A DNA stretch of 64,000 nt from Rhodospirillales bacterium (GTDB lineage Bacteria > Pseudomonadota > Alphaproteobacteria > Rhodospirillales > Casp-alpha2): contig JAEPMA010000013.1 in NCBI GenBank assembly GCA_017644185.1, forward strand, positions 1 to 64,000, given 5' to 3'. Positions 1-64,000 of this stretch are shown piece by piece. The position numbers and the translations under genes were made by a program. The notes under the pieces are model-generated. The model did not search any database, was not told the DNA's origin, and was given only the letters and a program-made list of their open reading frames with translations. Positions within the stretch are counted from its first letter, which is position 1. Every line of letters starts with the position of its first letter.

Positions 1-83
1 GCTAGGATTGGCGGCTGCGCCGCCCGCTCGAAACGTGCCGTTTCTCGCGCACGAAAGGTTCGCTTCCCGCAACCCGCACCCAC

Positions 84-115
84 AAAAAAGACCCGCGCGG
101 GGCGGGCCTTTTTAG
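84..115 (-). terminator. Rho-independent terminator in first repeat unit
   Basis: Read on the minus strand: an A-rich flank, a CCCGCC/GCGGG GC stem and a run of six T. It follows the copied tRNA 3' end of the second repeat unit and is a duplicate of the terminator at 209-239. Confidence 0.7.
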
Positions 116-208
116 TGGCTGGGGTGCTAGGATTGGCGGCTGCGCCGCCCGCTCGAAACGTGCCGTTTCTCGCGCACGAAAGGTTCGCTTCCCGCAACCC
201 GCGCCCAC

Positions 209-239
209 AAAAAAGACCCGCGCAAGGCGGGCCTTTTTA
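209..239 (-). terminator. Terminator of tRNA-Gln(CTG)
   Basis: A GC-rich hairpin followed on the minus strand by TTTTTT begins two bases after the CCA end of the tRNA. This is the expected place for the end of the tRNA transcript. Confidence 0.8.
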
Positions 240-240
240 G

Positions 241-318
241 TGGCTGGGGTGCTAGGATTCGAACCTAGGAAATGCCGGAATCAGAATCCGGTGCGTTAGA
301 CCGCTTCGCCACACCCCA
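241..318 (-). tRNA. tRNA-Gln (CTG anticodon)
   Basis: The reverse complement starts TGGGGTG and ends CACCCCA-G-CCA, so the acceptor stem is a perfect 7 bp and the CCA is encoded. The anticodon arm is CCGGA-TTCTGAT-TCCGG, giving anticodon CTG, which reads CAG. The T arm CCTAGGTTCGAATCCTAGC is intact. The gene has one more base than the TTG isoacceptor at 7325, in the variable region. It probably shares the 319-539 intergenic region, in opposite orientation, with the molybdate transporter promoter. Confidence 0.95.
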
Positions 319-539
319 TCGATGATGTCGGGTACGGGCCGGAAAATAGTCCGACCGGGCGGGGTAAGTACAGGAAAAACTGCCTTATCCCCCGAGATTC
401 CCCCGAGCCCGCCAAAACCTGCATTTTCCTGTTTAAACTTGCATGAATTCCGGCGAGACTCCGTGATCGTCGGATTTGTTCACCGAATCAGGTCCGATTT
501 GCCCCGATTTGACCGAAAACCGTGGGTGAGTAGCCAAAT

Positions 540-1697
540 ATGACGATGCGGCAACAAAAACCACCATTCGAACCGGGCCTGATGGGTGAGGTCTCGGGGT
601 CGTTTGCCGACTTCGGCACATTTTTACCCCTCGTGCTGGGCGTGCTCGCGATGGGGACGATGGACCCGACGGGCGTGCTGGTTGGGTTCGGGATTTTCGC
701 CCTCGCCGTCGCGGTGTTCTATCGCCGCCCGATCCCCGTCCAACCCATGAAGGCGATCGCCGCGTTAATGATCGTCGGTGCGCTGACACCCGGCGAAATG
801 ATGGCGAGCGGGGTCATCATCGGCGTGATATTGATTGCGCTTGCGTCACTCAGAATCATCAACCGGCTCGCAAAGATGATTCCGGGGACGGTCATCGCCG
901 GGGTGCAGTTGGGGGTCGGCGCGCAGCTCGCGATGATCGGCTTCACACATATATATGACGCGCCCGCGTTCGGCCTCGGCGCGCTCGCGATATTGTTGAT
1001 GATGTTCTTCACCCGCTTCCGGTCGTTTTCGTGCATCGTCGTTTTCGCCGCCGCCGCGGTGGTGTCGCTTTATCTGGACCCGCACCAACTCGCGGGTGTG
1101 ACGATAAGCTTCAACCTCCCCGGTCTCGCCGTCCCGGGATTGATGGATTTCGAGAATGCCCTCGTCACCGCCGTCCTCCCCCAACTCGCGTTGACGTTGT
1201 CGAACGCGGTCATCGTGACGTCGTTGATCGCGGGCGATTACTTCCCCGAAGATAAACAGAAGCTGAGCCCGAACCGTCTCGCCACCTCGACGGGGGTGAT
1301 GAACCTTTTACTGGCACCCATCGGCGCGATCCCCATGTGCCACGGCTCGGGCGGGTTGGTTGCGCAGTATGGGTTTGGGGCCCGCACCTGGATCGCCCCC
1401 GCGATCTTCGGCGCGCTGTGCCTGACTCTCGCGCTCGCCTTCGGCCCGGACGCGACACGGATTCTAAGCGTCCTCCCGCTCGGCGCGCTCGGCGCCATGC
1501 TGACGATCGCCGGGGCCGAACTGGCGCTGGGCAAGCGCGTCTTCGACGCGCGGCCGATGTGTAGGGTCATCATCATCACGACGGGGGTTGCGTGCGTGGC
1601 GCTGAACGTCGCCGCCGGCCTTGTGATCGGTTTGGCGCTTGAAGCCGCGCGCTCGGCGTATTTCAAATCGAGAAACGGCAAAGGCGCGAATGGCTGA
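540..1697 (+). CDS. Molybdate transporter, MOT1/SulP-like family
   Basis: A 385-residue polytopic inner-membrane protein. The N-terminal GEVSGSFADFGTFLPLVLGV (about 16-35) and RPIPVQPMKAIAA (about 63-75) are hallmark segments of the MOT1 molybdate transporter family, which is related to SulP sulfate carriers but lacks the cytoplasmic STAS domain. The rest is a series of hydrophobic helices ending in a short basic tail. Supply of molybdate fits the molybdenum hydroxylase genes encoded 1-5 kb downstream on the other strand. The ATG at 540 is used; a second ATG is two codons later and no strong ribosome site separates them. Sulfate transport cannot be excluded. Confidence 0.85.
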   Translation: MTMRQQKPPFEPGLMGEVSGSFADFGTFLPLVLGVLAMGTMDPTGVLVGFGIFALAVAVFYRRPIPVQPMKAIAALMIVGALTPGEMMASGVIIGVILIALASLRIINRLAKMIPGTVIAGVQLGVGAQLAMIGFTHIYDAPAFGLGALAILLMMFFTRFRSFSCIVVFAAAAVVSLYLDPHQLAGVTISFNLPGLAVPGLMDFENALVTAVLPQLALTLSNAVIVTSLIAGDYFPEDKQKLSPNRLATSTGVMNLLLAPIGAIPMCHGSGGLVAQYGFGARTWIAPAIFGALCLTLALAFGPDATRILSVLPLGALGAMLTIAGAELALGKRVFDARPMCRVIIITTGVACVALNVAAGLVIGLALEAARSAYFKSRNGKGANG

Positions 1698-1713
1698 TTC
1701 CGATCATCAGCCG

Positions 1714-2298
1714 TTAAGATCGGCCGCGCTTGATGCGGTTGACGCCACGCCATTTCCAAGGCGGTAGCGGGTTTGGTTTGCGCCACAATCCGACCTTGTT
1801 CGACTTCGCCCACGCTTCGATGCGATTGAGCGAGTTCTTACGCGCGGGTGGTAAGTGGTTATAGAACTGCCGCATCACCCAGGCGTGCCCTAGCATGACC
1901 ATCCGCTCATTCACATTCTGCCATTTCCCGTTACGGCCTTTCGGTAGGTAAATCGTCGCCAATGTACGGTCATATGGATCGAAGCCATGAACCTCCAAGT
2001 AGACGGTGCGCCCTCCGATCAATTTAATGAGACCATGTGTCGCCGTTTCGCCCCATTCCTGACCGTCCTCGGGGCAATCGATGGCATCAAGGCGGATGCG
2101 CGTCTTGCGCCCGTTCACGATGACATCAACGGTGTCTCCGTCTATCACGCGTGCGACTTCCGCCGGTGTATATCCATTGTCGTTGCGGACGACATGCAGA
2201 GACGGACGTTTCCGCCGACCGACGCGCGATATGGCAAACACGCTAACTGAAAGAACCAACAAAAAGACTAATATCGCGATGTGGTTCGGGTCGTTCAT
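1714..2298 (-). CDS. Membrane-anchored thermonuclease-family (SNase-like) protein
   Basis: About 194 residues. One N-terminal membrane helix (about 8-24) is followed by a staphylococcal-nuclease OB fold. The catalytic signature is complete: Arg69, Asp74 and Glu77 in RLDAIDCPE and the second arginine in YDRTLA (about 111). The family hydrolyses DNA or RNA with Ca2+. The anchor suggests action in the periplasm or at the membrane. The ATG at 2298 has AAGGTG at a good distance; a GTG one codon upstream is the alternative. The gene converges with the molybdate transporter and has no operon partner. Confidence 0.85.
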   Translation of the reverse strand: MNDPNHIAILVFLLVLSVSVFAISRVGRRKRPSLHVVRNDNGYTPAEVARVIDGDTVDVIVNGRKTRIRLDAIDCPEDGQEWGETATHGLIKLIGGRTVYLEVHGFDPYDRTLATIYLPKGRNGKWQNVNERMVMLGHAWVMRQFYNHLPPARKNSLNRIEAWAKSNKVGLWRKPNPLPPWKWRGVNRIKRGRS

Positions 2299-2404
2299 CA
2301 CATCACCTTGAATGTGGACGCTTGAGGAACGTTTGTTTTAAGCATGTTTGCTCATGACCCTGAATGATAGCGGTCACAGCTTTCAAGGCGCTTGCGTTGC
2401 GTAG

Positions 2405-2438
2405 AAAAGGCGCGAACGCTTAGCTGCTCGCGCCTTTT
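2405..2438 (-). terminator. Bidirectional terminator after coxM
   Basis: AAAAGGCGCGA and TCGCGCCTTTT form an 11-bp stem with a 12-base loop. T tracts exist on both strands. It lies about 75 bp beyond the coxM stop and should end the coxSLM transcript. Confidence 0.75.
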
Positions 2439-2455
2439 GCTTCTCTTGAACGTTA

Positions 2456-2500
2456 TCCTTCGAGACGCCCCGGCACGGGGCCGGGGCGCCTCAGGATGAG
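2456..2500. repeat. Small intergenic palindrome
   Basis: ATCCTTCGAGACGCC and GGCGCCTCAGGATGAGG flank a GCCCCGG/CCGGGGC hairpin. The ATCCT...AGGAT ends are typical of short dispersed palindromes in alphaproteobacterial intergenic DNA. It sits just beyond the coxM stop codon. Confidence 0.55.
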
Positions 2501-2513
2501 GTCCTTTATTTCA

Positions 2514-3308
2514 TCAGCCGATGGCTTTCACCGCCCTTGCCGCCAACGTGCTGATGCAGCTGGCGCGGTACTCCGCCGTTGCATGCAGGTCGTTGTTGAG
2601 ATCGTCCGAGGACATCGTCACGCCCTTGGCGGCGTCGGATGAGAAGTCGCTTCCGAGCGCATCCTCAATCGCCGATGCGCGGAACGCCGACGGCCCCGCG
2701 CCGGTGACGCCGACCCGGACGCCGTCCTTGGTTTTCGCGACCATCACCCCCACCATCGCGTAGCCCGAGGCCGGGTTCGCCAGTTTCTGATAGTCCGCTT
2801 TCTCAGGGACCGGGAACGACACCGACGTTATGAGTTCACCCGGCTCCAACGCGGTTTCGAACATCGCGGTGAAGAAGTCGTCGCCCGCGATCTCGCGCTT
2901 GTTGGTCTTGACCGTCGCGCCTAATCCGACGACCGCGGCGGGATAATCCGCCGCCGGGTCGGCGTTGGCGATGGAGCCCCCGATCGTGCCCCGGTTCCTG
3001 ACCTGCTGATCGCCGATTAATGAGGCGAGCTTGGCGAGCGCGGGGATCGCTTTCTTGACGTCGTCTGAGCCCGCCACGTCCGCGTGGGTCGTCGCCGCCC
3101 CGATGGTGACGGTATCGCCGGAGACCGAAATCCCCTTCATGTCACCGATCCCGCCGACGTCGACGACTTTTTCTGGTTGCGTCAGTCTTAGTTTAAGCGT
3201 CGGGATCAGCGTCATCCCCCCCGCGAGGAACATCACGTCGTCGCTGCCGCCCGCCGCTTTGACGGCGTCGTCTGCACTGGCGGCTTTTTCGTAATCGAAG
3301 TTGTACAT
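2514..3308 (-). CDS. coxM: Molybdenum hydroxylase FAD-binding medium subunit (CoxM-like)
   Basis: 264 residues, the usual length for this subunit, which passes electrons from the Fe-S centres to FAD. AGGMTLIP (29-36) and TIGGSIANADP (108-118) are the two FAD pyrophosphate-binding motifs (AGG-SL and TIGG type). The C-terminal region is the CO_deh_flav_C domain. It is the last gene of a coxS-coxL-coxM operon, 11 bp after coxL. The ATG at 3308 is preceded by AAGGAG. The substrate is unknown; see coxL. Confidence 0.9.
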   Translation of the reverse strand: MYNFDYEKAASADDAVKAAGGSDDVMFLAGGMTLIPTLKLRLTQPEKVVDVGGIGDMKGISVSGDTVTIGAATTHADVAGSDDVKKAIPALAKLASLIGDQQVRNRGTIGGSIANADPAADYPAAVVGLGATVKTNKREIAGDDFFTAMFETALEPGELITSVSFPVPEKADYQKLANPASGYAMVGVMVAKTKDGVRVGVTGAGPSAFRASAIEDALGSDFSSDAAKGVTMSSDDLNNDLHATAEYRASCISTLAARAVKAIG

Positions 3309-3319
3309 GTGTCTACTCC

Positions 3320-5692
3320 TTACTCTGCCGCTTGTTTGTTGGCGTTCAAAGCCTGCCAGATCTTCAACGGTGTCGCCGGCATCTCGATGTTATCGACGCC
3401 CGCAACCCGTAAAGCGTCCGTCAGCGCGTTGATGACGGCGGCGGGTGTGCCGATGGCCCCCGCTTCGCCGCACCCCTTGGCCCCGATGGGGTTGTGGGTG
3501 CAGGGGGTTGTCGTGAAGTCGAAGTTGTAGTCGGGGATATGTTCGGCGCGCGGCATGGCGTAATCCATGTAGCTGCCGGTGACGAGCTGGCCGTCGTCGG
3601 AATAGACGCAACCCTCTAACAACGCCTGGCCGATCCCCTGGGCGATCCCCCCATGCACCTGACCCTCGACGATCATCGGGTTGATCAGGTTGCCGAAGTC
3701 ATCGACGGCGGTGAACTTCTCGACCGTGCACTCACCGGTGTCGGGGTCGACCTCGACCTCGCACACATAGGCCCCCGCCGGATAGGTGAAGTTGTTCGGA
3801 TCGTAGAACGCCGATTCGTCCAACCCCGGTTCCAGTTCGTCGTGCGGGAAATTGTGGGGCACATAGGCCTGGAACGCGACCTCGCCGATGGTCAGGGATT
3901 TGTTCGTCCCCTTGACCGAGAACACGCCGTCGTCGAATTCGACGTCGTCGGCGTTCTCCTCCATCATGTGGGCGGCAATCTTTTTCCCCTTCACGATGAT
4001 CTTGTCGATGGCCTTGACGATGGCGCTGCCACCGACGGCGAGCGAGCGCGAGCCGTACGTCCCCATCCCGAACGGGATGCGGTCGGTATCGCCATGCACG
4101 ATATCGACGTTTTCGACCGGGATCCCGAGCCTGTCCGCCGTCAACTGGGCGAACGTGGTTTCGTGGCCCTGACCGTGGCTGTGGCTGCCGGTGAACACAC
4201 TCACCGTGCCGGTCGGTGCGAAGCGGACTTCCGCCGCCTCATAAAGACCGGCGCGCGCGCCCAAGGCCCCCGCAACGGCGGAGGGGGCAATCCCGCACGC
4301 TTCGATGTAGCAGCTTAAGCCCACGCCCCTTAACTTGCCGTTCTTGGCCGATTCCTCACGCCGCTTTTCGAAGTTGGCGTAATCGGAAAGCTCCAGCGCG
4401 CGGTCCAGGCTGGCCTGGTAGTTCCCGGTGTCATACGTCAACGCGACGGGCGTTTCGTACGGGAACTGGTCCGGCTGGATGAAGTTCTTGCGCCGGATTT
4501 CGGCGGGGTCCATGCCCATTTCCCTCGCCGCGATCTCGACGATGCGCTCGATCACGTACGTCGCTTCGGGACGTCCCGCACCGCGATAGGCGTCGACGGG
4601 GGTGGTGTGGGTGAAGACCGCCTTGACCTCGGCATAGATCACCGGGGTCGTGTACTGGCCGGCTAAAAGCGTCGCATAAAGATAGGTCGGGATCGACGAC
4701 GCGAAGGTCGACAGATACGCGCCCATGTTGGCGACGGTCGCAACCTTGAGGGCCGTGAACTTCCCGTCCTTATCCATCGCCAGCTGCGCCTTGGTCACGT
4801 GGTCGCGGCCATGCGCGTCGGTCAGGAACGCCTCGGAACGGTCGGACGTCCACTTGACCGGACGGCCGGCTTTTTTAGACGCCCAGGTGACGACGGCCTC
4901 TTCCGCGTAGTGGAAAATTTTACTGCCGAACCCGCCGCCGACGTCCGGCGCCACGACCCGGCATTTGTGTTCCGGGATCTGCAGGACGAACGCGCACATC
5001 AGAAGACGGATGACGTGCGGATTCTGGCTGGTCGTCGTCAGCGTGTAGTTGTCGCCCGCCGGATCGTATTCGCCAATGGCCGCGCGCGGCTCGATCGCAT
5101 TCGGGATCAGGCGGTTGTTGACCAGGTCGAACGTGGTGACGTGGTGGGCGTCGTTGATCGCCTTGTCGACGGCGTCCTTATCGCCCAGTTCCCAGTCGTA
5201 ACAGACGTTGCCGGGCACTTCGTCATGCACCTGGGGCGCGCCGCTTTCCATCGCCTTCACCGCACTCGCGACGGCGGGCTGGACGTCGTAATCGACCTCC
5301 AGCGCTTCCGCGCCGTCCTTGGCGGCGTTTTTGGTTTCCGCGATCACGACCGCGACCGCGTCACCCACGTATCTAACCGTGTCGACGGCGAGCGGCGGGT
5401 GCGCCGGTTCGATCATCGGTGTGCCGCCCTTGCCGATCACCTGCCATCCGCAAGGCAGGCCGCCGACGCCGTCGGCCGCCATGTCGGCGCCGGTATAGAC
5501 GGCGACCACGCCCTCGACGTTGAGCGCGGAATCGACATTCACGCTTTTGATTTTCGCGTGCGCGTGCGGCGAGCGCACGAACACGGCATAGGTTTGTCCG
5601 GGTTTGGAGATATCGTCTGTATAGGTCCCACGGCCGGTCAGAAAACGGCCGTCTTCAACACGCTTCATGCGTTCGCCGACATGCTTTGCCAT
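3320..5692 (-). CDS. coxL: Form II molybdenum hydroxylase large subunit (CoxL-like)
   Basis: 790 residues, xanthine oxidase/CO dehydrogenase family catalytic subunit holding the molybdopterin-cytosine dinucleotide. Visible motifs are GGGFGSK (252-258), the active-site loop AYRGAGR (368-374) and the catalytic glutamate in GCGEAG (Glu743). True aerobic CO dehydrogenases (form I) have AYRCSFR, with the copper-binding Cys, in that loop. AYRGAGR marks form II, whose substrate is mostly unproven, so this is probably not a CO oxidiser. A ribosome site (GGGGAG) precedes the ATG at 5692, and coxS ends 2 bp upstream. The nearby MOT1 transporter and the moaB at 29.8 kb serve the same cofactor. Confidence 0.92.
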
Positions 5693-5694
5693 GG

Positions 5695-6165
5695 TCAGCT
5701 CCCCATTGCCTTGGCGCCGGCTTTGACGGCGCGGTAAATGTTTTCGTATCCGGTGCAGCGGCAGTAGTTGCCGGCGAGGCCCTTGGCGATGTCTTCGTCG
5801 CTGGGATCGCTGTTGTTATCGGCGACCTCGAGCGCGCTCATCACCATGCCGGGCGTACAGAAGCCGCACTGCAAACCATGATGGTCGTTGAAGGCTTTCT
5901 GCATCGGATGCAGGTCTTCGCCGTTGGCCAATCCCTCGATGGTCAACACCTCGGCGCCGTCGCACTGGACGGCGAGCATGGTGCAGGACTTCACGGACTT
6001 GCCGTTGACGTGGACGGTACATGCACCGCACTGGCTGGTGTCGCAGCCGACGTGGGTGCCGGTCAGGCGCAGGTTATCGCGCAGAAACTCGGTTAGCAGG
6101 GTTCTCGATTCGACGGTGGCGCTGACACTGCGCCCGTTGACCGTCATGCTGATCGCATGGGACAT
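5695..6165 (-). CDS. coxS: Molybdenum hydroxylase 2Fe-2S small subunit (CoxS-like)
   Basis: 156 residues from the ATG at 6165, chosen because GGAGAGG lies 8 bases upstream; the open frame continues further but without family similarity. Both [2Fe-2S] clusters are present: the plant-ferredoxin type (Cys41, 46, 49, 61) and the helical type (Cys100, 103, 135, 137). First gene of the operon, followed by coxL after 2 bp. The S-L-M order is the one usual for form II clusters; form I clusters are usually M-S-L. Confidence 0.93.
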
Positions 6166-6380
6166 GAACGTTTCCTCTCCTGTTCGGCGGCGCGGACGTG
6201 CCAGACACGAAGCGCCAATGCGGCCGGTTTTCCGGCTCTCATGCGTTACGTTATACGCAACTTTGAACGCGATGGAGTGACGTTTAAGTGAAACGGCAAT
6301 CTCCACAACGTCCTTGTGATTACGGTAGGCCCGCGCGCGGTTCGGAGTCAATGACCGCCAGGGTTGTTCAGGCGGTTTGT

Positions 6381-6986
6381 TCAGGGCTTTCTGGCGAGCA
6401 GCCGAAAGACCCAGCCGGTGCCCCGGTGCTTAACCCCCTCGTCGAGGAAGATTTGTCCGGAGAGGGCTTCGACGATCCGGAAATCGGGGAGGGCGGATAA
6501 TAAGCTCTCGGGATCGTACAGAAGATCGGCCTTGCCCGGGCCCAACTCGCCCGATCCGTCGTCGCCGGTCGCGAAACCTTCCGCCGCGAACCAGCCGTGT
6601 TCGTTCAGGGCTGCGGCGGCGATCCCGGCGGCGCGCCGGCGGACGTTATTCTCGCATTGAAGGTAGATCATGAACGCCGCGTCGAAGGTCTGGTCCGGAT
6701 CGGGGGTCCAGGTTTCAAGATCGGCGGTGATGCGCGCGACCGTGACGCCCAACTTTTTATCGTGTTCGCGCGCCTGTTCGGTGGCGATGTTCGAGATATC
6801 GACGGCGGTGACGTCGATGCCCTGCGCCGCCAGCCACGCCCCGTTGCGCCCATCCCCGTCGGCGATCATCAACGCGGATTTGATGCCGGTGTCGGAGCGC
6901 GCCATCACCTCGCGCACGTACTCGTTGGGGTTTTCACCGAACAGACGTTGGTCGGTTTCCTGATAGCGCTTGTTCCAGTCGGCCAT
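6381..6986 (-). CDS. Class I SAM-dependent methyltransferase
   Basis: 201 residues. The Rossmann-fold SAM site is [15 protein letters not shown] (about 40-54), an acidic GxG-type motif I, followed by the motif II acid in VDISNIA. The protein resembles small TehB/thiopurine-type methyltransferases. The substrate cannot be inferred. The start at 6986 (MADWNKRY) has AAAGGAG 8 bases upstream; an in-frame earlier Met at 7040 has no such site. It stands alone between the coxSLM promoter region and the tRNA-Gln repeats. Confidence 0.8.
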
Positions 6987-7044
6987 TGGGGACTCCTTTA
7001 TTCGTGCGACCAACTTACATCCCGGATCGGGCGCCTGCATCCAA

Positions 7045-7073
7045 CAAAAAAGCCCCCATGAAGGGGGCTATTC
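7045..7073 (-). terminator. Terminator at the distal end of the tRNA-Gln(TTG) repeats
   Basis: GCCCCC-TTCAT-GGGGGC followed by TTTTTT on the minus strand, after the last copied tRNA 3' end. It resembles the hairpin at 7292-7320 (TTCAT loop instead of TTCGT), with a one-base change in the flank. Confidence 0.75.
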
Positions 7074-7169
7074 CGTTGGCTGGGGTGCTAGGATTGGCGG
7101 CTGCGCCGCCCGCTCGAAACGAGGGGTTTCTCGCGCACGAAAGGTTCGCCTCCCGCAACCCGCACCCAC

Positions 7170-7200
7170 AAAAAAGACCCGCACAAGGCGGGCCTTTTTA
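7170..7200 (-). terminator. Terminator inside tRNA-Gln(TTG) repeat
   Basis: CCCGCC...GCGGG stem and TTTTTT on the minus strand. It is a copy of the terminator used by tRNA-Gln(CTG) at 209-239. Confidence 0.7.
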
Positions 7201-7291
7201 GTGGCTGGGGTGCTAGGATTGTCGGCTGCGCCGCCCGCTCGAAACGAGGGGTTTCTCGCGCACGAAAGGTTCGCCTCCCGCAACCCGAGCA

Positions 7292-7320
7292 ACAAAAAAG
7301 CCCCCACGAAGGGGGCTTTT
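7292..7320 (-). terminator. Terminator of tRNA-Gln(TTG)
   Basis: GCCCCC-TTCGT-GGGGGC stem-loop and TTTTTT on the minus strand, starting a few bases after the tRNA CCA end. Confidence 0.8.
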
Positions 7321-7324
7321 CCGT

Positions 7325-7401
7325 TGGCTGGGGTGCTAGGATTCGAACCTAGGAATGCCGGTACCAAAAACCGGTGCGTTAAACCGCTTCGCCACACCCC
7401 A
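7325..7401 (-). tRNA. tRNA-Gln (TTG anticodon)
   Basis: The reverse complement begins TGGGGTG and ends CACCCCA-G-CCA. The anticodon arm CCGGT-TTTTGGT-ACCGG gives anticodon TTG, which reads CAA. Apart from the anticodon arm and one base in the variable region it is almost identical to tRNA-Gln(CTG) at 241-318, so the two are recent paralogues or are kept alike by gene conversion. Confidence 0.95.
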
Positions 7402-7508
7402 TGAGGGCCCGCGGATGCGGGCAGGGCAGAAAATAGTCGATGGGCGGGGGCGGGGCAAGCCCGGGGAGGGGGAATTCCGTCGTTTGCGATTGCGCCGCGT
7501 TGGCGCGC

Positions 7509-8384
7509 TCACGCCCCATACGTGCGGGCCGCCGCGACCCACCAATTGTGGTGCGTATCGGCGATCTGCGCCGCCGCCGCTTCCGCCATCTCGATACGCT
7601 CGAACACCCCGAAACACGTCGCGCCGCTGCCCGACATGCGCGCCATCCGCGCCCCGTCCGCCTGATCGAGCGCCTTTAATACGTCCGCGATTTCGGGGGC
7701 GATCCGGCCGGCCGGTGTTTCGAGATCGTTGTGGGTCTTCGTCAGATGCTCGATCACCGCGTCAGATTCGCGCATCTCCGACGGCCAGTCGACGGCGTCC
7801 GAAAAATCCCCGTCGCGTTTCTTGAAGACGGCGGGCGTCGAGACTTCGACCCCCGGATTGACCAGAACGATAGGGAGTTCCGGGAACGCTTTCAGAAGCG
7901 TGATCTCTTCGCCCACGCCCCGCATCACGGCGGGCCGGCTCATCAAACAGACCGGGACGTCGGCCCCGAGAGAGAGCGCGAGCTTGGATATCCGCGGATC
8001 GTCGGGGGGTAAACGCCAAAGCCGGATCAATAATCGTAACGCCGCCGCCGCGTCGGCCGAGCCACCGCCGATGCCGCTCGCGACGGGGAGGGACTTGTTG
8101 AGCGTCAGCTTCGCCCCGGTCCTGATATCGAAGATTGCCGCGAGTTCCTTCGCCGCACGCATGACGAGGTTCTGTTCGGGGGCGGGTAACAGATCGGCGA
8201 ACGGCCCCTGATAATCGAGGGTGATTTCATCCGCCGCTTCGGCTTCGATCCGGTCGCCGATACCGGCGAACACGACGAGGCTATCCAGCAAATGATAGCC
8301 GTCGTCCCGTTTGCCGGTGACGTGGAGATAAAAATTGAGCTTCGCGGGGGCGGGTTCGCGAAGCGGGGGGGCTTGATCAACCAC
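7509..8384 (-). CDS. ispE: 4-diphosphocytidyl-2-C-methyl-D-erythritol kinase
   Basis: 291 residues, normal for IspE. The enzyme phosphorylates CDP-ME at the 2-position in the cytosolic MEP pathway to isoprenoids. GHMP-kinase motifs are clear: PAKLNFYL (about 13-20, catalytic Lys15), the ATP loop PVASGIGGGSADAAAAL (100-116, with Asp111) and the third motif MSGSGATCFG (about 255-264). The start overlaps the end of the upstream TPR gene by 8 bp, so the two are translationally coupled. Likely essential. Confidence 0.95.
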   Translation of the reverse strand: MVDQAPPLREPAPAKLNFYLHVTGKRDDGYHLLDSLVVFAGIGDRIEAEAADEITLDYQGPFADLLPAPEQNLVMRAAKELAAIFDIRTGAKLTLNKSLPVASGIGGGSADAAAALRLLIRLWRLPPDDPRISKLALSLGADVPVCLMSRPAVMRGVGEEITLLKAFPELPIVLVNPGVEVSTPAVFKKRDGDFSDAVDWPSEMRESDAVIEHLTKTHNDLETPAGRIAPEIADVLKALDQADGARMARMSGSGATCFGVFERIEMAEAAAAQIADTHHNWWVAAARTYGA

Positions 8385-10122
8385 CGTCCGTCGTCGTCTT
8401 GATCACGGCGTCGGCTTCCTCGACGAGGCCGTCCTTGAGTTTCTTCTCGAGCGTCTCTTTCAGCTCGGGCTCGGGGTCGAGGGAAAGCGAGTGGTTCCAC
8501 TGGAACGTCGCCTCTAATCGTCTGCCCACCTTCCAGTACGCGTCGCCCAGATGATCGTTGATGACGGGGTCTTCGGGCCGGAGTTCGACGGCGCGCTCAA
8601 GCTCGGGGACGGCTTCTTCATAGCGGCCGAACTGGTAATAGACCCACCCCAAACTGTCCGTGATGTAGCCGTCGTGCGGGCGCTTGGAGACCGCGGTCTT
8701 GATCATGGTCAGCGCCTGTTCCAAGTTCTTTTTCTGCTCGACCCACGAATAGCCAAGGTAGTTGAGCACAAGGGGCTGGTCCGGTTCGAATTCGAGCGCC
8801 TTCAAAAAGTCCGCTTCGGCGCGGTCCCACTCTTTCGCCCTCTCCAGCACGATGCCGCGCGAATACAAAAGCTGCCAGTGACGGGGCTCCAGCTCGCCGA
8901 TCCGCTTGACCGCCTCGTCGTAGGCGGCGACCGCGTCGGTCCATTTCTGGTGGCGGCGGTAGGCATCCCCCAATGAGATCAGCGGACGCGGATCTTCGGG
9001 ATAGGTTTTCGCGGCTTTCGTCAAAATCTCGACGGCGCCGTCGAAATCGTCGATGCGGTCGAGGTTGCGGGCAATCCGTAACGTCGCCGAGCGGGTGAAG
9101 GGGGTGTTTTTCGGCAGCTGCTTATAGACCGCGACCGAGTCCTCGTAGCGCTCGAGGTTCTCGAGGATTCCCCCCGCCATGTAGCGCATGACGGCGAAAT
9201 CGGGGCGCAGGTGCAAGGCCAGCCTGGCCAGCACGAGGGCGGTCTCGCTCCCCCCCTGGCGGTTGAGCGACGACGAAATCCCGAACAACGCTTCGGCGAT
9301 GCCGTCCTTGGCGTTCCTGACGAGAACCGGAACTTTCTTCGTTTCTTCGTCGGCGAGCCGGTCGAGATCCATGTCGACGAACGACGTGCCCGGCTGGGCG
9401 CTTTGATAAAGATCGAACACCGCCTTGGCTTCGTTGATCTTGCCCTGACGCTCGTAAAGGGTGCCCAGAATGCGCGATGCGCGCAGCGACGCGCCCTCTT
9501 CGTCCTCGGTGACACTCAGATAATAGGTTTCGGCGGCGGCGAAATCGCCGGAAAGTTCGTGCATCAGACCGGCGTGAAGATCGTGCAGGGCGCGCGTGCC
9601 GCCCAGATCGCGGAGCGGTTTGAGGGCTTCCAACGCCGCTTTCTTGTCTTTCTTGGCGAACAGGGCCCACGCCTTGAACATCGGCGCGGTAAACCCGTTC
9701 AAGCCGGTCCCGTCGAGCGCCGACATGCGCTCGAGCACGGCGTCCCATTTCTCGTTCCTGGCGTCTTCGATGGCGAGGGCCAGATTGGCGACGGGGGCCT
9801 TGGGCTCGTCCTGGATATAGGTGTTGGCGAGCTTGATGGCGTCGTCCATCTGCCCGTCCATGATGTTGAACAGGAACGTCCGCCTCAAGACGTCGACCTG
9901 GCCCTCGTCCTGTTTGAGGGTCGCGCCGAAATACTTGATGGCGGCCTTCACGTCGCTCCGTTTCTGGGCGACATGGCCGGCGAGGAAGTTGCCGGATAAA
10001 GAAGTCGGGTGCTCTTCGGCGGCGTCGGCCGGGAGTGTTTGAAGCAGGAGTGCGGCCGCGATCGCCACGGCGCCCAGGGTTCGGACGGGGGCGTTCGGGA
10101 ACGCGCGGGAAGTCAGGGGCAT
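8377..10122 (-). CDS. Periplasmic tetratricopeptide-repeat protein
   Basis: 581 residues. An N-terminal signal peptide (hydrophobic about 15-33, cleavage near ADAAEE) is followed by tandem TPR helices over most of the length; the clearest lie in the last 250 residues (for example a unit ending LEFEPDQPLVLNYLGYSW). TPR proteins are scaffolds, so this one probably works in the periplasm or at the outer-membrane inner face. Alphaproteobacteria commonly carry this gene directly before ispE, as here with an 8-bp overlap. The precise partner is unknown. GGAGAG precedes the ATG at 10122. Confidence 0.85.
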   Translation of the reverse strand: MPLTSRAFPNAPVRTLGAVAIAAALLLQTLPADAAEEHPTSLSGNFLAGHVAQKRSDVKAAIKYFGATLKQDEGQVDVLRRTFLFNIMDGQMDDAIKLANTYIQDEPKAPVANLALAIEDARNEKWDAVLERMSALDGTGLNGFTAPMFKAWALFAKKDKKAALEALKPLRDLGGTRALHDLHAGLMHELSGDFAAAETYYLSVTEDEEGASLRASRILGTLYERQGKINEAKAVFDLYQSAQPGTSFVDMDLDRLADEETKKVPVLVRNAKDGIAEALFGISSSLNRQGGSETALVLARLALHLRPDFAVMRYMAGGILENLERYEDSVAVYKQLPKNTPFTRSATLRIARNLDRIDDFDGAVEILTKAAKTYPEDPRPLISLGDAYRRHQKWTDAVAAYDEAVKRIGELEPRHWQLLYSRGIVLERAKEWDRAEADFLKALEFEPDQPLVLNYLGYSWVEQKKNLEQALTMIKTAVSKRPHDGYITDSLGWVYYQFGRYEEAVPELERAVELRPEDPVINDHLGDAYWKVGRRLEATFQWNHSLSLDPEPELKETLEKKLKDGLVEEADAVIKTTTDGG

Positions 10123-10217
10123 GCAATGCTCTCCGCTTTGCTTGGACCGCTCAGAGTGTAGTGAACGCGCCCGCCCGTGGCCAGCCCAACCGGCGGGTGG
10201 AACGTGAATTTCAGGCG

Positions 10218-12170
10218 TCAGGCGCCATGCTGCATTTTAAGGTCGTCGAACGACACGATCCGCCCGGCGATGGCGCTCGCGGCGACGGTTTTCGGGCTGG
10301 CCAGCCACACCTTGCCGGGGCCGGAACGGCCGGGGAAGTTCCTGTTGATCGCACTCACCGTCACTTGATCCGGATTGAGCGACAGCCCCGGTCCGCACCC
10401 CGCGCAGGCGCCGCACGCGGGTTGAAGAATCTCCGCGCCGACTTTCTCGAACGCCGACATATAACCCCGTGCCTCGCAGTAGTCCCGGACGGCGGTCGTG
10501 CCGAACTGAAGGTAAAGTTTGACGGAAGGGGGCACTTTAAGACCAGCGCCCGCCGCCCATTCGAGGACTTCGTGATAGCCGTCGAAGTCCTCGCGCTTAC
10601 CAGCGGTACAGGACCCGCCGTAAGCAATGTCGACCGAGACGGTCTCGCCGAGGTCCGCGAGCCTGAGGCCGTTCCCCGGATCGCCGGGCGATGCCAGCAT
10701 GGGCGTTAGTGACGCGCAGTCGATCTCGATCACATGCGCATACGACGCACCTTCGTCGCTCTTCATCCAGGTTTCGATCTCGAAATCGATGCCGCGCCGG
10801 GCCTTCAGGAAGCGGCGCGTTTCCTCGTCGGGGATGAATATCCCACTGAGCCCGCCCATTTCGGCGGTCATGTTGGTGAAGGTGGCGCGTTCATCGGTCG
10901 AAAGCTGCGCCACCGCGGGCCCTGAGAATTCGAAGACGCAGCCGATCCCGCCGCCGTCGCGGACGAACGGATCGGCCAGAAGGTGAAGCACGATATCCTT
11001 CGCCATGACACCCGCAGGGATGTCGCCCGACAATTCGACCCGAACCGTTTCCGGCACCTTGATGCGGGTCAGTCCGGTCACCAGCGCATTCGACATTTCC
11101 GTGCTGCCGATCCCGTAGGCGAGACAGCCGAGCGCGCCGCAATGGGGGGTGTGGGAGTCCGTGCCCGCCGCCAGCTGGCCGGGTAAAACGTAGTGCTCCG
11201 TCATCATCGCGTGCGAGATGCCCTCGGAGCCTTCCTCGCCCTTCAGATAGCCGTGATCGTTCAAACCGTACTTGCCGACGAATGCCCGATGGCCGTCGGA
11301 CATACGGCGGATGCCGGGCATGCGGTCGGCCTTCGCGTTCACTTCCGGCCTGTGCGCGTAGGAATAATGGTCCTCGAACGAGACGACCGTCTCGGGATCG
11401 GTGAAGGTCAAATCCTCCCCATACCGTTCTTCCAGCATGTGCCCGCACATGGCGGTGTAAATGTCGTGAAAATAGCGCCACGCCGGGCGGACGAACCCGG
11501 CGCTGCCGGGGCTCAGCGCCCATTCGGTTTCTCCGATATCGACCGCGTGCCGCGCGATGATTTTTTCGACCAGGGTTTTCGGCTCGCCGTTCATCCATCG
11601 CTCTTCCAAGACCGGCTTCGCCGTGGGCGCGATCGTCCGGCCATAACCCAGCAGTCCCCCGGCGCGCAGGATGTCCTGCGCCTGCGGGTCACGACCGTAT
11701 AGAAGATCTTCGATGGGGATCGCTTCGCCCGCCCGGATGCGCGCGATCAACCCGAAATCGGTGGATGTGAACAGGCCGAGGTTGTCGGCGTTCTGGCGGT
11801 AGAGCCGCTCGAAGCCGTCGGCGACGATCAGCTTGATCCCGGCGCGGACCTCGGCGAGGGGGCTGTGCTCACGGGACGATCCCTTGCCGTAGCGGTTGCC
11901 GCCGACGATGACCGAGAACCCGCCGTCCAGGATCGCAGCTTCCTTGATGGGCGTTTCATTCTGGGTCTCGAAGCCGACGTGCGCGAACCGGGCGATCTTG
12001 TCGTCATAGTGGACGAGGGTGGGGATCGGTGTGATTTCGTCGGTGGAGATGTCGTTCCTGAACGGCCGCGCCGTGTCGGGGTTCAGGTCTTCCCCTCTGA
12101 ACTGCCGCGCCAGTTTCTCAGGATCGTCCGACAGGAACAGGATGCGGCCGGGAAAGTCGATGGATGTCAT
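10218..12170 (-). CDS. Aconitase-family hydratase, N-terminal swivel plus catalytic domain
   Basis: 650 residues. The N-terminal part (about 35-180) is the swivel domain, with GGNRYGKGSSREHSP (about 91-104), homologous to LeuD and to the C-terminal domain of AcnA. The larger part (about 200-650) is the catalytic body with GTDSHTPHCG (336-345) and the [4Fe-4S] ligands Cys521 (GSCTAGK) and Cys586/589 (CGAC). The swivel domain therefore comes first, opposite to AcnA/LeuC-type order and without the HEAT domain of AcnB. It probably dehydrates or isomerises a 2-hydroxyacid such as isopropylmalate, citrate or methylcitrate. The substrate cannot be read from sequence. Confidence 0.85.
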   Translation of the reverse strand: MTSIDFPGRILFLSDDPEKLARQFRGEDLNPDTARPFRNDISTDEITPIPTLVHYDDKIARFAHVGFETQNETPIKEAAILDGGFSVIVGGNRYGKGSSREHSPLAEVRAGIKLIVADGFERLYRQNADNLGLFTSTDFGLIARIRAGEAIPIEDLLYGRDPQAQDILRAGGLLGYGRTIAPTAKPVLEERWMNGEPKTLVEKIIARHAVDIGETEWALSPGSAGFVRPAWRYFHDIYTAMCGHMLEERYGEDLTFTDPETVVSFEDHYSYAHRPEVNAKADRMPGIRRMSDGHRAFVGKYGLNDHGYLKGEEGSEGISHAMMTEHYVLPGQLAAGTDSHTPHCGALGCLAYGIGSTEMSNALVTGLTRIKVPETVRVELSGDIPAGVMAKDIVLHLLADPFVRDGGGIGCVFEFSGPAVAQLSTDERATFTNMTAEMGGLSGIFIPDEETRRFLKARRGIDFEIETWMKSDEGASYAHVIEIDCASLTPMLASPGDPGNGLRLADLGETVSVDIAYGGSCTAGKREDFDGYHEVLEWAAGAGLKVPPSVKLYLQFGTTAVRDYCEARGYMSAFEKVGAEILQPACGACAGCGPGLSLNPDQVTVSAINRNFPGRSGPGKVWLASPKTVAASAIAGRIVSFDDLKMQHGA

Positions 12171-12245
12171 ATCGCCCCAATCTTCTTACGTCTTCGTTGC
12201 CGGGCAGTGTACGGGGATTTCGGATCGGGCGTAAGGCCAGATGGA

Positions 12246-13478
12246 TCAGGCCGTCCGTGTCCGCCGCCAGTTCATCAATAAGAAGAACGCAATCGACATG
12301 TTCACAAGATTCCACGCGATCCCATTGATGAAGGCGGCTTGATAAGAGCCGGTATAGTCGTAGATCTCGCCCGACATCCACCCCCCGATGGCCATGCCGA
12401 TGACGGTCGTCATCAGAACGAGGCTGACGCGCGCGCCGGCTTCTCTCGCCGGGAAGTACTGTCTGACGATCAAGGCGTAGCTGGGGACGATCCCCCCTTG
12501 AGAGAGACCGAACAAGGCCGAGACCACATACAAAGACACCAATCCGTCGTAGGGGATATAGAAAAACAGCGCCATGCATTGAAGGGTCGAGCCCAACAAA
12601 AGGGTGCACAATCCTCCGATCTTGTCGGCGATGAGCCCGGAGATGATCCGGCTGACGACACCCAACCCCAGCATCACCGACAGCATCTCCGCGCCCCTGG
12701 CGACCCCGTACCCCAGATCGCCGCAATAGGCGACGATATGGACCTGCGGCATGGACATGGCGATGCAGCACGCAAGGCCGGCGACGATCAGCATGATCTG
12801 GATGGTGCGAAGCGACACGCCTTCCGGTTTGATGGTGCCGTTACGGCCGAGAATGTTGGGCTTGTCGGTGACATCGGCGCGGCGGCGCAGATAAAAGGCC
12901 ATCGGCAGCATCAGGACGACGCAGGTGACGGCGATCCAGATATGCGCTTCGCGCCAGCCGACGGTCTGGATGGCTTCGGACAGGATCGGCGGCCAGATGG
13001 TCCCCGAGAGATAGTTGCCGCTGGCGACGATCCCGACCGCGATGCCGCGCCGCTTTTCAAACCATAAAGAGACATCGGCGACGAGCGGGCCGAACGTCGC
13101 GGCGCTCCCCATCATGCCGATCAAAAGCGACTGCGCGAGCATGAACGTCAAAAGACTTTCCGCCTGCGCGGCGGCGACATACCCCACCGCCAGCATGCAG
13201 GTGGCGACGAGAAGGGGCACGAAAATCCCGAACCGGTCGGCCAGCCGTCCCATGACGATACCACCAACGGCGAAACCGATCATGGTGGCGGTGTAGGGCA
13301 GGGACGCGCCGCCCCGGTCGATCCCGAATTCCTGTTCGATGACGGGTAAGGTTACGACAACGGACCAGAGCCCGATCCCGCCCACCGTCGAGAGTGCGAG
13401 CGAGACGGCAAGACGGCGCCAGGCATAGGGGCTGTCGACCAGGTCCGCGTCGGCGGTATCGGCGTGATTACCAGTCAT
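12246..13478 (-). CDS. MFS transporter, monocarboxylate/organic-anion type
   Basis: About 410 residues with 12 predicted membrane helices. The MFS loop 2-3 signature is present as GRLADRFGIF. The N-terminal half resembles bacterial monocarboxylate/oxalate-formate carriers. The frame is also open from a TTG at 13508, but the ATG at 13478 is the more plausible start; neither has a good ribosome site. It follows the hydratase on the same strand and may carry its acid substrate, which is inference only. Confidence 0.8.
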   Translation of the reverse strand: MTGNHADTADADLVDSPYAWRRLAVSLALSTVGGIGLWSVVVTLPVIEQEFGIDRGGASLPYTATMIGFAVGGIVMGRLADRFGIFVPLLVATCMLAVGYVAAAQAESLLTFMLAQSLLIGMMGSAATFGPLVADVSLWFEKRRGIAVGIVASGNYLSGTIWPPILSEAIQTVGWREAHIWIAVTCVVLMLPMAFYLRRRADVTDKPNILGRNGTIKPEGVSLRTIQIMLIVAGLACCIAMSMPQVHIVAYCGDLGYGVARGAEMLSVMLGLGVVSRIISGLIADKIGGLCTLLLGSTLQCMALFFYIPYDGLVSLYVVSALFGLSQGGIVPSYALIVRQYFPAREAGARVSLVLMTTVIGMAIGGWMSGEIYDYTGSYQAAFINGIAWNLVNMSIAFFLLMNWRRTRTA

Positions 13479-13730
13479 GCGAGAATCCGAAAACGAGAAT
13501 TGCGACAATGATTTAGGGGGCCGGATACCGGGCTGTCAAAGCCTGGATTGTCTTGATAACGCTTTTCCAATCCCCAGATATCATGCAAGAATATTCGATA
13601 ATTAAGAGACTTAGGGACGTCTTTATATCAGAGGCGCGGAATAACGCCGAAAACGGCGGCACCGGGCAGTCTTTTCTGAAGAACTTAAACAGGGCGGGTT
13701 GCCGCTCACGTTGGTATCGGAGTCCTCGAT

Positions 13731-14915
13731 TTGGACGGCAAGAACCTGAACGACGAGATCGGCGACGCCCAGGCGGATGACGATACAACGTCACGAACAC
13801 AACCCAAGCGCGGGCATGGGCTCCGCTGGATCGCGGTCATCGCGCTGATCGGTATCGTGATGTGGGGCACCTTCGACCAGTGGAAGCCCCTTTTCGACGG
13901 GCTGGAGATGGGTGGCGGTGCGTCCGCCAAGACCGAAACCAAGACGCCGGCGAAAAAGAGCGGTTCCGGAAAAGGTGTGCCGGTTCTGGTCGAAGCGGTC
14001 GGTGAAACCCGCGACAGTGTCCTGGTCGAGGCCATCGGGACGGCGCGCGCCAAACTGTCCGTCACATTGTTCCCGGCGGCGGCCGGTGAAATCGTCGCCT
14101 TCCCCGTCGAAAGCGGCCAGCAGGTCAAGAAGAACGACGTCATCATGAGACTGGATGCGCGCGATGCGCAGTTGCAGGTCCGCGTCGCCGAGACGCGCGT
14201 CAAGGAAGCGGAAAACGCCCTTCAGCGGGCGCAGCGGCTGAAAGACAATAATGTGCGTTCGCGCGCCAACGTCGAGGACGCGGAAGTCATCATGGAGCGC
14301 GCCAAGCTGGAACTGGGGCAGGCCCGCGAAGCCCTCTCCGACCGGACCGTGCGTGCGCCGTTCGATGGCATCGTCGGCATCCCGGAAGTCGAGAACGGCG
14401 ACCGCGTGACGACGTCGACCGAGATCATCACCATCGACGACCGCTCGACCCTTCTGGTCGAATTCGAGGTCGCGGAGAGAAATCTTTCCCGTCTTAAACT
14501 CGATATGCCGGTCAAGGCCCGCACCCCCAGCTTCCGTGACCGGGATATCGAGGGGCATATCAACAAGATCGACAGCCGCGTCGATCCGGTGTCGCGCACC
14601 GTCAGGGTCAGGGCCGCGTTCGAGAACAAGGACGACTCGCTCAGGCCGGGGATGTCGTTCTTTGTGCACCTCGACCTGCCGGGCGACATGCTGCCGAGCG
14701 TGCCCGAGCTGGCCTTGCAGTGGGAGGACGGAGAGAGCTTCATCTGGCGTATCACCGACGGGAAGGCGGAACGCATCACGGTCACGACGCGCAGGCGCCT
14801 GAATAACAAAGTGCTGATCGAAGGCGACGTTAATCCCGGCGACGTGGTTGTCGTCGAAGGCGTGCAGCGGCTGAGACCTGGGCGTCTCGTCGAAATCTCG
14901 CAGGTCGGTGAGTAG
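13731..14915 (+). CDS. RND efflux periplasmic adaptor (HlyD/AcrA family)
   Basis: 394 residues. Short cytoplasmic N-terminus, one membrane anchor (about 30-50), a lipoyl/barrel-sandwich hybrid domain starting near residue 85, a coiled-coil hairpin (about 145-200), and beta-barrel and membrane-proximal domains. It links the inner-membrane pump encoded 16 bp downstream to an outer-membrane channel, which is not encoded here. The TTG at 13731 is taken as start because CGGAG lies 8 bases before it. The drug or lipid substrate is unknown. Confidence 0.88.
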   Translation: MDGKNLNDEIGDAQADDDTTSRTQPKRGHGLRWIAVIALIGIVMWGTFDQWKPLFDGLEMGGGASAKTETKTPAKKSGSGKGVPVLVEAVGETRDSVLVEAIGTARAKLSVTLFPAAAGEIVAFPVESGQQVKKNDVIMRLDARDAQLQVRVAETRVKEAENALQRAQRLKDNNVRSRANVEDAEVIMERAKLELGQAREALSDRTVRAPFDGIVGIPEVENGDRVTTSTEIITIDDRSTLLVEFEVAERNLSRLKLDMPVKARTPSFRDRDIEGHINKIDSRVDPVSRTVRVRAAFENKDDSLRPGMSFFVHLDLPGDMLPSVPELALQWEDGESFIWRITDGKAERITVTTRRRLNNKVLIEGDVNPGDVVVVEGVQRLRPGRLVEISQVGE

Positions 14916-14931
14916 GACAGGGGCGGCTTAG

Positions 14932-17900
14932 ATGTCTGAAAGACTGGATACCTCTTCCGCCGCGACCAACGATCTGCCGACCATCAGCGTGCGCCGCCCG
15001 TACCTGGCGGTGGTGCTCAATCTTCTGATCATGATCGCGGGTTTCGGGGCGCTTCTGGGGGTCGAGGTCCGGGAACTGCCCGACGTCGACCGCCCCATCG
15101 TGACCGTCAGGGCCGACTATCCGGGGGCGTCGCCGGAAACCATGGACGCGGAAGTGACGAGTATCGTCGAAGCGGCGGTGGCGCGCGTCAACGGGGTCAA
15201 GGAAGTCCGGGCTTCGTCGGAGGAAAACAACTTCCGGCTCCGTGCCGTATTCAACCCGGACGTCAACCTGATCGACGCCGCCAACGACGTCCGCGAAGCG
15301 GTGAGCCGGGTCGAACGCGACCTTCCCGACCGGGTCGAGAACATCACCGTCATCAAGGCCGACGCCGACGCAACACCGATCGTCAGGCTGGCGGTCTACA
15401 GCGACAGTTTACAGATCGACGCCCTGACCCAGGTCGTCGAGGATCAGGTCATCCCCGAACTGACGTCCGTCGACGGGGTCGCGGACGTGTCGATGTACGG
15501 GGATCAGGAGCGCACCCTCCGCGTCCTGCTCGATCCGATGAAGCTGGCGAGCTACGGCCTTTCCGTCGCCGACGTTGCCAACGTTATGCGCAACGCGCGT
15601 TATGACGTGCCGGCGGGCAGCTTCCAGTCGCGCGAGCAGGAAGTCCTGGTGCGCGCCAACGCGTCGGTCATCGAACCCAAGAAGATCGAAGACCTGTTCA
15701 TCCGTGAGCCGGTCAGGATCGGCGACGTGGCGACGGTTTTCTTCGGGCCGGCGACGGCGGAAAGCTGGGTCAGGCTCAACGGCCGGTCGGTTCTGTCGCT
15801 TGGGATCGTGCGTCAGGCCAGTTCCAACACCATCGCCATCGCCGAAGGGGTGGCGAAGGTGGTCGAACGCCTGAAAACGCAGATTCCCAACATCACCGTC
15901 GAGACGATTTCCGACGACAGCCTCTTTATCAAAGGCTCGATCTCCGAACTGTTGACCACCCTCGGGTACACGATCCTGATCGTCGTGCTGGTGTTGGTCG
16001 TCTTTACCGGACAATGGCGGGCGTCGTTCATCCCCACGGTCGCGATGCCGGTGGCGTTGGTGGGCTCGCTGGCGGCGGTCTGGATACTTGGATTCTCGGT
16101 CAACCTGATCACGCTTCTGGCGATGGTTTTGGCGGCGGGCGTCGTCGTCGATGACGCCATCGTGGTGTTGGAGAATATCCAGCGCTTACGGGGACAGGGG
16201 ATTCGCACAAGGGCCGCCGCGGTCCTCGGGACGCGCCAGGTGTTCTTCGCCGTCCTCGCGACGACGGCAACCCTTGTGTCGGTGTTCGTGCCGATCTCGT
16301 TCCTGCCCTCGACGGCGGGACGCCTGTTCCAGGAGTTCGGTTTCGTGCTCGCGGTCACGGTGATGATTTCGTCGTTCGTGGCGTTGACGCTGGTGCCGAT
16401 GCTGGCCTCCAGACTGCCGAACCGGGGCGAACGGAAAGAAGCGGGACCCATACAGAAGATCCTGAATGCGATCGGCCGCGCCGGCCTGAAAGCGTATCAG
16501 GTCCCCCTCGATATCGTGATGCGCGCACCCATTCTCGTGTTCGTTTTCGCGGGCGTGGTGATCGGGTTCGCCTACATGGCGTATCAGGATCTGGGCGAGG
16601 AACTCGTCCCCGAGGAAGACCGGGGCAAGGTGACGGTGCGGCTGACGGGGCCGGACGGCACCGGGCTCGCCTATTGCGACCGTCAGGTCGAACAGGTCGA
16701 GAAGATGTTCCAGTCCTATATCGATGATGGCGTGGTCGAAAGATTGTTCACCATCACCGGGTATTACGACCTCAACCGGGGGCTCGTCGACGCGCCGCTG
16801 ATCCCGTGGGAAAAGCGCACGATCTCGGAAGGCGACATCGCCAAGGAAATCAATAAAAAGCTGACCGGCCTGCCGGGCGCGCAGGCGCGGGTGCGGCGCG
16901 GTAACAGCCTCAATCTCAGGAATGCCGACGGTGGGCTCGAGATCGCTTTGATCGGCGCCGACTACGCGCACATCTACCAGGAAGTGCAGAAGTTCATCCG
17001 CAATCTGGAAACGGATACGCCGTGGATCAGCAATTTCCGGGTCGAGTTCCGCGCCACCCAGCCCGAACTCTCAATCGATATCGACCGCCGCCGCGCCACC
17101 GATCTGGGCGTCGACATCGCCGACCTGGCGACCACGATTCAGGTGCTGGTCGACGAATTCGAGGTCGCGGAACTGACCGTGCACGACAAAAGCGTGCCGA
17201 TCATGCTGCAGGCGAGCGAGGAAGCGATCAACGAACCCGCCGACATCGCGAATCTTTACGTCACCGCCGCGGGGGGGCGGTTGGTGCCGCTGTCGCAACT
17301 GATCACATTTTCGGAAAGCTCGGTCGCGGCCGAGTTGGACCGCCACGAACAGCGCCGCGCCATCGAGATCGATGCCGACATCGCGCCCGGCTATACGTTG
17401 AGTGAAGCCATCGACGCAACGCGTGCCGCCGCCGCCAAAAGCCTGACCGGCGATGTCGGGTTGATCTTCCTGGGCGAGGCGAAGGAACTGAACGAGACGT
17501 CACATGATTTGGCGATCACCTATCTGATCGCCTTTGTCGTCGTGTTCCTGGTTTTGGTCGCCCAGTTTGAAAGCGTCACCAGCGCGGTGACGGTGATGAT
17601 CACGGTGCCGTTTGGAATCTGCGCGGCGATCTTCGCCCTTTATATGACGGGCACCTCGATCAACATCTATTCGCAGATCGGGGTCTTGATGCTGACCGGG
17701 ATCATGGCCAAGAACGCGATCTTGATGGTCGAGTTCGCGGACCAGTTACGCGAGCGGGGCCTGAGCCCCCGCGATGCGGCGCGCGAAGCCTCGCTGGTCC
17801 GGTTCCGCCCCATCATGATGACCATGTTCTCCACCGTGTTCGCGGGATTACCGCTGATCCTCGGGACCGGGCCCGGGTCCGAAGCGCGGGTCGCCATCGG

Positions 17901-18075
17901 CTGGGTGATCTTCGGGGGATTGGGGATGGCCGCCGCCATCACGCTATTGCTGACGCCGGTGCTCTACATGCTGATCGCCGGTTTCTCGAAACCGCGCTCT
18001 CAGGAAGGCGCGGAGCTCGACGAGGAACTCCGCGAGGTCACCGACCGCACCGCGTCGGGCCAGCCGGCGGAGTGA
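14932..18075 (+). CDS. RND-family efflux permease (AcrB/MexB-like)
   Basis: 1047 residues, the normal size of HAE-type RND pumps. It has 12 membrane helices with two large periplasmic loops. The proton-relay pair Asp-Asp lies in helix 4 (VVVDDAIVVLENIQR, about residue 406). It forms a proton-driven tripartite pump with the upstream adaptor. The C-terminal tail is acidic. The stop codon is part of a perfect 14-bp inverted repeat. Confidence 0.92.
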   Translation: MSERLDTSSAATNDLPTISVRRPYLAVVLNLLIMIAGFGALLGVEVRELPDVDRPIVTVRADYPGASPETMDAEVTSIVEAAVARVNGVKEVRASSEENNFRLRAVFNPDVNLIDAANDVREAVSRVERDLPDRVENITVIKADADATPIVRLAVYSDSLQIDALTQVVEDQVIPELTSVDGVADVSMYGDQERTLRVLLDPMKLASYGLSVADVANVMRNARYDVPAGSFQSREQEVLVRANASVIEPKKIEDLFIREPVRIGDVATVFFGPATAESWVRLNGRSVLSLGIVRQASSNTIAIAEGVAKVVERLKTQIPNITVETISDDSLFIKGSISELLTTLGYTILIVVLVLVVFTGQWRASFIPTVAMPVALVGSLAAVWILGFSVNLITLLAMVLAAGVVVDDAIVVLENIQRLRGQGIRTRAAAVLGTRQVFFAVLATTATLVSVFVPISFLPSTAGRLFQEFGFVLAVTVMISSFVALTLVPMLASRLPNRGERKEAGPIQKILNAIGRAGLKAYQVPLDIVMRAPILVFVFAGVVIGFAYMAYQDLGEELVPEEDRGKVTVRLTGPDGTGLAYCDRQVEQVEKMFQSYIDDGVVERLFTITGYYDLNRGLVDAPLIPWEKRTISEGDIAKEINKKLTGLPGAQARVRRGNSLNLRNADGGLEIALIGADYAHIYQEVQKFIRNLETDTPWISNFRVEFRATQPELSIDIDRRRATDLGVDIADLATTIQVLVDEFEVAELTVHDKSVPIMLQASEEAINEPADIANLYVTAAGGRLVPLSQLITFSESSVAAELDRHEQRRAIEIDADIAPGYTLSEAIDATRAAAAKSLTGDVGLIFLGEAKELNETSHDLAITYLIAFVVVFLVLVAQFESVTSAVTVMITVPFGICAAIFALYMTGTSINIYSQIGVLMLTGIMAKNAILMVEFADQLRERGLSPRDAAREASLVRFRPIMMTMFSTVFAGLPLILGTGPGSEARVAIGWVIFGGLGMAAAITLLLTPVLYMLIAGFSKPRSQEGAELDEELREVTDRTASGQPAE

Positions 18076-18104
18076 CGTTTCGCTTGGTCACAAGCGAAAC
18101 GTCA
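18073..18104 (+). terminator. Perfect hairpin starting in the RND pump stop codon
   Basis: TGACGTTTCGCTTG and CAAGCGAAACGTCA form a 14-bp perfect stem with a 4-base loop. The TGA stop is its first triplet. No T tract follows, so it may be an mRNA-stabilising hairpin or a weak terminator. Confidence 0.5.
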
Positions 18105-18177
18105 TCCCAAACTTGATTTGAGATCCATACCAGCTTTCGCGCATGTTTATAGGCCCTGAATCGAGTTCAGGGCGACG
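18103..18177. repeat. Dispersed intergenic palindromic repeat
   Basis: The element begins CATCCCAAACTTGATTTGAG and ends CCCTGAAT..GTTCAGGGCGACG. Related elements lie at 36116-36228 and, shortened, at 60820-60851. It lies between the convergent RND and small acidic protein genes. Confidence 0.55.
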
Positions 18178-18198
18178 CTCGTTTTTCTGGAAAAGCGG

Positions 18199-18519
18199 TT
18201 AGCTCGCGGCTTCGCCTTCGCCGGCCCCTTCGCCGTCGTCTTCGAGGCCCAGCACGGCGCCCGTGCGTTGCGGCTCGATCGGCTGCAGCTCGTCCTTGCT
18301 GTCGTTGGTCCACTCGGCGATCTGGATGACTTCGGCGTGGTCGCCTTCCTGTTCTTCCAGATTGACCGGCTCAAGAACATGCAGGCCGTTCTGATCGGCG
18401 TAGAACGTGTGTTCACCGAAGACATTGGTCAGCGCCTCGTTGGCGGCATTGTCTTCCGGAATGGGTATAGCACCGGTCTGACGCTCGATGGCGCCGACCT
18501 GTTCGGTCGTCAGTTTCAT
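18199..18519 (-). CDS. Small acidic protein of unknown function
   Basis: 106 residues. No domain recognised. The protein is acidic, with an Asp/Glu/Gly/Ala-rich C-terminus (EDDGEGAGEGEAAS); the central part (FGEHTFYADQNGLHVLEP) looks folded. No signal peptide or membrane helix, so probably cytoplasmic. TTAGGC precedes the ATG at 18519 by about 8 bases. It stands alone between the RND pump and ETF-QO. Confidence 0.6.
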   Translation of the reverse strand: MKLTTEQVGAIERQTGAIPIPEDNAANEALTNVFGEHTFYADQNGLHVLEPVNLEEQEGDHAEVIQIAEWTNDSKDELQPIEPQRTGAVLGLEDDGEGAGEGEAAS

Positions 18520-18664
18520 GAAAATGCCTAACTATTATCGTCGTTCGGACGGGGAGGCGCCGCGCTCGGCTTTTGTCCTTGGATACGGGTTCCTCGGCGC
18601 GTCCCTATAGGGGGCACCCTCGCAAATTGTATTGGCGTACGCAAGGGGGCCCCCGGCGACGATC

Positions 18665-20353
18665 TCACATATTCGGGTAATTCGGCCCGCCGCCGCCTTC
18701 CGGCACCACCCAGTGAATATTCTGGGTCGGATCCTTGATGTCGCAGGTTTTACAGTGGACGCAGTTCTGGGCGTTGATTTGCAGCTTCATCTGGCCGGCG
18801 TTGTCCTCGTCGGCGACGTACTCATAAACCCCCGCCGGGCAGAATCGCGCTTCCGGGCCGTCGTAGACGTTGTAGTTGGTCGCGACCGGGACGCTGGCGT
18901 CTTTCAACGTCAAGTGCACGGGCTGGTCTTCTTCGTGGTTGGTCGCCGAGAACGAGACGTTGGTCAGTTTGTCGAAGGTGAGCACCCCGTCCGGTTTCGG
19001 ATACTCGATCTTCTTCATATCCTTCGCCGGTTTCAGGCGGTCGTGATCGGTGTGGTTGGAGAACGTCCAGGGGAGAAGGAAGCCAAGCCCCAGATTGTTG
19101 AGCCACATGTCGAAGCCCGCATAGACGGTCCCGAGCGTGATGCCGAACTTCGACAGCGACGGACGGGCGTTCCGCACTTTGTGGAGGTCTTTATAAACCC
19201 AGCTTTTGCGGAATGCCGGTTCGTAGTCGGTCAGTTCGTCGTGCTGGCGGCCGCTCTTTAATGCTTCGAACGCGCTTTCGGCGGCGAGCATCCCGGTCTT
19301 CATGGCGTTGTGCGAGCCCTTGATCCGGGGCACGTTGACGAAGCCCGCCGCACACCCGGTCATGCAACCGCCCGGGAACGCGAGCTTGGGAACACTCTGA
19401 AGGCCGCCCTCGTTGATGGCGCGGGCCCCATAGGCGACGCGGCGGCCCCCTTCGAGCATCTTCTTGATGTCGGGGTGGGTCTTGAAGCGCTGCATCTCGT
19501 CATAGGGGGATAGATACGGGTTTTCGTAATCCAGCGTGACGACGAAGCCGATGGCGATCTGGTTGTTCTCTTGATGGTAGATGAACCCGCCCCCGGCGCA
19601 GTCCGAAAGTGGCCAGCCCTGGGTGTGGATGACCGTGCCTTCTTTGTGGTTATCTTCGGGGACGTCCCACAGTTCCTTGATGCCGATCCCGTACGTCTGC
19701 GGCTCGCGGCCGTCGCGCAGATTGAATTTTTCCATCAATCCCTTGGACAGATGTCCGCGGCAGCCCTCCGAGAAGAAGGTGTATTTCGCATGAAGCTCGA
19801 CGCCCGGCTCGTGGTTGGGGCCGGGGGTGCCGTCTTTCTTCAGGCCCATGTCACCGGTCGCAATGCCCTTCACGGAGCCATCGTCGTTATACAGAACTTC
19901 CGCGGCGGCGAAGCCGGGATAGACCTCGACGCCCATCGCTTCCGCCTGCTCGCCCAGCCACCTGACGAGGTTCCCAAGAGACAACGTGTAGCACCCGTCG
20001 TTCGACATGAGGGGTGGCATGACGATGTGGGGCAGCGACGAAGAGCCGTTCTCCGACAACACCCAATGCTGGTTGTCGGTGACGGGCACACCCATGGGCG
20101 CGCCCTTTTCTTTCCAGTCGGGGATCAGTTCGTCCAAGGCGATGGGGTCGACGACGGCGCCGGACAAGATGTGCGCACCGACTTCCGAACCCTTTTCGAC
20201 GACGCAGACGGCGATCTCGTGACCCTGTTCCTGAGAAAGCTGCATCAGCCGGATCGCGGCGGAAAGGCCGGACGGACCGGCGCCGACGATCACCACGTCG
20301 AATTCCATGCTTTCGCGCTCTACGGCTTCGGTTTGTCCCTGGTCGTCGTTCAT
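18665..20353 (-). CDS. Electron transfer flavoprotein-ubiquinone oxidoreductase
   Basis: About 562 residues. The enzyme passes electrons from ETF, reduced by acyl-CoA and related dehydrogenases, to ubiquinone at the inner membrane. The FAD site is [14 protein letters not shown] near the N-terminus. The C-terminal ferredoxin-like domain has the [4Fe-4S] ligands in [12 protein letters not shown], and the characteristic ending [10 protein letters not shown] is present. The ATG at 20353 has GAGGCG before it; the frame is open to 20467 without similarity. No etfAB is visible in the window. Confidence 0.93.
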
Positions 20354-20520
20354 GATCGCCTCGTCAAAAATATATTGTCGTTCAGAAGGCCCCGTGCCCT
20401 GCAAACTCGGCGTTATATCATGCGGTTTTCGGGGTTTCACGAATGAATTCCGAACGGAAATCCCCAAATCCCGTCATTTCCGGCGCTGTTCAGGGCTCTT
20501 TGAAGTGATATCATCGAAAG

Positions 20521-21450
20521 ATGGAACACGCTCAGGACCTTCACGCCGTTCTCCAGTGGCACATCGATGCCGGGTGTGACGAGTGCATCGCCGACGATCC
20601 CATCGACCGGTTCGAGGTTTCGGCGTCGGCGCCTGCGTCCCAGCCGCCGGCCCAAGACTCGCCTGCGGCTTCCCAGCCGCCAGCCCAAGACTCGCCTGCG
20701 GCTTCCCAGCCGCCGGCCAACATGTCGCCAGCCACAGCGCCTGCTGGCTCCCGCCAGCCAGCCACAGCGCCTGCGGGTTCCCACCCTCCAGCTCACCAAG
20801 TTTCACGCGGCACCAAGGTCGACCCGCGCGAGGTCGACAACAATCAACAAGTCCGGACCGCGATGGATCTGGCGGGGCAGGCGAAGTCCGTCGACGACCT
20901 GCGCGATGCTTTAATGGGGTTCGAGGGTTGCGCCCTCAAAAAGACCGCGACCAATCTGGTGCTTTCCGACGGCCCGGTGGACGCGAAGCTGATGTTCGTC
21001 GGCGAAGCCCCGGGCGCGGACGAGGACAGGCAGGGCGTGCCCTTCGTCGGTCCGAGTGGGAAGCTGTTGAACGCGATGCTGGAAAGCGTGGGATTGAAGC
21101 GCGAGGACGTGTTGATTTCCAACACCGTCTTTTGGCGGCCGCCCGGCAACCGCACCCCAACGACCCAGGAATCCGCGGTCTGCCATCCGTTCATCGAGCG
21201 ACTGGTCGAAATCGTCGACCCGGAGGTTTTGGTCTGTGTCGGCGCGCCCGCCGCGCACACCATGCTGGGCCAGACCCAGGGCATCAGCCGTTTAAGGGGC
21301 AAGTGGTTCGAATTCCAGACGACGCGCTTGTCACACCCCATCGACGCGACGGCGCTGTTTCACCCGGCGTATCTGTTAAGGACGCCGATCAAGAAGCGCG
21401 ATGCGTGGGCCGACATGCGGATGATCGCGAAGAAGCTCTCCGGCGGCTGA
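20521..21450 (+). CDS. Uracil-DNA glycosylase, family 4-like, with repeat linker
   Basis: 309 residues. A short N-terminal segment (1-35) is followed by a Pro/Ala/Ser-rich linker of tandem ASQPPAQDSPA units (about 39-97) and then the glycosylase domain (about 110-309). Motif 1 GEAPGADED and motif 2 HPAYLLR match family 4 enzymes, which remove uracil from DNA. Only two of the usual four Fe-S cysteines are visible: the CxxC pair has one (GCALKK), KCRPP reads FWRPP, and the last Cys (AVCHPF) remains. It may therefore lack the cluster. Divergent from ETF-QO. Confidence 0.85.
   Translation: MEHAQDLHAVLQWHIDAGCDECIADDPIDRFEVSASAPASQPPAQDSPAASQPPAQDSPAASQPPANMSPATAPAGSRQPATAPAGSHPPAHQVSRGTKVDPREVDNNQQVRTAMDLAGQAKSVDDLRDALMGFEGCALKKTATNLVLSDGPVDAKLMFVGEAPGADEDRQGVPFVGPSGKLLNAMLESVGLKREDVLISNTVFWRPPGNRTPTTQESAVCHPFIERLVEIVDPEVLVCVGAPAAHTMLGQTQGISRLRGKWFEFQTTRLSHPIDATALFHPAYLLRTPIKKRDAWADMRMIAKKLSGG
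20629..20790 (+). repeat. In-frame tandem repeats in the glycosylase linker
   Basis: 33-bp units encoding ASQPPAQDSPA occur twice plus a partial third, followed by two diverged units containing GCCACAGCGCCTGC. All are multiples of three, so length can change without a frameshift. The encoded linker is low-complexity. Confidence 0.8.
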
Positions 21451-21557
21451 CCGCCCGCCTCGCCACAACGGTCGATATCCCGGAACGCCTGTGTTAGCGT
21501 CCGGCCCGAACAATCAGAAAAACAGTCGATACGCGAAGCCAGGAACAGGAGCTCCTT

Positions 21558-21935
21558 ATGAAGACCCGTGTCCCAAGCTGGACGAAACCCGCCGTGCTCG
21601 GCGGAATCGTCGGCGCCATCGCCATCAGTATCTTCGCTTTTCAGGCCGAATGGGTCGTCTCGAAAGGCGATGCGCTGATGCAGGCGGAACGGCAGGCCAA
21701 CCAGGAAGTGTTGAGCGCCCTGACCCCGATCTGCGTCACGCAGTTTCGCACCCTGCCGGAGAGCAAGAAGCGGACCCATCTCGCATCCTTGAAAGGCAAG
21801 GACGCCTGGGACAAAGGGACGTACGTCCAGGAACACGGCTGGGCGACGATGCCCGGCAGCGCATCGCCCAATACGGATGTCGCGTCCGCGTGCGCCGAGG
21901 CGCTACTGGATAAGGCCGGCAACGAAACCGGCTGA
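21558..21935 (+). CDS. Membrane-anchored protein of unknown function
   Basis: 125 residues. One N-terminal helix (about 11-29) anchors a periplasmic domain containing two Cys (in TPICVTQF and SACAEALL) that could form a disulfide, and a WDKGTYVQEHGWATMPG segment. I do not recognise the family. AGGAGCTCC precedes the ATG at 21558. It lies between the glycosylase and the bufferin operon and could be either independent or part of a stress response. Confidence 0.65.
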   Translation: MKTRVPSWTKPAVLGGIVGAIAISIFAFQAEWVVSKGDALMQAERQANQEVLSALTPICVTQFRTLPESKKRTHLASLKGKDAWDKGTYVQEHGWATMPGSASPNTDVASACAEALLDKAGNETG

Positions 21936-22102
21936 ACCCGCCGCGGTCGGCGGGCCGGTCATCTCTTGCATCAAGGCGCGGCCTCTCACGGGTTTATCAC
22001 GCCCAAGTGAGGGGACTTGATTTCTGAACATCTGAAAATGCTGGCATACGGGTTTTGCGCCCGATGACGGCGCGCATGACCAAATGTTCAGGAGATGACA
22101 TC

Positions 22103-22393
22103 ATGAGAAAATCCTTCACCGCCGCCGCGGTCGTCGCGGGTGCGCTGGCCGCAGGCAGCGCCGCCTTCACGTCCGGCGCCCATGCCGCCGGAAACGAGAA
22201 ATGCTACGGCGTCGCCAAGGCCGGCCAGAACGACTGCGCCGCCGGGCCGGGCACGACGTGCGCGGGCACGTCGACCGTCGACTATCAGGGCAACGCCTGG
22301 AAGCTGGTCCCCCAGGGGACGTGCACGACGATGAAACTGCCGGGCGACCGTATGGGATCGCTCGAGCCCCTCAAGCGCGACAACCCGTCGTAA
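22103..22393 (+). CDS. bufA1: Bufferin-type copper-binding RiPP precursor (DUF2282)
   Basis: 96 residues. A Sec signal peptide ends at HAAGNEK (cleavage near residue 30). The core carries four Cys in the DUF2282 pattern: KCYG, NDCA, TTCAG and QGTC, with the family phrase [17 protein letters not shown]2282 proteins were recently named bufferins: Cys residues are converted by a DUF692/MNIO enzyme and the exported product binds copper. The start at 22103 has AGGAG upstream. bufB1 follows after 16 bp. The copper role is family knowledge and has not been shown for this copy. Confidence 0.85.
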
Positions 22394-22409
22394 TCGAACG
22401 GCGTGGGGG

Positions 22410-23282
22410 GTGACGGTGGTCGAAGGCATCAGGACGGACCGGGCGGGGGCGGGCTTTAAGCCCCAGCACTTTCAGCCGATCATCGAGAACAAGGCGCAAG
22501 CTGGGTTCTTCGAGGTCCATGCCGAAAATTACATGGGCGCCGGCGGCCCCCCGCATGCCCGCCTTGAGAGATTGCGCCGCGATTATCCCCTTAGTGTGCA
22601 CGGGGTCGGGCTTTCGATCGGCGGGGCGGCGCCGCTCGACGAAAACCACCTTTTAAGATTGAAGGCCGTCGTCGACCGTTACGATCCCGTATTGGTGTCC
22701 GAACACTTGGCGTGGTCGACGCACCAGTCGGGGTTCATGAACGACTTGTTGGCGCTCCCCTACAACGCCGAAACACTTATTCTCGTTACCGATCATGTGG
22801 ACCGCGCGCAGAACGTGTTGGGCCGGCAAATCCTGCTCGAAAACCCATCGAGTTACGTGACGTTCGAAGTGAGTACCTTCGACGAGGTCGATTTCATCCG
22901 CGAAATCCAGCGCCGGACGGGGTGCGGGCTTTTGCTCGACGTCAACAACGTCGTGGTGTCGTGCACCAATCACGGGTGGGATATCGATGATTATATCGGC
23001 CGCTTTCCCCTGCACGCCGTCGAGGAAATCCATCTCGCCGGTCATGACGCCCGTGAAGACGACAATGGCCGTCCGTTGCTGATCGATACGCACGACCGTG
23101 CGGTCGAAGACCGGGTGATGAACCTGTTTCGGGACGTTATCCGGCTGACCGGTCCGGTCCCGTCGCTGATCGAGTGGGATACGAATGTGCCGGACTGGCC
23201 GGAAATGATGACCGAGATCGAAAAAATTTCGTCGGCGCTTCGCGCCGAATCCATTCAAGAAGTGATGAACGATGTGGCGTGA
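22410..23282 (+). CDS. bufB1: MNIO (DUF692) RiPP-modifying enzyme, BufB-type
   Basis: 290 residues. TIM-barrel multinuclear non-haem iron oxidative enzyme. Likely metal ligands are in VHAENYMG (about 36-43), SVHGVGLS (His64), SEHLAW, LDVNNVVVS, HLAGHD and IEWDTNVP. Such enzymes modify Cys of their precursor; here this should be the DUF2282 product encoded upstream. The GTG at 22410 is taken as start, and another GTG lies two codons later. It overlaps the next gene by 11 bp. The function rests on family and operon context. Confidence 0.9.
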   Translation: MTVVEGIRTDRAGAGFKPQHFQPIIENKAQAGFFEVHAENYMGAGGPPHARLERLRRDYPLSVHGVGLSIGGAAPLDENHLLRLKAVVDRYDPVLVSEHLAWSTHQSGFMNDLLALPYNAETLILVTDHVDRAQNVLGRQILLENPSSYVTFEVSTFDEVDFIREIQRRTGCGLLLDVNNVVVSCTNHGWDIDDYIGRFPLHAVEEIHLAGHDAREDDNGRPLLIDTHDRAVEDRVMNLFRDVIRLTGPVPSLIEWDTNVPDWPEMMTEIEKISSALRAESIQEVMNDVA

Positions 23283-24024
23283 ATCCCTACATATACTCAG
23301 AAACGCGCTGACGGATCGAAACGCCCCCGTTCCTCCGGGCGTGATCGGCACCGCCACGCGGTTCGGCGTGTACCGCAACAATGTGGAATGGGGCCTGATG
23401 AACGCACTCGCCGAGGCCTATCCGGTCGTCCTCAGACTGACGGGTAGGGATTTCTTCGACGCACTGGCGCAAGCCTACACGGAAAAAAATCGACCGGCTT
23501 CGCCGGTCCTTCATGAGTATGGCGCAACCTTCGGTGACTTCATCGAAACGTTCGACGCCGCGCAATCGCTCCCATTCCTGGCCGACGTCGCCAGATTGGA
23601 AAGATACTGGCTCGAAGCCTATCACGCCGCCGATCACGACTGGCTGCATCTCAGCCTGCTATCCGCCATCCCGGAAGAAGATATCGATCACCTCAGGCTC
23701 GGCCTTCATCCGAGCCTTCGGCTGTTTCAAAGCCGTTATTCCGCGGTTTCCATCTGGCAGGCGCATCAGGTTGCCGAATTCCCTGATCTTTCGACCATCG
23801 CTTTCGAGCCTGAACACGCGATAATGGTTCGCCCCGCGCTCGACGTTCACGTTCATTCGATCGCCGGGGACGCTTACGGGTTCTATACCCGGCTTAAAGC
23901 CGGTCAGCGGCTCGGGCGTGCGTGCGGCGATCTCGATCAAACGGAAAACGGCGATCCGTCCACGTGGCTCGCCGACTTGTTCGGGATGGGGGGCGTGGTC
24001 TCGCTCGATCAGCCGGATTCTTAA
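23272..24024 (+). CDS. bufC1: DUF2063 partner protein, BufC-type
   Basis: 250 residues. The N-terminal DUF2063 helical domain (about 1-95, with FGVYRNNVEWGL) is followed by a C-terminal domain with FEPEHAIMVRP. DUF2063 proteins almost always sit beside DUF692 enzymes and are thought to bind the precursor peptide and present it to the MNIO. The ATG lies inside the end of bufB1, which suggests translational coupling. No catalytic motif is seen. Confidence 0.88.
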   Translation: MWRESLHILRNALTDRNAPVPPGVIGTATRFGVYRNNVEWGLMNALAEAYPVVLRLTGRDFFDALAQAYTEKNRPASPVLHEYGATFGDFIETFDAAQSLPFLADVARLERYWLEAYHAADHDWLHLSLLSAIPEEDIDHLRLGLHPSLRLFQSRYSAVSIWQAHQVAEFPDLSTIAFEPEHAIMVRPALDVHVHSIAGDAYGFYTRLKAGQRLGRACGDLDQTENGDPSTWLADLFGMGGVVSLDQPDS

Positions 24025-24034
24025 GGGGGGAACA

Positions 24035-24598
24035 ATGACCATCGTGAGTTCGATCAAACAGGCGCACGACAGCGTTTTCGCAACGCTCGAGAATATTACC
24101 GGGGACTGGTTCCTGGGGCTTGCCGCCAGACTGGTGTTTTCATCGGTTTTGTTAGTGTTCTTCGTCAATTCGGCGATGACCAAGGTGGGCTCGGGCTTCC
24201 CAGATATGTTCATTCCGTCCGTCGGGGCCTATGCGCAGATCGTCCCCCACGTCGCCGAAGCGGCGGGCTATGACCCGTCGCAGATCGCCGTCTTCCCGTG
24301 GAAGCTGATCGTGTTGGCGGGCACGTACGCGGAATTCGCCCTCCCGATCATGCTCTTGATCGGTTTGTTCACCCGCTTCACCGCACTATCGCTGATCGGC
24401 TTTATCGTTGTGATGAGCGTCGTCGACGTGACGCTTCACAATCTCGATCCGAAAAGTGTCGGCTTCGTGTTCGACCGGGCGCAGGATGCGATCATCGCGG
24501 ATCAGCGGTTGTTGTGGGTTTTCCCGCTGGTCTATCTGGTTTTGAAAGGCGCCGGGCCGGTGTCGGTGGATGGGGTGTTGCTGTCCCGCAGGGGCTGA
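24035..24598 (+). CDS. DoxX-family membrane protein, bufferin operon
   Basis: 187 residues with four hydrophobic helices of the DoxX type. It is the usual last gene of bufferin operons. The start at 24035 follows AAGGGGGG, 10 bp after bufC1. It may handle electrons, quinones or thiols for maturation or transport of the product, but this is not established. A second, unrelated-context DoxX protein is encoded at 32003. Confidence 0.85.
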   Translation: MTIVSSIKQAHDSVFATLENITGDWFLGLAARLVFSSVLLVFFVNSAMTKVGSGFPDMFIPSVGAYAQIVPHVAEAAGYDPSQIAVFPWKLIVLAGTYAEFALPIMLLIGLFTRFTALSLIGFIVVMSVVDVTLHNLDPKSVGFVFDRAQDAIIADQRLLWVFPLVYLVLKGAGPVSVDGVLLSRRG

Positions 24599-24664
24599 TC
24601 CCATGCGCTAAGCCCCCATGCCGAAGGGGCCTGCAAGGCCGTCTTGAAGGATGGCGGAAGCTGC

Positions 24665-25546
24665 TTACTTCCCGAGCGCGATGAGGACCACCGACGGCAT
24701 GACGATGAACACCGCGGCGATAATCCTGAGGGTCAGGTACTCGCGGCGGAACACGATGATGCTCAACAGCATCGAAAACACCGGCGATGCGGCGACGATA
24801 GGGACGACCGTGACGATGGAGCCGTTCAATAAAGCGGTGTTGAGGGCGAATAACGCGGCTCCGAACATCAATCCCGCGATCAGGAACAGATAAACCCCCT
24901 GGCGGGCATGCTTCAGGGGGCGGCGTTCCTTCTTCATCAGATGCAGCGACCCGGTGATCATCATCGAAACCGTGAACCCGACCAGTGCGGCGAAGTAGGG
25001 ATCTGGGATGTAGGCCATGCCGATCTTGGTGAAGCCGTGGCCGAACGACCGGATCATCGCGGCGCCCACCGGTAACGCCAGCGCCCACACCGGCCACGAT
25101 GCGGGTATTTTCTTGTCACGGCGGGTCAGAAGGATGATCGCGCCGACGATCCCCAACGTGCCGAGCGCGATCTGCCACGTCAGCATCTCGCCCAAGATCA
25201 AAATGCCGAACGCCGCCCCGAAGAGCGGTGACGTCGCCGCCAGTGTCGTCGTCAGCGTCGGGCCGATGTAGCGGATCGCGGCGACGGAAAGATTGGCGGA
25301 GATCGCCGGTCTGATCAGGCCGAGCGCCGCGAAGATCAACACCGCCGGGTGCAGAAAATTTTCGAGGTTCAGCATCACCGGGGCCGCCAACCAATACATC
25401 CCGGCACTAGAACAGATCGACAGCATCGTGCCCGTCCGGGCGTCCAGCGTTTGCAGGCCCATATGCTGTATCTGACCCCCAAGGGCGAACAGGAAACCGG
25501 CGATCAGGGCCAGGCCGTAGGGCGGAATAGGGACGTCGAAGATCAA
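24665..25546 (-). CDS. EamA/DMT-family transporter
   Basis: 293 residues, ten predicted membrane helices in two EamA repeats (about 10-135 and 155-290). TTG start at 25546 with AGGAGA 7 bases before it. The family exports or imports amino acids, nucleotides and other metabolites. No substrate clue is seen. It converges with the bufferin operon. Confidence 0.85.
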   Translation of the reverse strand: MIFDVPIPPYGLALIAGFLFALGGQIQHMGLQTLDARTGTMLSICSSAGMYWLAAPVMLNLENFLHPAVLIFAALGLIRPAISANLSVAAIRYIGPTLTTTLAATSPLFGAAFGILILGEMLTWQIALGTLGIVGAIILLTRRDKKIPASWPVWALALPVGAAMIRSFGHGFTKIGMAYIPDPYFAALVGFTVSMMITGSLHLMKKERRPLKHARQGVYLFLIAGLMFGAALFALNTALLNGSIVTVVPIVAASPVFSMLLSIIVFRREYLTLRIIAAVFIVMPSVVLIALGK

Positions 25547-25655
25547 GAGTTTCTCCTGCCCGGAACCGGACGGGTGCGGGTGATAACTTGGCGAGTTTGC
25601 ACCGATCCGTCATGCTCTGCAAAACATCCTGCACCGGGATTGATAGGAGACAATC

Positions 25656-26339
25656 ATGGCCGAAGACCGTTACGCTTTAATCGTCGGCGCCGGTAAGGGG
25701 CTGAGCGCATCGCTCGCCCGCCGCGCCCGGGCGGAGAATATGACGCCCCTTCTGGCGGCCCGGAATACCGGGAAGCTCGATGATCTGTTGAAGGAGACGA
25801 ACGGACACGCTTTCGAATGCGATGCATCCGATCCGAAGTCCGTCGATAAACTGTTCGCCGGGGTGACGTCGGACTTCGGTGTGCCCGAACTGGTGATCTT
25901 CAATGCGTCGGCGCGTGCGCGCGGCCCCATCGCGGAGCTTGATCAGGACGAGGTCAGGCGCGTTCTTGAGATCGCCGCTTATGGCGGGTTTCTGGTCGGC
26001 CAAGCGGCGGCGAAGATCATGCTGCCCCGGGGATCGGGCTCGATTCTTTTCACGGGGGCGTCGGCGAGCGTGAAGGGGTATGTGAATTCCGCGTCCTTCG
26101 CGATGGCCAAGTTCGCGTTAAGGGGGCTCGCCCAGTCGATGGCGCGGGAACTGGCGCCGAAGGGGATTCACGTCGGGCATTTCGTGATCGACGGCGGGAT
26201 CGGGGAAAGCGACGATCCCGAAAACCCCAACAAGCTCCATCCCGATCATATCGCCGAATCCTATTTCCACGTCCACAACCAGGATCGCTCTGCCTGGACG
26301 TGGGAGATGGAACTGCGTCCCTTCGTCGAGAATTTCTAG
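25656..26339 (+). CDS. SDR-family protein lacking the catalytic Tyr
   Basis: 227 residues, Rossmann fold of short-chain dehydrogenases. The dinucleotide loop VGAGKGLSASLA (about 9-20) and NAS motif (FNASARA) are present. In the YxxxK active site the Tyr is replaced by Phe (SASFAMAK) while the Lys stays. The C-terminal region (HFVIDGGIG) is typical. It may bind NAD(P) without classical catalysis or act by another mechanism. Start ATG with AGGAG upstream. It diverges from the DMT gene across about 110 bp. Confidence 0.8.
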   Translation: MAEDRYALIVGAGKGLSASLARRARAENMTPLLAARNTGKLDDLLKETNGHAFECDASDPKSVDKLFAGVTSDFGVPELVIFNASARARGPIAELDQDEVRRVLEIAAYGGFLVGQAAAKIMLPRGSGSILFTGASASVKGYVNSASFAMAKFALRGLAQSMARELAPKGIHVGHFVIDGGIGESDDPENPNKLHPDHIAESYFHVHNQDRSAWTWEMELRPFVENF

Positions 26340-26346
26340 ACGCGCA

Positions 26347-26442
26347 CCCCCTCACCCGGCGCCTTCGGCGCCACCCTCTCCCCGGGGAGAGGGATGGTCC
26401 GGCAGGGTTCCTTCTCCCTGGGGAGAAGGACAGGATGAGGGG
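26347..26442. repeat. MITE-like repeat, copy 1
   Basis: About 96 bp. Outer inverted ends CCCCTCACC...ATGAGGGG flank two hairpins, CTCTCCCC/GGGGAGAG and CTTCTCCC/GGGAGAAG. It begins just after the SDR stop codon. Confidence 0.75.
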
Positions 26443-26457
26443 CATGTTCTTTAAAAA

Positions 26458-27843
26458 TCAATGCCCCGAGATGGCGTACGTCAGCGTTTCGACTTCGTCG
26501 GCCTGATCCAGTTTGAAGACCATGTCGCGGACCTGTTTGGCCTTCTCGTCGCCGAGGAGGTTTGAGACGAGGGCGAAGTACTTGGCCTCCACTTCGTCCC
26601 CCGTCAGCGGATTGTCGGGCGAGCCTTTTCTGTTGATCACTGTCTCTTCGAACGTGCGCCCGTCCGTCGTCGTCACGCTGACTTTCGCCATGTGGCGAAA
26701 GGCGGGGCCTTTTTCTTCGATCTCCGGGTCGACACGCGCGGTGATCTTGTCGATGAATTTCAGGACGGCGGGGTCCTTGATCGCGTCGTCGGTGAACTGC
26801 TCGGTGAACGCTTTTCCATAAAACGCGATCATGGCGAGGCCGTAATAGATGTTCATTTGAGCGGCGGTGATGCTTTGCGCTTCATAAGGCCACGCGCAGT
26901 GAACAAAAGTCGGGCGGCTGACCCCGGCGTGGATTTCGGAAACATCTTCGGGTCTGAGATCGTTGTCCGTGCGGATTTTCGAAAGCGCATCCAGCGCGGC
27001 GTGGATCGACGTCACGGTCGCGTGCGGCTTGAAGCCGGTTGCTTCCGTTTCCCACACCTCCCCCAGCTTATCGGTGACGCGACCGAGTTCGATCTTCCCT
27101 GAAAACGCTGCGAGAAAGCCGCCGTATTCCGCTTCGACCACGTCCGAAATGCCGGTGAAGCCGTTCGATGCCAGAAGGGCACCCCTGACCCCCGCTTCGG
27201 CGGCATTCCCGGAATGAAGACGTTTGACCATCGCGCCTTCCTGGGCCGCCATCAAACCGGCCCCAAGCGAGCCCGCGATCCCCATCGCATTCAAAGTCTG
27301 TTCCGCATCCAGCTTCATGATATTCGATGCGGTCGCGGCGGCGACGAACGGGCCGATCACGCCTTGCGGGTGGAAGCCCCTTAACAAAAGATCCGTGCCC
27401 GCCGCCGACCCGATCCGGTTGCCCGCCTCGTATCCGGCGACAATCGCTTGAATGACGTCCTTCCCCGTCGCGCCCCCGATATATTCCGCCGTGTTCAAAG
27501 CGGCCGGGACGGCGATGGAGTTGGGGTGCAGGATCGCGTCCCGGTGGATGTCGTCCAACTCGAACGCATGTCCCGCCGTCGCGTTGATGAGGACGGCGCC
27601 GGTCAACGGGACGGAGCGCTTCGCCCCGAACACGGTCGCCGCCGGGACACCACCTTCGCCGGCGATCATGTCGGCCACTTTCTTCGTCCAGGGAAGACCG
27701 GCGCCGACCAAACAGCACGCGATGCCGTCAAGTATCGAGAGTTTGAGGTGATCGACGACGCGGGCCGGAATCCGGTCGTAGGTCAGATTGGATGTGAAGT
27801 CGGATATCAAGCGCGATGCGCTGTTGGTGGCTTTCCCACTCAT
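26458..27843 (-). CDS. MmgE/PrpD-family protein
   Basis: About 461 residues, full length. Family members include 2-methylcitrate dehydratase and cis-aconitate decarboxylase; many act on other acids. HAFELDDIHRDAILHPNS (about 100-117) is the family signature. The start at 27843 (ATG) has GGGGAG 10 bases upstream; an in-frame TTG six codons earlier is less likely. No other propionate-pathway gene is nearby, so the substrate is open. Confidence 0.88.
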   Translation of the reverse strand: MSGKATNSASRLISDFTSNLTYDRIPARVVDHLKLSILDGIACCLVGAGLPWTKKVADMIAGEGGVPAATVFGAKRSVPLTGAVLINATAGHAFELDDIHRDAILHPNSIAVPAALNTAEYIGGATGKDVIQAIVAGYEAGNRIGSAAGTDLLLRGFHPQGVIGPFVAAATASNIMKLDAEQTLNAMGIAGSLGAGLMAAQEGAMVKRLHSGNAAEAGVRGALLASNGFTGISDVVEAEYGGFLAAFSGKIELGRVTDKLGEVWETEATGFKPHATVTSIHAALDALSKIRTDNDLRPEDVSEIHAGVSRPTFVHCAWPYEAQSITAAQMNIYYGLAMIAFYGKAFTEQFTDDAIKDPAVLKFIDKITARVDPEIEEKGPAFRHMAKVSVTTTDGRTFEETVINRKGSPDNPLTGDEVEAKYFALVSNLLGDEKAKQVRDMVFKLDQADEVETLTYAISGH

Positions 27844-28001
27844 GAAAGGCGGTCTCCCCAAGGGTCATTTTTATTGTGGACAGTTTAGCCGCCCCTGCGG
27901 GCGTTCCAAGCCCCGTTGACCGTGTGGAAACCCACAATCTTGCGACGATTCCCGTGATCGGGTAGAAATGTTGTAGATAAGGGACTGAGGGGTTTCGTCC
28001 A

Positions 28002-29828
28002 TTGACGAAGACGAGGATAAGTCTTCGCCCGGCACGTTTTATCGCCGCGGCGGCACTGGGGATTCTGGTTTCGGTTTCGGCTTTGCCGTCTTCGGGGGTG
28101 GCGCAGCCGCGCATGCCGATGGCTTCGGACATCACCGGCGCGTCCCTGCCGCAGATTTTGAACGACGAGGATATCCGTCTCTATCGGCGGATTTTCGAGG
28201 TGCAGGAATCGGGTGACTGGAAGACCGCCGACAAGTTGATCGACCGGCTTTCCGACCCGCTTTTGATGGGCCATGTGCTCTATCAGCGCTACATGCACCC
28301 GACCAAGTACCGCTCCAAGTACAAAGAACTGAAGGACTGGATGGCGGCCTACGCCGATCATCCGGGGGCATCGACGATCTATAAACTGGCGTTGCGGCGC
28401 CGTCCCGCCAACTGGAAGATGCCGGAACCGCCGAAAACCTTAGCCGACGCGGGGGTGCTGCAGCACCGTGTCGGTTACAAGAGCATTCACATCCCGGGGA
28501 AGGCGCGCTCGAGTGCGGAACGCCGCAAGGCCCGGTCGATCCGTTACCGGATCAAGCGCGCGCTTCGGCGCGGCCACACGCTCACCGCCAAGCGGATCAT
28601 CCAGGACCCGGCGGTGAAACGGTATCTGTCCGCCGCTGAATACGACGAAGCGCGGGTCGGCCTCGCCAAGGGGTATTTCATCGACGGCCGCGACGACTGG
28701 GGGCTCGAATGGGCGCTACCCGCCCTCAAACGGTCGGGCAAGTATCTCCCCGAAGGGCACTGGACGGCCGGGCTTCTTTTCTGGCGCGCCGAAAAATACG
28801 CCGAGGCCGCGAAGCACTTCCACGCCGCCGCGGACAATGAAAAAGTGTCGGAATGGATGGGCTCGGCCGCCGCGTTCTGGGCCGCACGGAGCTATATGGC
28901 GGCGCACACGCCGCATGAGGTCGTGCCGTTGCTGGAACGTGCCGCGCGCCATCCGCGCACGTTCTACGGGCTTTTGGCGACCCGGCTTCTGGGCCGCGAC
29001 CTCCCCTTCAAATGGACACCGCCCGCGTTCAAGGGCGATACGCTCGAAAGATTGTCGGAAAATCCGCGCGGCCGCCGCACCATCGCGTTGATGCAGATGG
29101 ACGACAACGCCCGCGCCGAAGCCGAACTCAAGGATTTGATCCGGGGTTCGGACCGCGAACTTTTGATCGGGATTCACGCGCTGGCGTCGCGGGGCAACAT
29201 GGCGTCCGTCGCGGTCCGGCTCGACACCCTCCTTTATCCCGACGGGGGCGGCTACGACGGGGCGGCTTATCCGATCCCGGCCTATATTCCCATCGACGGG
29301 TTCAGCGTCGACCGGGCGCTGATCTATGCGCTGATCCGTCAGGAAAGCCGCTTCAACCCGAAAGCCAAAAGCTGGGCCGGCGCACGGGGATTGATGCAGC
29401 TGATGCCCCGGACCGCGACCTTCGTCGCGCGCTCGACGGGGATGAGATTGCATGAACGCTCCAAGCTCTACACCCCCGAAACCAACCTCGAACTGGGTCA
29501 GCGGTATATCGAGATGCTGCTCGACGAGAACGATGTGTCGATGAATTTGTTCAAATTGGCGGTGGCGTGGAACGGCGGACCGGGCAACCTCCGCAAGTGG
29601 AAGCGCCGCACCAAGTATCTCGATGATCCGATCTTCTTCATCGAGAGCATTCCGTCGTTCGAGACCCGCACCTTCGTCGAAAGGGTGTTGACCAACTTCT
29701 GGATTTACCGCCATCGTCTGGGCCAGGACACGCCGTCGCTCGAAGCCGTCGCGCGTGGTGAATGGCCGCTTTATCAGGCCCTGGGTCCGGGAAATTCGGA
29801 GGTTGCCGCCAATGCCACTCTCAAGTGA
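28002..29828 (+). CDS. Soluble lytic murein transglycosylase (Slt-like)
   Basis: 608 residues. A signal peptide (about 10-35) is followed by a long alpha-helical superhelix (about 60-415) and a C-terminal SLT lysozyme-like domain. The catalytic Glu (about 447) is in LIRQESRFNP, followed by GARGLMQLMP and AWNGGPGNL. The enzyme cleaves peptidoglycan in the periplasm, leaving 1,6-anhydro ends. TTG start with GAGGGG upstream. It overlaps moaB by 17 bp. Confidence 0.93.
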   Translation: MTKTRISLRPARFIAAAALGILVSVSALPSSGVAQPRMPMASDITGASLPQILNDEDIRLYRRIFEVQESGDWKTADKLIDRLSDPLLMGHVLYQRYMHPTKYRSKYKELKDWMAAYADHPGASTIYKLALRRRPANWKMPEPPKTLADAGVLQHRVGYKSIHIPGKARSSAERRKARSIRYRIKRALRRGHTLTAKRIIQDPAVKRYLSAAEYDEARVGLAKGYFIDGRDDWGLEWALPALKRSGKYLPEGHWTAGLLFWRAEKYAEAAKHFHAAADNEKVSEWMGSAAAFWAARSYMAAHTPHEVVPLLERAARHPRTFYGLLATRLLGRDLPFKWTPPAFKGDTLERLSENPRGRRTIALMQMDDNARAEAELKDLIRGSDRELLIGIHALASRGNMASVAVRLDTLLYPDGGGYDGAAYPIPAYIPIDGFSVDRALIYALIRQESRFNPKAKSWAGARGLMQLMPRTATFVARSTGMRLHERSKLYTPETNLELGQRYIEMLLDENDVSMNLFKLAVAWNGGPGNLRKWKRRTKYLDDPIFFIESIPSFETRTFVERVLTNFWIYRHRLGQDTPSLEAVARGEWPLYQALGPGNSEVAANATLK

Positions 29829-30345
29829 TCGCGAATTCAAGACCGTCAACATCGCGGTCCTGACCGTATCCGACACCCGCACTTTGGAAGACGACCGCTC
29901 CGGCGATACGCTGGCGCAACGCCTGACCGATGCGGGCCATTTCCTCGCCGACCGCAAGATTTGTAAAGACGACGCCGACGTCATCGCCCAGCAGTTCAAA
30001 GAATGGGTCTCCGACCCGGGGATCGACGTCGTGATCTCGACGGGCGGCACGGGGGTGACCGGACGCGACGTGACGCCCGAAGCGTTGAAGAAAGTCACCG
30101 ACAAGGAAATTCCCGGCTTCGGTGAGCTGTTCCGCTGGATCAGTTATCAGAAGATCGGCACCTCAACCGTGCAGTCGCGCGCCACCGCCGCGGTCGCGGA
30201 CGGGACGTATATCTTCGTTTTACCTGGCTCGACCGGGGCGTGTAAGGACGCGTGGGACGAGATCCTCGTCCACCAGCTCGACTACCGGTTCATGCCGTGC
30301 AACTTCGTCGAACTGATGCCGCGCCTCAACGAACACAAGACCTGA
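29812..30345 (+). CDS. moaB: Molybdenum cofactor biosynthesis protein MoaB
   Basis: 177 residues. The MoaB/MogA fold binds molybdopterin; members adenylylate it before molybdate insertion. STGGTGVTGRDVTPEA is the signature, followed by GELFRWISY. CGGAGG precedes the ATG at 29812, which lies inside the end of the transglycosylase gene. Its product would serve the CoxL-like enzyme encoded at 3.3-5.7 kb. No other moa genes are in the window. Confidence 0.93.
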   Translation: MPLSSDREFKTVNIAVLTVSDTRTLEDDRSGDTLAQRLTDAGHFLADRKICKDDADVIAQQFKEWVSDPGIDVVISTGGTGVTGRDVTPEALKKVTDKEIPGFGELFRWISYQKIGTSTVQSRATAAVADGTYIFVLPGSTGACKDAWDEILVHQLDYRFMPCNFVELMPRLNEHKT

Positions 30346-30347
30346 CG

Positions 30348-30959
30348 ATGAGCGACATTGAAGCCGTCCTGTTCGACATGGACGGGGTTTTGTATGCCTA
30401 CGATTTCGAGAACCGGCTGAATCTTCTATCGGACGCGCTGGGTGTCCCCACCCCGGATATCAAAGAGAAGATCTTCTCATCGGGTTGGGAGGACAAGTCC
30501 GACAACGGCGATATCGGCGTCGACGAATATATCGCCGGAATCTCGGAACGCCTCGGCGTCGATGTCACGCTCCGCCAATGGGTCGCGGCCAGAAAGTGGG
30601 CGATGGCGCCCGAGCCGATGATGCTCGATCTGGCGCGGCAGCTGTCCGAATCCCATCAGATCGCGCTGCTGACGAACAACGGCCGGATGCTGTTCGATCA
30701 CATCGACGAGGTGGCGCCGGAATTAAGGCCGCTGTTCGGCGAACGGCTGTTCGTGTCGGGCGTGCATGGATTTAACAAAGAACGCGCCGAGGGCTTCGTG
30801 TCGATCCTCGATCATCTCGGCTGGGATGCGGCGACGACTCTCTTCGTCGACGACAGTCCGCGTTACATTTCCCAGGCCGACGAGGCCGGCCTCGTCACGC
30901 ACCTGTTCGTCGGGATCGAGGGATTGAGGGTAAGGCTGGGGCAACTCGGGCTTACATGA
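30348..30959 (+). CDS. HAD-superfamily hydrolase
   Basis: 203 residues. HAD motifs in order: DMDGVLY (catalytic Asp pair, about 9-15), LLTNN (motif II), the Lys in FNKERAE (motif III) and VDDSPRY (motif IV acids). A helical cap lies between motifs I and II. Likely a small phosphatase or haloacid-type hydrolase; substrate unknown. It starts 2 bp after moaB, so it belongs to the slt-moaB-HAD transcript. Confidence 0.85.
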   Translation: MSDIEAVLFDMDGVLYAYDFENRLNLLSDALGVPTPDIKEKIFSSGWEDKSDNGDIGVDEYIAGISERLGVDVTLRQWVAARKWAMAPEPMMLDLARQLSESHQIALLTNNGRMLFDHIDEVAPELRPLFGERLFVSGVHGFNKERAEGFVSILDHLGWDAATTLFVDDSPRYISQADEAGLVTHLFVGIEGLRVRLGQLGLT

Positions 30960-30974
30960 TGACGGTCGGCGTGG

Positions 30975-31862
30975 CTAGCCCGCCCGGCCCTCGATCAGGT
31001 CGATCTCGGAAGATAGTGACTCCGCCATGAAATCCATGAAGGCGCGGACGCGTCCGGTGTGGCGCAGGTCTTCGTGGGTCAGTAACCACAACGTCGATCC
31101 CGCCCCCGGGATCGGATCGCCGATCCTTTTAAGTGTTTTTCGATTGTCGGCCATGAAGCAGGCCAGTAACGCCGCCCCCATGCCCGCCTCGCACGTGTGC
31201 AACAGCCCGAACAGACTGTTGGCGCGGACCACGACATTGGCATCCGGATAAGATTCTCTGAACCATTTCGCCGCCGCCAGGTGTGACAAGCTCTCGTCCA
31301 CCGTCAGCCAGTCGAGCGCTTTGAAATCCGTCTCCCGCCCTTTCATGTATTTGGGGGCGGCATAGGGGGCGATGGCGACCTCGCCGACCTTCCTGCCGAC
31401 AAGGGTTTCCGGCGGGTTGCGGGTCGGCCGGACCGCGACGTCGGCCTGGCGCTTCGACAGATTGACGTTCTGGTTGTCGATCACGAGTTCGAGGACGATG
31501 CCCGGGTACATCTTCCTGAACTTATAAAGATGCGGGGTCAGGAAGTTTTCGATGATGGTGTCGGTGGTGGTGACGACGAGCGTCCCTTCGAGACGCAGAT
31601 CCTGCCCCGTGATGCGCCGGTCCAATCTGTCGATCTCGCGCTCGACCCGGGATGCGGACGCCTGCATTTCTTCGCCGGCGACGGTCAACGCGTAACCGGT
31701 GGGCAGGCGTTCGAACAGCCGGACGCCGAGCTTATCCTCGAACGCGTTGATCCTTCTGAACACGGTCGAGTGATTGACCCCCAACGCGCGCGCCGCGCCG
31801 TTCAGAGACCCGGTACGGGCGATCTCCAGAAAAACGCGCAGGTCGTCCCAGGGGAAGCTCAT
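30975..31862 (-). CDS. LysR-family regulator divergent from doxX
   Basis: 295 residues. N-terminal winged helix (about 5-65, GSLNGAARALGVNHSTVFRR) and a substrate-binding effector domain. Resembles the LysR subgroup that controls DoxX/oxidoreductase neighbours. It probably regulates doxX and the dioxygenase across the 140-bp divergent region. Confidence 0.88.
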   Translation of the reverse strand: MSFPWDDLRVFLEIARTGSLNGAARALGVNHSTVFRRINAFEDKLGVRLFERLPTGYALTVAGEEMQASASRVEREIDRLDRRITGQDLRLEGTLVVTTTDTIIENFLTPHLYKFRKMYPGIVLELVIDNQNVNLSKRQADVAVRPTRNPPETLVGRKVGEVAIAPYAAPKYMKGRETDFKALDWLTVDESLSHLAAAKWFRESYPDANVVVRANSLFGLLHTCEAGMGAALLACFMADNRKTLKRIGDPIPGAGSTLWLLTHEDLRHTGRVRAFMDFMAESLSSEIDLIEGRAG

Positions 31863-31877
31863 CGCTCAATATCCATG

Positions 31878-31927
31878 TTTGCAAAAACGCAATTCAATAC
31901 TGCAATATTTGTGAATTACTTTGCAAT
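31878..31927. promoter_or_regulatory. Candidate LysR operator between the regulator and doxX
   Basis: AATTCA (31891-31896) and TGAATT (31912-31917) form a perfect inverted repeat spaced by 15 bases. Three TGCA-containing half motifs (TTTGCAAA, CTGCAAT, TTTGCAAT) lie in the same AT-rich 50 bp. This is the expected place and form of a LysR-type binding region. Confidence 0.45.
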
Positions 31928-32002
31928 CAGGAAAGGCCTAGGTTCCGACCCAACGCGCCGGACGGGGTGTCCGGTGCCCGATATTCAAATGAGGTTAGAA
32001 CC

Positions 32003-32473
32003 ATGTCCAACCAACTTGCTGACAACAATATCAATTCGCAGACGGCCCCTTACGCCGCGTTTATTCTCCGCGTCTCTCTTGGAATCATGTTCCTCGCGCA
32101 CGGCGTTGTTTTGAAATACGCGACCTTCACGCTCGCCGGCACGGCGCAGTATTTCGAAAGCATCGGCTATCCGGGTTTCTTCGCCTATCTGGTGTTCGCC
32201 GGTGAGACGCTTGCGGGCATCGCCCTGATCGCCGGTTTCCAGACGCGGCTCGTCGCCTTCGCGTCCCTCCCCATCCTGGTCGGCGCGCTCCTCGAGCACA
32301 CGGGCAACGGCTGGGTGTTCTCGGCGCAAGGCGGCGGTTGGGAGTATCCCGCGTTTCTGATCGTGCTCGCGGTCGTGCAGGGGCTTTTGGGCGGTGGAAA
32401 ATTCGCCATCACCAAAAAAGAGTTTCCGCTGCCGATCCTCGCGAACGGGGACGCCGCCCTGGCCACCCGCTGA
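32003..32473 (+). CDS. DoxX-family membrane protein
   Basis: 156 residues, four membrane helices. The start at 32003 follows GAGG; the open frame begins 36 bp earlier. DoxX proteins next to LysR regulators and extradiol dioxygenase-like genes are widespread in proteobacteria and are linked to quinone or thiol stress. It is distinct from the bufferin DoxX at 24035. Confidence 0.88.
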   Translation: MSNQLADNNINSQTAPYAAFILRVSLGIMFLAHGVVLKYATFTLAGTAQYFESIGYPGFFAYLVFAGETLAGIALIAGFQTRLVAFASLPILVGALLEHTGNGWVFSAQGGGWEYPAFLIVLAVVQGLLGGGKFAITKKEFPLPILANGDAALATR

Positions 32474-32551
32474 GGCCGGCCTTAGTATCCAACGAAGGGG
32501 CGGTGGACGTTGACCCGTCTGCCGCCCTCGTTCCTCGAAAGGATGAACGAG

Positions 32552-33331
32552 ATGAGCATTCCCGCATTATTCGTGTCGCACGGCGCCCCGACGGTCATCA
32601 TGGACGAAAGCCCGGTCCGGACTTTTCTTTCGAAACTCGCCGACACCGTCGAAAAGCCGAAACAGATCCTCGCCGTCTCAGCGCACTGGGAAACCGCAGA
32701 ACCGGTCGTCTCCAGCGCCGAACAGCCGGAAACGATCTACGATTTCTACGGCTTCCCGGACGCCCTTTATCAAATGACCTACCCCGCGCCGGGCGCGCCC
32801 GATCTCGCCGAAAGAACCGCCGAATTATTGAATGATGCCGGTCTGGGGCCGGTGACGTCGGAAGACAGGGGCCTCGATCACGGGGCATGGGTGCCGATGA
32901 AACTGGGCTGGCCCGCCGCCGATATCCCGGTGACCCAGCTTTCGATCCAACCCCACAAGGATCCGGCGTGGCACTATAAACTGGGCGAGGCGTTAAGGCC
33001 GCTTCGGGACGAGAACGTTCTGATCCTCGCCAGCGGCAACCTGACCCACAATCTGAGGGAGTTCCGCGGCCACAAGATCGACGACGCCCCCGAACCGTGG
33101 GCGAGCGCCTTCGACGAGTGGGCGAGCTGGGCGATCGCCGAAGGGCGGACCGAGGATCTGCTGGATTACCGCAGGCGCGCCCCCGAAGCCGTCCGCAACC
33201 ATCCGACCGACGAGCACCTGCTGCCGCTTTATGTTGCCATGGGGGCGGGCGCACCGGGGCAGACGGGGCGCCACCTGCACAAAAGCTACACTTATGGGGT
33301 GTTGGCGATGGACGCGTTCGCCTTCGGTTAA
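32552..33331 (+). CDS. DODA-type extradiol ring-opening dioxygenase family protein
   Basis: About 260 residues, class III extradiol dioxygenase fold (YgiD/DOPA-dioxygenase type). Metal-ligand His candidates are in VSHGAPT (near the N-terminus), SAHWET and NLTHNL, with LDHGAWVPM also conserved. It opens catechol-like rings with Fe2+ or Zn2+. AAAGGA lies 8 bases before the ATG at 32552; the ATG at 32543 overlaps that site and is less likely. It follows doxX by 78 bp and converges with the next gene with a 4-bp overlap. Confidence 0.85.
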   Translation: MSIPALFVSHGAPTVIMDESPVRTFLSKLADTVEKPKQILAVSAHWETAEPVVSSAEQPETIYDFYGFPDALYQMTYPAPGAPDLAERTAELLNDAGLGPVTSEDRGLDHGAWVPMKLGWPAADIPVTQLSIQPHKDPAWHYKLGEALRPLRDENVLILASGNLTHNLREFRGHKIDDAPEPWASAFDEWASWAIAEGRTEDLLDYRRRAPEAVRNHPTDEHLLPLYVAMGAGAPGQTGRHLHKSYTYGVLAMDAFAFG

Positions 33332-33930
33332 TCGCGGCGTTTCAGGCGGGCGTAATCATTCCCGTCATCCACATCCGACAAGGGGCGCAGCAACCCGTAC
33401 TGCGCCCCTTTGAGATTCTTGAGGGTGTCTTCGAGGGCATGTGGCCCGGACCACCGGACGCGATCGAACATATCGATCACACGTGGGTGGCGTTTCTGTC
33501 CGACCAGCCAATAACCGCCGTCTTCCGCCGGGCCGATCACGGCGTCGTTATTTCCCAATTTATCGAACGCCTCGGCGATGTCGTTATTTTCGATCCCCGG
33601 AATGTCGGCACCGATGATCACGACGGGGCCGGGGGGGAGAAGATCGAAGGCGCGCTGCATCCTGATCCCCAGATCGCCCGGTCCTTGTTGAAAGCGGGCG
33701 ATATTGTCCGGCCACACCCTGCCCTCAAGAACCGACCTGTCGGGCGCGCCCGCGATAAGCGTTTCCCAGCGCGGATCGCTCCCCAGACGTCGCGCCAGCG
33801 AGAACAGCATCCGCCGATAGAACTTGAGCGCCCTGACATCGCCGATATCCCGTCCAAGCCGGGTTTTGACGCGGCCCAGTCGGGGCTCTTTGGCGAAGAT
33901 GACGAGGCGGCGGCCGAACCCGTCGCTCAT
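33328..33930 (-). CDS. Arsenosugar-type glycosyltransferase (TIGR04282/DUF2064)
   Basis: 200 residues. GT-A-like protein with VIFAKEPRLGRVKTRLG at the N-terminus, the IGADIPGI metal-site region and GPAEDGGYWLVG. Family members pair with TIGR04283 glycosyltransferases, as here where the genes overlap by 4 bp. The name arsenosugar biosynthesis is from genome context in other bacteria; no arsM or other ars gene is visible here, so the product may be a different glycoside. Confidence 0.82.
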   Translation of the reverse strand: MSDGFGRRLVIFAKEPRLGRVKTRLGRDIGDVRALKFYRRMLFSLARRLGSDPRWETLIAGAPDRSVLEGRVWPDNIARFQQGPGDLGIRMQRAFDLLPPGPVVIIGADIPGIENNDIAEAFDKLGNNDAVIGPAEDGGYWLVGQKRHPRVIDMFDRVRWSGPHALEDTLKNLKGAQYGLLRPLSDVDDGNDYARLKRRD

Positions 33931-34598
33931 TTATAGAGATCCCAGATCATCCTCGCGGGCACGCCGAGAAAGAATAGCATCAGACACGTGATGTTCTTGA
34001 TCGGCCTGAACCACCAGCCGTCCCTTCTATAGCGTTTCGCCGACGTCACCGCGGCGGCGGGCAGTTCGTGCAGTCTCGGTTTGCCGATCCGCCTGACCAG
34101 ATCGACGTCTTCCATGATCGGGATCGGCTTAAATCCCCCCAGATGATCGTAGTAGGTTTCGGAAATCAGAAGACCCTGATCCCCGTACGGGAGGCCGAAC
34201 GTCTTGGCGCGCCAGTTGGCGAGCCGCTCGACCCGTCTCGCGTCCGGGGTCGGGTCGTCGAGGACCAGTCTGAAGTATGCGGTGTGGAAGTCGTTGTCTT
34301 TTTTATGGATGAAGCGTTCGACCAGCGCCACCCAGCCGGGTTGGGGATGCGTGTCGGCGTGCCAGAACAGGTACCACGGCCCGTTCGCGGCTTCGGCCCC
34401 CGCCATCAACTGCCGCCCGCGCCCCTTCTCGCCGGTGATCACGCGCACGCCCGCAAGCTCCGCCATCTCGGGCGTGCCGTCGACCGAGCCGCCGTCGGAG
34501 ACGACGATCTCCCACGCTTCGGGGCGCATCGCCAGGGCGTCCAGGGTGCGCTTCAGTTCGTCTTTGCAGTTCAGCGTCGGGATGATGATGCTGAGCAC
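33927..34598 (-). CDS. Glycosyltransferase family 2 (TIGR04283)
   Basis: 223 residues. GT-A domain with SIIIPTLN at the start, the DGGSVDGT nucleotide-sugar motif and a HADTHPQP metal-binding segment. A C-terminal hydrophobic helix (ITCLMLFFLGVPARMIW) probably anchors it to the membrane. It is the first gene of the pair with the DUF2064 protein. ATG at 34598. Confidence 0.85.
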   Translation of the reverse strand: MLSIIIPTLNCKDELKRTLDALAMRPEAWEIVVSDGGSVDGTPEMAELAGVRVITGEKGRGRQLMAGAEAANGPWYLFWHADTHPQPGWVALVERFIHKKDNDFHTAYFRLVLDDPTPDARRVERLANWRAKTFGLPYGDQGLLISETYYDHLGGFKPIPIMEDVDLVRRIGKPRLHELPAAAVTSAKRYRRDGWWFRPIKNITCLMLFFLGVPARMIWDLYK

Positions 34599-34641
34599 GG
34601 CTGCATCCGGAGTTGTTCACGACTTTCCGAAAGCTTGGCGC

Positions 34642-34674
34642 AAAAAAAAGACGGGCACAACGGCCCGTCTTTTC
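34642..34674 (-). terminator. Terminator downstream of the 50-residue gene
   Basis: AAAAGACGGGC and GCCCGTCTTTTTTTT form an 11-bp stem with a short loop on the minus strand. The T run is strong on the minus strand; four T also follow on the plus strand. Confidence 0.85.
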
Positions 34675-34740
34675 GATCCGCCCGGGTGGGATGGCTTTCC
34701 GCTTTGCGAGGGTGGAAAGTCCCCGGGCGTATGACGTGGT

Positions 34741-34893
34741 TTAGTGGCGCACCAGACGCTCGATGCCGACCACCAGCCTGTAGGCGCCCGACGAAATCAT
34801 GTCGGCGACGCTCAGTTCCTTGGCCGGCAGGTGGTGCGTGCCGTCGGGGGTGGTCTTGATGTTCTGACCCAGCAGTCCTTCGAATACAGTCAT
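34741..34893 (-). CDS. Small conserved-looking protein, 50 residues
   Basis: Begins MTVFEGLLGQNIKTT and ends GIERLVRH. AGGAGA lies 7 bases before the ATG at 34893, and a strong terminator follows the stop. A clean ribosome site, terminator and divergent regulator together support a real gene that length cut-offs would miss. The sequence is basic-amphipathic, has no signal peptide and no recognised domain. A GcvA-like LysR gene diverges from it across 127 bp, which suggests regulated expression. Function unknown. Confidence 0.7.
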   Translation of the reverse strand: MTVFEGLLGQNIKTTPDGTHHLPAKELSVADMISSGAYRLVVGIERLVRH

Positions 34894-34993
34894 TTTAAAA
34901 TCTCCTAAATCTTGGTGAAGCGCCGGTCGCTTCGTTGAGGAGAGTGATACGGGGATTCGCCTTGGGCGGCAAACGACGTTTTTTCATATACGG

Positions 34994-35008
34994 TTTAGGA
35001 AAACTAAA
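34994..35008. promoter_or_regulatory. Palindrome in the divergent region of the small gene and GcvA-like regulator
   Basis: TTTAG-GAAAA-CTAAA, a perfect 5-bp inverted repeat with a 5-base spacer, 12 bp before the LysR start codon. Its CTAA half resembles the CTAAT core bound by GcvA-type regulators. Likely autoregulatory operator. Confidence 0.4.
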
Positions 35009-35020
35009 GTATAAATAGGC

Positions 35021-35941
35021 ATGGAACGGCTCCCGCCCCTGAATGGCCTGCGTGCGTTCGAGGCTGCCGCACGGCACCTCAGCTTCTCCCGCGCGGCCGA
35101 GGAGCTGTTCGTCACGCCCGCCGCAATATCTCATCAAATCAAGGGGTTGGAGGATTACCTGGGAGTTACTTTATTCCGCCGCTTGCCGCGCGCGGTGATG
35201 CTGACGGACGCCGCTCAGGCGATCCTGCCGCTCGTCTCCGAAGGCTTCGACAAGCTTGCCCAGGCGACATCCGTGTTGAAGGAAACTGAGGCTACGGGCG
35301 TGCTCACCGTGACCTCGGCGCCGACCTTCGCGCAGAAGTGGCTGCTCGAACATCTGGACGAATTTTCGAAGGAACACCCCGAGATCAACGTCCGTCTGGA
35401 CGCCCGCCTCGATACCGTCGATTTCGAACGCGACGGGGTCGATATCGGCATCCGGCTGGGGGCCGGGCACTACCCCGGGCTGCGCGCCCATCAGCTTTTC
35501 GATGAACAGGTGACGCCGGTCTGCCACCCGAAATACCTCGAAGGCCCGCACGCATTGAAAAAGCCGGAAGATCTCAAGCACCACACCCTTCTTCACGTGG
35601 ATTGGGGAAATATCAACGCGCCTTTCCCGGACTGGCAGATGTGGCTGACGTCTGTCGGCGCCGACCAGGACGTCGACTATCGGCGCGGCCCGGTCTTTAC
35701 GGTCGAGAGCATGGCCATCGACGCCGCCGCGCGCGGCACCGGGATCGCGCTGGCGTCGACGTACGCATTCAGGGACGACATCGAATCGGGCCGGCTGGTG
35801 ATGCCGTTCGACCGCCGCATCACGTCGGAAATCTCATACTGGGTGGTGTCGCCCGAACGCACGGCGGACAGCCCGAAGGTGAAGGCGTTCCGCGAGTGGC
35901 TGATCCGCCGCGCCGCCGAGACCGGCCTCACCGGCGGGTAG
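35021..35941 (+). CDS. LysR-family regulator, GcvA-like
   Basis: 306 residues. The N-terminus PPLNGLRAFEAAARHLSFS and HQIKGLEDYLGVTLFRR are typical of GcvA/AmpR-type regulators; the effector-binding domain follows from about residue 90. Divergent from the 50-residue gene. No glycine-cleavage genes are nearby, so the regulated target is probably local and the name GcvA is not justified. Confidence 0.88.
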   Translation: MERLPPLNGLRAFEAAARHLSFSRAAEELFVTPAAISHQIKGLEDYLGVTLFRRLPRAVMLTDAAQAILPLVSEGFDKLAQATSVLKETEATGVLTVTSAPTFAQKWLLEHLDEFSKEHPEINVRLDARLDTVDFERDGVDIGIRLGAGHYPGLRAHQLFDEQVTPVCHPKYLEGPHALKKPEDLKHHTLLHVDWGNINAPFPDWQMWLTSVGADQDVDYRRGPVFTVESMAIDAAARGTGIALASTYAFRDDIESGRLVMPFDRRITSEISYWVVSPERTADSPKVKAFREWLIRRAAETGLTGG

Positions 35942-35953
35942 GGTATTTCCAGG

Positions 35954-36027
35954 TCGTCATCCCCGCGTACGCGGGGACCCAGGGGCCCAGGCGATTTTAT
36001 GGGTTCCCGCTTTCGCGGGAATGACGG
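35954..36027. repeat. Hairpin repeat with CCCCGCG/CGCGGGG core
   Basis: GTCATCCCCGCGTACGCGGG is followed by ACCCAGG...TGGGTT and then CCCGCTTTCGCGGGAATGAC. The outer GTCAT/ATGAC ends are inverted. This is a widespread proteobacterial intergenic repeat form. Confidence 0.7.
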
Positions 36028-36115
36028 TGGGGCAAGGCATAGGGAGAATGCACCGCTTTCCTCCGTTCCCGGGGGAAAGGTTGGGTGAGGGGGACCTTGA
36101 CCGTTCAAAAACAAT

Positions 36116-36228
36116 CGTCGCCCTGAACTTGATTCAGGGCCCATGCATTCAATCTCCGATGTTTGCCGCGAGATCATGGATCCTGAATCAAGCCCCGGAT
36201 TTAATCCGGGGCAAGTTCAGGATGACGG
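36116..36228. repeat. Dispersed palindromic repeat with three stem-loops
   Basis: It starts CGTCGCCCTGAACTTGATTC and ends AAGTTCAGGATGACGG. Internal stems are CCCTGAA..TTCAGGG and CCCCGGATTTAATCCGGGG. Related to 18103-18177. Confidence 0.65.
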
Positions 36229-36337
36229 GTTTGACGGTGATCGTGCGAATCGGCGGCGAATACACGAATTTCAACATGCACGGCATGACAACCCGGACCC
36301 GAGCCTCTAATCTGCGCCGCAATTAGGGGAGATAAAC

Positions 36338-37063
36338 ATGCCTGAACAGATCATCGACATCGAAACCGAAGACGGCATCATGCCGACCTTCACCTGCTGG
36401 CCGGAAGGGGACGGCCCGTTCCCGGCCATCGTCTTTTATATGGATGCGCCCGCGATCCGCGAAGAATTGTACGTCATGGCCAGGCGCATGGCGGACGAGG
36501 GCTACTTCGTGATCCTGCCCGATCTGTTCTACCGCTTCGGGATCATCCGCTTCCCGTTCCGGAACGCGAAAACCAGCCTGGTGTGGCGCGAGATCATGCG
36601 CAACCTGTCGAACGAAGACGTCATGCACGACACCCGCGCGATGCTCGACTACATGGCCGGTCAGGACATCGTTAAACCGGGCCCGAAAGCGACCATCGGC
36701 TATTGCATGAGCGGCCGCTTCGTCACCGCCGCGGCGGGGACCTTCCCCGACGAGTTCGTCGCCAACGCGTCATTCTATGGGGTGGCCATCGTCACGGCGA
36801 AGGACGACTCGTCGCACTTCTGGGTGAAGCACATCAAGGGCGAGATGTATTACGCCTTCGCCGAAACCGACGGGACCGTCCCATCCTACGTCGTCCCGAC
36901 GTTGAGAGCCGAACTGGAAGAGCACGGCATCGACTACACCCTGAAAGTCTTCCCCGGCACCAGCCACGGTTTCAGCTTCAAGTCCCGCGACGACTATGAC
37001 GAGGACGCGGCGGAAGAGGGCCACCGGCACTTCATGGATATGTGCAAGCGCAAGCTGGGGTAG
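36338..37063 (+). CDS. Dienelactone hydrolase family protein
   Basis: 241 residues, alpha/beta hydrolase. The catalytic triad is nucleophile Cys in IGYCMSGRF, Asp in AETDGTVP and His in GTSHGFS. A Cys nucleophile is the mark of dienelactone hydrolases, which open lactone rings from chlorocatechol or other aromatic breakdown. No chlorocatechol operon is present, so the natural substrate is unclear. GGGGAG precedes the ATG. Confidence 0.88.
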   Translation: MPEQIIDIETEDGIMPTFTCWPEGDGPFPAIVFYMDAPAIREELYVMARRMADEGYFVILPDLFYRFGIIRFPFRNAKTSLVWREIMRNLSNEDVMHDTRAMLDYMAGQDIVKPGPKATIGYCMSGRFVTAAAGTFPDEFVANASFYGVAIVTAKDDSSHFWVKHIKGEMYYAFAETDGTVPSYVVPTLRAELEEHGIDYTLKVFPGTSHGFSFKSRDDYDEDAAEEGHRHFMDMCKRKLG

Positions 37064-37074
37064 GCGGAAAGCGG

Positions 37075-37167
37075 CCCCCTCACCCGGCGCTTCGCGCCAC
37101 CCTCTCTCCAGGGAGAGGGGATAGTGCGTCAGGGTCCCTCTCCCTCGGGAGAGGACAGGTGAGGGGG
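37075..37167. repeat. MITE-like repeat, copy 2
   Basis: CCCCCTCACC end, GGCGCTTCGCGCC loop, CTCTCTCC/GGGAGAGG hairpin, CCCTCTCCC/GGGAGAGG hairpin and GGTGAGGGGG end. Directly after the dienelactone hydrolase gene. Confidence 0.75.
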
Positions 37168-37240
37168 CGTCCGATTCCGATTGTCGTGAAAGCGCGTTCG
37201 CCCGTAATATGAACGCGGTCCGCCGCCGGGCGGAGGGTTT

Positions 37241-38227
37241 GTGGGGTTGTCATCCGTGCTTCTTTCCTTTCTCGCCGTGATCGGCGGTCTTGCGCTTCTG
37301 GTCTGGAGCGCGGACAGGTTCGTCGATGGGGCCGCGGCGACGGCCAATCATCTTTCCGTTCCCCCCTTGCTGATCGGTATGGTCATCGTCGGCTTCGGCA
37401 CCTCGGCGCCCGAGATGGTGGTTTCCGCCATCGCTGCCTCGCAGGGCAACCCGGGTCTGGCGCTCGGCAACGCTTATGGGTCGAATATCGCCAACATCGC
37501 GTTGATCCTGGGCGTCACCGCGCTGGTCTGCCCGATCGCCGTCAAATCGCAGGTGATTAAAAAAGAGATCCCCCTTCTGATCGCGGTCACCGCCATCGCC
37601 GCCTATCAGCTCATCGACTTCAGACTGTCGCGCATGGACGCGGTGGTCTTGCTAATCGTGTTCGCGGTGATCATGGGGTGGAGCATCTATCAGGGCATCA
37701 AGGGGCGCGGCGACCCGCTCGCCGACGAGATGGAAGAAGAGCTTTCCGAAAAAGCGATGAGCCTCGGCAAGGCGGTGATGTGGATCGTCGTCGGTCTTGT
37801 CGTCCTCGTCGGGTCGTCCCGGCTTCTGGTCTGGGGGGCGGTCGACATCGCGAGCGCACTCGGGGTCAGCGATCTGGTGATCGGCCTCACCATCGTCGCC
37901 ATCGGCACGTCGTTGCCCGAACTCGCGGCCTCCCTCGCGGCGGCGCGCAAGAACGAACCCGACCTCGCCATTGGGAATGTCATCGGCTCGAATATGTTCA
38001 ACACGCTGGTCGTGGTCGGGATCGCGGGGTCGATCCAGCCGATGGCGGTGGCGCCGGAAGTCCTGAACCGCGACATGCTGTCGGTCGGGTTGCTGACCAT
38101 CGGGTTGTTCGTCGTCGCGTACGGTTTCAAGGGGCCGGGCGTTATCACCCGCGTCGAAGGCGCGCTGTTGATCGCGTGTTATGTGGGCTACACGGCCTGG
38201 ATCGCGATGGGTGTGTTCGGGGTCTGA
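37241..38227 (+). CDS. Calcium/sodium antiporter, CaCA family (YrbG-like)
   Basis: 328 residues, ten membrane helices in two inverted halves. The alpha repeats carry the ion-binding motifs GFGTSAPEMVVS (first half) and AIGTSLPELAAS (second half), followed by GNVIGSNMFN. It exchanges Ca2+ for Na+ or H+ at the inner membrane. GTG start at 37241 with GGAGG 7 bases upstream. Confidence 0.93.
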   Translation: MGLSSVLLSFLAVIGGLALLVWSADRFVDGAAATANHLSVPPLLIGMVIVGFGTSAPEMVVSAIAASQGNPGLALGNAYGSNIANIALILGVTALVCPIAVKSQVIKKEIPLLIAVTAIAAYQLIDFRLSRMDAVVLLIVFAVIMGWSIYQGIKGRGDPLADEMEEELSEKAMSLGKAVMWIVVGLVVLVGSSRLLVWGAVDIASALGVSDLVIGLTIVAIGTSLPELAASLAAARKNEPDLAIGNVIGSNMFNTLVVVGIAGSIQPMAVAPEVLNRDMLSVGLLTIGLFVVAYGFKGPGVITRVEGALLIACYVGYTAWIAMGVFGV

Positions 38228-38242
38228 CCGGGCCTGACGTAA

Positions 38243-38361
38243 CCCCTCATCCTGTCCTTCTCCCAAGGGAGAAGGGACCCTGCCTCTGCATCCCTCTCCC
38301 TCGGGAGAGGGTGGCGGCGTCACCCCGGATTTCATCCGGGGTGCACAAGCCGGTGAGAGGG
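38243..38361. repeat. MITE-like repeat, copy 3, with a nested hairpin insertion
   Basis: CCCCTCATCCTGTCC and the CTTCTCCC/GGGAGAAG and CCTCTCCC/GGGAGAGG hairpins are as in other copies. Before the CGGTGAGAGGG end there is an extra segment (about 38319-38350) containing CACCCCGGATTTCATCCGGG, a hairpin like that in 36116-36228. It looks like a small element inserted into a larger one. Confidence 0.7.
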
Positions 38362-38404
38362 CGAATGTTCTTGAAATGTTCTCATCCTGATTCTATCTTT
38401 CGGG

Positions 38405-39499
38405 ATGGTCGATATCCTCCCCGATCGGGCGAAAAAGGGCAGGGGCGCGGTCTCAAACAGATCGGGCCGGTTCGAGCCGTTTGAAGGTTACCGGATCGCC
38501 GACGGCTGGTCGACGGCGGAAGAAATCCTCGCGGAGAAAACCCGTACCACCGTCACGGACGAGCATCCGAAATCCATCATCGCCACCAACCAATCCCCGG
38601 ACATTCCGTTCGAACGCTCGATCAACCCGTATAGAGGCTGCGAGCACGGTTGCGTCTATTGCTTCGCACGCCCCACGCACGCGTATCACGGGTTGTCGCC
38701 GGGGCTCGATTTCGAAACGAAACTGTTCGCGAAACCGGACGCGGCGCGGTTGTTGGAAGACGCCTTCAGAAAGCCATCCTATAAACCCAAGACCATCCAG
38801 CTGGGCGCCAACACGGACCCGTACCAGCCGATCGAACGCACCAGAAAGATCACCCGCGATATCGTCGAGGTGATGGCGCGTTATAATCATCCCCTCGGGA
38901 TCACCACGAAATCCGATCTCGTTGTTCGCGATCTCGATCTTCTCGGCCCCATGGCGGCGAAGGGATTGGCCGCGGTCGCGATGTCGGTGACGACGCTCGA
39001 TCCCAAACTCGCCCGCACCATGGAGCCGCGCTGCCCGCGCCCGGAAAAGCGCCTGAACGCGGTCCGGGCATTGAGTGACGCGGGCGTGCCGGTCGCCGTC
39101 ATGACGGCGCCCTTGATCCCGGGCCTCAACGACCACGAGATCGAGAATATTCTGTCCGCCGCCGCCGACGCGGGCGCGGTCGCCGCCGAATACATCATGC
39201 TGCGCCTGCCGCTTGAAATTCACGACCTGTTCGAAGAGTGGCTCCACGCCCACGTGCCCGACCGCGCCCGGAAAGTCATGTCGCTGATCCGCGAGACAAG
39301 GGGCGGCAAGGTCTATGACAGCGCCTGGGGGGAGCGGATGAAGGGCACGGGGGTGTACGCCGACATGATCGAGGCGCGCTTCAAGGCGGCAAGAAAACGG
39401 AGCGGTATCGCCCACAACGCGGCGAGCGGCTTTAAACAACGCACCGATCTGTTCACCCGCCCGATGTCGACCATCCGCCAGCCGTCGCTGTTCGATTAG
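38405..39499 (+). CDS. PA0069-type radical SAM protein
   Basis: 364 residues. The SAM-cleaving [4Fe-4S] motif is CEHGCVYC (about 79-86), of CxxxCxxC type, preceded by INPYRG. The family resembles spore photoproduct lyase but its reaction is unknown. The C-terminal tail ends RQPSLFD. ATG at 38405. It stands between two MITE-like repeats and is probably a single gene. Confidence 0.88.
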   Translation: MVDILPDRAKKGRGAVSNRSGRFEPFEGYRIADGWSTAEEILAEKTRTTVTDEHPKSIIATNQSPDIPFERSINPYRGCEHGCVYCFARPTHAYHGLSPGLDFETKLFAKPDAARLLEDAFRKPSYKPKTIQLGANTDPYQPIERTRKITRDIVEVMARYNHPLGITTKSDLVVRDLDLLGPMAAKGLAAVAMSVTTLDPKLARTMEPRCPRPEKRLNAVRALSDAGVPVAVMTAPLIPGLNDHEIENILSAAADAGAVAAEYIMLRLPLEIHDLFEEWLHAHVPDRARKVMSLIRETRGGKVYDSAWGERMKGTGVYADMIEARFKAARKRSGIAHNAASGFKQRTDLFTRPMSTIRQPSLFD

Positions 39500-39501
39500 T
39501 T

Positions 39502-39598
39502 CCCCTCACCCGGCTCGCTCTGCTCGCCACCCTCTCCCCGGGGAGAGGGGAGAAACTACGGTGTTCCCTCTCACTCGGGAGAGGGACAGGGTGAGGGG
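39502..39598. repeat. MITE-like repeat, copy 4
   Basis: CCCCTCACCCGGC end, CTCTCCCC/GGGGAGAG hairpin, CCTCTCAC/GGGAGAGG hairpin with mismatches and GGTGAGGGG end. Confidence 0.75.
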
Positions 39599-39678
39599 CG
39601 CATCGGGGAATTGTTTGAACATCCCGCTCGGCTGACGCATGCTCGCCGTCCCGCCGGTTATCCCGAAGGAGCCCCGAC

Positions 39679-40542
39679 TTGACCCTCCTCATCGCCGCCA
39701 TGGTGATCGCAAGCGCGTGCCTGCACCCGTTCTGGAACCTCCTGATCAAGGGCGATCACGACCGTGCCGGGTCGTGGTGGCTGTTCACGGTGATGCTGTC
39801 GGTGATTGGCGGGGCGGTGTGTCTGGTCAGGGGGGCGGACGTGATGGCGATCACCCAGGTGTTGCCGCTGTTGGGATTATCGGTGGCCGGGCAGTATTTT
39901 TACGGCCTCACCCTGATCAAGATTTACGAGCGCGGCGATCTATCCGCTTACTATCCCATCGTCCGCGCGTCGCCGGTCGGCGTCGTCATCTTAGGCGCGA
40001 TCTTTCTGAACGAGAGCTATGGGATGTTGGTGCTGGCCGGGATCACGCTGACGGTGTTCGGCGCGTTCTGGCTGCAGAAGCAACCGGGCCGGCGTTTGCT
40101 CGACGACCCGTTGACGCTGTTGCTGGCCGTCACCTGCATGATGGGGACGGCGGTCTATTCCATCGTCGACAGCCGCGCCGTGCAGGTGGTCGCGCCGGAA
40201 GTGCTGTTCTTTTGGGTCGAGACGATCATGGTGTTCGCCTATCCCCCGGTGTTCGCGATCATGGGCCAGCGCCGCGTCATCAACCGCGCTTTCGGATTAA
40301 TGCGAGAGAGGCCGGTAAGGCACATCGCGGCGGGTGCGCTGGCGTACGTATCTTACATGCTGATCCTCGCCGCCTATAACATCGGCGGCGACGTCGCCGC
40401 GGTGACGACGGTCCGACAGCTCTCGATCCCGTTTTCGGTATTGTTGGGGGGGATGGTCTTGAAGGAAGCCTTGCTTGGCCGCCGCCTCGCCGCATCGCTT
40501 CTACTCGCCGCCGGGATCGTGATGGTGATCCTGGGGAGTTGA
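39679..40542 (+). CDS. EamA/DMT-family transporter
   Basis: 287 residues, about ten membrane helices in two EamA repeats. TTG start with AAGGAG 9 bases before it. Sequence is only distantly like the other DMT protein at 24665. The substrate is unknown. Confidence 0.83.
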   Translation: MTLLIAAMVIASACLHPFWNLLIKGDHDRAGSWWLFTVMLSVIGGAVCLVRGADVMAITQVLPLLGLSVAGQYFYGLTLIKIYERGDLSAYYPIVRASPVGVVILGAIFLNESYGMLVLAGITLTVFGAFWLQKQPGRRLLDDPLTLLLAVTCMMGTAVYSIVDSRAVQVVAPEVLFFWVETIMVFAYPPVFAIMGQRRVINRAFGLMRERPVRHIAAGALAYVSYMLILAAYNIGGDVAAVTTVRQLSIPFSVLLGGMVLKEALLGRRLAASLLLAAGIVMVILGS

Positions 40543-40578
40543 TAGACCCCACGCATTTACCCCCTCACATATTAGCTA

Positions 40579-40684
40579 CCCCTCACCTAACCTCTCCCCC
40601 ACGATGTGGTGGAGAGGGACCCTGACGCAAGATCGCCATAAATCCCTCTCCCCCCTTTCAAGGGGGAGAGGACAGGTGAGGGGG
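40579..40684. repeat. MITE-like repeat, copy 5
   Basis: CCCCTCACCTAACC end, CTCTCCCCC ACGATGTGG TGGAGAGG hairpin, CCCTCTCCCCCC/GGGGGAGAGG hairpin and GGTGAGGGGG end. Near identical to copy 6. A second CCCCTCAC fragment lies just upstream at 40560. Confidence 0.75.
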
Positions 40685-40729
40685 ATATCGTCGCTGCCGT
40701 CCGCATCCCGCATCGGATATACTCCGCCC

Positions 40730-41260
40730 ATGCGCCGATTCGCTCTTCCGATAACGATGTGTGCCGTGCTTCTCGCGGCCGCGGACGTGCGCGCGCAGGC
40801 GACCAGTCTGGATGATCAACCGATCGCGTGGGGGGAAACGGACGAACGTCACACCACCGTCTGCGCCAAGCGCTGGCACGCGATCCGCATCCGCGACATC
40901 CGCACCCGCACCGTTGACGAGGGGTTGGGCGCCGACCAGCAAGTCGAACAGGAAAGCCGGGCCATCTTCAACGGCGGTGCGGATTGTTATACCGGGCAGA
41001 TCGTCTACACCCCGGTCCAGCACGCCGACGTGATTCTGGGCGCCAGGACCTGGGTGCAGGTGATCGAGCGAGACGGCCCGGTGCCGTGCTTCAAGGGGTT
41101 GCGGTGCCGCTGGACGATCCAGAACCAGAACTTCGTCGAGGCGAAGATCGAGATCGACGGGAAGAAGGTGCCGGAAACGGTTTACGTGGCGACGCCGCGC
41201 CCGGTGCAACCGGCGCGGATCCTCGAAACCGAACCGGGAACGGCGGAAAAGAAACCCTAG
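40730..41260 (+). CDS. Exported protein of unknown function
   Basis: 176 residues. A signal peptide (about 1-23, cleavage near VRAQA) is followed by a periplasmic domain with four Cys (TVCAKRW, ADCYTG, VPCFKG, RCRWT) that could form two disulfides. No family recognised. The start at 40730 is chosen for the signal peptide; the frame is open upstream through the repeat. It ends 1 bp before the MFS gene on the opposite strand. Confidence 0.65.
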   Translation: MRRFALPITMCAVLLAAADVRAQATSLDDQPIAWGETDERHTTVCAKRWHAIRIRDIRTRTVDEGLGADQQVEQESRAIFNGGADCYTGQIVYTPVQHADVILGARTWVQVIERDGPVPCFKGLRCRWTIQNQNFVEAKIEIDGKKVPETVYVATPRPVQPARILETEPGTAEKKP

Positions 41261-41261
41261 A

Positions 41262-42455
41262 TCACGCGTCCGTTTTCGGGCCGCGGGTATTGGGCAGGCG
41301 CATGGCGTTGAACAGTGCGAAGATCGCGGCGACGCAGGCGATCTCCAACGACACCCGGTAATCCCCGGTGAGATCGAAGAAGTATCCCCCCAGTGTCGGG
41401 CCGGTCAGGCCCGCGACACCCCAGGCGGTCAACAAGACCGCGAAGTTGCGGCCATAGCTTTCGCGCCCGAGGAACAATGATACCGCTGACGGGTAGACCC
41501 CCGCCGTCATCCCATAGGCGATCCCGGATAAGGTCATGGTGATGACCGCCCCTTCGCCCGTCGGGTTGGCAAGGACGACGATGAAACCCAGCGTGCCGGT
41601 CAGGTGCGAAATCCCCGCGACCGAGCGGACGGGGACGTGGTCCGTCAGCCATCCCGACGCCAATCTTCCAACGGCGTTACCGACACTCAAAAGGGTCACG
41701 CCCGCGACGGCGGCCGTGGCGGCGCCCCCGAAATGGGTGATGATGGCGGCGGCGTGGCCGATCGACAACACGCCCGCGAGCGCCCCTAAGAAGAACCCGA
41801 TCCAGCAGATCTGCATGGTGCGGCTGTCGTGCGATTCCGGGCGGCGCATGCTCTGGCGCGGCAGGCGGATACCACTCAACAGGATCAACGCGACGGCGAC
41901 GGCGCCAGTCGCGGCAATGGTCAGTGCGAGGGCCCAGAACGTCGGTTTGACGCCGTTGGCGGCAACGCTCATCTCCAGAAGATAAGCGGCGATCACGCCC
42001 CCCGCGGCGAACGCGGAGATGATCAGCCCGTTGGCGAGGCCGGGGTTGCGGGGTAACGCCATCAACCCGGCTTGCAGAACGACATTGTAGTTCAGGCCGC
42101 ACCCGAGCCCGAACAGCAACCCGTACCCGACGACCACCGAAAGATACCCGTCCCCCATCGCCGCCAGCGCCAGCCCGCCCGCGCCCGCCGCCAATCCGAA
42201 AAGCGGCAGCAACGGCGTCGGCACCCTTCCGAAAAGGAAGGGGATGAGGAAGTTGCCGGCCGTGAAGCAGACGATCGCGAGCGAGAAAACGATGCTGACG
42301 TCGGTTCTCATAATGCCGAGGTCGTGCTCGAGACCTGAAATGAAGACGCTCCACGCGTACAAAGAGCCGAACACCATGTTCAGCATGATGGCGGCGATCA
42401 GTCCCAGAACCCGGCGCGGCGGGGGAGAAGCGGTCACGGTGGATGTCTCGGTCAT
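41262..42455 (-). CDS. MFS transporter, oxalate/formate antiporter (OFA)-like
   Basis: 397 residues, 12 helices. The OFA-type start MLNMVFGSLYAWSVF (about 24-38) and GFGLGCGLNYNVV-like helix 4 region (LFGLGCGLNYNVV) mark the family. Carries organic anions such as oxalate, formate or monocarboxylates. The substrate is not determined. The gene stands alone. Confidence 0.85.
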   Translation of the reverse strand: MTETSTVTASPPPRRVLGLIAAIMLNMVFGSLYAWSVFISGLEHDLGIMRTDVSIVFSLAIVCFTAGNFLIPFLFGRVPTPLLPLFGLAAGAGGLALAAMGDGYLSVVVGYGLLFGLGCGLNYNVVLQAGLMALPRNPGLANGLIISAFAAGGVIAAYLLEMSVAANGVKPTFWALALTIAATGAVAVALILLSGIRLPRQSMRRPESHDSRTMQICWIGFFLGALAGVLSIGHAAAIITHFGGAATAAVAGVTLLSVGNAVGRLASGWLTDHVPVRSVAGISHLTGTLGFIVVLANPTGEGAVITMTLSGIAYGMTAGVYPSAVSLFLGRESYGRNFAVLLTAWGVAGLTGPTLGGYFFDLTGDYRVSLEIACVAAIFALFNAMRLPNTRGPKTDA

Positions 42456-42537
42456 CGTGCTGGCGTTTTAAACCCCGGAACCCCGCGCTGCACGTGAAAA
42501 CTTGGACACACGTAAGCGCCGGCCTTTGATACGACGA

Positions 42538-42643
42538 CCCCCTCACCTGTCCTCTCCCCCACGATGTGGTGGAGAGGGACCCTGACGCAGTATCGCTGTG
42601 AATCCCTCTCCCCCTTTCAAGGGGGAGAGGTTAGGTGAGGGGG
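42538..42643. repeat. MITE-like repeat, copy 6
   Basis: CCCCCTCACCTGTCC, the ACGATGTGG loop hairpin, CCCTCTCCCCC/GGGGGAGAGG hairpin and GGTGAGGGGG end. Closest to copy 5, in the opposite arrangement of the TAACC/TGTCC ends. Confidence 0.75.
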
Positions 42644-42736
42644 CTACGCCGGGAGAACATGATGCATCTGGCCAACAGTTCGCTATCCTGTTGAGATGAT
42701 TGCCGCACCGTTCCCGAACCTAGACAGGGGGTTAAC

Positions 42737-43219
42737 ATGCGTCTCAACGGATCGTGCGCCTGCGGCGCCGTTAGTTTCTCGGTCGAAACGCCGGCCCCGC
42801 TTCCTTACTGCCGGTGTTATTGTCCGGATTGCCGGAAGACGTCGGGCGGTGGCGGTTTCACCGCGTGGATGGTCGCTTTGGCGGAGACGCTCCAAATCGA
42901 GGGCGAAGAAAACATCGCCGTCTACGCACACGAATGCCCCGATGGACGTGACTCCGTCGATGGGGGTGGGCGGCGGTTCTGCAAACACTGCGGGTCGCAT
43001 CTCTGGTTCTTCGATCCCAGGTGGCCGAGGGACCTGCACCCGTTCGCGTCGGCCATCGACACGCCGCTCCCGGTTCCGGTCAAAACCGTCGATTACTACA
43101 CCCGGCACAAGGCGTCGTGGGTGCCGTTACCGGAAGGGGACGCCCATGAAATCTGCGAAGACGCCTATACGGTCGGGATGATCGACTGGCACAAGCAGAA
43201 CGGGTTTTACGAGGGATAA
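42737..43219 (+). CDS. GFA-family zinc protein
   Basis: 160 residues, the glutathione-dependent formaldehyde-activating enzyme fold. Zinc ligands: CACG near the N-terminus, YCRCYCPDC in the next loop and FCKHCGSHL. Most members are of unknown function and few act on S-hydroxymethylglutathione. GGGGG precedes the ATG at 42737. Confidence 0.87.
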   Translation: MRLNGSCACGAVSFSVETPAPLPYCRCYCPDCRKTSGGGGFTAWMVALAETLQIEGEENIAVYAHECPDGRDSVDGGGRRFCKHCGSHLWFFDPRWPRDLHPFASAIDTPLPVPVKTVDYYTRHKASWVPLPEGDAHEICEDAYTVGMIDWHKQNGFYEG

Positions 43220-43297
43220 CCGCTTCAGTTCCCGGTTGCCGCGCCATTTCCGCATATTCGGTGATGCGCGTCCGGGGCCGTGTGTTATGTTGATTTC

Positions 43298-44908
43298 ATG
43301 GAAGCCACCGACGCCATGGAAGCCGCCCATCATGTCGATCTGACAGGGATCGCCATCGTTGCACTGGGCGCGTTGGTGTTCGGCTTCGCCATGGAAAAGC
43401 TGCGCCAGCCCGCCATAGTCGGTTACATCGTCGCCGGTGTCGCCCTCGGCCCGGCCGGGTTCAGCCTGGTCGACGGCCGCGACGGGATCGAGGTTCTGGC
43501 GGAAATGGGCGTCCTGATGCTGCTGTTCATCATCGGGATGGAGTTGTCCCTCCGCGCGTTCATGCGAATCTGGCGGATCGCCGTTTCGACGACGTTGTTC
43601 CAGATCACCGCATCGACGGCGGTGACGCTGGGACTGTCCAGACTGGCCGGGTTCCCGTGGGAACTGGCGGTGTTGCTGGGCTTCGTCGTCGCCATGTCGT
43701 CGACGGCGGTGGCGATCAAGATTCTCGACGATATCGGCGAGTTGAGAACGAGCGTCGGCCAGATCACGGTGGGCGTGCTGATCGCACAGGATATCGCCGT
43801 CGTCCCCATGATGCTGACGGTCGGTGCGCTGGGGGGCGACGGGTTCAAGTTCTCGCAAATCCCGGTCATGATCGGTTCGGTCGTCTTTTTGGGCGGGCTG
43901 ATCTTCTATGCCTCGCGCGGACGGAAAATCCATCTGCCGTATGCCGAGACGATTGCCGAAAACAAGGAACTCGCGCCCCTGGCCGGGCTCGCGTTCTGTT
44001 TCGGCTGGGCGGCGATCGCCGGTTTGATCGGGCTTTCGGCGGCGTACGGGGCGTTCATCGCGGGGCTGATCATCGGCAACTCGCAGGCGCGCCACGCGAT
44101 GCTGGACAGTGTGCTGCCGATCCAGAGCGTGCTGATGATGGTATTCTTCCTGTCGATCGGCCTACTCATCGACCCGGCTTATATGTGGAACAACATCGGT
44201 ATCGTCCTGATGCTGTTCTTGATGGTCACCGTGTTCAAGACCGCGATCAACGTGGGCTTCTTAAGGTTCGCCGGGCAGCCCTGGGCGACGTCGTTTCTGG
44301 CCGGAATCTGCATGGCGCAGATTGGGGAGTTTTCGTTCCTGCTCGCCGTCGTCGGGATCGCATCGGGGGTTCTGGATGAAGAAGGGCGACGGCTGATCGT
44401 TTCGGTGACGGTGCTGAGCCTCGCGCTCAGCCCGCTCTGGGTGGTGACGGCAAGGCGTCTGCATCTGCTGGCGAGCCATGGCGTGACCGAGGCGAAGGAC
44501 TTCGTCCGGCTTGTTTATGAGCCCGAGACCGAAGCGATCGTCGAGGCGTCGAAGCGCGCGTCGACGCGGACGCAGCGTGCGCTCCGCATTACGGCGCTGG
44601 AACTCAGACGGCTGAGGCTCAAGCGCCGCCGCCGCAAGGCGGAGAAAGCGAAGTCGGCCCCTAAAGTGACTCCCGCGCCGGTGCCGATGCCGGCACCCGA
44701 AATGACGACCCCGGCGCCCGTGGACGAGACGCCGGAAACACCGGACGAAAAACCCGCCGAGACGGTAGAAAAGAAATCCGCGCCTCCTGAAAAGAAGGCG
44801 CCCCCTAAGAAGAAAGCCGCATCTAAAAAGAAGACGGCCGCGAAGAAGAAAACAGCGTCCAAAACAGCACCGAAGAAATCCCCGAAAAAACCGGATAGCG
44901 ATGCCTGA
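43298..44908 (+). CDS. CPA2-type cation:proton antiporter with basic tail
   Basis: About 536 residues. The N-terminal 390 residues are a Na+/H+ exchanger-type membrane domain of 12-13 helices ([20 protein letters not shown] and a [12 protein letters not shown] ion-site helix). No TrkA-N (RCK) domain follows. Instead there is a cytoplasmic tail with Pro/Ala/Glu and then Lys-rich repeats ([15 protein letters not shown]). The frame is also open from a GTG at 43280. It overlaps rnhB by 8 bp. Confidence 0.87.
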
Positions 44909-45518
44909 CCTCGCGTTCGAGCGGGCGCATTGGGAAACGGGGCGTGCGCGCGTCTGTGGTGTGGACGAAGCAGGCCGCGGCCCGCTGGCGGGGCCTGTGG
45001 TTGCCGCGGCGGTGGTGCTGGATCAGACGGTTCTGGACACGCCCGCGTTCAAAAAACTCGACGACTCCAAAAAGATGACGATCAAATCGCGCGATATCTT
45101 ATATGACGCGATCATGGAAACCGCGGACGTGGGCGTGGGCATATGTGACGTCGACGAGATCGACCTTCTGAACATTCTGGGGGCGACCATGAAGGCGATG
45201 GCGGACGCGGTGCGTGCGCTCGATCCTCAACCCGACGTGGCGTTGATCGATGGCAACCGCGAACCGGCGTTGAGTTGCGATTGCGAATGCGTGGTCAAGG
45301 GCGATGCGCGCTCGTTATCGATCGCCGCCGCGTCGGTGATCGCGAAGGTGACGCGGGACCGGATCATGCTCGATCTGGACCGGAAACATCCGGGATACGG
45401 CTGGGCCCGCAACGCGGGCTACGGGACGGCGGAACATCTGGCCGCGCTGCGCGAACGGGGCGTGACCGAACATCATCGCCGCAGCTTCGCGCCGGTCCGC
45501 GCCGCGCTTGATTTTTAA
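44901..45518 (+). CDS. rnhB: Ribonuclease HII
   Basis: 205 residues. It removes ribonucleotides from DNA. Catalytic acids are in [13 protein letters not shown] (about 19-31), LIDGN and the C-terminal [12 protein letters not shown] segment; DDSKKM is also present. The start overlaps the antiporter end by 8 bp, so the two are translationally coupled. In many alphaproteobacteria rnhB is followed by ccrM, as here. Confidence 0.95.
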
Positions 45519-45540
45519 ATGCCCCCTCACCTTAAATTTA

Positions 45541-45650
45541 CCCCCTCACCTAACCTCTCCCCCTTAAAAGGGGGAGAGGGATGGGTTTGCGTTTCGTGTC
45601 GTCAGGGTCCCTCTCCCCCGCGCACGTGGGGGAGAGGACAGGTGAGGGGG
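45541..45650. repeat. MITE-like repeat, copy 7
   Basis: CCCCCTCACCTAACC end, CTCTCCCCCTT/AAGGGGGAGAG hairpin, CCCTCTCCCCC/GGGGGAGAGG hairpin and GGTGAGGGGG end. A partial CCCCCTCACC copy lies immediately before it at 45522. It separates rnhB from ccrM. Confidence 0.78.
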
Positions 45651-45676
45651 CTCAGACATCCCCATATCTTGTCCCG

Positions 45677-46870
<1,194 letters not shown>

Positions 46871-46985
46871 TCACGCCGGGCGGGGGAATGCGCTTCCAAC
46901 CCAACGCCCTGTTTGTTAAAGCTATGGGGGCCGGGACGATCCCGGCCGATAGCCGTACCCCGCGATTTCCGGAAGCCGCATCACG

Positions 46986-48008
46986 ATGGTTCGCATTCCC
47001 CTATTGATCGGTCTCGTGATCGGCGGCATCGCTGGCCTTTACGCCATGGCGCTGACGTTGCCGGGTAAAGATATCTTCGACACCGCATCGCCGTCGCAGC
47101 TCATGGATCCCGGGCCAACCGCGCCCAGCATCGCCGGACACATGAAATTGCGCCATGCCCGTAATCGGCCTGCGTTCGACGTCGGGGTTTTCGGCAATTC
47201 GCGGGTTCTGATGCTGGGCGCGGAAAGCATGGGTTTTAAGACGGGGCGGTATTTCAATTTCGCGATCGCAAGTGATTCGTTTTATGGGGGTGTGCTTGCC
47301 GCCCGCACCTTGGCGGAAAATGGCAAGCTGCCCAGGACGCTGGTCTTCGGGCTCGACAATCTGAACCTGCAACGCGACAACAACCCGTCCTGGCCGTATA
47401 TCTGGCACCGTATCCAGTGGGCGGGTGAACGCATCGTGGACGCCGTCAGCGATCCCGGGGTGTCATGGGCGTGGCTGGCACGACGGGTGTGGCGAAGTGT
47501 CTGGAGCGAGGTGATCTACTTCAAACAGACCTTCGGGCCGACCATGGTGAAGGCGGGGTTTCTGCGTCTGATCGGCGCCGATGCGGCCCTTGAAGGCAGT
47601 GCCGAGAACCGCAATTTCCGGGCCGATGGCAGCGTCTTCAACCCGGGGCGGGACCCGAATATCGGGCCGATGGCGCGGCCCAGCGCCAGGATGGACATGA
47701 TTTTGTTCCTGGATGAGCTCGACAGGATCGGCAGGTTCAAAGAGCCGGGGACGCGGGTATTCATCTTCGAGACGCCTCTTTATCCAGAGGTGCAGCGTCA
47801 GCTCGAGACCGATCCGCCGGCATACGTGAACGAGGTGCGCGAGCGCTGGCATGAGAAATGCCGAGCGTTGGGCTTCGCCTGCATCGACGCACCGTTGATC
47901 GAAGGGGATGGCGCGGACGGCAGGTGGTACGACGTATCGCACGCACCCGAAAAACCGTGGGCGCGGTTCATCAAGATGCATATGGTCCGGGCCGCCGATG
48001 CTTTTTAA
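46986..48008 (+). CDS. Membrane-anchored SGNH/AlgX-like partner of MBOAT
   Basis: 340 residues. N-terminal membrane helix (about 4-24), then a periplasmic domain with FGNSRVLMLG (about 69-78), resembling the GDSL/GNSR nucleophile block of AlgX/DltD-like proteins. A possible His partner is in YDVSHAPEKPW near the end. It probably acts with the MBOAT protein encoded 11 bp inside its 3' end in acylating a surface polymer. Weak family signal; context is the stronger clue. Confidence 0.65.
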   Translation: MVRIPLLIGLVIGGIAGLYAMALTLPGKDIFDTASPSQLMDPGPTAPSIAGHMKLRHARNRPAFDVGVFGNSRVLMLGAESMGFKTGRYFNFAIASDSFYGGVLAARTLAENGKLPRTLVFGLDNLNLQRDNNPSWPYIWHRIQWAGERIVDAVSDPGVSWAWLARRVWRSVWSEVIYFKQTFGPTMVKAGFLRLIGADAALEGSAENRNFRADGSVFNPGRDPNIGPMARPSARMDMILFLDELDRIGRFKEPGTRVFIFETPLYPEVQRQLETDPPAYVNEVRERWHEKCRALGFACIDAPLIEGDGADGRWYDVSHAPEKPWARFIKMHMVRAADAF

Positions 48009-49368
48009 CAGCTACCTCTTTCTGTTCGCTTTTCTGCCGGTCGTGGCGGCGGCGTTTTTCGTCGTGCGGCACAGAACGTGCCGATTGTGGCTGATCATCT
48101 GCGCGTCGTTCCTGTTTTACGGGATGTCGGGGGTGCAGCACGCGACGGTGCTGGGTCTGGAGGTGGTGTGGGTGTACCTGATCGCACGCTCGCCCAGGGC
48201 CGTCGGTGACCCGATCCGGCTGACGCTCTCACTGGTGCCGATTTTCCTGGCGCTCTTCTATTACAAGTATATCGGCTTCTTCATCGCCGACGTTTTGATG
48301 ATCAAGGAGACCGATACCGCCGAGGCATTCTCCTTGTTTTCGGACGTTGTCCTGCCGGCGGGCATTTCGTTCTTCACCTTTCAACTGGCGGCGTTCGCCA
48401 TCGACCGTTACAGGGGCGACGTCGACGAACCGCCGTCGTTTTCCGGGTTCGCCGCCTACATCAGTTTCTTTCCCCAACTCATCGCCGGGCCGATCGTCCG
48501 CTACAACGAGATCCGCGATGCGCTGGCGGATATCGGGTCATGCAGTTGGGACCGTGAGCGTCTTTCGAGGGCCGTCGGGTATATCAGTTTCGGGCTGGCG
48601 TTGAAGGTTCTGTTGGCCGATACCCTGTCGGACGCGAGCGCCCACTATGTCGCCCAGCCGGGCGAATTAGCGCCGTTGAGTGCGCTTTATCTCGTGTTCT
48701 CATACAGTTTTCAGATCTATTTCGATTTCTACGGTTATTCCCTGATCGCCATCGGCCTCGGTTTGATTTTCGGATTCCGCTTTCCCGACAACTTCATGCG
48801 TCCGTACGAATCCCTGAACATCCGGGACTTCTGGCGGCGCTGGCATATCACGCTGTCTTATTGGATACGCGACTACCTGTACCGGCCGCTCGGCGGCAAC
48901 CAAAGCTACATGCGCAACATCCTCATCGTGTTCGCGGTCTGTGGGCTATGGCACGGCGCGGGATGGACGTTCATCGTCTGGGGGCTTTATCACGGTGTGC
49001 TGGTGATTATGTACCACGCCTGCCGGCGGCTCTGGGACAGGATGCCGGTCCTGTTGCAGCAGGGGCTGACGTTCACGCTCGTGTCGTTCGGGTGGGTTCT
49101 GTTCATCTTCGATTTCGACGGCACCCTGCAGTTCGCCCGTGCGCTTCTTGGTGGCGCGGACGAGGTCACGGCACCGCTGCCGACGCTCGAGATGTGGCTT
49201 TATCTGGGGATATCCGCCGCCGTTTGCTTCTTCCCGCGTCTCGAGAAGATCGCCGAAAACGTCAGCGGGGCCAGTCCCTGGTTGAAGACCGCCGGGTATG
49301 CGTCGCTGCTTGTCCTCGCGATCCTGTTCCTCGACCGCTCGCAGGGGTTCATCTATTTCCGCTTTTGA
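47998..49368 (+). CDS. MBOAT-family O-acyltransferase (AlgI-like)
   Basis: 456 residues from the ATG at 47998. About 11 membrane helices. The catalytic His is in LWHGAGWTFIVWG, with RDFWRRWHITLS before it, both typical of AlgI. It moves acetyl groups across the inner membrane for O-acetylation of exopolysaccharide or cell-surface sugars. It overlaps the SGNH-like gene by 11 bp and forms a two-gene unit with it. No polysaccharide genes are adjacent. Confidence 0.92.
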   Translation: MLFNSYLFLFAFLPVVAAAFFVVRHRTCRLWLIICASFLFYGMSGVQHATVLGLEVVWVYLIARSPRAVGDPIRLTLSLVPIFLALFYYKYIGFFIADVLMIKETDTAEAFSLFSDVVLPAGISFFTFQLAAFAIDRYRGDVDEPPSFSGFAAYISFFPQLIAGPIVRYNEIRDALADIGSCSWDRERLSRAVGYISFGLALKVLLADTLSDASAHYVAQPGELAPLSALYLVFSYSFQIYFDFYGYSLIAIGLGLIFGFRFPDNFMRPYESLNIRDFWRRWHITLSYWIRDYLYRPLGGNQSYMRNILIVFAVCGLWHGAGWTFIVWGLYHGVLVIMYHACRRLWDRMPVLLQQGLTFTLVSFGWVLFIFDFDGTLQFARALLGGADEVTAPLPTLEMWLYLGISAAVCFFPRLEKIAENVSGASPWLKTAGYASLLVLAILFLDRSQGFIYFRF

Positions 49369-49377
49369 CGGTAACGG

Positions 49378-49869
49378 TCAGCCGCCGTGTTCGGTGTAGC
49401 GGTGCTCGACCGATACCGCGCCCGTGACGCGTTCGCCGTCATCCGACAGCGGTAACCTTAAAATCAGGTCGCGCTTGGGCACGCCGTCCTTCACGTAGAT
49501 ATCGGACAGAAAAAGTTTCGGTTGGCGCGCCGCTTTCAATGCCTCGTACTGGCCGACGATGTGGCGGCGCAGGTCTTCGGGAAAGATGTCGTCGCTGGTT
49601 TTGTTGGTAAGCTCGAACCCGTGGCTCTGGGCAATGCCCGAGCCGTAATAGCGATAGCGGATCGGGTGCGGCGGCTCCTGCATGTCGACGACGAGCGTGT
49701 TCCGAAGCAGCGGGCCCGGTAACTCGGCCAGATCGAAATCCCGCCAGGACGGCGCGAAGCGCTCACCCCGGACACTGTTCCAGTAGGCCAGCACGGGATC
49801 GAGGACCGGGTGCGGGGATTCCCCGATACGGATTTCCTGGACCCGGTACATGCTGGGCTGATTGTTCAT
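49378..49869 (-). CDS. PAS-domain protein, second of a tandem pair
   Basis: 163 residues. A PAS_5-type domain covers most of the protein (ERFAPSWRDFDLAELPGPLLR, then IRYRYYGSGIAQSHGFELTN). No output domain. The start at 49869 overlaps the stop of the preceding PAS gene as ATGA. The frame is open further upstream but in shadow of that gene. Probably a small ligand or light/redox sensor, or a cofactor-binding regulator. Confidence 0.75.
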   Translation of the reverse strand: MNNQPSMYRVQEIRIGESPHPVLDPVLAYWNSVRGERFAPSWRDFDLAELPGPLLRNTLVVDMQEPPHPIRYRYYGSGIAQSHGFELTNKTSDDIFPEDLRRHIVGQYEALKAARQPKLFLSDIYVKDGVPKRDLILRLPLSDDGERVTGAVSVEHRYTEHGG

Positions 49870-50417
49870 CGGAACCGGCACCGGAAATCGTTGGCGGCGA
49901 AAAAGGCCATCGACTTTTCGATGTTCTCCACCGTCATGACATGCCCCTGGCCGGTGTCCGGGTCGATCAACGGCAGGCGGACGACGGGAAACACCCGGCG
50001 AATGCCGCCGGGCGACGTGATGGCGTGCGATAGCCACTGGGGTTTGCGCCGCTCGAGGGTGATGTGGGCGGACTCCCGGAAGCTGTTCATGACGCCGTTG
50101 TGGTCGGCGTCGGACAGCCATTGCTGGGATAGTTCGACCCCAAACGCACGCACCAGATCGTCGCCCCAGTAGCGCACATAGAAATCGCCTCGTTCGGGAT
50201 GATAGTCCGCGACCATGGTCCCCCGTCGCAACGCGCTCGGGAGATCGAGAAGGTCGAAGTCACACCACGCCGGGACGTCGCGCGATCCGGACGCCTGTCG
50301 CCAGACCTCCAGGGCGCGCTCAAGCCCGAAGTCGCGGATGGTCTCCGCATCGGGGGCGCCAAGCGGGATGGTATCCGCCACGTGAAGGCGGTGCGGGGTC
50401 GGTGATGTGTGCGGCAC
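49866..50417 (-). CDS. PAS-domain protein, first of a tandem pair
   Basis: 183 residues, PAS_5-type (RDVPAWCDFDLLDLPSALRR, then YVRYWGDDLVRAFGVELSQ), paralogous to the gene downstream. Residues align over the whole length, so the pair arose by duplication. No enzymatic output. It diverges from the nucleotidyl cyclase across 227 bp, which invites a functional link. ATG at 50417. Confidence 0.75.
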   Translation of the reverse strand: MPHTSPTPHRLHVADTIPLGAPDAETIRDFGLERALEVWRQASGSRDVPAWCDFDLLDLPSALRRGTMVADYHPERGDFYVRYWGDDLVRAFGVELSQQWLSDADHNGVMNSFRESAHITLERRKPQWLSHAITSPGGIRRVFPVVRLPLIDPDTGQGHVMTVENIEKSMAFFAANDFRCRFR

Positions 50418-50644
50418 GAGTCTGATTTTTGCCCGGCCTCAGGGCCGGTCCACGGCTTATACAAACTGAAGTCTCATTATTAATACGCACCCTGCTGAAT
50501 AGAAACCGCTTTATGTCACGGAGGCGTAACGAATTCTTCTCCATTCCGCGGTGCGAAATTTATATACACGTACAAGTTGTTGAAGTACGATCAATAAAAC
50601 GCCGGTGAGCACTGCACAAGATTTCGCCGGCCGGGGGGCAGCAT

Positions 50645-52777
50645 ATGAAGATCAAGCTGCAGGTTGGCGTGTCCACCGCGTTCACGGTTATTGCCGTGAT
50701 CATGATCGGTGTGACCGTCGCGATCCTCTATTACAGCAACCATAAACTGGCGCTCGAAACCGCCGAGCAGGAAATGTCGTCGGCGCGGGAGAGGGCCGTC
50801 GCGCAGTTGGTCGGGGTGCTGGCGCCGGTCGGTCAGGTTGTCGAATCGACCGCCGATTTCGTCACCGCGTTCCCCATTGCCGCCAGAACGTACGATGGCA
50901 GCAAAGTCCTGGAATCGCGGATCCGAAAGTTGCCGCAAATCTACAGTCTCTATTTCGGGGCCGGGCTGGGTGAATTCTATCAAGTCATCAAGCTGCCGAA
51001 GATCGTGAAGACCTTCGGCCCCTACGACGAACCGGTGTTGGAGAATGCCCGGACCGTCTTTCGCTCCATCGTCGTCGGCGACCGTGGCCGGCGCGACCGC
51101 TATTACTATCAAACCGACTGGGGGGACGTCGTCCGCAAGGAAATCGCGCTCACTGACTACGACCCGCGCCAGCGGCCCTGGTTCCAGGGGGCCGCCAATC
51201 GCCATGGGGTGTTCGTCAGCCAGCTCTACCGGTTCCAGAGTACCGGTAAACCCGGCGTCACCTTCGCCAAGCGCATTCTCGACGAATTCGACGAGTTGAT
51301 CGGGGTTGCGGGTGCCGACCTGACGATGGATCAGATCGTCGACATCATCAACGACATCCGGATCGGCGACGAGGGGCGCGCTTTCCTGCTCACCAAGACA
51401 GACGAACTGATCGCTTACACCGGGACCCGGAAATCCGAAGCGGCCTTCGAGTTCGTAACCGACAAAAACCGCGACATCGAAAATATCAAGGACCCGGTCG
51501 TGGCCCAGGTCATCCGCTCGTGGATCGGCGACAAGAGGCCGTTTTTCGAATTCACCGACGTGCGCGATGGAAAGAAGTATCTGGCGTCGGCGGCGCCGAT
51601 CCCGGAGATCATGGGCATTGCACCCACGCTCGGCTTCGTCGTTCCGGAAGACGAGTTCGTCGGCGCGATCAAGAAAAGCACGACCCGGGTGCTCGAGATA
51701 TCGGGCGTGATCCTGGTGCTTTCCATCATCGTGATCATGCTGGTGTCGCGCCTGCTCAGCCGCGAACTGAACGAGGTCGCCCTCGAAGCGGGCAAGATCA
51801 GCCAGTTCGACCTCGACGATCCGTTCGAACTGCGCTCCGCGATCTACGAAGTCGACGAACTGTCGAAGTCGGTCTCCAACATGAAGACCAGCCTCCAGAG
51901 CTTCGGGGCCTACGTGCCGACGGATATCGTCCGCGCCATCGTCGCGTCGGGCGACAAGGTCAGCGTCGGCGGTGACGACCGCGAACTAACGATCCTGTTC
52001 TCGGACATTGAGGGCTTCACCCCGAAAGCCGAGGCACTGCCGCCGGAACGCCTGATGACGGATCTGTCGGCGTACTTCGCCGCCATGGAGCGTGCGATCG
52101 CGGAACATCACGGCACCATCGACAAGTACATCGGCGATGCGGTGATGGCGTTCTGGAATGCGCCGAGCCGGGATGAAAATCACGTGTTGCACGCGTGCCG
52201 CGCGGTGCTGGCCTGCCGGCTCGCCGAACAGGCACTCAACGTAAATCCGGGCACGTCGGAACTCTTACCCGTCCGGACGCGATTCGGCCTGCACACGGCG
52301 GAGGTTGTGGTGGGGAACGTCGGCTCGCCGGAACGGCTGCAATACACCGCCCTTGGCGCCGCCGTGAACCTGGCGTCCCGGATCGAAGGACTCAACAAGT
52401 TTTATGGGACGGAAGTCCTGATCAGCGAGGACGTCGCCAAGCAGGCGGGCGGACGCTTCCTGATGCGCAAAGTCGACCTCGTCTCGCCGGTCGGCACGAC
52501 CAAGCCGGTGGCGATCTTCGAACTGATGGCAGAGTTCGGGCAAGACGCCGTCCTTGCCGCCGACGAAGAAATGCAGGCCGAGGTGCGGGCCTGGGAGGCA
52601 TGCCTTAAAGATTACGAGGCGCGCAGGTTCGGCGAAGCGCTCAAGGGGTTCGAAGCATACAAAACACAGACCGCGAACCCGATCCTCCCCGATCTCTATA
52701 TTACGCGTTGCCGGGATTATATCGACACGCCGCCGCCCACGGACTGGAACGGTGTCGAAAGCTACAGCAAGAAATAA
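50645..52777 (+). CDS. Membrane adenylate/guanylate cyclase with Cache sensor
   Basis: 710 residues. N-terminal helix (about 8-30), a large periplasmic dCache domain (about 35-350), second helix (about 355-378), a HAMP-like linker and a class III cyclase domain (about 440-610). The metal Asp is in FSDIEGFT (about 453) and the second in GDAVMAFW (about 498); the transition-state Asn/Arg are in [16 protein letters not shown]. It converts ATP or GTP to a cyclic nucleotide on binding an extracellular ligand. A C-terminal helical tail (about 625-710) follows. Confidence 0.92.
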
Positions 52778-52830
52778 CCGCTGCCCTTGGCGGATCGCCC
52801 GCGCCGCGCGATGATGCACAAGGGGCGAAA

Positions 52831-53859
52831 ATGCGAACCACCAAAACCATCAGCGTCATTTCCTGCCATGCCGAGGGCGAGGTGGGCGACGTCATCATCG
52901 ACGGCGTGGACATCCCCCCGGGCGACACCCTTTGGGATCAAAGGACCTGGATCGCCGAAGACGGGGTGCTCCGCAACTTCATGCTGAACGAACCGCGGGG
53001 TGGGGTGTTCAGGCACGTCAATCTTCTGGTCCCCGCAAAAAATCCCGACGCGCAGATGGGCTTCATCATCATGGAGCCCTGTGACACCCCGCCGATGTCG
53101 GGCTCCAATTCAATCTGCGTGGCGACGGTGTTGTTGGATGCGGGGATCGTCCCGATGACGGAACCCGAAACCGAACTGGTGCTCGAAGCGCCGGGCGGCC
53201 TTGTGCGGGTCCGCGCCCAATGCAGGCAGGGAAAGGCGGAACGCATCTTCGTCACCAACGTGCCGTCGTTTGTGGGGGCAATTGGAAAAACCATCGAGGT
53301 CGAGGGGATGGGGACGATCACCGTCGATACGGCCTATGGGGGCGACACGTTCGTCGTCGTCGATGCGGAAAGTCTCGGGTTCGAACTCGAACCGGGGGAA
53401 GCGAAAGATCTGGCCGCGCTTGGCGTGAAAATATCCGACGCCGCGACTGAACAGTTGGGGTTCGATCATCCGGAGATACCGGACTGGAATCATATCTCGT
53501 TCTGTCTGTTTTCGGGGGCCGTCAAACGAACTGATAACGGCTTATCGGCCCGTCACGCCGTCGCCATCCGGCCGGGCAAGATCGACCGTTCCCCAACAGG
53601 CACGGCGGTCTCTGCCCGGATGGCGTTGCTGCATGCTAGGGGCGAGATGAAGACCGATGAGACCTTCACCGCGACGTCCTTGATCGGTTCCGAATTCCAG
53701 GGGCGGATCGCGGGTGAAACCTCGGTCGGCGAGCGGGCCGCGATTCTGCCCGAGATTTCCGGGCGGGCGTGGATCACCGGCACCCACCAGGTGATGCTCG
53801 ATCCGGACGATCCGTGGCCGGAGGGATATCGTCTGTCGGATACCTGGCCGGGCGGGTGA
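52831..53859 (+). CDS. Proline-racemase-family protein with Ser/Thr instead of Cys
   Basis: 342 residues, full-length proline racemase/hydroxyproline epimerase fold. In the first active-site motif the Cys (MCGHG in racemases) is Ser: [11 protein letters not shown] (about 89-99). In the second (SPCGT) it is Thr: [11 protein letters not shown] (about 252-262). Family enzymes with Cys/Cys racemise, those with Cys/Thr dehydrate trans-3-hydroxyproline. A Ser/Thr pair points to another reaction. AAGGGG precedes the ATG at 52831. Confidence 0.82.
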
Positions 53860-53877
53860 TTGCCGATACGACCCCGA

Positions 53878-53986
53878 CCCCCTCACCTAACCTCTCCCCC
53901 TTGAAAAGGGGGAGAGGGATGAGTTCGTGATCCGTCGCGGCAGGGTCCCTCTCCCCCAAATATTGGGGGAGAGGACAAGTGGGGGG
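53878..53986. repeat. MITE-like repeat, copy 8
   Basis: CCCCCTCACCTAACC end, CTCTCCCCCTT/AAGGGGGAGAG hairpin, CCCTCTCCCCC/GGGGGAGAGG hairpin and a decayed AAGTGGGGGG end. It follows the racemase-like gene. Confidence 0.75.
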
Positions 53987-54010
53987 TAAGCGTCTCGGTG
54001 AGAGGACCGG

Positions 54011-54862
54011 CTAGCTAACCTCGACCGGGCCGGCGTAAGACGCCTCGTCGAACGAGCGTTCGTTGTCCCAGACGTTTTTCGGCAGCGGCAGGCCCTCGAA
54101 ATCCTTGTCTTCGAGCGCGCCGTCCGGCTCGATCCCAAGTTTCTCGCGCAGCATCAGGATGATCTGGCGGGTGTGCTGCCCCGAATGCCAGCCGGTGCGC
54201 TCAAGCACTTCGTGGAGGGTGACTTCCCCGTAATAGACCTTCCCCGGCTGCTTGAAGTCGGTGGTCTTGCCGTCGCGTTCCCACCAGTCGCTGAACCGTT
54301 TGCGGTTCTGACGCCCGTATTCGAGCAGGTCCTCGCGGGTCGCCATCTCTTCGGGCAGGACCGAGATCAGCGCCTCATATGTATAGGGGGCGTCATGCTC
54401 GACCCGGTCGAGAAACACCTTCGGGATGTCGAACACGTGATAGACGAGCTGGCGGTACGACCGGGGCCGGCCCGGTAACTTAACGTCGAGCTTGTCTTCG
54501 GGGATTTGCTGAAGATAGCGCGCCGCCGCATCCAGGATCATCAGCACCTTGTCCTTCATCTCTTCGGGACTGAGCATTTTGTGCTCGCCGTATTCGAAAC
54601 CGGCGACCTTGGCGACGTCGCGGAACACGGCACCATTCGCCCATGCATCGCCGCGGGCCACGATCGGCACCAGGCGGACGCCCAGTCTCTCCAGCTCCTT
54701 GAAGCCTTCCTCGTCCTCGATGACGTTGACGGATACGAACGGAACGCCGTGCTCGAGCAGGAATTCCTTGGTCTTGAGGCAGCTCGAACACCCGGGCTGC
54801 CAATAGACTTTGAGCGGTTGCTCCCGGTTTTCGGGCGCGTCGACGGTGGCCAGTTGGCTCAT
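54011..54862 (-). CDS. Glutaredoxin-DinB fusion protein
   Basis: 283 residues. The glutaredoxin domain (about 15-95) has a WQPGCSSCLKTKEFL active site with Cys25 and Cys28. The second half (about 105-280) is a DinB-like four-helix bundle with His residues in VYHVFD and GWHSGQHTRQ that can bind a metal. DinB proteins include mycothiol- or bacillithiol-dependent transferases; the fusion suggests a thiol-dependent reaction. GGGAG precedes the ATG. Confidence 0.85.
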   Translation of the reverse strand: MSQLATVDAPENREQPLKVYWQPGCSSCLKTKEFLLEHGVPFVSVNVIEDEEGFKELERLGVRLVPIVARGDAWANGAVFRDVAKVAGFEYGEHKMLSPEEMKDKVLMILDAAARYLQQIPEDKLDVKLPGRPRSYRQLVYHVFDIPKVFLDRVEHDAPYTYEALISVLPEEMATREDLLEYGRQNRKRFSDWWERDGKTTDFKQPGKVYYGEVTLHEVLERTGWHSGQHTRQIILMLREKLGIEPDGALEDKDFEGLPLPKNVWDNERSFDEASYAGPVEVS

Positions 54863-54971
54863 GATGTTACTCCCTAAGTCGCTTGTTATTTAACAAACAT
54901 AGTACGCGGGGCAGCAGAAATCATCATTGCGCCGAAATGAAATACGCGTATTCGAGACAGCAATGCGCCGT

Positions 54972-55841
54972 TCAGAGGCTTTTCGTCAGCCTGGCGACGT
55001 CGAAGAACGCCTCGATCAGCCGCGAGTTCCGCCGCTCCGTCAGGCAGTTCACGTGGGCGGTCGTATAGATGTCGGCGTCGGACACCTCGAGCACATGCAG
55101 ATCCGGATGCGGGATGAACTCGATATCCGACACGACGCCGACGCCGATACCCCGCGCCACCGCCAGCCAGACCGCTTCGCGGCTGCCGATCTCCATCACC
55201 GGCTCAATGGTGACGGCGTGCTTTTTCAACGCCCCTTCCAACGCGAGACGGGTCGTCGAGCCGCGCTCTCTGAGCACCATCCGCTCACCCTCCAGCTCCT
55301 TGATCCTGATGCGGCGGCGTTTGGCGAAGCGGTGCAATTTGTTGACGAACACCACCACCTTGTGACGGCTGTAGGGCATGGCGAAGATGTGCGGGCTGTC
55401 TTCAACGTGGGCCAGCACCGCAACGTCGGCGGAATAATCGAGCAGCTTGTTCACCATCTCGCGCGAGTTTCCCACCGTGACGGCGAGACGGATGCCGGGA
55501 TAGCGTTCTGAAAACGCGCTCAGCATTTCGGTGGCGTGGAACGGGCCGACGGCGCCGACCCGGAGCGTGCCTGTATGGAAACCGCCGAACGCATTCAAAA
55601 CGTCGCGGGCCTCGCCCTCCAGATCGATGATGCGGCGCGTGATCCGAAACAACGCCTCGCCGGCGTCCGTCAACGCGATCTCGCGGCCGCGGCGGTGAAA
55701 CAGTTCGACCCGGAACATCTCTTCCAGGGCACGGACCTGGCTGGTCAATGTCGGCTGGCCGACGTTCAGCACCCGGGACGCGGCGGTGAAGCCTTTCTCG
55801 GCGGCGACGGCGTGGAACGATCTGAGTTGTGTAAATATCAT
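54972..55841 (-). CDS. LysR-family regulator of the phosphonate operon
   Basis: 289 residues. N-terminal winged helix (about 3-60, FTAASRVLNVGQPTLTSQVR) and effector-binding domain. It is divergent from phnD, so it probably controls phosphonate import. Such LysR-type regulators occur beside 2-aminoethylphosphonate loci. The ligand is not known. Confidence 0.87.
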   Translation of the reverse strand: MIFTQLRSFHAVAAEKGFTAASRVLNVGQPTLTSQVRALEEMFRVELFHRRGREIALTDAGEALFRITRRIIDLEGEARDVLNAFGGFHTGTLRVGAVGPFHATEMLSAFSERYPGIRLAVTVGNSREMVNKLLDYSADVAVLAHVEDSPHIFAMPYSRHKVVVFVNKLHRFAKRRRIRIKELEGERMVLRERGSTTRLALEGALKKHAVTIEPVMEIGSREAVWLAVARGIGVGVVSDIEFIPHPDLHVLEVSDADIYTTAHVNCLTERRNSRLIEAFFDVARLTKSL

Positions 55842-55877
55842 TGCTTTTTTAAATGGATATCATCTTAATTATGAATT

Positions 55878-55918
55878 TGTCCAATAGTTAGGTTCGGACC
55901 ATCATATTGGTGTCCAAT
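55878..55918. promoter_or_regulatory. Candidate operator of the phosphonate LysR regulator
   Basis: ATTGG-TGT-CCAAT (55906-55918) is a perfect 5-bp inverted repeat. TGTCCAAT also occurs at 55878-55885, 33 bp away (about three helical turns). Such spaced sites suit a LysR tetramer binding a divergent promoter. Confidence 0.45.
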
Positions 55919-56066
55919 GGGCCAAAGCCGAAAAAACAAGATGGCCTGTCCGGACTGGGAGAAACAATGAACGCTCTGCTCAATATTCGAGTGCTGATAA
56001 GCGACGGTGCCGGTACCACGGCGGCCGCCGGGGCTGCTCATGGATCAACACAGTGGGAGACATCCA

Positions 56067-57011
56067 ATGATTCCAGAACACAAAACAAAAGAGGCATGCG
56101 CCTCTTCGTGTAAACGTCTTTTCGGGGTGATCGGCCTGGCCGCGGTGGTTGGCCTTGCGCTGACGCCGGCGGCGAAAGCCGAATGCGAAAATCCCGATGC
56201 GCTGACGTTCGCCATCGTGCCGACCGAAGAATCCGTCGCCGAGCTGGAACTGTACAAACCCGTCACCGACCGCATGGCGAAGTTGACCGGCAAGAAGATC
56301 GAATTCTTCATGCCGACGTCCTACGCCTCGGTGGTCGAAGGGCTGCTCAGTAAATTCGTCGACGTCGCGGTGCTCGGTCCGTACTCGTACGTGATCGCCA
56401 ATGAAAAAGACCCGAGCGTCGAGGTGTTCGCGACCTACGCCAAGAAGAAAGGCCACATGCAGGACGAGGGGCCGGGCTACAAGGCGGCGCTGATCTCCAA
56501 GAAGGGCAGCAAGTTCACGACCATCGACTCGCTCAAGGGCTCGACCGTCGGTCTGACCGACCCGGGGTCCACGTCGGGTAACCTGATGCCGCGTGTCGTC
56601 TTCGCCAAGGTGATCGGCCAGGACATCGACAAGTTCTTCGGCAAGGTCGCCTATACCGGCAGCCACGAACTGTCGTCCGTCGCTGTTGGTAAAGGTAAGG
56701 TCGACGCCGCGTTCGTCGCCACGCACCGTTTCGACAACGTCGTCAACAAGGGCGAGATCAAGCTCGAAGACGTGAATATCCTCTGGGAATCGAAGCCGAT
56801 CCCGCAGGATCCGTTCGTTTACCGCAACACGCTCTGTGACGACATCAAGAAGAACGTCCGCGAGACGTTCCTCGGTCTGAACAAGGAAGCGTCGGCGGCG
56901 AAGTTCCTTGCCAACGTCAAGTCGAACAAGTTCGTGCCGATGACGTCCGAGGACTACGACATCATTCGCGACCTGAAGAAAGCGAAAGACGAGAAGAAGA
57001 AGAAGGGCTGA
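56067..57011 (+). CDS. phnD: Phosphonate/phosphite ABC transporter substrate-binding protein
   Basis: 314 residues. Signal peptide (about 14-38, ending AAKAEC), then a type 2 periplasmic-binding fold with TFAIVPTEES at the start and DVAVLGPYSYV, TDPGSTSGNLMP and KVDAAFVATH, all typical of PhnD. It captures phosphonate, such as 2-aminoethylphosphonate, or phosphite. GGGAGA precedes the ATG at 56067. First gene of the phn operon. Confidence 0.92.
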   Translation: MIPEHKTKEACASSCKRLFGVIGLAAVVGLALTPAAKAECENPDALTFAIVPTEESVAELELYKPVTDRMAKLTGKKIEFFMPTSYASVVEGLLSKFVDVAVLGPYSYVIANEKDPSVEVFATYAKKKGHMQDEGPGYKAALISKKGSKFTTIDSLKGSTVGLTDPGSTSGNLMPRVVFAKVIGQDIDKFFGKVAYTGSHELSSVAVGKGKVDAAFVATHRFDNVVNKGEIKLEDVNILWESKPIPQDPFVYRNTLCDDIKKNVRETFLGLNKEASAAKFLANVKSNKFVPMTSEDYDIIRDLKKAKDEKKKKG

Positions 57012-57028
57012 CTCCCATAATCTTCTTT

Positions 57029-57072
57029 GGGCGGCCGGTTTCAACCTGGTTGCAAGCCGAAGCCGGCCGCCC
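57029..57072 (+). terminator. Stem-loop between phnD and phnC
   Basis: GGGCGGCCGG (57029-57038) pairs with CCGGCCGCCC (57063-57072), and the loop can pair partly as well. No T run follows. It may protect the phnD message and lower expression of downstream genes, as is common between binding-protein and ATPase genes. Confidence 0.5.
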
Positions 57073-57146
57073 GCGTTCTTCCGCAATTGCGGGGCAAAAG
57101 CCCCTATACTGATTGCCCCATTCATTCGAGACGACGGGAACTCAAG

Positions 57147-57899
57147 ATGGCTGTCCTGAAAGTCACCGATCTGCACGCGCGCTATTCCGCCAAGGGTCCT
57201 GAAATCCTCAAGGGTATTTCCTTCGAGGTCGAAGAAAACGACTTCTTCGCGATCATCGGCCCCTCCGGCGCGGGTAAGTCGACGCTGATCCGCTGCATCA
57301 ACCGGCTTGTCGAGCCGACCTCGGGGAGCATCGTTTTCGATGGCCGCGAGATCACGACGCTGAGCCGCGTCGAACTCCGGCGGCAGCGCCGCGACATCGG
57401 GATGATTTTCCAGGAGTTCAACCTGGTCAACCGGATGAGCGTCATGGACAACGTGCTGTCCGGAAGGCTGGGCTACACGTCAAACCTCCGCACCCTGTTC
57501 CGCGCCTTCCCGCGCGAAGACATCGATCACGCGCTCGCGTTATTGGATCGGGTCGGCCTGATCGATCACGTCGACAAACGCGCCGACCAGCTTTCCGGTG
57601 GCCAGCGCCAGCGCGTCGGCATCGCCCGGGCGCTGATGCAGGATCCGAAACTGATGCTGCTCGACGAGCCGACCTCCGCGCTCGACCCGAAAATTTCGCG
57701 AGAAGTGATGGAGTTGATCAAGGAGATGGCGCAGGAACTGAAGGTTCCGTGCCTCTGCAACATCCACGACGTCAAGCTGGCGACCGAATGCTGCAACAAG
57801 ATCATCGGCCTGCAGGACGGGGTCACCATGTTCTCCGGGCTGACCGGCGACATGAACGAAGAAAAGCTTGGCGAGATCTACGCCATGGAAGTGCTGTGA
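57147..57899 (+). CDS. phnC: Phosphonate ABC transporter ATPase
   Basis: 250 residues. Walker A GPSGAGKST (about 34-42), ABC signature LSGGQRQRVGIAR and Walker B LMLLDEPTSALDP. It drives the PhnE permeases. ATG at 57147 with GGGA upstream, 135 bp after phnD and 9 bp before the first phnE. Confidence 0.94.
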   Translation: MAVLKVTDLHARYSAKGPEILKGISFEVEENDFFAIIGPSGAGKSTLIRCINRLVEPTSGSIVFDGREITTLSRVELRRQRRDIGMIFQEFNLVNRMSVMDNVLSGRLGYTSNLRTLFRAFPREDIDHALALLDRVGLIDHVDKRADQLSGGQRQRVGIARALMQDPKLMLLDEPTSALDPKISREVMELIKEMAQELKVPCLCNIHDVKLATECCNKIIGLQDGVTMFSGLTGDMNEEKLGEIYAMEVL

Positions 57900-57908
57900 G
57901 GTGAGGGG

Positions 57909-58739
57909 ATGACCAGTTTTTCCGCAAACCCCGCGCTTTCGCGCGTCGCCGACCGGGTCCAGGACAGCCGGCGCCGCAGCCGTTATATCTCGGGCGCGCT
58001 GACCGTCGCGCTGACGATCATGGTCGCCTGGAGCGTCGACGTGACCGTGATCCAGGACACGGATTGGGAACGCATCGGCAGCGTCGCCAATGTGTGGGAG
58101 GCCACCAGCCACTTCATCGGCCTCGATCTCGAGCTGTTTCCGGACTTGCTCGTCCCCGCAATCGAAACGCTTCTGATCGCATGTCTGGGGACGGCGTTCG
58201 GTCTGATCCTGTGTATCCCTGCGGCCTGGTTCGGGGCGATGAACATCACCCCCTACGCGCCGATCACCTATCCGCTGGCGCGGTTGATGATGACCCTCAG
58301 CCGGTCGATCCACGAGATCGTCTGGGCGTTGTTCTTCGTCGCCGTCGTCGGGTTGGGGGCGATGGCGGGGGTGCTCGCGATCGCCGTCCGGTCCGTCGGC
58401 TTCATCGCCAAGATGACGGCCGAAGCGATCGAGGATATCGACTACGGTCCCGTCGAAGCGATCAAGGCGGTCGGCGGCTCCAACTTTCAGGTGATCGTCT
58501 ACGCGATCCTGCCGCAGGTCCTTCCTCAGATCGTCTCGGTGGTGATCTTCGAATGGGAGATCAACATCCGCCGTTCGGCGATCCTGGGTCTCGTCGGCGC
58601 GGGGGGGCTCGGGCTCGTGTTCTTCCGCCAGATGAACACCTTCAACTATCACGGCGTGACGTCGGTGATCGTCGCGATCCTGATCATTATCCTGCTGGGC
58701 GAGGCGATTTCGTACTTCGTCCGCCGGCGCATGATCTGA
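57909..58739 (+). CDS. phnE: Phosphonate ABC transporter permease, first copy
   Basis: 276 residues, six membrane helices of the binding-protein-dependent type. The permease EAA-like loop is in DYGPVEAIKAVGG. Paralogous to the next gene; the two probably form a heterodimeric pore. GAGGGG precedes the ATG. Confidence 0.92.
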   Translation: MTSFSANPALSRVADRVQDSRRRSRYISGALTVALTIMVAWSVDVTVIQDTDWERIGSVANVWEATSHFIGLDLELFPDLLVPAIETLLIACLGTAFGLILCIPAAWFGAMNITPYAPITYPLARLMMTLSRSIHEIVWALFFVAVVGLGAMAGVLAIAVRSVGFIAKMTAEAIEDIDYGPVEAIKAVGGSNFQVIVYAILPQVLPQIVSVVIFEWEINIRRSAILGLVGAGGLGLVFFRQMNTFNYHGVTSVIVAILIIILLGEAISYFVRRRMI

Positions 58740-58751
58740 GGAGGCGGAAAG

Positions 58752-59597
58752 ATGAGCAATCGCATGGCCGCCTTCGGCGGACCCGAGAAAAAGAAACTCG
58801 AATGGCGGCGGTTCCGCTATCCGGACTCGCTCTACAGTTACGCCGGCTGGCTGATCGCGTTCACCGTCGTGGTGTTCAGCATCGAATATCTGAACATCCC
58901 GCTCGACCGGATTCTGGGGATGTTGGGACGGATGGGCGATACGCTCGCCAGCCGTTACTATCCGCCCGACATCGAATACATCATGGATCGGGATTATTTC
59001 GGCTACGTCGTCGAGACCATCCAGATGGCGTACCTGGGGGCGTTGTTCGGGTTGATCATCACGATCCCGATCGCCTGGTTCGCGTCGTTCAACATGACGC
59101 CCAGCCGGCGCTTCGTCTATCCCGTCGCGAGATTGTTCGGGATGTCGTGCCGCGCCGTCCACGAAACGATCTGGGCGATCCTGTTCGTCTCGATCCTCGG
59201 TTTCGGGATGCTGCCGGGCGTGCTGGCGCTGACGCTGTTCTCGGCCGGGTTCGCGGCCAAGCTGTTCGCGGAAGAGATCGAGCGGATCGACATGGGCCCG
59301 GTCGAGGCGATGCGCTCGACCGGTGCCAACCTGTTCCAGATCATGCTGTTCGGCGTCTGGCCGCAGGTCAGGGTCGCGTTTACCGGGATCGCCATCTACA
59401 CCTGGGATGTGGCGTTCCGCGCCGCGACGGTGGTCGGCTTCTTCGGGGCCGGCGGGATGGGGTGGTATCTGAAGCGCAACGTCCTGCAGATCGAAACCGA
59501 ACGTGTCGCCGCAATCATCCTTTCGATCATCGTGCTCGTGATCATTTCCGAGGCGCTGTCCGCATGGGCCAGAAGCGCCGTCATGAAGATGAAATGA
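58752..59597 (+). CDS. phnE: Phosphonate ABC transporter permease, second copy
   Basis: 281 residues, six helices. EAA-type loop in DMGPVEAMRSTGAN. It starts 12 bp after the first phnE with AGGAGG as ribosome site. Two phnE genes are usual in phosphonate importers of this type. Confidence 0.92.
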   Translation: MSNRMAAFGGPEKKKLEWRRFRYPDSLYSYAGWLIAFTVVVFSIEYLNIPLDRILGMLGRMGDTLASRYYPPDIEYIMDRDYFGYVVETIQMAYLGALFGLIITIPIAWFASFNMTPSRRFVYPVARLFGMSCRAVHETIWAILFVSILGFGMLPGVLALTLFSAGFAAKLFAEEIERIDMGPVEAMRSTGANLFQIMLFGVWPQVRVAFTGIAIYTWDVAFRAATVVGFFGAGGMGWYLKRNVLQIETERVAAIILSIIVLVIISEALSAWARSAVMKMK

Positions 59598-59714
59598 CGC
59601 GGTTGTCACGTGGATGAAACGGCAATGGTTCAAACTGGAAATTTCAATTGGCGCGGGTCGCCCGCGTGGACCGCATGAAGCGCGGGCTGCATGAATAAGC
59701 TGGAGAAAACAAAA

Positions 59715-60809
59715 ATGACGAAAACAGGACGCGCCGCGGTCTACGATGCGCCGAACGCACCGTTCGAACTGAAAGAGTATCCGCTCCGCGACGTTAAAGA
59801 GGACGAAGCGCTCGTTCGAATCACCATGTCGACGATCTGCCGGTCCGACATCCATTCCTACCAAGGTCACCGGCCGAACCCGTGTCCGGGGATTCTCGGC
59901 CACGAGATCGTCGGCGTTATCGAACAGCTTGGCGACACCATCACCCACGACATGCGGGGCGATAAGCTGAATCCGGGCGACCGTGTGACGTGGACCGAGT
60001 TCTTCCACCACGGCCCGTCGTACTATCGTGAAGTTCACGACATGCCGCAGAAGTCGAAGGGCGTGCGCAAGTACGGCCACGACCTGGCCGAAGACGACCC
60101 GCACTTCCTGGGCGGGTTCGCGGAATATTGCTACATCCTGCCCGGCACCGGCATCCTGAAACTGCCCGACGACATCACGGATGAAGAGGCGACACCCTTG
60201 AACTGCGGGGTCGCGACGATGATCTCGGTGACCGAAGCCGCCGACATCGGTATCGGGGATACCGTGGTCGTGCAGGGGTTGGGATTGTTGGGATTGTACG
60301 GGTGCGCCATCGCCAAGGCGAGGGGGGCCAGAAAGGTCATCGGCCTCGACGGGGTCGCATCCAGGCGCGAACTCGCGACGCGGTTCGGTGCCGACGTGAC
60401 GTTCGATATCTCTCAGATCAATGAGAAAGAGCTGATCGAAAAGGTGCGCGCCGAATGCCCGCCCGACGGCGCGGATTCCGTGATCGAAGTGTGCGGCTAT
60501 CCGGAAGCGGTGCCGGCCGGGGTCCGGATGCTGCGGACGGGCGGCTGTTACGTGATCGGCGGGTTGGTCAACCCGGACGCCAACTTCGAGATCGACGGCA
60601 ATCTGATCCTTAAGGGCTGGATCAACATCAAGGGCGTGCACAATTACCATCCGCGCCATTTGATCGAGGCGCTCGATTTCGTGATGAGCAACAAATCCCG
60701 GTTCCCGTTCGCGGAACTCGTCGATTCCCAGTTCAAGCTCGAAGATCTGAACGAGGCGTTCTCGCGCGCCGCCGACAGGTCGGTGCTGCGCGCCGCGATC
60801 GTGCCGTAA
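59715..60809 (+). CDS. Phosphonate-associated zinc alcohol dehydrogenase-like protein
   Basis: 364 residues, medium-chain dehydrogenase fold. Catalytic zinc ligands are Cys42 (TICRSDIHS) and His63/Glu64 (LGHEIVG); the NAD loop is GLGLLGLYG. The structural zinc loop at about 98-125 has no Cys: HHGPSYYREVHDMPQKSKG replaces the four-Cys motif. It resembles the family called phosphonate catabolism-associated alcohol dehydrogenase. The ATG at 59715 follows GGAG; an ATG at 59691 is the alternative. It follows the permeases by 118 bp. Confidence 0.88.
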   Translation: MTKTGRAAVYDAPNAPFELKEYPLRDVKEDEALVRITMSTICRSDIHSYQGHRPNPCPGILGHEIVGVIEQLGDTITHDMRGDKLNPGDRVTWTEFFHHGPSYYREVHDMPQKSKGVRKYGHDLAEDDPHFLGGFAEYCYILPGTGILKLPDDITDEEATPLNCGVATMISVTEAADIGIGDTVVVQGLGLLGLYGCAIAKARGARKVIGLDGVASRRELATRFGADVTFDISQINEKELIEKVRAECPPDGADSVIEVCGYPEAVPAGVRMLRTGGCYVIGGLVNPDANFEIDGNLILKGWINIKGVHNYHPRHLIEALDFVMSNKSRFPFAELVDSQFKLEDLNEAFSRAADRSVLRAAIVP

Positions 60810-60819
60810 TTTTAGGAAA

Positions 60820-60851
60820 CCGTCGTCCTGATTTGAGCTCAGGGTGACGCC
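60820..60851. repeat. Fragment of the palindromic repeat family
   Basis: CGTCGTCCTGATTTGAGCTC then AGGGTGACGCC; similar to the ends of 36116-36228 and 18103-18177. It follows the dehydrogenase gene. Confidence 0.45.
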
Positions 60852-60899
60852 TATTGAGATCGTCACGGCGCGCTGCGCCCGGAAAAGGGTGCGGGCGGG

Positions 60900-61799
60900 C
60901 TAGCGCCGCGTCACCCAGAAGGCGGTGGCCATGAACCCGACGGTCAGCGCGATCATGATACTGATCGCCGTTACCCAGCGATCGGCGCGTTCCTGCGCCA
61001 GAATCTCCGGCCTTACCGACCCGATCACCCGCCAGCGCGAATGCGGGATCTCGGCGCGCGCCATGACGCTGTCCATTTCACTATCGCTCAGCCGAATGTC
61101 GCGCTTCAGCGAGATCTTGTCGCGGGCGCCGTCGGCGCTGAATTCCAACAGGTCCGGCTGGTCGGTGTTGACGACCGAGAGAACATGCCCCGGGGCTTGG
61201 TTGGCGCGTATGATGGTCACCAGCGGGCCGGGAAAGAAGCTGACGAAGAAGACGCCTTTGAGTTCGTCGGCATCCGCCCGCGGCGACATGACGTCGAAAT
61301 GGTAATGTCCGGCCTGTGGGTGGATGACGGTTCGATAGTGGGCCTCGCCGTGTTCGGCACCCCGCAGTTGATGGATGTATTCCTGGATATTCAACTGGCA
61401 GGCCTGACCGACCAGCCCATCGATGTCGTTGACCAGGTCACTGCCGTTCGGGCCGGCGATGGTGAAGGTGAAGTAGGACGGGAACTGTTGGCGTAGAAGA
61501 TTGCCGATCTCCTGACGCAGCGTTTCGCTTTCCGGATTCTGCTCGAAGCGATTGACGAGGTCGAGATGTTCCTGAACGAACACCCGGACAACCCGCTGCC
61601 TTTCGTTCAGATACGCCTCGATCTTTTGAGATGTTTGTCGGACTTCTTCCTCAAGCAAAGCCGCATGGCGGGCCGCGTCGGCGGATATGGCTTGAAGCGT
61701 CATGTAGGCGGTCACGCCGCAACCCAAGACGGTCACGAGGGCGAACGCCAACAGCATGTTGCGCGCACTTCGGTTCGGTTTAGAGGTGTCGTCTGCCAC
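60900..61799 (-). CDS. Membrane protein with a lone periplasmic Cache domain
   Basis: 299 residues. Membrane helices at about 13-36 and 275-296 flank a periplasmic Cache/PDC sensor region (about 40-270, including the segment FPSYFTFTIAGPNGSDLVND). The C-terminal ending VTRR leaves almost no cytoplasmic part, so it has no output domain. It may signal through a partner, or be a sensor that has lost its output. GTG start. Faces the TerB-like gene upstream on the same strand. Confidence 0.7.
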   Translation of the reverse strand: MADDTSKPNRSARNMLLAFALVTVLGCGVTAYMTLQAISADAARHAALLEEEVRQTSQKIEAYLNERQRVVRVFVQEHLDLVNRFEQNPESETLRQEIGNLLRQQFPSYFTFTIAGPNGSDLVNDIDGLVGQACQLNIQEYIHQLRGAEHGEAHYRTVIHPQAGHYHFDVMSPRADADELKGVFFVSFFPGPLVTIIRANQAPGHVLSVVNTDQPDLLEFSADGARDKISLKRDIRLSDSEMDSVMARAEIPHSRWRVIGSVRPEILAQERADRWVTAISIMIALTVGFMATAFWVTRR

Positions 61800-61891
61800 G
61801 GTAGAAATGTCTCACTCAGGATCGATCGGACGCACATCCTAGTTGCAGGCGCGCGCGGTTACACGTCCGTATCATCCACATCTACGAGAGG

Positions 61892-62344
61892 TTAGCGCCA
61901 GATATCGTCCATGATGCGGTTGGCGTAGGTGACCAGTGCCGCGTGGTATTCGGATCGCTGATGGTCGAGGGGATCTTCCTCGGTCCAGGCCATGCGTTTG
62001 GCCCACTCGGTCATCGTCGCGACCCAGGGGTCGGGAAACTTGAAGGCGCGGCAGATAGACTTGATTTCCGCGAGTTCGGCTTCGTGCACGTAGTCGTCGG
62101 CATAGAGCATGCGCATCAGCTCAAGCCCGGCGATGACCCGCGCGCGGTGGGTGTCGAACATGGTGACGTCGATGTCCGCCAGCACGGCACGCTGGTCGAA
62201 CTCGAAGGGGATCTCCATCTCTTTACAGAGGGCGTCGAGCGCTTCGTGCTCGTCGGCGGAATCCTCGCCGTCCGCCTGGGTGATGCGGCTCGCCAGGACC
62301 AGCACGGCGCGTTTCTGTGCGTCATTCAACTCGTTCAGAAACAT
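61892..62344 (-). CDS. TerB-like small helical protein
   Basis: 150 residues from the ATG at 62344 (GGAG-like site upstream). Helical, with ITQADGEDSADEHEALDALC and MLYADDYVHEAELAEIKSI, the acidic helix pairs seen in the TerB/tellurite-resistance fold that binds metal. No tellurite gene is nearby. It lies 92 bp upstream of the Cache protein gene on the same strand. Confidence 0.65.
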   Translation of the reverse strand: MFLNELNDAQKRAVLVLASRITQADGEDSADEHEALDALCKEMEIPFEFDQRAVLADIDVTMFDTHRARVIAGLELMRMLYADDYVHEAELAEIKSICRAFKFPDPWVATMTEWAKRMAWTEEDPLDHQRSEYHAALVTYANRIMDDIWR

Positions 62345-62470
62345 CCGCTCCACCCTCAAATCGCGCAAAACGCGATATTTATGCCGTATTACGCAGCGTT
62401 ACAAAAAATAACTTCACTTTGGCGCCAATAATTCGGAACCTTTCGATAATAACAGGGGGGCCAGGGTCAA

Positions 62471-64000
62471 TTGAAGAAAATCCTGAGCTGGATGATCGTC
62501 GCGGTGTTTGCGGCCCTGCAAGTGGCCGTTCTCGCGCCCGATTTGCTGAGCAGTTCGAGCGGCTCGCTTAAGGTTGCCATCGTCGGCCCCATGAGCGGCG
62601 AGGACGAGGCCCAGGGCAAGGCGATGCTGGCCGGTGCCCGTCAACTCATCGACAGTTATAACCGCGAGCGCGATTCACTGACGCCGCGCGTCGTGCTCGA
62701 CGTTCACGACGACAAGAACGACCCCGAAGAAGCGAAGAAGATCGCCCTCGAACTCGCCGGCGATCCGGAAGTTCTCGCCGTACTCGGGCACCAATCCGAC
62801 AACGCGTCCGCCGTCGCCGGCCCGATCTACGCCGAAAAGGGTTTGCCCGCCGTGACCGGTTCCAGCGGTCTTCAAAAAGTCACGTTCCAGAACGACTGGT
62901 ACTTCCGTGTCGGTTTGACGACCGCCAACCAGGGGACGTTCCTCGCCAACTACATCGGCCGGGTGATGAAGGCGGAAGAGGTCTATGTCATCCGCTCGAC
63001 CGACCCTTACGGCGATACCATGGGCGAGGCGGTGGTCGACGAATTGAATTTCCAGCGGCGGTTAAGCGCGTTCAGCGTCAAGGTTCTAAACCAGTACCGC
63101 ATCGACCCGGCATCGCCGACACTCGCCGAGGATATCCAGAAGATCGCCGAAGAGATCATGCCGACGTACGCCCGCCAGCCGATCGTCGTCGCGGTGAACG
63201 AAGATATCGCCGCCGAGGTGGTTTTCGGTCTGCAAAGTAATCAGCGGCGCAGACTGGGGAAGACGATCCCCTATCAGATCGTCGGTCCCGACTCGCTCTC
63301 GAAAGCATCCGTGCAGGAAGAGTTGGCGGCAAGACGGACGACGCGGTTCGGTCTGCAGGATTTCACCGAAGGGATGCGCGCCGTGGCGCCCTTCCTTGAG
63401 GACGTCGCCAATCAGAAAGCGCGTGACTTCCGTTATGCCTATCGATCCGAATATAAGGCCGAACCCAGCGTGATCGCCGCCGGTTTCCACGACGCCGCCG
63501 CCGTGCTGGTTCGGGCGTTGGGGCAGTTGGTCGAGAACGGGGTTGCGACGACCGATGCCAAGGCAGCGCGGGAAGCCGTCCGCGAATATCTGTCCGACAT
63601 CGACACCCCCGCGAGCGCGGTGATCGGGGTCACCGGGCCGCTTTATTTCAACCGTGACGGCAACGCCATCAAGACGGTGCCCATCGGTATTTATCGCGAC
63701 CGCCGGCTTGTTTCGACACCGGTGCAGCTGAGCCCGACCGGCACCATCGACCGCGAAGACGGCGCGCCTGTGTTCCAGATCTTCGGGGGGTACTTCACAC
63801 CGACCCGGGTCGTGCCGACGGGCGTGCAGATCAACAAGATCAGGAACGTCGATCTGAAGAGCCGGACGGCGGAAATAGACTTCAATTTCTGGTTCCGGCA
63901 TCAGGGCGATCTCGATCTCAGCCAGATCGTCTTCCCGAACGCCGTCACGCCGGTCGAACTCGGCGATCCCATCGACAAGAGCGAGAAGGGGGGGCAGCAT
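62471..64000 (+). CDS. Periplasmic-binding-protein receptor, partial, C-terminus beyond the window
   Basis: 510 codons are open from the TTG at 62471 to the window end, so the gene is cut. A signal/anchor helix (about 5-24) is followed by a type-1 periplasmic-binding domain (about 35-410; VAIVGPMSGEDEAQG, GHQSDNASAVAGPIY, STDPYGDTMG), as in Leu/Ile/Val-binding proteins. After about residue 435 comes a different segment, PTGVQINKIRNVDLKSRTA and IDFNFWFRHQGDLDLS, which resembles the first strands of Cys-loop-type receptor ligand-binding domains. It is probably a surface receptor and not a transport protein. GGGGGG and CAGGG lie upstream of the TTG. Confidence 0.72.
   Translation, partial: MKKILSWMIVAVFAALQVAVLAPDLLSSSSGSLKVAIVGPMSGEDEAQGKAMLAGARQLIDSYNRERDSLTPRVVLDVHDDKNDPEEAKKIALELAGDPEVLAVLGHQSDNASAVAGPIYAEKGLPAVTGSSGLQKVTFQNDWYFRVGLTTANQGTFLANYIGRVMKAEEVYVIRSTDPYGDTMGEAVVDELNFQRRLSAFSVKVLNQYRIDPASPTLAEDIQKIAEEIMPTYARQPIVVAVNEDIAAEVVFGLQSNQRRRLGKTIPYQIVGPDSLSKASVQEELAARRTTRFGLQDFTEGMRAVAPFLEDVANQKARDFRYAYRSEYKAEPSVIAAGFHDAAAVLVRALGQLVENGVATTDAKAAREAVREYLSDIDTPASAVIGVTGPLYFNRDGNAIKTVPIGIYRDRRLVSTPVQLSPTGTIDREDGAPVFQIFGGYFTPTRVVPTGVQINKIRNVDLKSRTAEIDFNFWFRHQGDLDLSQIVFPNAVTPVELGDPIDKSEKGGQH

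Follow-up and report, generated by a model that had tools for sequence, protein, structure and literature searches.

The window, that is, the whole stretch of DNA analysed here, comprises 64,000 nucleotides and corresponds to the beginning of contig C4 of a 4.16-Mb Rhodospirillales genome. Close to its right end, a frame initiated by a TTG codon at position 62471 stays open through the last nucleotide, with 510 codons inside the window (Table 1). The original prediction, made from this truncated frame, placed the remainder of the gene beyond the window, and, upon extension of the sequence to the right, the complete gene was indeed found to span contig positions 62471-65929 (2472-5930 in our locus record L004) and to encode a product of 1152 aa. 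From the N- to the C-terminus, the protein consists of a hydrophobic N-terminus, a type-1 periplasmic binding domain (PBP), a beta domain, five predicted membrane helices, an MscS pore with its vestibule, and a cyclic-nucleotide-binding domain (CNBD). A full-protein scan of genome contigs recovered two loci in Rhodospirillales metagenome-assembled genomes (96% and 85% identical), and a paralogue in which the same type of beta domain (LBD, see below) is joined to an MscS pore is encoded on contig C29 of the same genome. An assembly artefact was rejected because the LBD-MscS join recurs in this paralogue, on a different contig, as well as in 34 proteins of other genomes.

Table 1 Features at the right end of the window, in window coordinates
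Feature	Position	Strand	Basis
TerB-family gene, divergent neighbour, 158 aa, possible partner	61892..62368	-	PF05099 E 1.4e-5
Gene for PBP-LBD-MscS-CNBD protein, part in window (510/1152 codons)	62471..64000	+	Open frame; gene end at 65929, beyond window
Hydrophobic N-terminal helix, residues about 2-29, either signal peptide or signal anchor	62474..62557	+	Hydropathy 4-22; helix 2-29 in full-length model
Type-1 periplasmic binding domain, residues about 33-400	62567..63670	+	PF13458 E 1.1e-27, PF01094 E 6.2e-13
Pentameric-channel-type ectodomain (LBD), residues 436-510 in window, onward to about 630	63776..64000	+	Alignment, profile, model, Foldseek
Predicted LBD strand 1 (residues 448-461)	63812..63853	+	AlphaFold model
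Predicted LBD strand 2 (residues 466-478), bears invariant W-F-R	63866..63904	+	AlphaFold model, alignment

The N-terminal part is a full type-1 binding domain, as originally proposed: PF13458 matches in two stretches, the better of which covers residues 33-191, and PF01094 extends over residues 60-400, the Pfam results establishing homology to Peripla_BP_6. The positions aligned to the amino-acid-binding residues of the LIV-binding protein, which represents one PBP subgroup and whose contacts with the amino acid we assume from the roles commonly assigned to these residues, are altered, so that this set of residues is not kept in the aligned PBP.

Downstream of the beta domain, hydropathy analysis, which also marks the N-terminal segment, delineates five membrane segments between residues 637 and 787, and the full-length AlphaFold model contains helices at 635-656, 665-693, 698-736, 742-764 and 769-803, at a mean pLDDT of 65.5 (48-69 in blocks of the membrane region and mostly below 50 in those of the CNBD). 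Three Pfam families score over their cut-offs in the C-terminal half, namely, PF00924 at residues 791-856 (E 2.2e-17) and PF21082 at 868-944 (E 8.5e-5), which identify homologues of the MscS beta-domain and vestibule, and PF00027 at 997-1084 (E 2.2e-21), which completes the layout of bCNG channels, an MscS pore with a C-terminal cNMP-binding domain. In sequence comparison with solved structures, residues 637-938 align with YnaI (best E 1.1e-16), a channel of the MscS type for which each PDB entry has 7 chains, and the C-terminus aligns with cyclic-nucleotide-dependent kinase domains. The pore helix adjoining the MscS beta-domain is represented by helix 769-803, modelled at low confidence, and by the sequence match to MscS and YnaI chains; pore-helix and vestibule positions are among the most conserved in the alignment. 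The CNBD translation includes FGEMALLTGEPRGAT, presumably a functional motif of cNMP-binding domains. Given the five membrane helices, the PBP and the beta domain would be periplasmic, and the vestibule and CNBD cytoplasmic.

The original prediction thus holds insofar as the domain content is that of a channel, but the pore is of the MscS rather than the Cys-loop family. A Cys-loop four-helix pore with M2, which had been expected at the C-terminus, is rejected by Pfam, by hydropathy and by the full-length model, all of which point instead to five helices with an MscS pore and vestibule, followed by the cNMP-binding domain. The output modules named as evidence against a channel (HAMP, kinase, cyclase or GGDEF) are absent from the Pfam scan of the whole protein, and a sensor kinase, cyclase or GGDEF protein was rejected on this ground.

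Affinity of the beta domain to pentameric-channel ectodomains

The suspicion that a segment akin to a Cys-loop channel ectodomain follows the PBP originated from three fragments, which translation locates at residues 452-462 (VQINKIRNVDL), 469-480 (IDFNFWFRHQGD) and 486-492 (IVFPNAV). In an AlphaFold model of residues 436-640 (pLDDT 77.9, pTM 0.73), the first two overlap model strands 13-26 and 31-43, that is, strands 1 and 2 of Table 1, in agreement with the strands that they had been thought to resemble; the frame and its fragments are confirmed, and the strands are predicted by the model. Furthermore, all 20 related domains of alignment A1 (19 middle domains from LBD-MscS proteins plus that of the truncated L036) share W-F-R of strand 2 and N-A of 'FPNA' without exception, which argues that the fragments exceed chance similarity.

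Direct searches were uninformative. Pfam contains no family matching the isolated domain (residues 430-640 are blank), the single domain produced one unrelated match (E 0.25) in a PDB sequence search, and the A1 profile recovered no pentameric channel from the PDB, its one match (E 0.65) being likewise unrelated. The connection was provided by intermediates. Alignment A2 comprises the LBDs of L057-L060, PBP proteins without MscS that were the four weaker matches from the same order. The profiles of A1 and A2 match each other with a probability of 99.6%, in a comparison for which the E-value covers one profile pair without decoy control, and the A2 profile matched GLIC in the PDB at E 5e-8. Searched against the host genome, the A2 profile identified exactly two places, the window protein (E 1.0e-12) and its paralogue (E 6.0e-14). 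Finally, Foldseek returned 1099 matches to the domain model at E <= 0.001 (best E 4.0e-9); every one of the best 50 of these is an acetylcholine-binding protein or a pentameric channel (ELIC, GluCl, GABA-A chimaera), with moderate TM-scores by query length (0.50-0.59). Profile comparison, own-genome search and predicted fold thus agree with the original assignment, and we take it as established, by way of intermediates and a modelled fold, that the beta domain is homologous to the pentameric-channel (Cys-loop/Pro-loop) ectodomain.

Relatives, the Pro-loop and the origin of the architecture

Relatives were collected at three taxonomic levels. An order-level search with residues 426-663 covered 297 genomes and produced matches in 27. 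The A1 profile matched 7 of 385 genomes at the class level and 41 of 398 at the phylum level, the host genome being included in each count; it should be noted that the class and phylum matches mix LBD-MscS proteins with other LBD proteins. For further analysis, we fetched 25 of the 28 order-search places besides the window gene (leaving aside orthologues in G244 and G027 and one G027 paralogue), six other genomes from the class search, and 20 stretches covering 21 of the 64 places in other phylum-search genomes. Together with the window gene, this set contains 53 proteins that match A1 at E <= 1e-3: 36 with MscS, nine long and six short ones without it, the truncated L036 and L106. L036 (742 aa) stops at the first membrane helix near a contig edge and is therefore not counted among the 36; L105 is cut by a contig end and L056 contains X residues.

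The 36 LBD-MscS proteins span 15 family codes. Thirteen of them were scanned with Pfam, and both PBP and MscS exceed the cut-offs in the window protein, L042, L045, L046, L054, L071, L073, L098, L100, L101, L102 and L104; in L043, MscS is recognised and the PBP is shorter and below the cut-off. A CNBD is found in four of the 36. Among the MscS-less proteins, each of the nine long ones (> 700 aa; the MscS-less proteins found with the A1 profile include PBP-bearing ones of 712-775 aa) has a PBP in Pfam, and the short ones measure 324-401 aa. For seven of these 15, Pfam reports some Neur_chan match, weak in every case, and for the other eight it reports none; in L059 and L060, Neur_chan_LBD and Neur_chan_memb are both detected but, at E 1e-4 to 2e-3, fall short of the curated cut-offs, and L057 and L058 gave no Neur_chan match in the same database. 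A simple scan marks 3-4 C-terminal hydrophobic segments (2 in the contig-cut L113). These segments, the weak Neur_chan matches and the Pro-loop described below suggest that the 15 are four-helix channels.

Two of the MscS-less loci have unusual arrangements. In L058, a single 1462-aa frame (3850-8238, minus strand) contains an MFS transporter and a weak HAMP match together with a PBP and a YPFD-bearing LBD; if genuine, the fusion would be a peculiar one. At L111 (2415-3620 and 3598-5925, minus strand), an MscS-less PBP-LBD gene has a short PBP-less LBD gene immediately behind it, the two possibly specifying a hetero-oligomeric pair.

The two kinds of protein differ in the Pro-loop. According to PMC4795631, this loop has the form [F/Y]PxD in pentameric channels, its proline is absolutely conserved, and its aspartate forms a salt bridge with the pre-M1 arginine. 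In the alignment of the 53 LBDs, from which L036 (AGFG) and L106 (YPFD) were set aside before counting, proline and an acidic residue are kept in all 15 MscS-less proteins (13 D, 2 E), including [F/Y]PFD in each of L057-L060. Among the 36 LBD-MscS proteins, the acidic residue is missing throughout, with glycine in its place in 34, and the proline persists in 11; the window protein reads SRGG at the aligned site, which does not conform to [F/Y]PxD. L106 (2415-4712, minus strand) forms a bridge between the two kinds, being MscS-less with an LBD nearest to the LBD-MscS type (E 1.3e-37 against A1, compared with 1.9e-18 for the best other MscS-less LBD). Pfam names the PBP alone in this protein, there is no MscS match, and its C-terminus has four helices by sequence reading, of which the hydropathy scan marks two. 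Because L106 has YPFD despite its LBD, the Pro-loop signature tracks the pore and not general LBD likeness, as a correlation over related sequences rather than over independent events.

In the LBD tree, a quick reconstruction from 52 rows with the Pro-loop columns omitted and several long branches, all 36 LBD-MscS LBDs fall on one side of a branch with an SH-aLRT of 97. The PBP tree groups the sensor PBPs of LBD-MscS and MscS-less proteins and separates them from eight free host-genome PBPs (SH-aLRT 95), but the two kinds interleave, with long branches; for this tree, L037 and L043 were omitted as too short, L036 was counted with the LBD-MscS type, and the row of L055 was miscropped, a PBP-less fragment standing alone on a long branch. 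The MscS tree, a weak result on which we do not rely, separates the 36 from five other MscS proteins of the host genome, which make up the five outside rows (one, L141, probably miscropped). On the most economical interpretation, PBP and LBD moved as one unit and the pore was exchanged.

Known systems, genomic context and possible function

To our knowledge, the Cys-loop ectodomain is confined to channels with their own four-helix pore and to AChBP, a free protein, and we know of no bCNG channel, that is, an MscS pore with a C-terminal cNMP-binding domain, with a PBP-LBD ectodomain. DeCLIC resembles the window protein in having an accessory periplasmic domain before the LBD and differs from it in being a pentameric channel; it keeps its own four-helix pore. 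The bCNG channels share with the window protein the order of MscS pore and cNMP-binding domain, and YnaI-type members of the MscS superfamily share the membrane helices, pore helix and vestibule over residues 637-938, but the matched YnaI chains (~330-420 aa) are too short to accommodate a PBP and an LBD. Titles on bCNG channels are among the references of PMC4560390, which states that added domains, some of them ligand-binding, distinguish the MscS subfamilies. Animal ionotropic glutamate receptors of the NMDA type also combine an external type-1 binding domain with a ligand-gated channel, as noted in PMC549065, but Pfam detects neither a PBP-II ligand domain nor a glutamate-receptor channel in the window protein.

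A close precedent is ART-LGIC. In PMC549065, prokaryotic pentameric channels joining a PBP-I, an LBD and four helices are already reported from alpha-proteobacteria, and the pairing of a PBP with a Cys-loop-type LBD, originally regarded as a different combination in a bacterium, is therefore not new in itself. Like the window protein, ART-LGIC as described there begins with a type-1 binding domain fused to a homologous LBD, the last strand of which leads into the first membrane helix; ART-LGIC is a 4-TM channel, whereas the window protein has a five-helix MscS pore and lacks the Pro-loop acidic residue, and some LBD-MscS members bear a cNMP-binding domain. What looks new, within the literature searched, is the PBP-LBD sensor on an MscS pore: no LBD-MscS protein appeared among the titles and abstract openings listed in searches of the open-access literature. 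By the tests made, the window protein, having neither a four-helix pore nor the Pro-loop, is not a pentameric channel, nor is it a plain MscS channel; by pore homology, it would be filed in the MscS superfamily as a member with a transplanted ectodomain.

To obtain clues to function, we surveyed the neighbouring genes. TerB-like genes adjoin nine of the 36 LBD-MscS genes (the window gene and eight others), as judged with a profile built from seven of these neighbours; independent of that seed set are the finds at L004 and L038 and one additional gene at L049. In 11 of the 36 loci, the same strand encodes, upstream, a large protein belonging to one blast cluster, and Laminin_G_3 was present in all five cluster proteins scanned (L041, L042, L044, L071 and L072), which are large proteins of the Laminin-G/bacterial-Ig type; the proteins encoded upstream in L053 and L102 do not belong to the cluster and matched no Pfam family. 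Eight of the 36 have ABC-transporter genes of one cluster nearby and six have outer-membrane efflux genes (by Pfam on examples), and the two may form type I secretion systems. Flanks were mostly < 5 kb and often cut by contig ends, and the counts stand without a random-gene control; at the level of hints, the context points to control of surface or secretion functions. A 299-aa protein encoded nearby (window 60900-61799, minus strand), for which Pfam gives nothing convincing and the sequence, as read, is hydrophobic at both ends, is perhaps an output-less sensor. The genome encodes 12 class III cyclase domains, so that a cyclic nucleotide is likely made in the host. One of these domains lies within the window, in a class III adenylate/guanylate cyclase encoded ~10 kb upstream of the channel gene (50645-52777, plus strand), which by reading has a large N-terminal sensor region.

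The interpretation that we favour, with moderate confidence, is that of a ligand-modulated, multi-input MscS channel which arose by pore exchange under a PBP-LBD sensor. The periplasmic type-1 binding domain would capture a small molecule; it would be seated on the domain homologous to the pentameric-channel ectodomain, the last strand of which would continue into the first of the five MscS-type membrane helices, and the cytoplasmic MscS vestibule would bear the CNBD. A ligand outside and cAMP or cGMP inside would most likely bias the opening of the MscS pore, through which ions or small solutes would pass. The PBP-LBD sensor, which in relatives drives a four-helix pentameric pore, would in this lineage have come to drive an MscS pore. 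We propose only tentatively, and with some doubt, that these proteins constitute a distinct ligand-gated class of Proteobacteria, in which a Cys-loop-type ectodomain, moved by evolution onto an MscS pore, would assemble with sevenfold rather than fivefold symmetry and would open the pore upon binding of an extracellular ligand, by means of a coupling loop remodelled from the Pro-loop.

Tension-driven opening is what MscS channels are chiefly known for, and an ordinary osmotic valve in which PBP and LBD merely stabilise or anchor the assembly, with no ligand gating, would fit the well-kept pore and vestibule positions and the altered amino-acid-binding positions of the PBP. It would equally fit the loss of the Pro-loop aspartate, which lies in the coupling path of pentameric channels (PMC4795631). 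We nonetheless consider such a valve unlikely, because the LBD-MscS join persists in 36 proteins of 15 family codes, with a PBP in those scanned by Pfam, the same PBP-LBD pair is found on proteins with a Neur_chan membrane match, and a plain scaffold has no need of a full PBP. Quite improbable, in our view, is a non-conducting receptor, in which PBP and LBD sense a ligand and the MscS and CNBD parts signal inside, for example, to the TerB protein or to surface-protein secretion: the TerB-like neighbours, the upstream cluster with its Laminin-G domains and the ABC-transporter or efflux genes near other members would be in keeping with it, but conservation of the pore helix and vestibule would be superfluous for signalling alone. 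Finally, convergence of an unrelated beta-sandwich on the pentameric-channel ectodomain, which would account for the blank Pfam and PDB sequence searches, is highly improbable in view of the profile matches in both directions with LBDs through which GLIC is reached, the PBP-LBD order common to both protein kinds, the pentameric-channel fold of the Foldseek matches, and the bridging L106.

If the interpretation as a ligand-modulated MscS channel is correct, a natural hybrid of two unrelated channel superfamilies would represent a new way to build a ligand-controlled channel. The family offers a natural experiment on the coupling of binding to pore: where the pore is swapped, the Pro-loop acidic residue goes, and the order of PBP, LBD and first helix stays. 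It also raises a structural question, namely, whether an ectodomain of the pentamer type is here assembled as a heptamer or whether the MscS pore in these proteins is not heptameric. If the channel is ligand-gated, control by an extracellular ligand would be added to a family known mainly for its response to tension.
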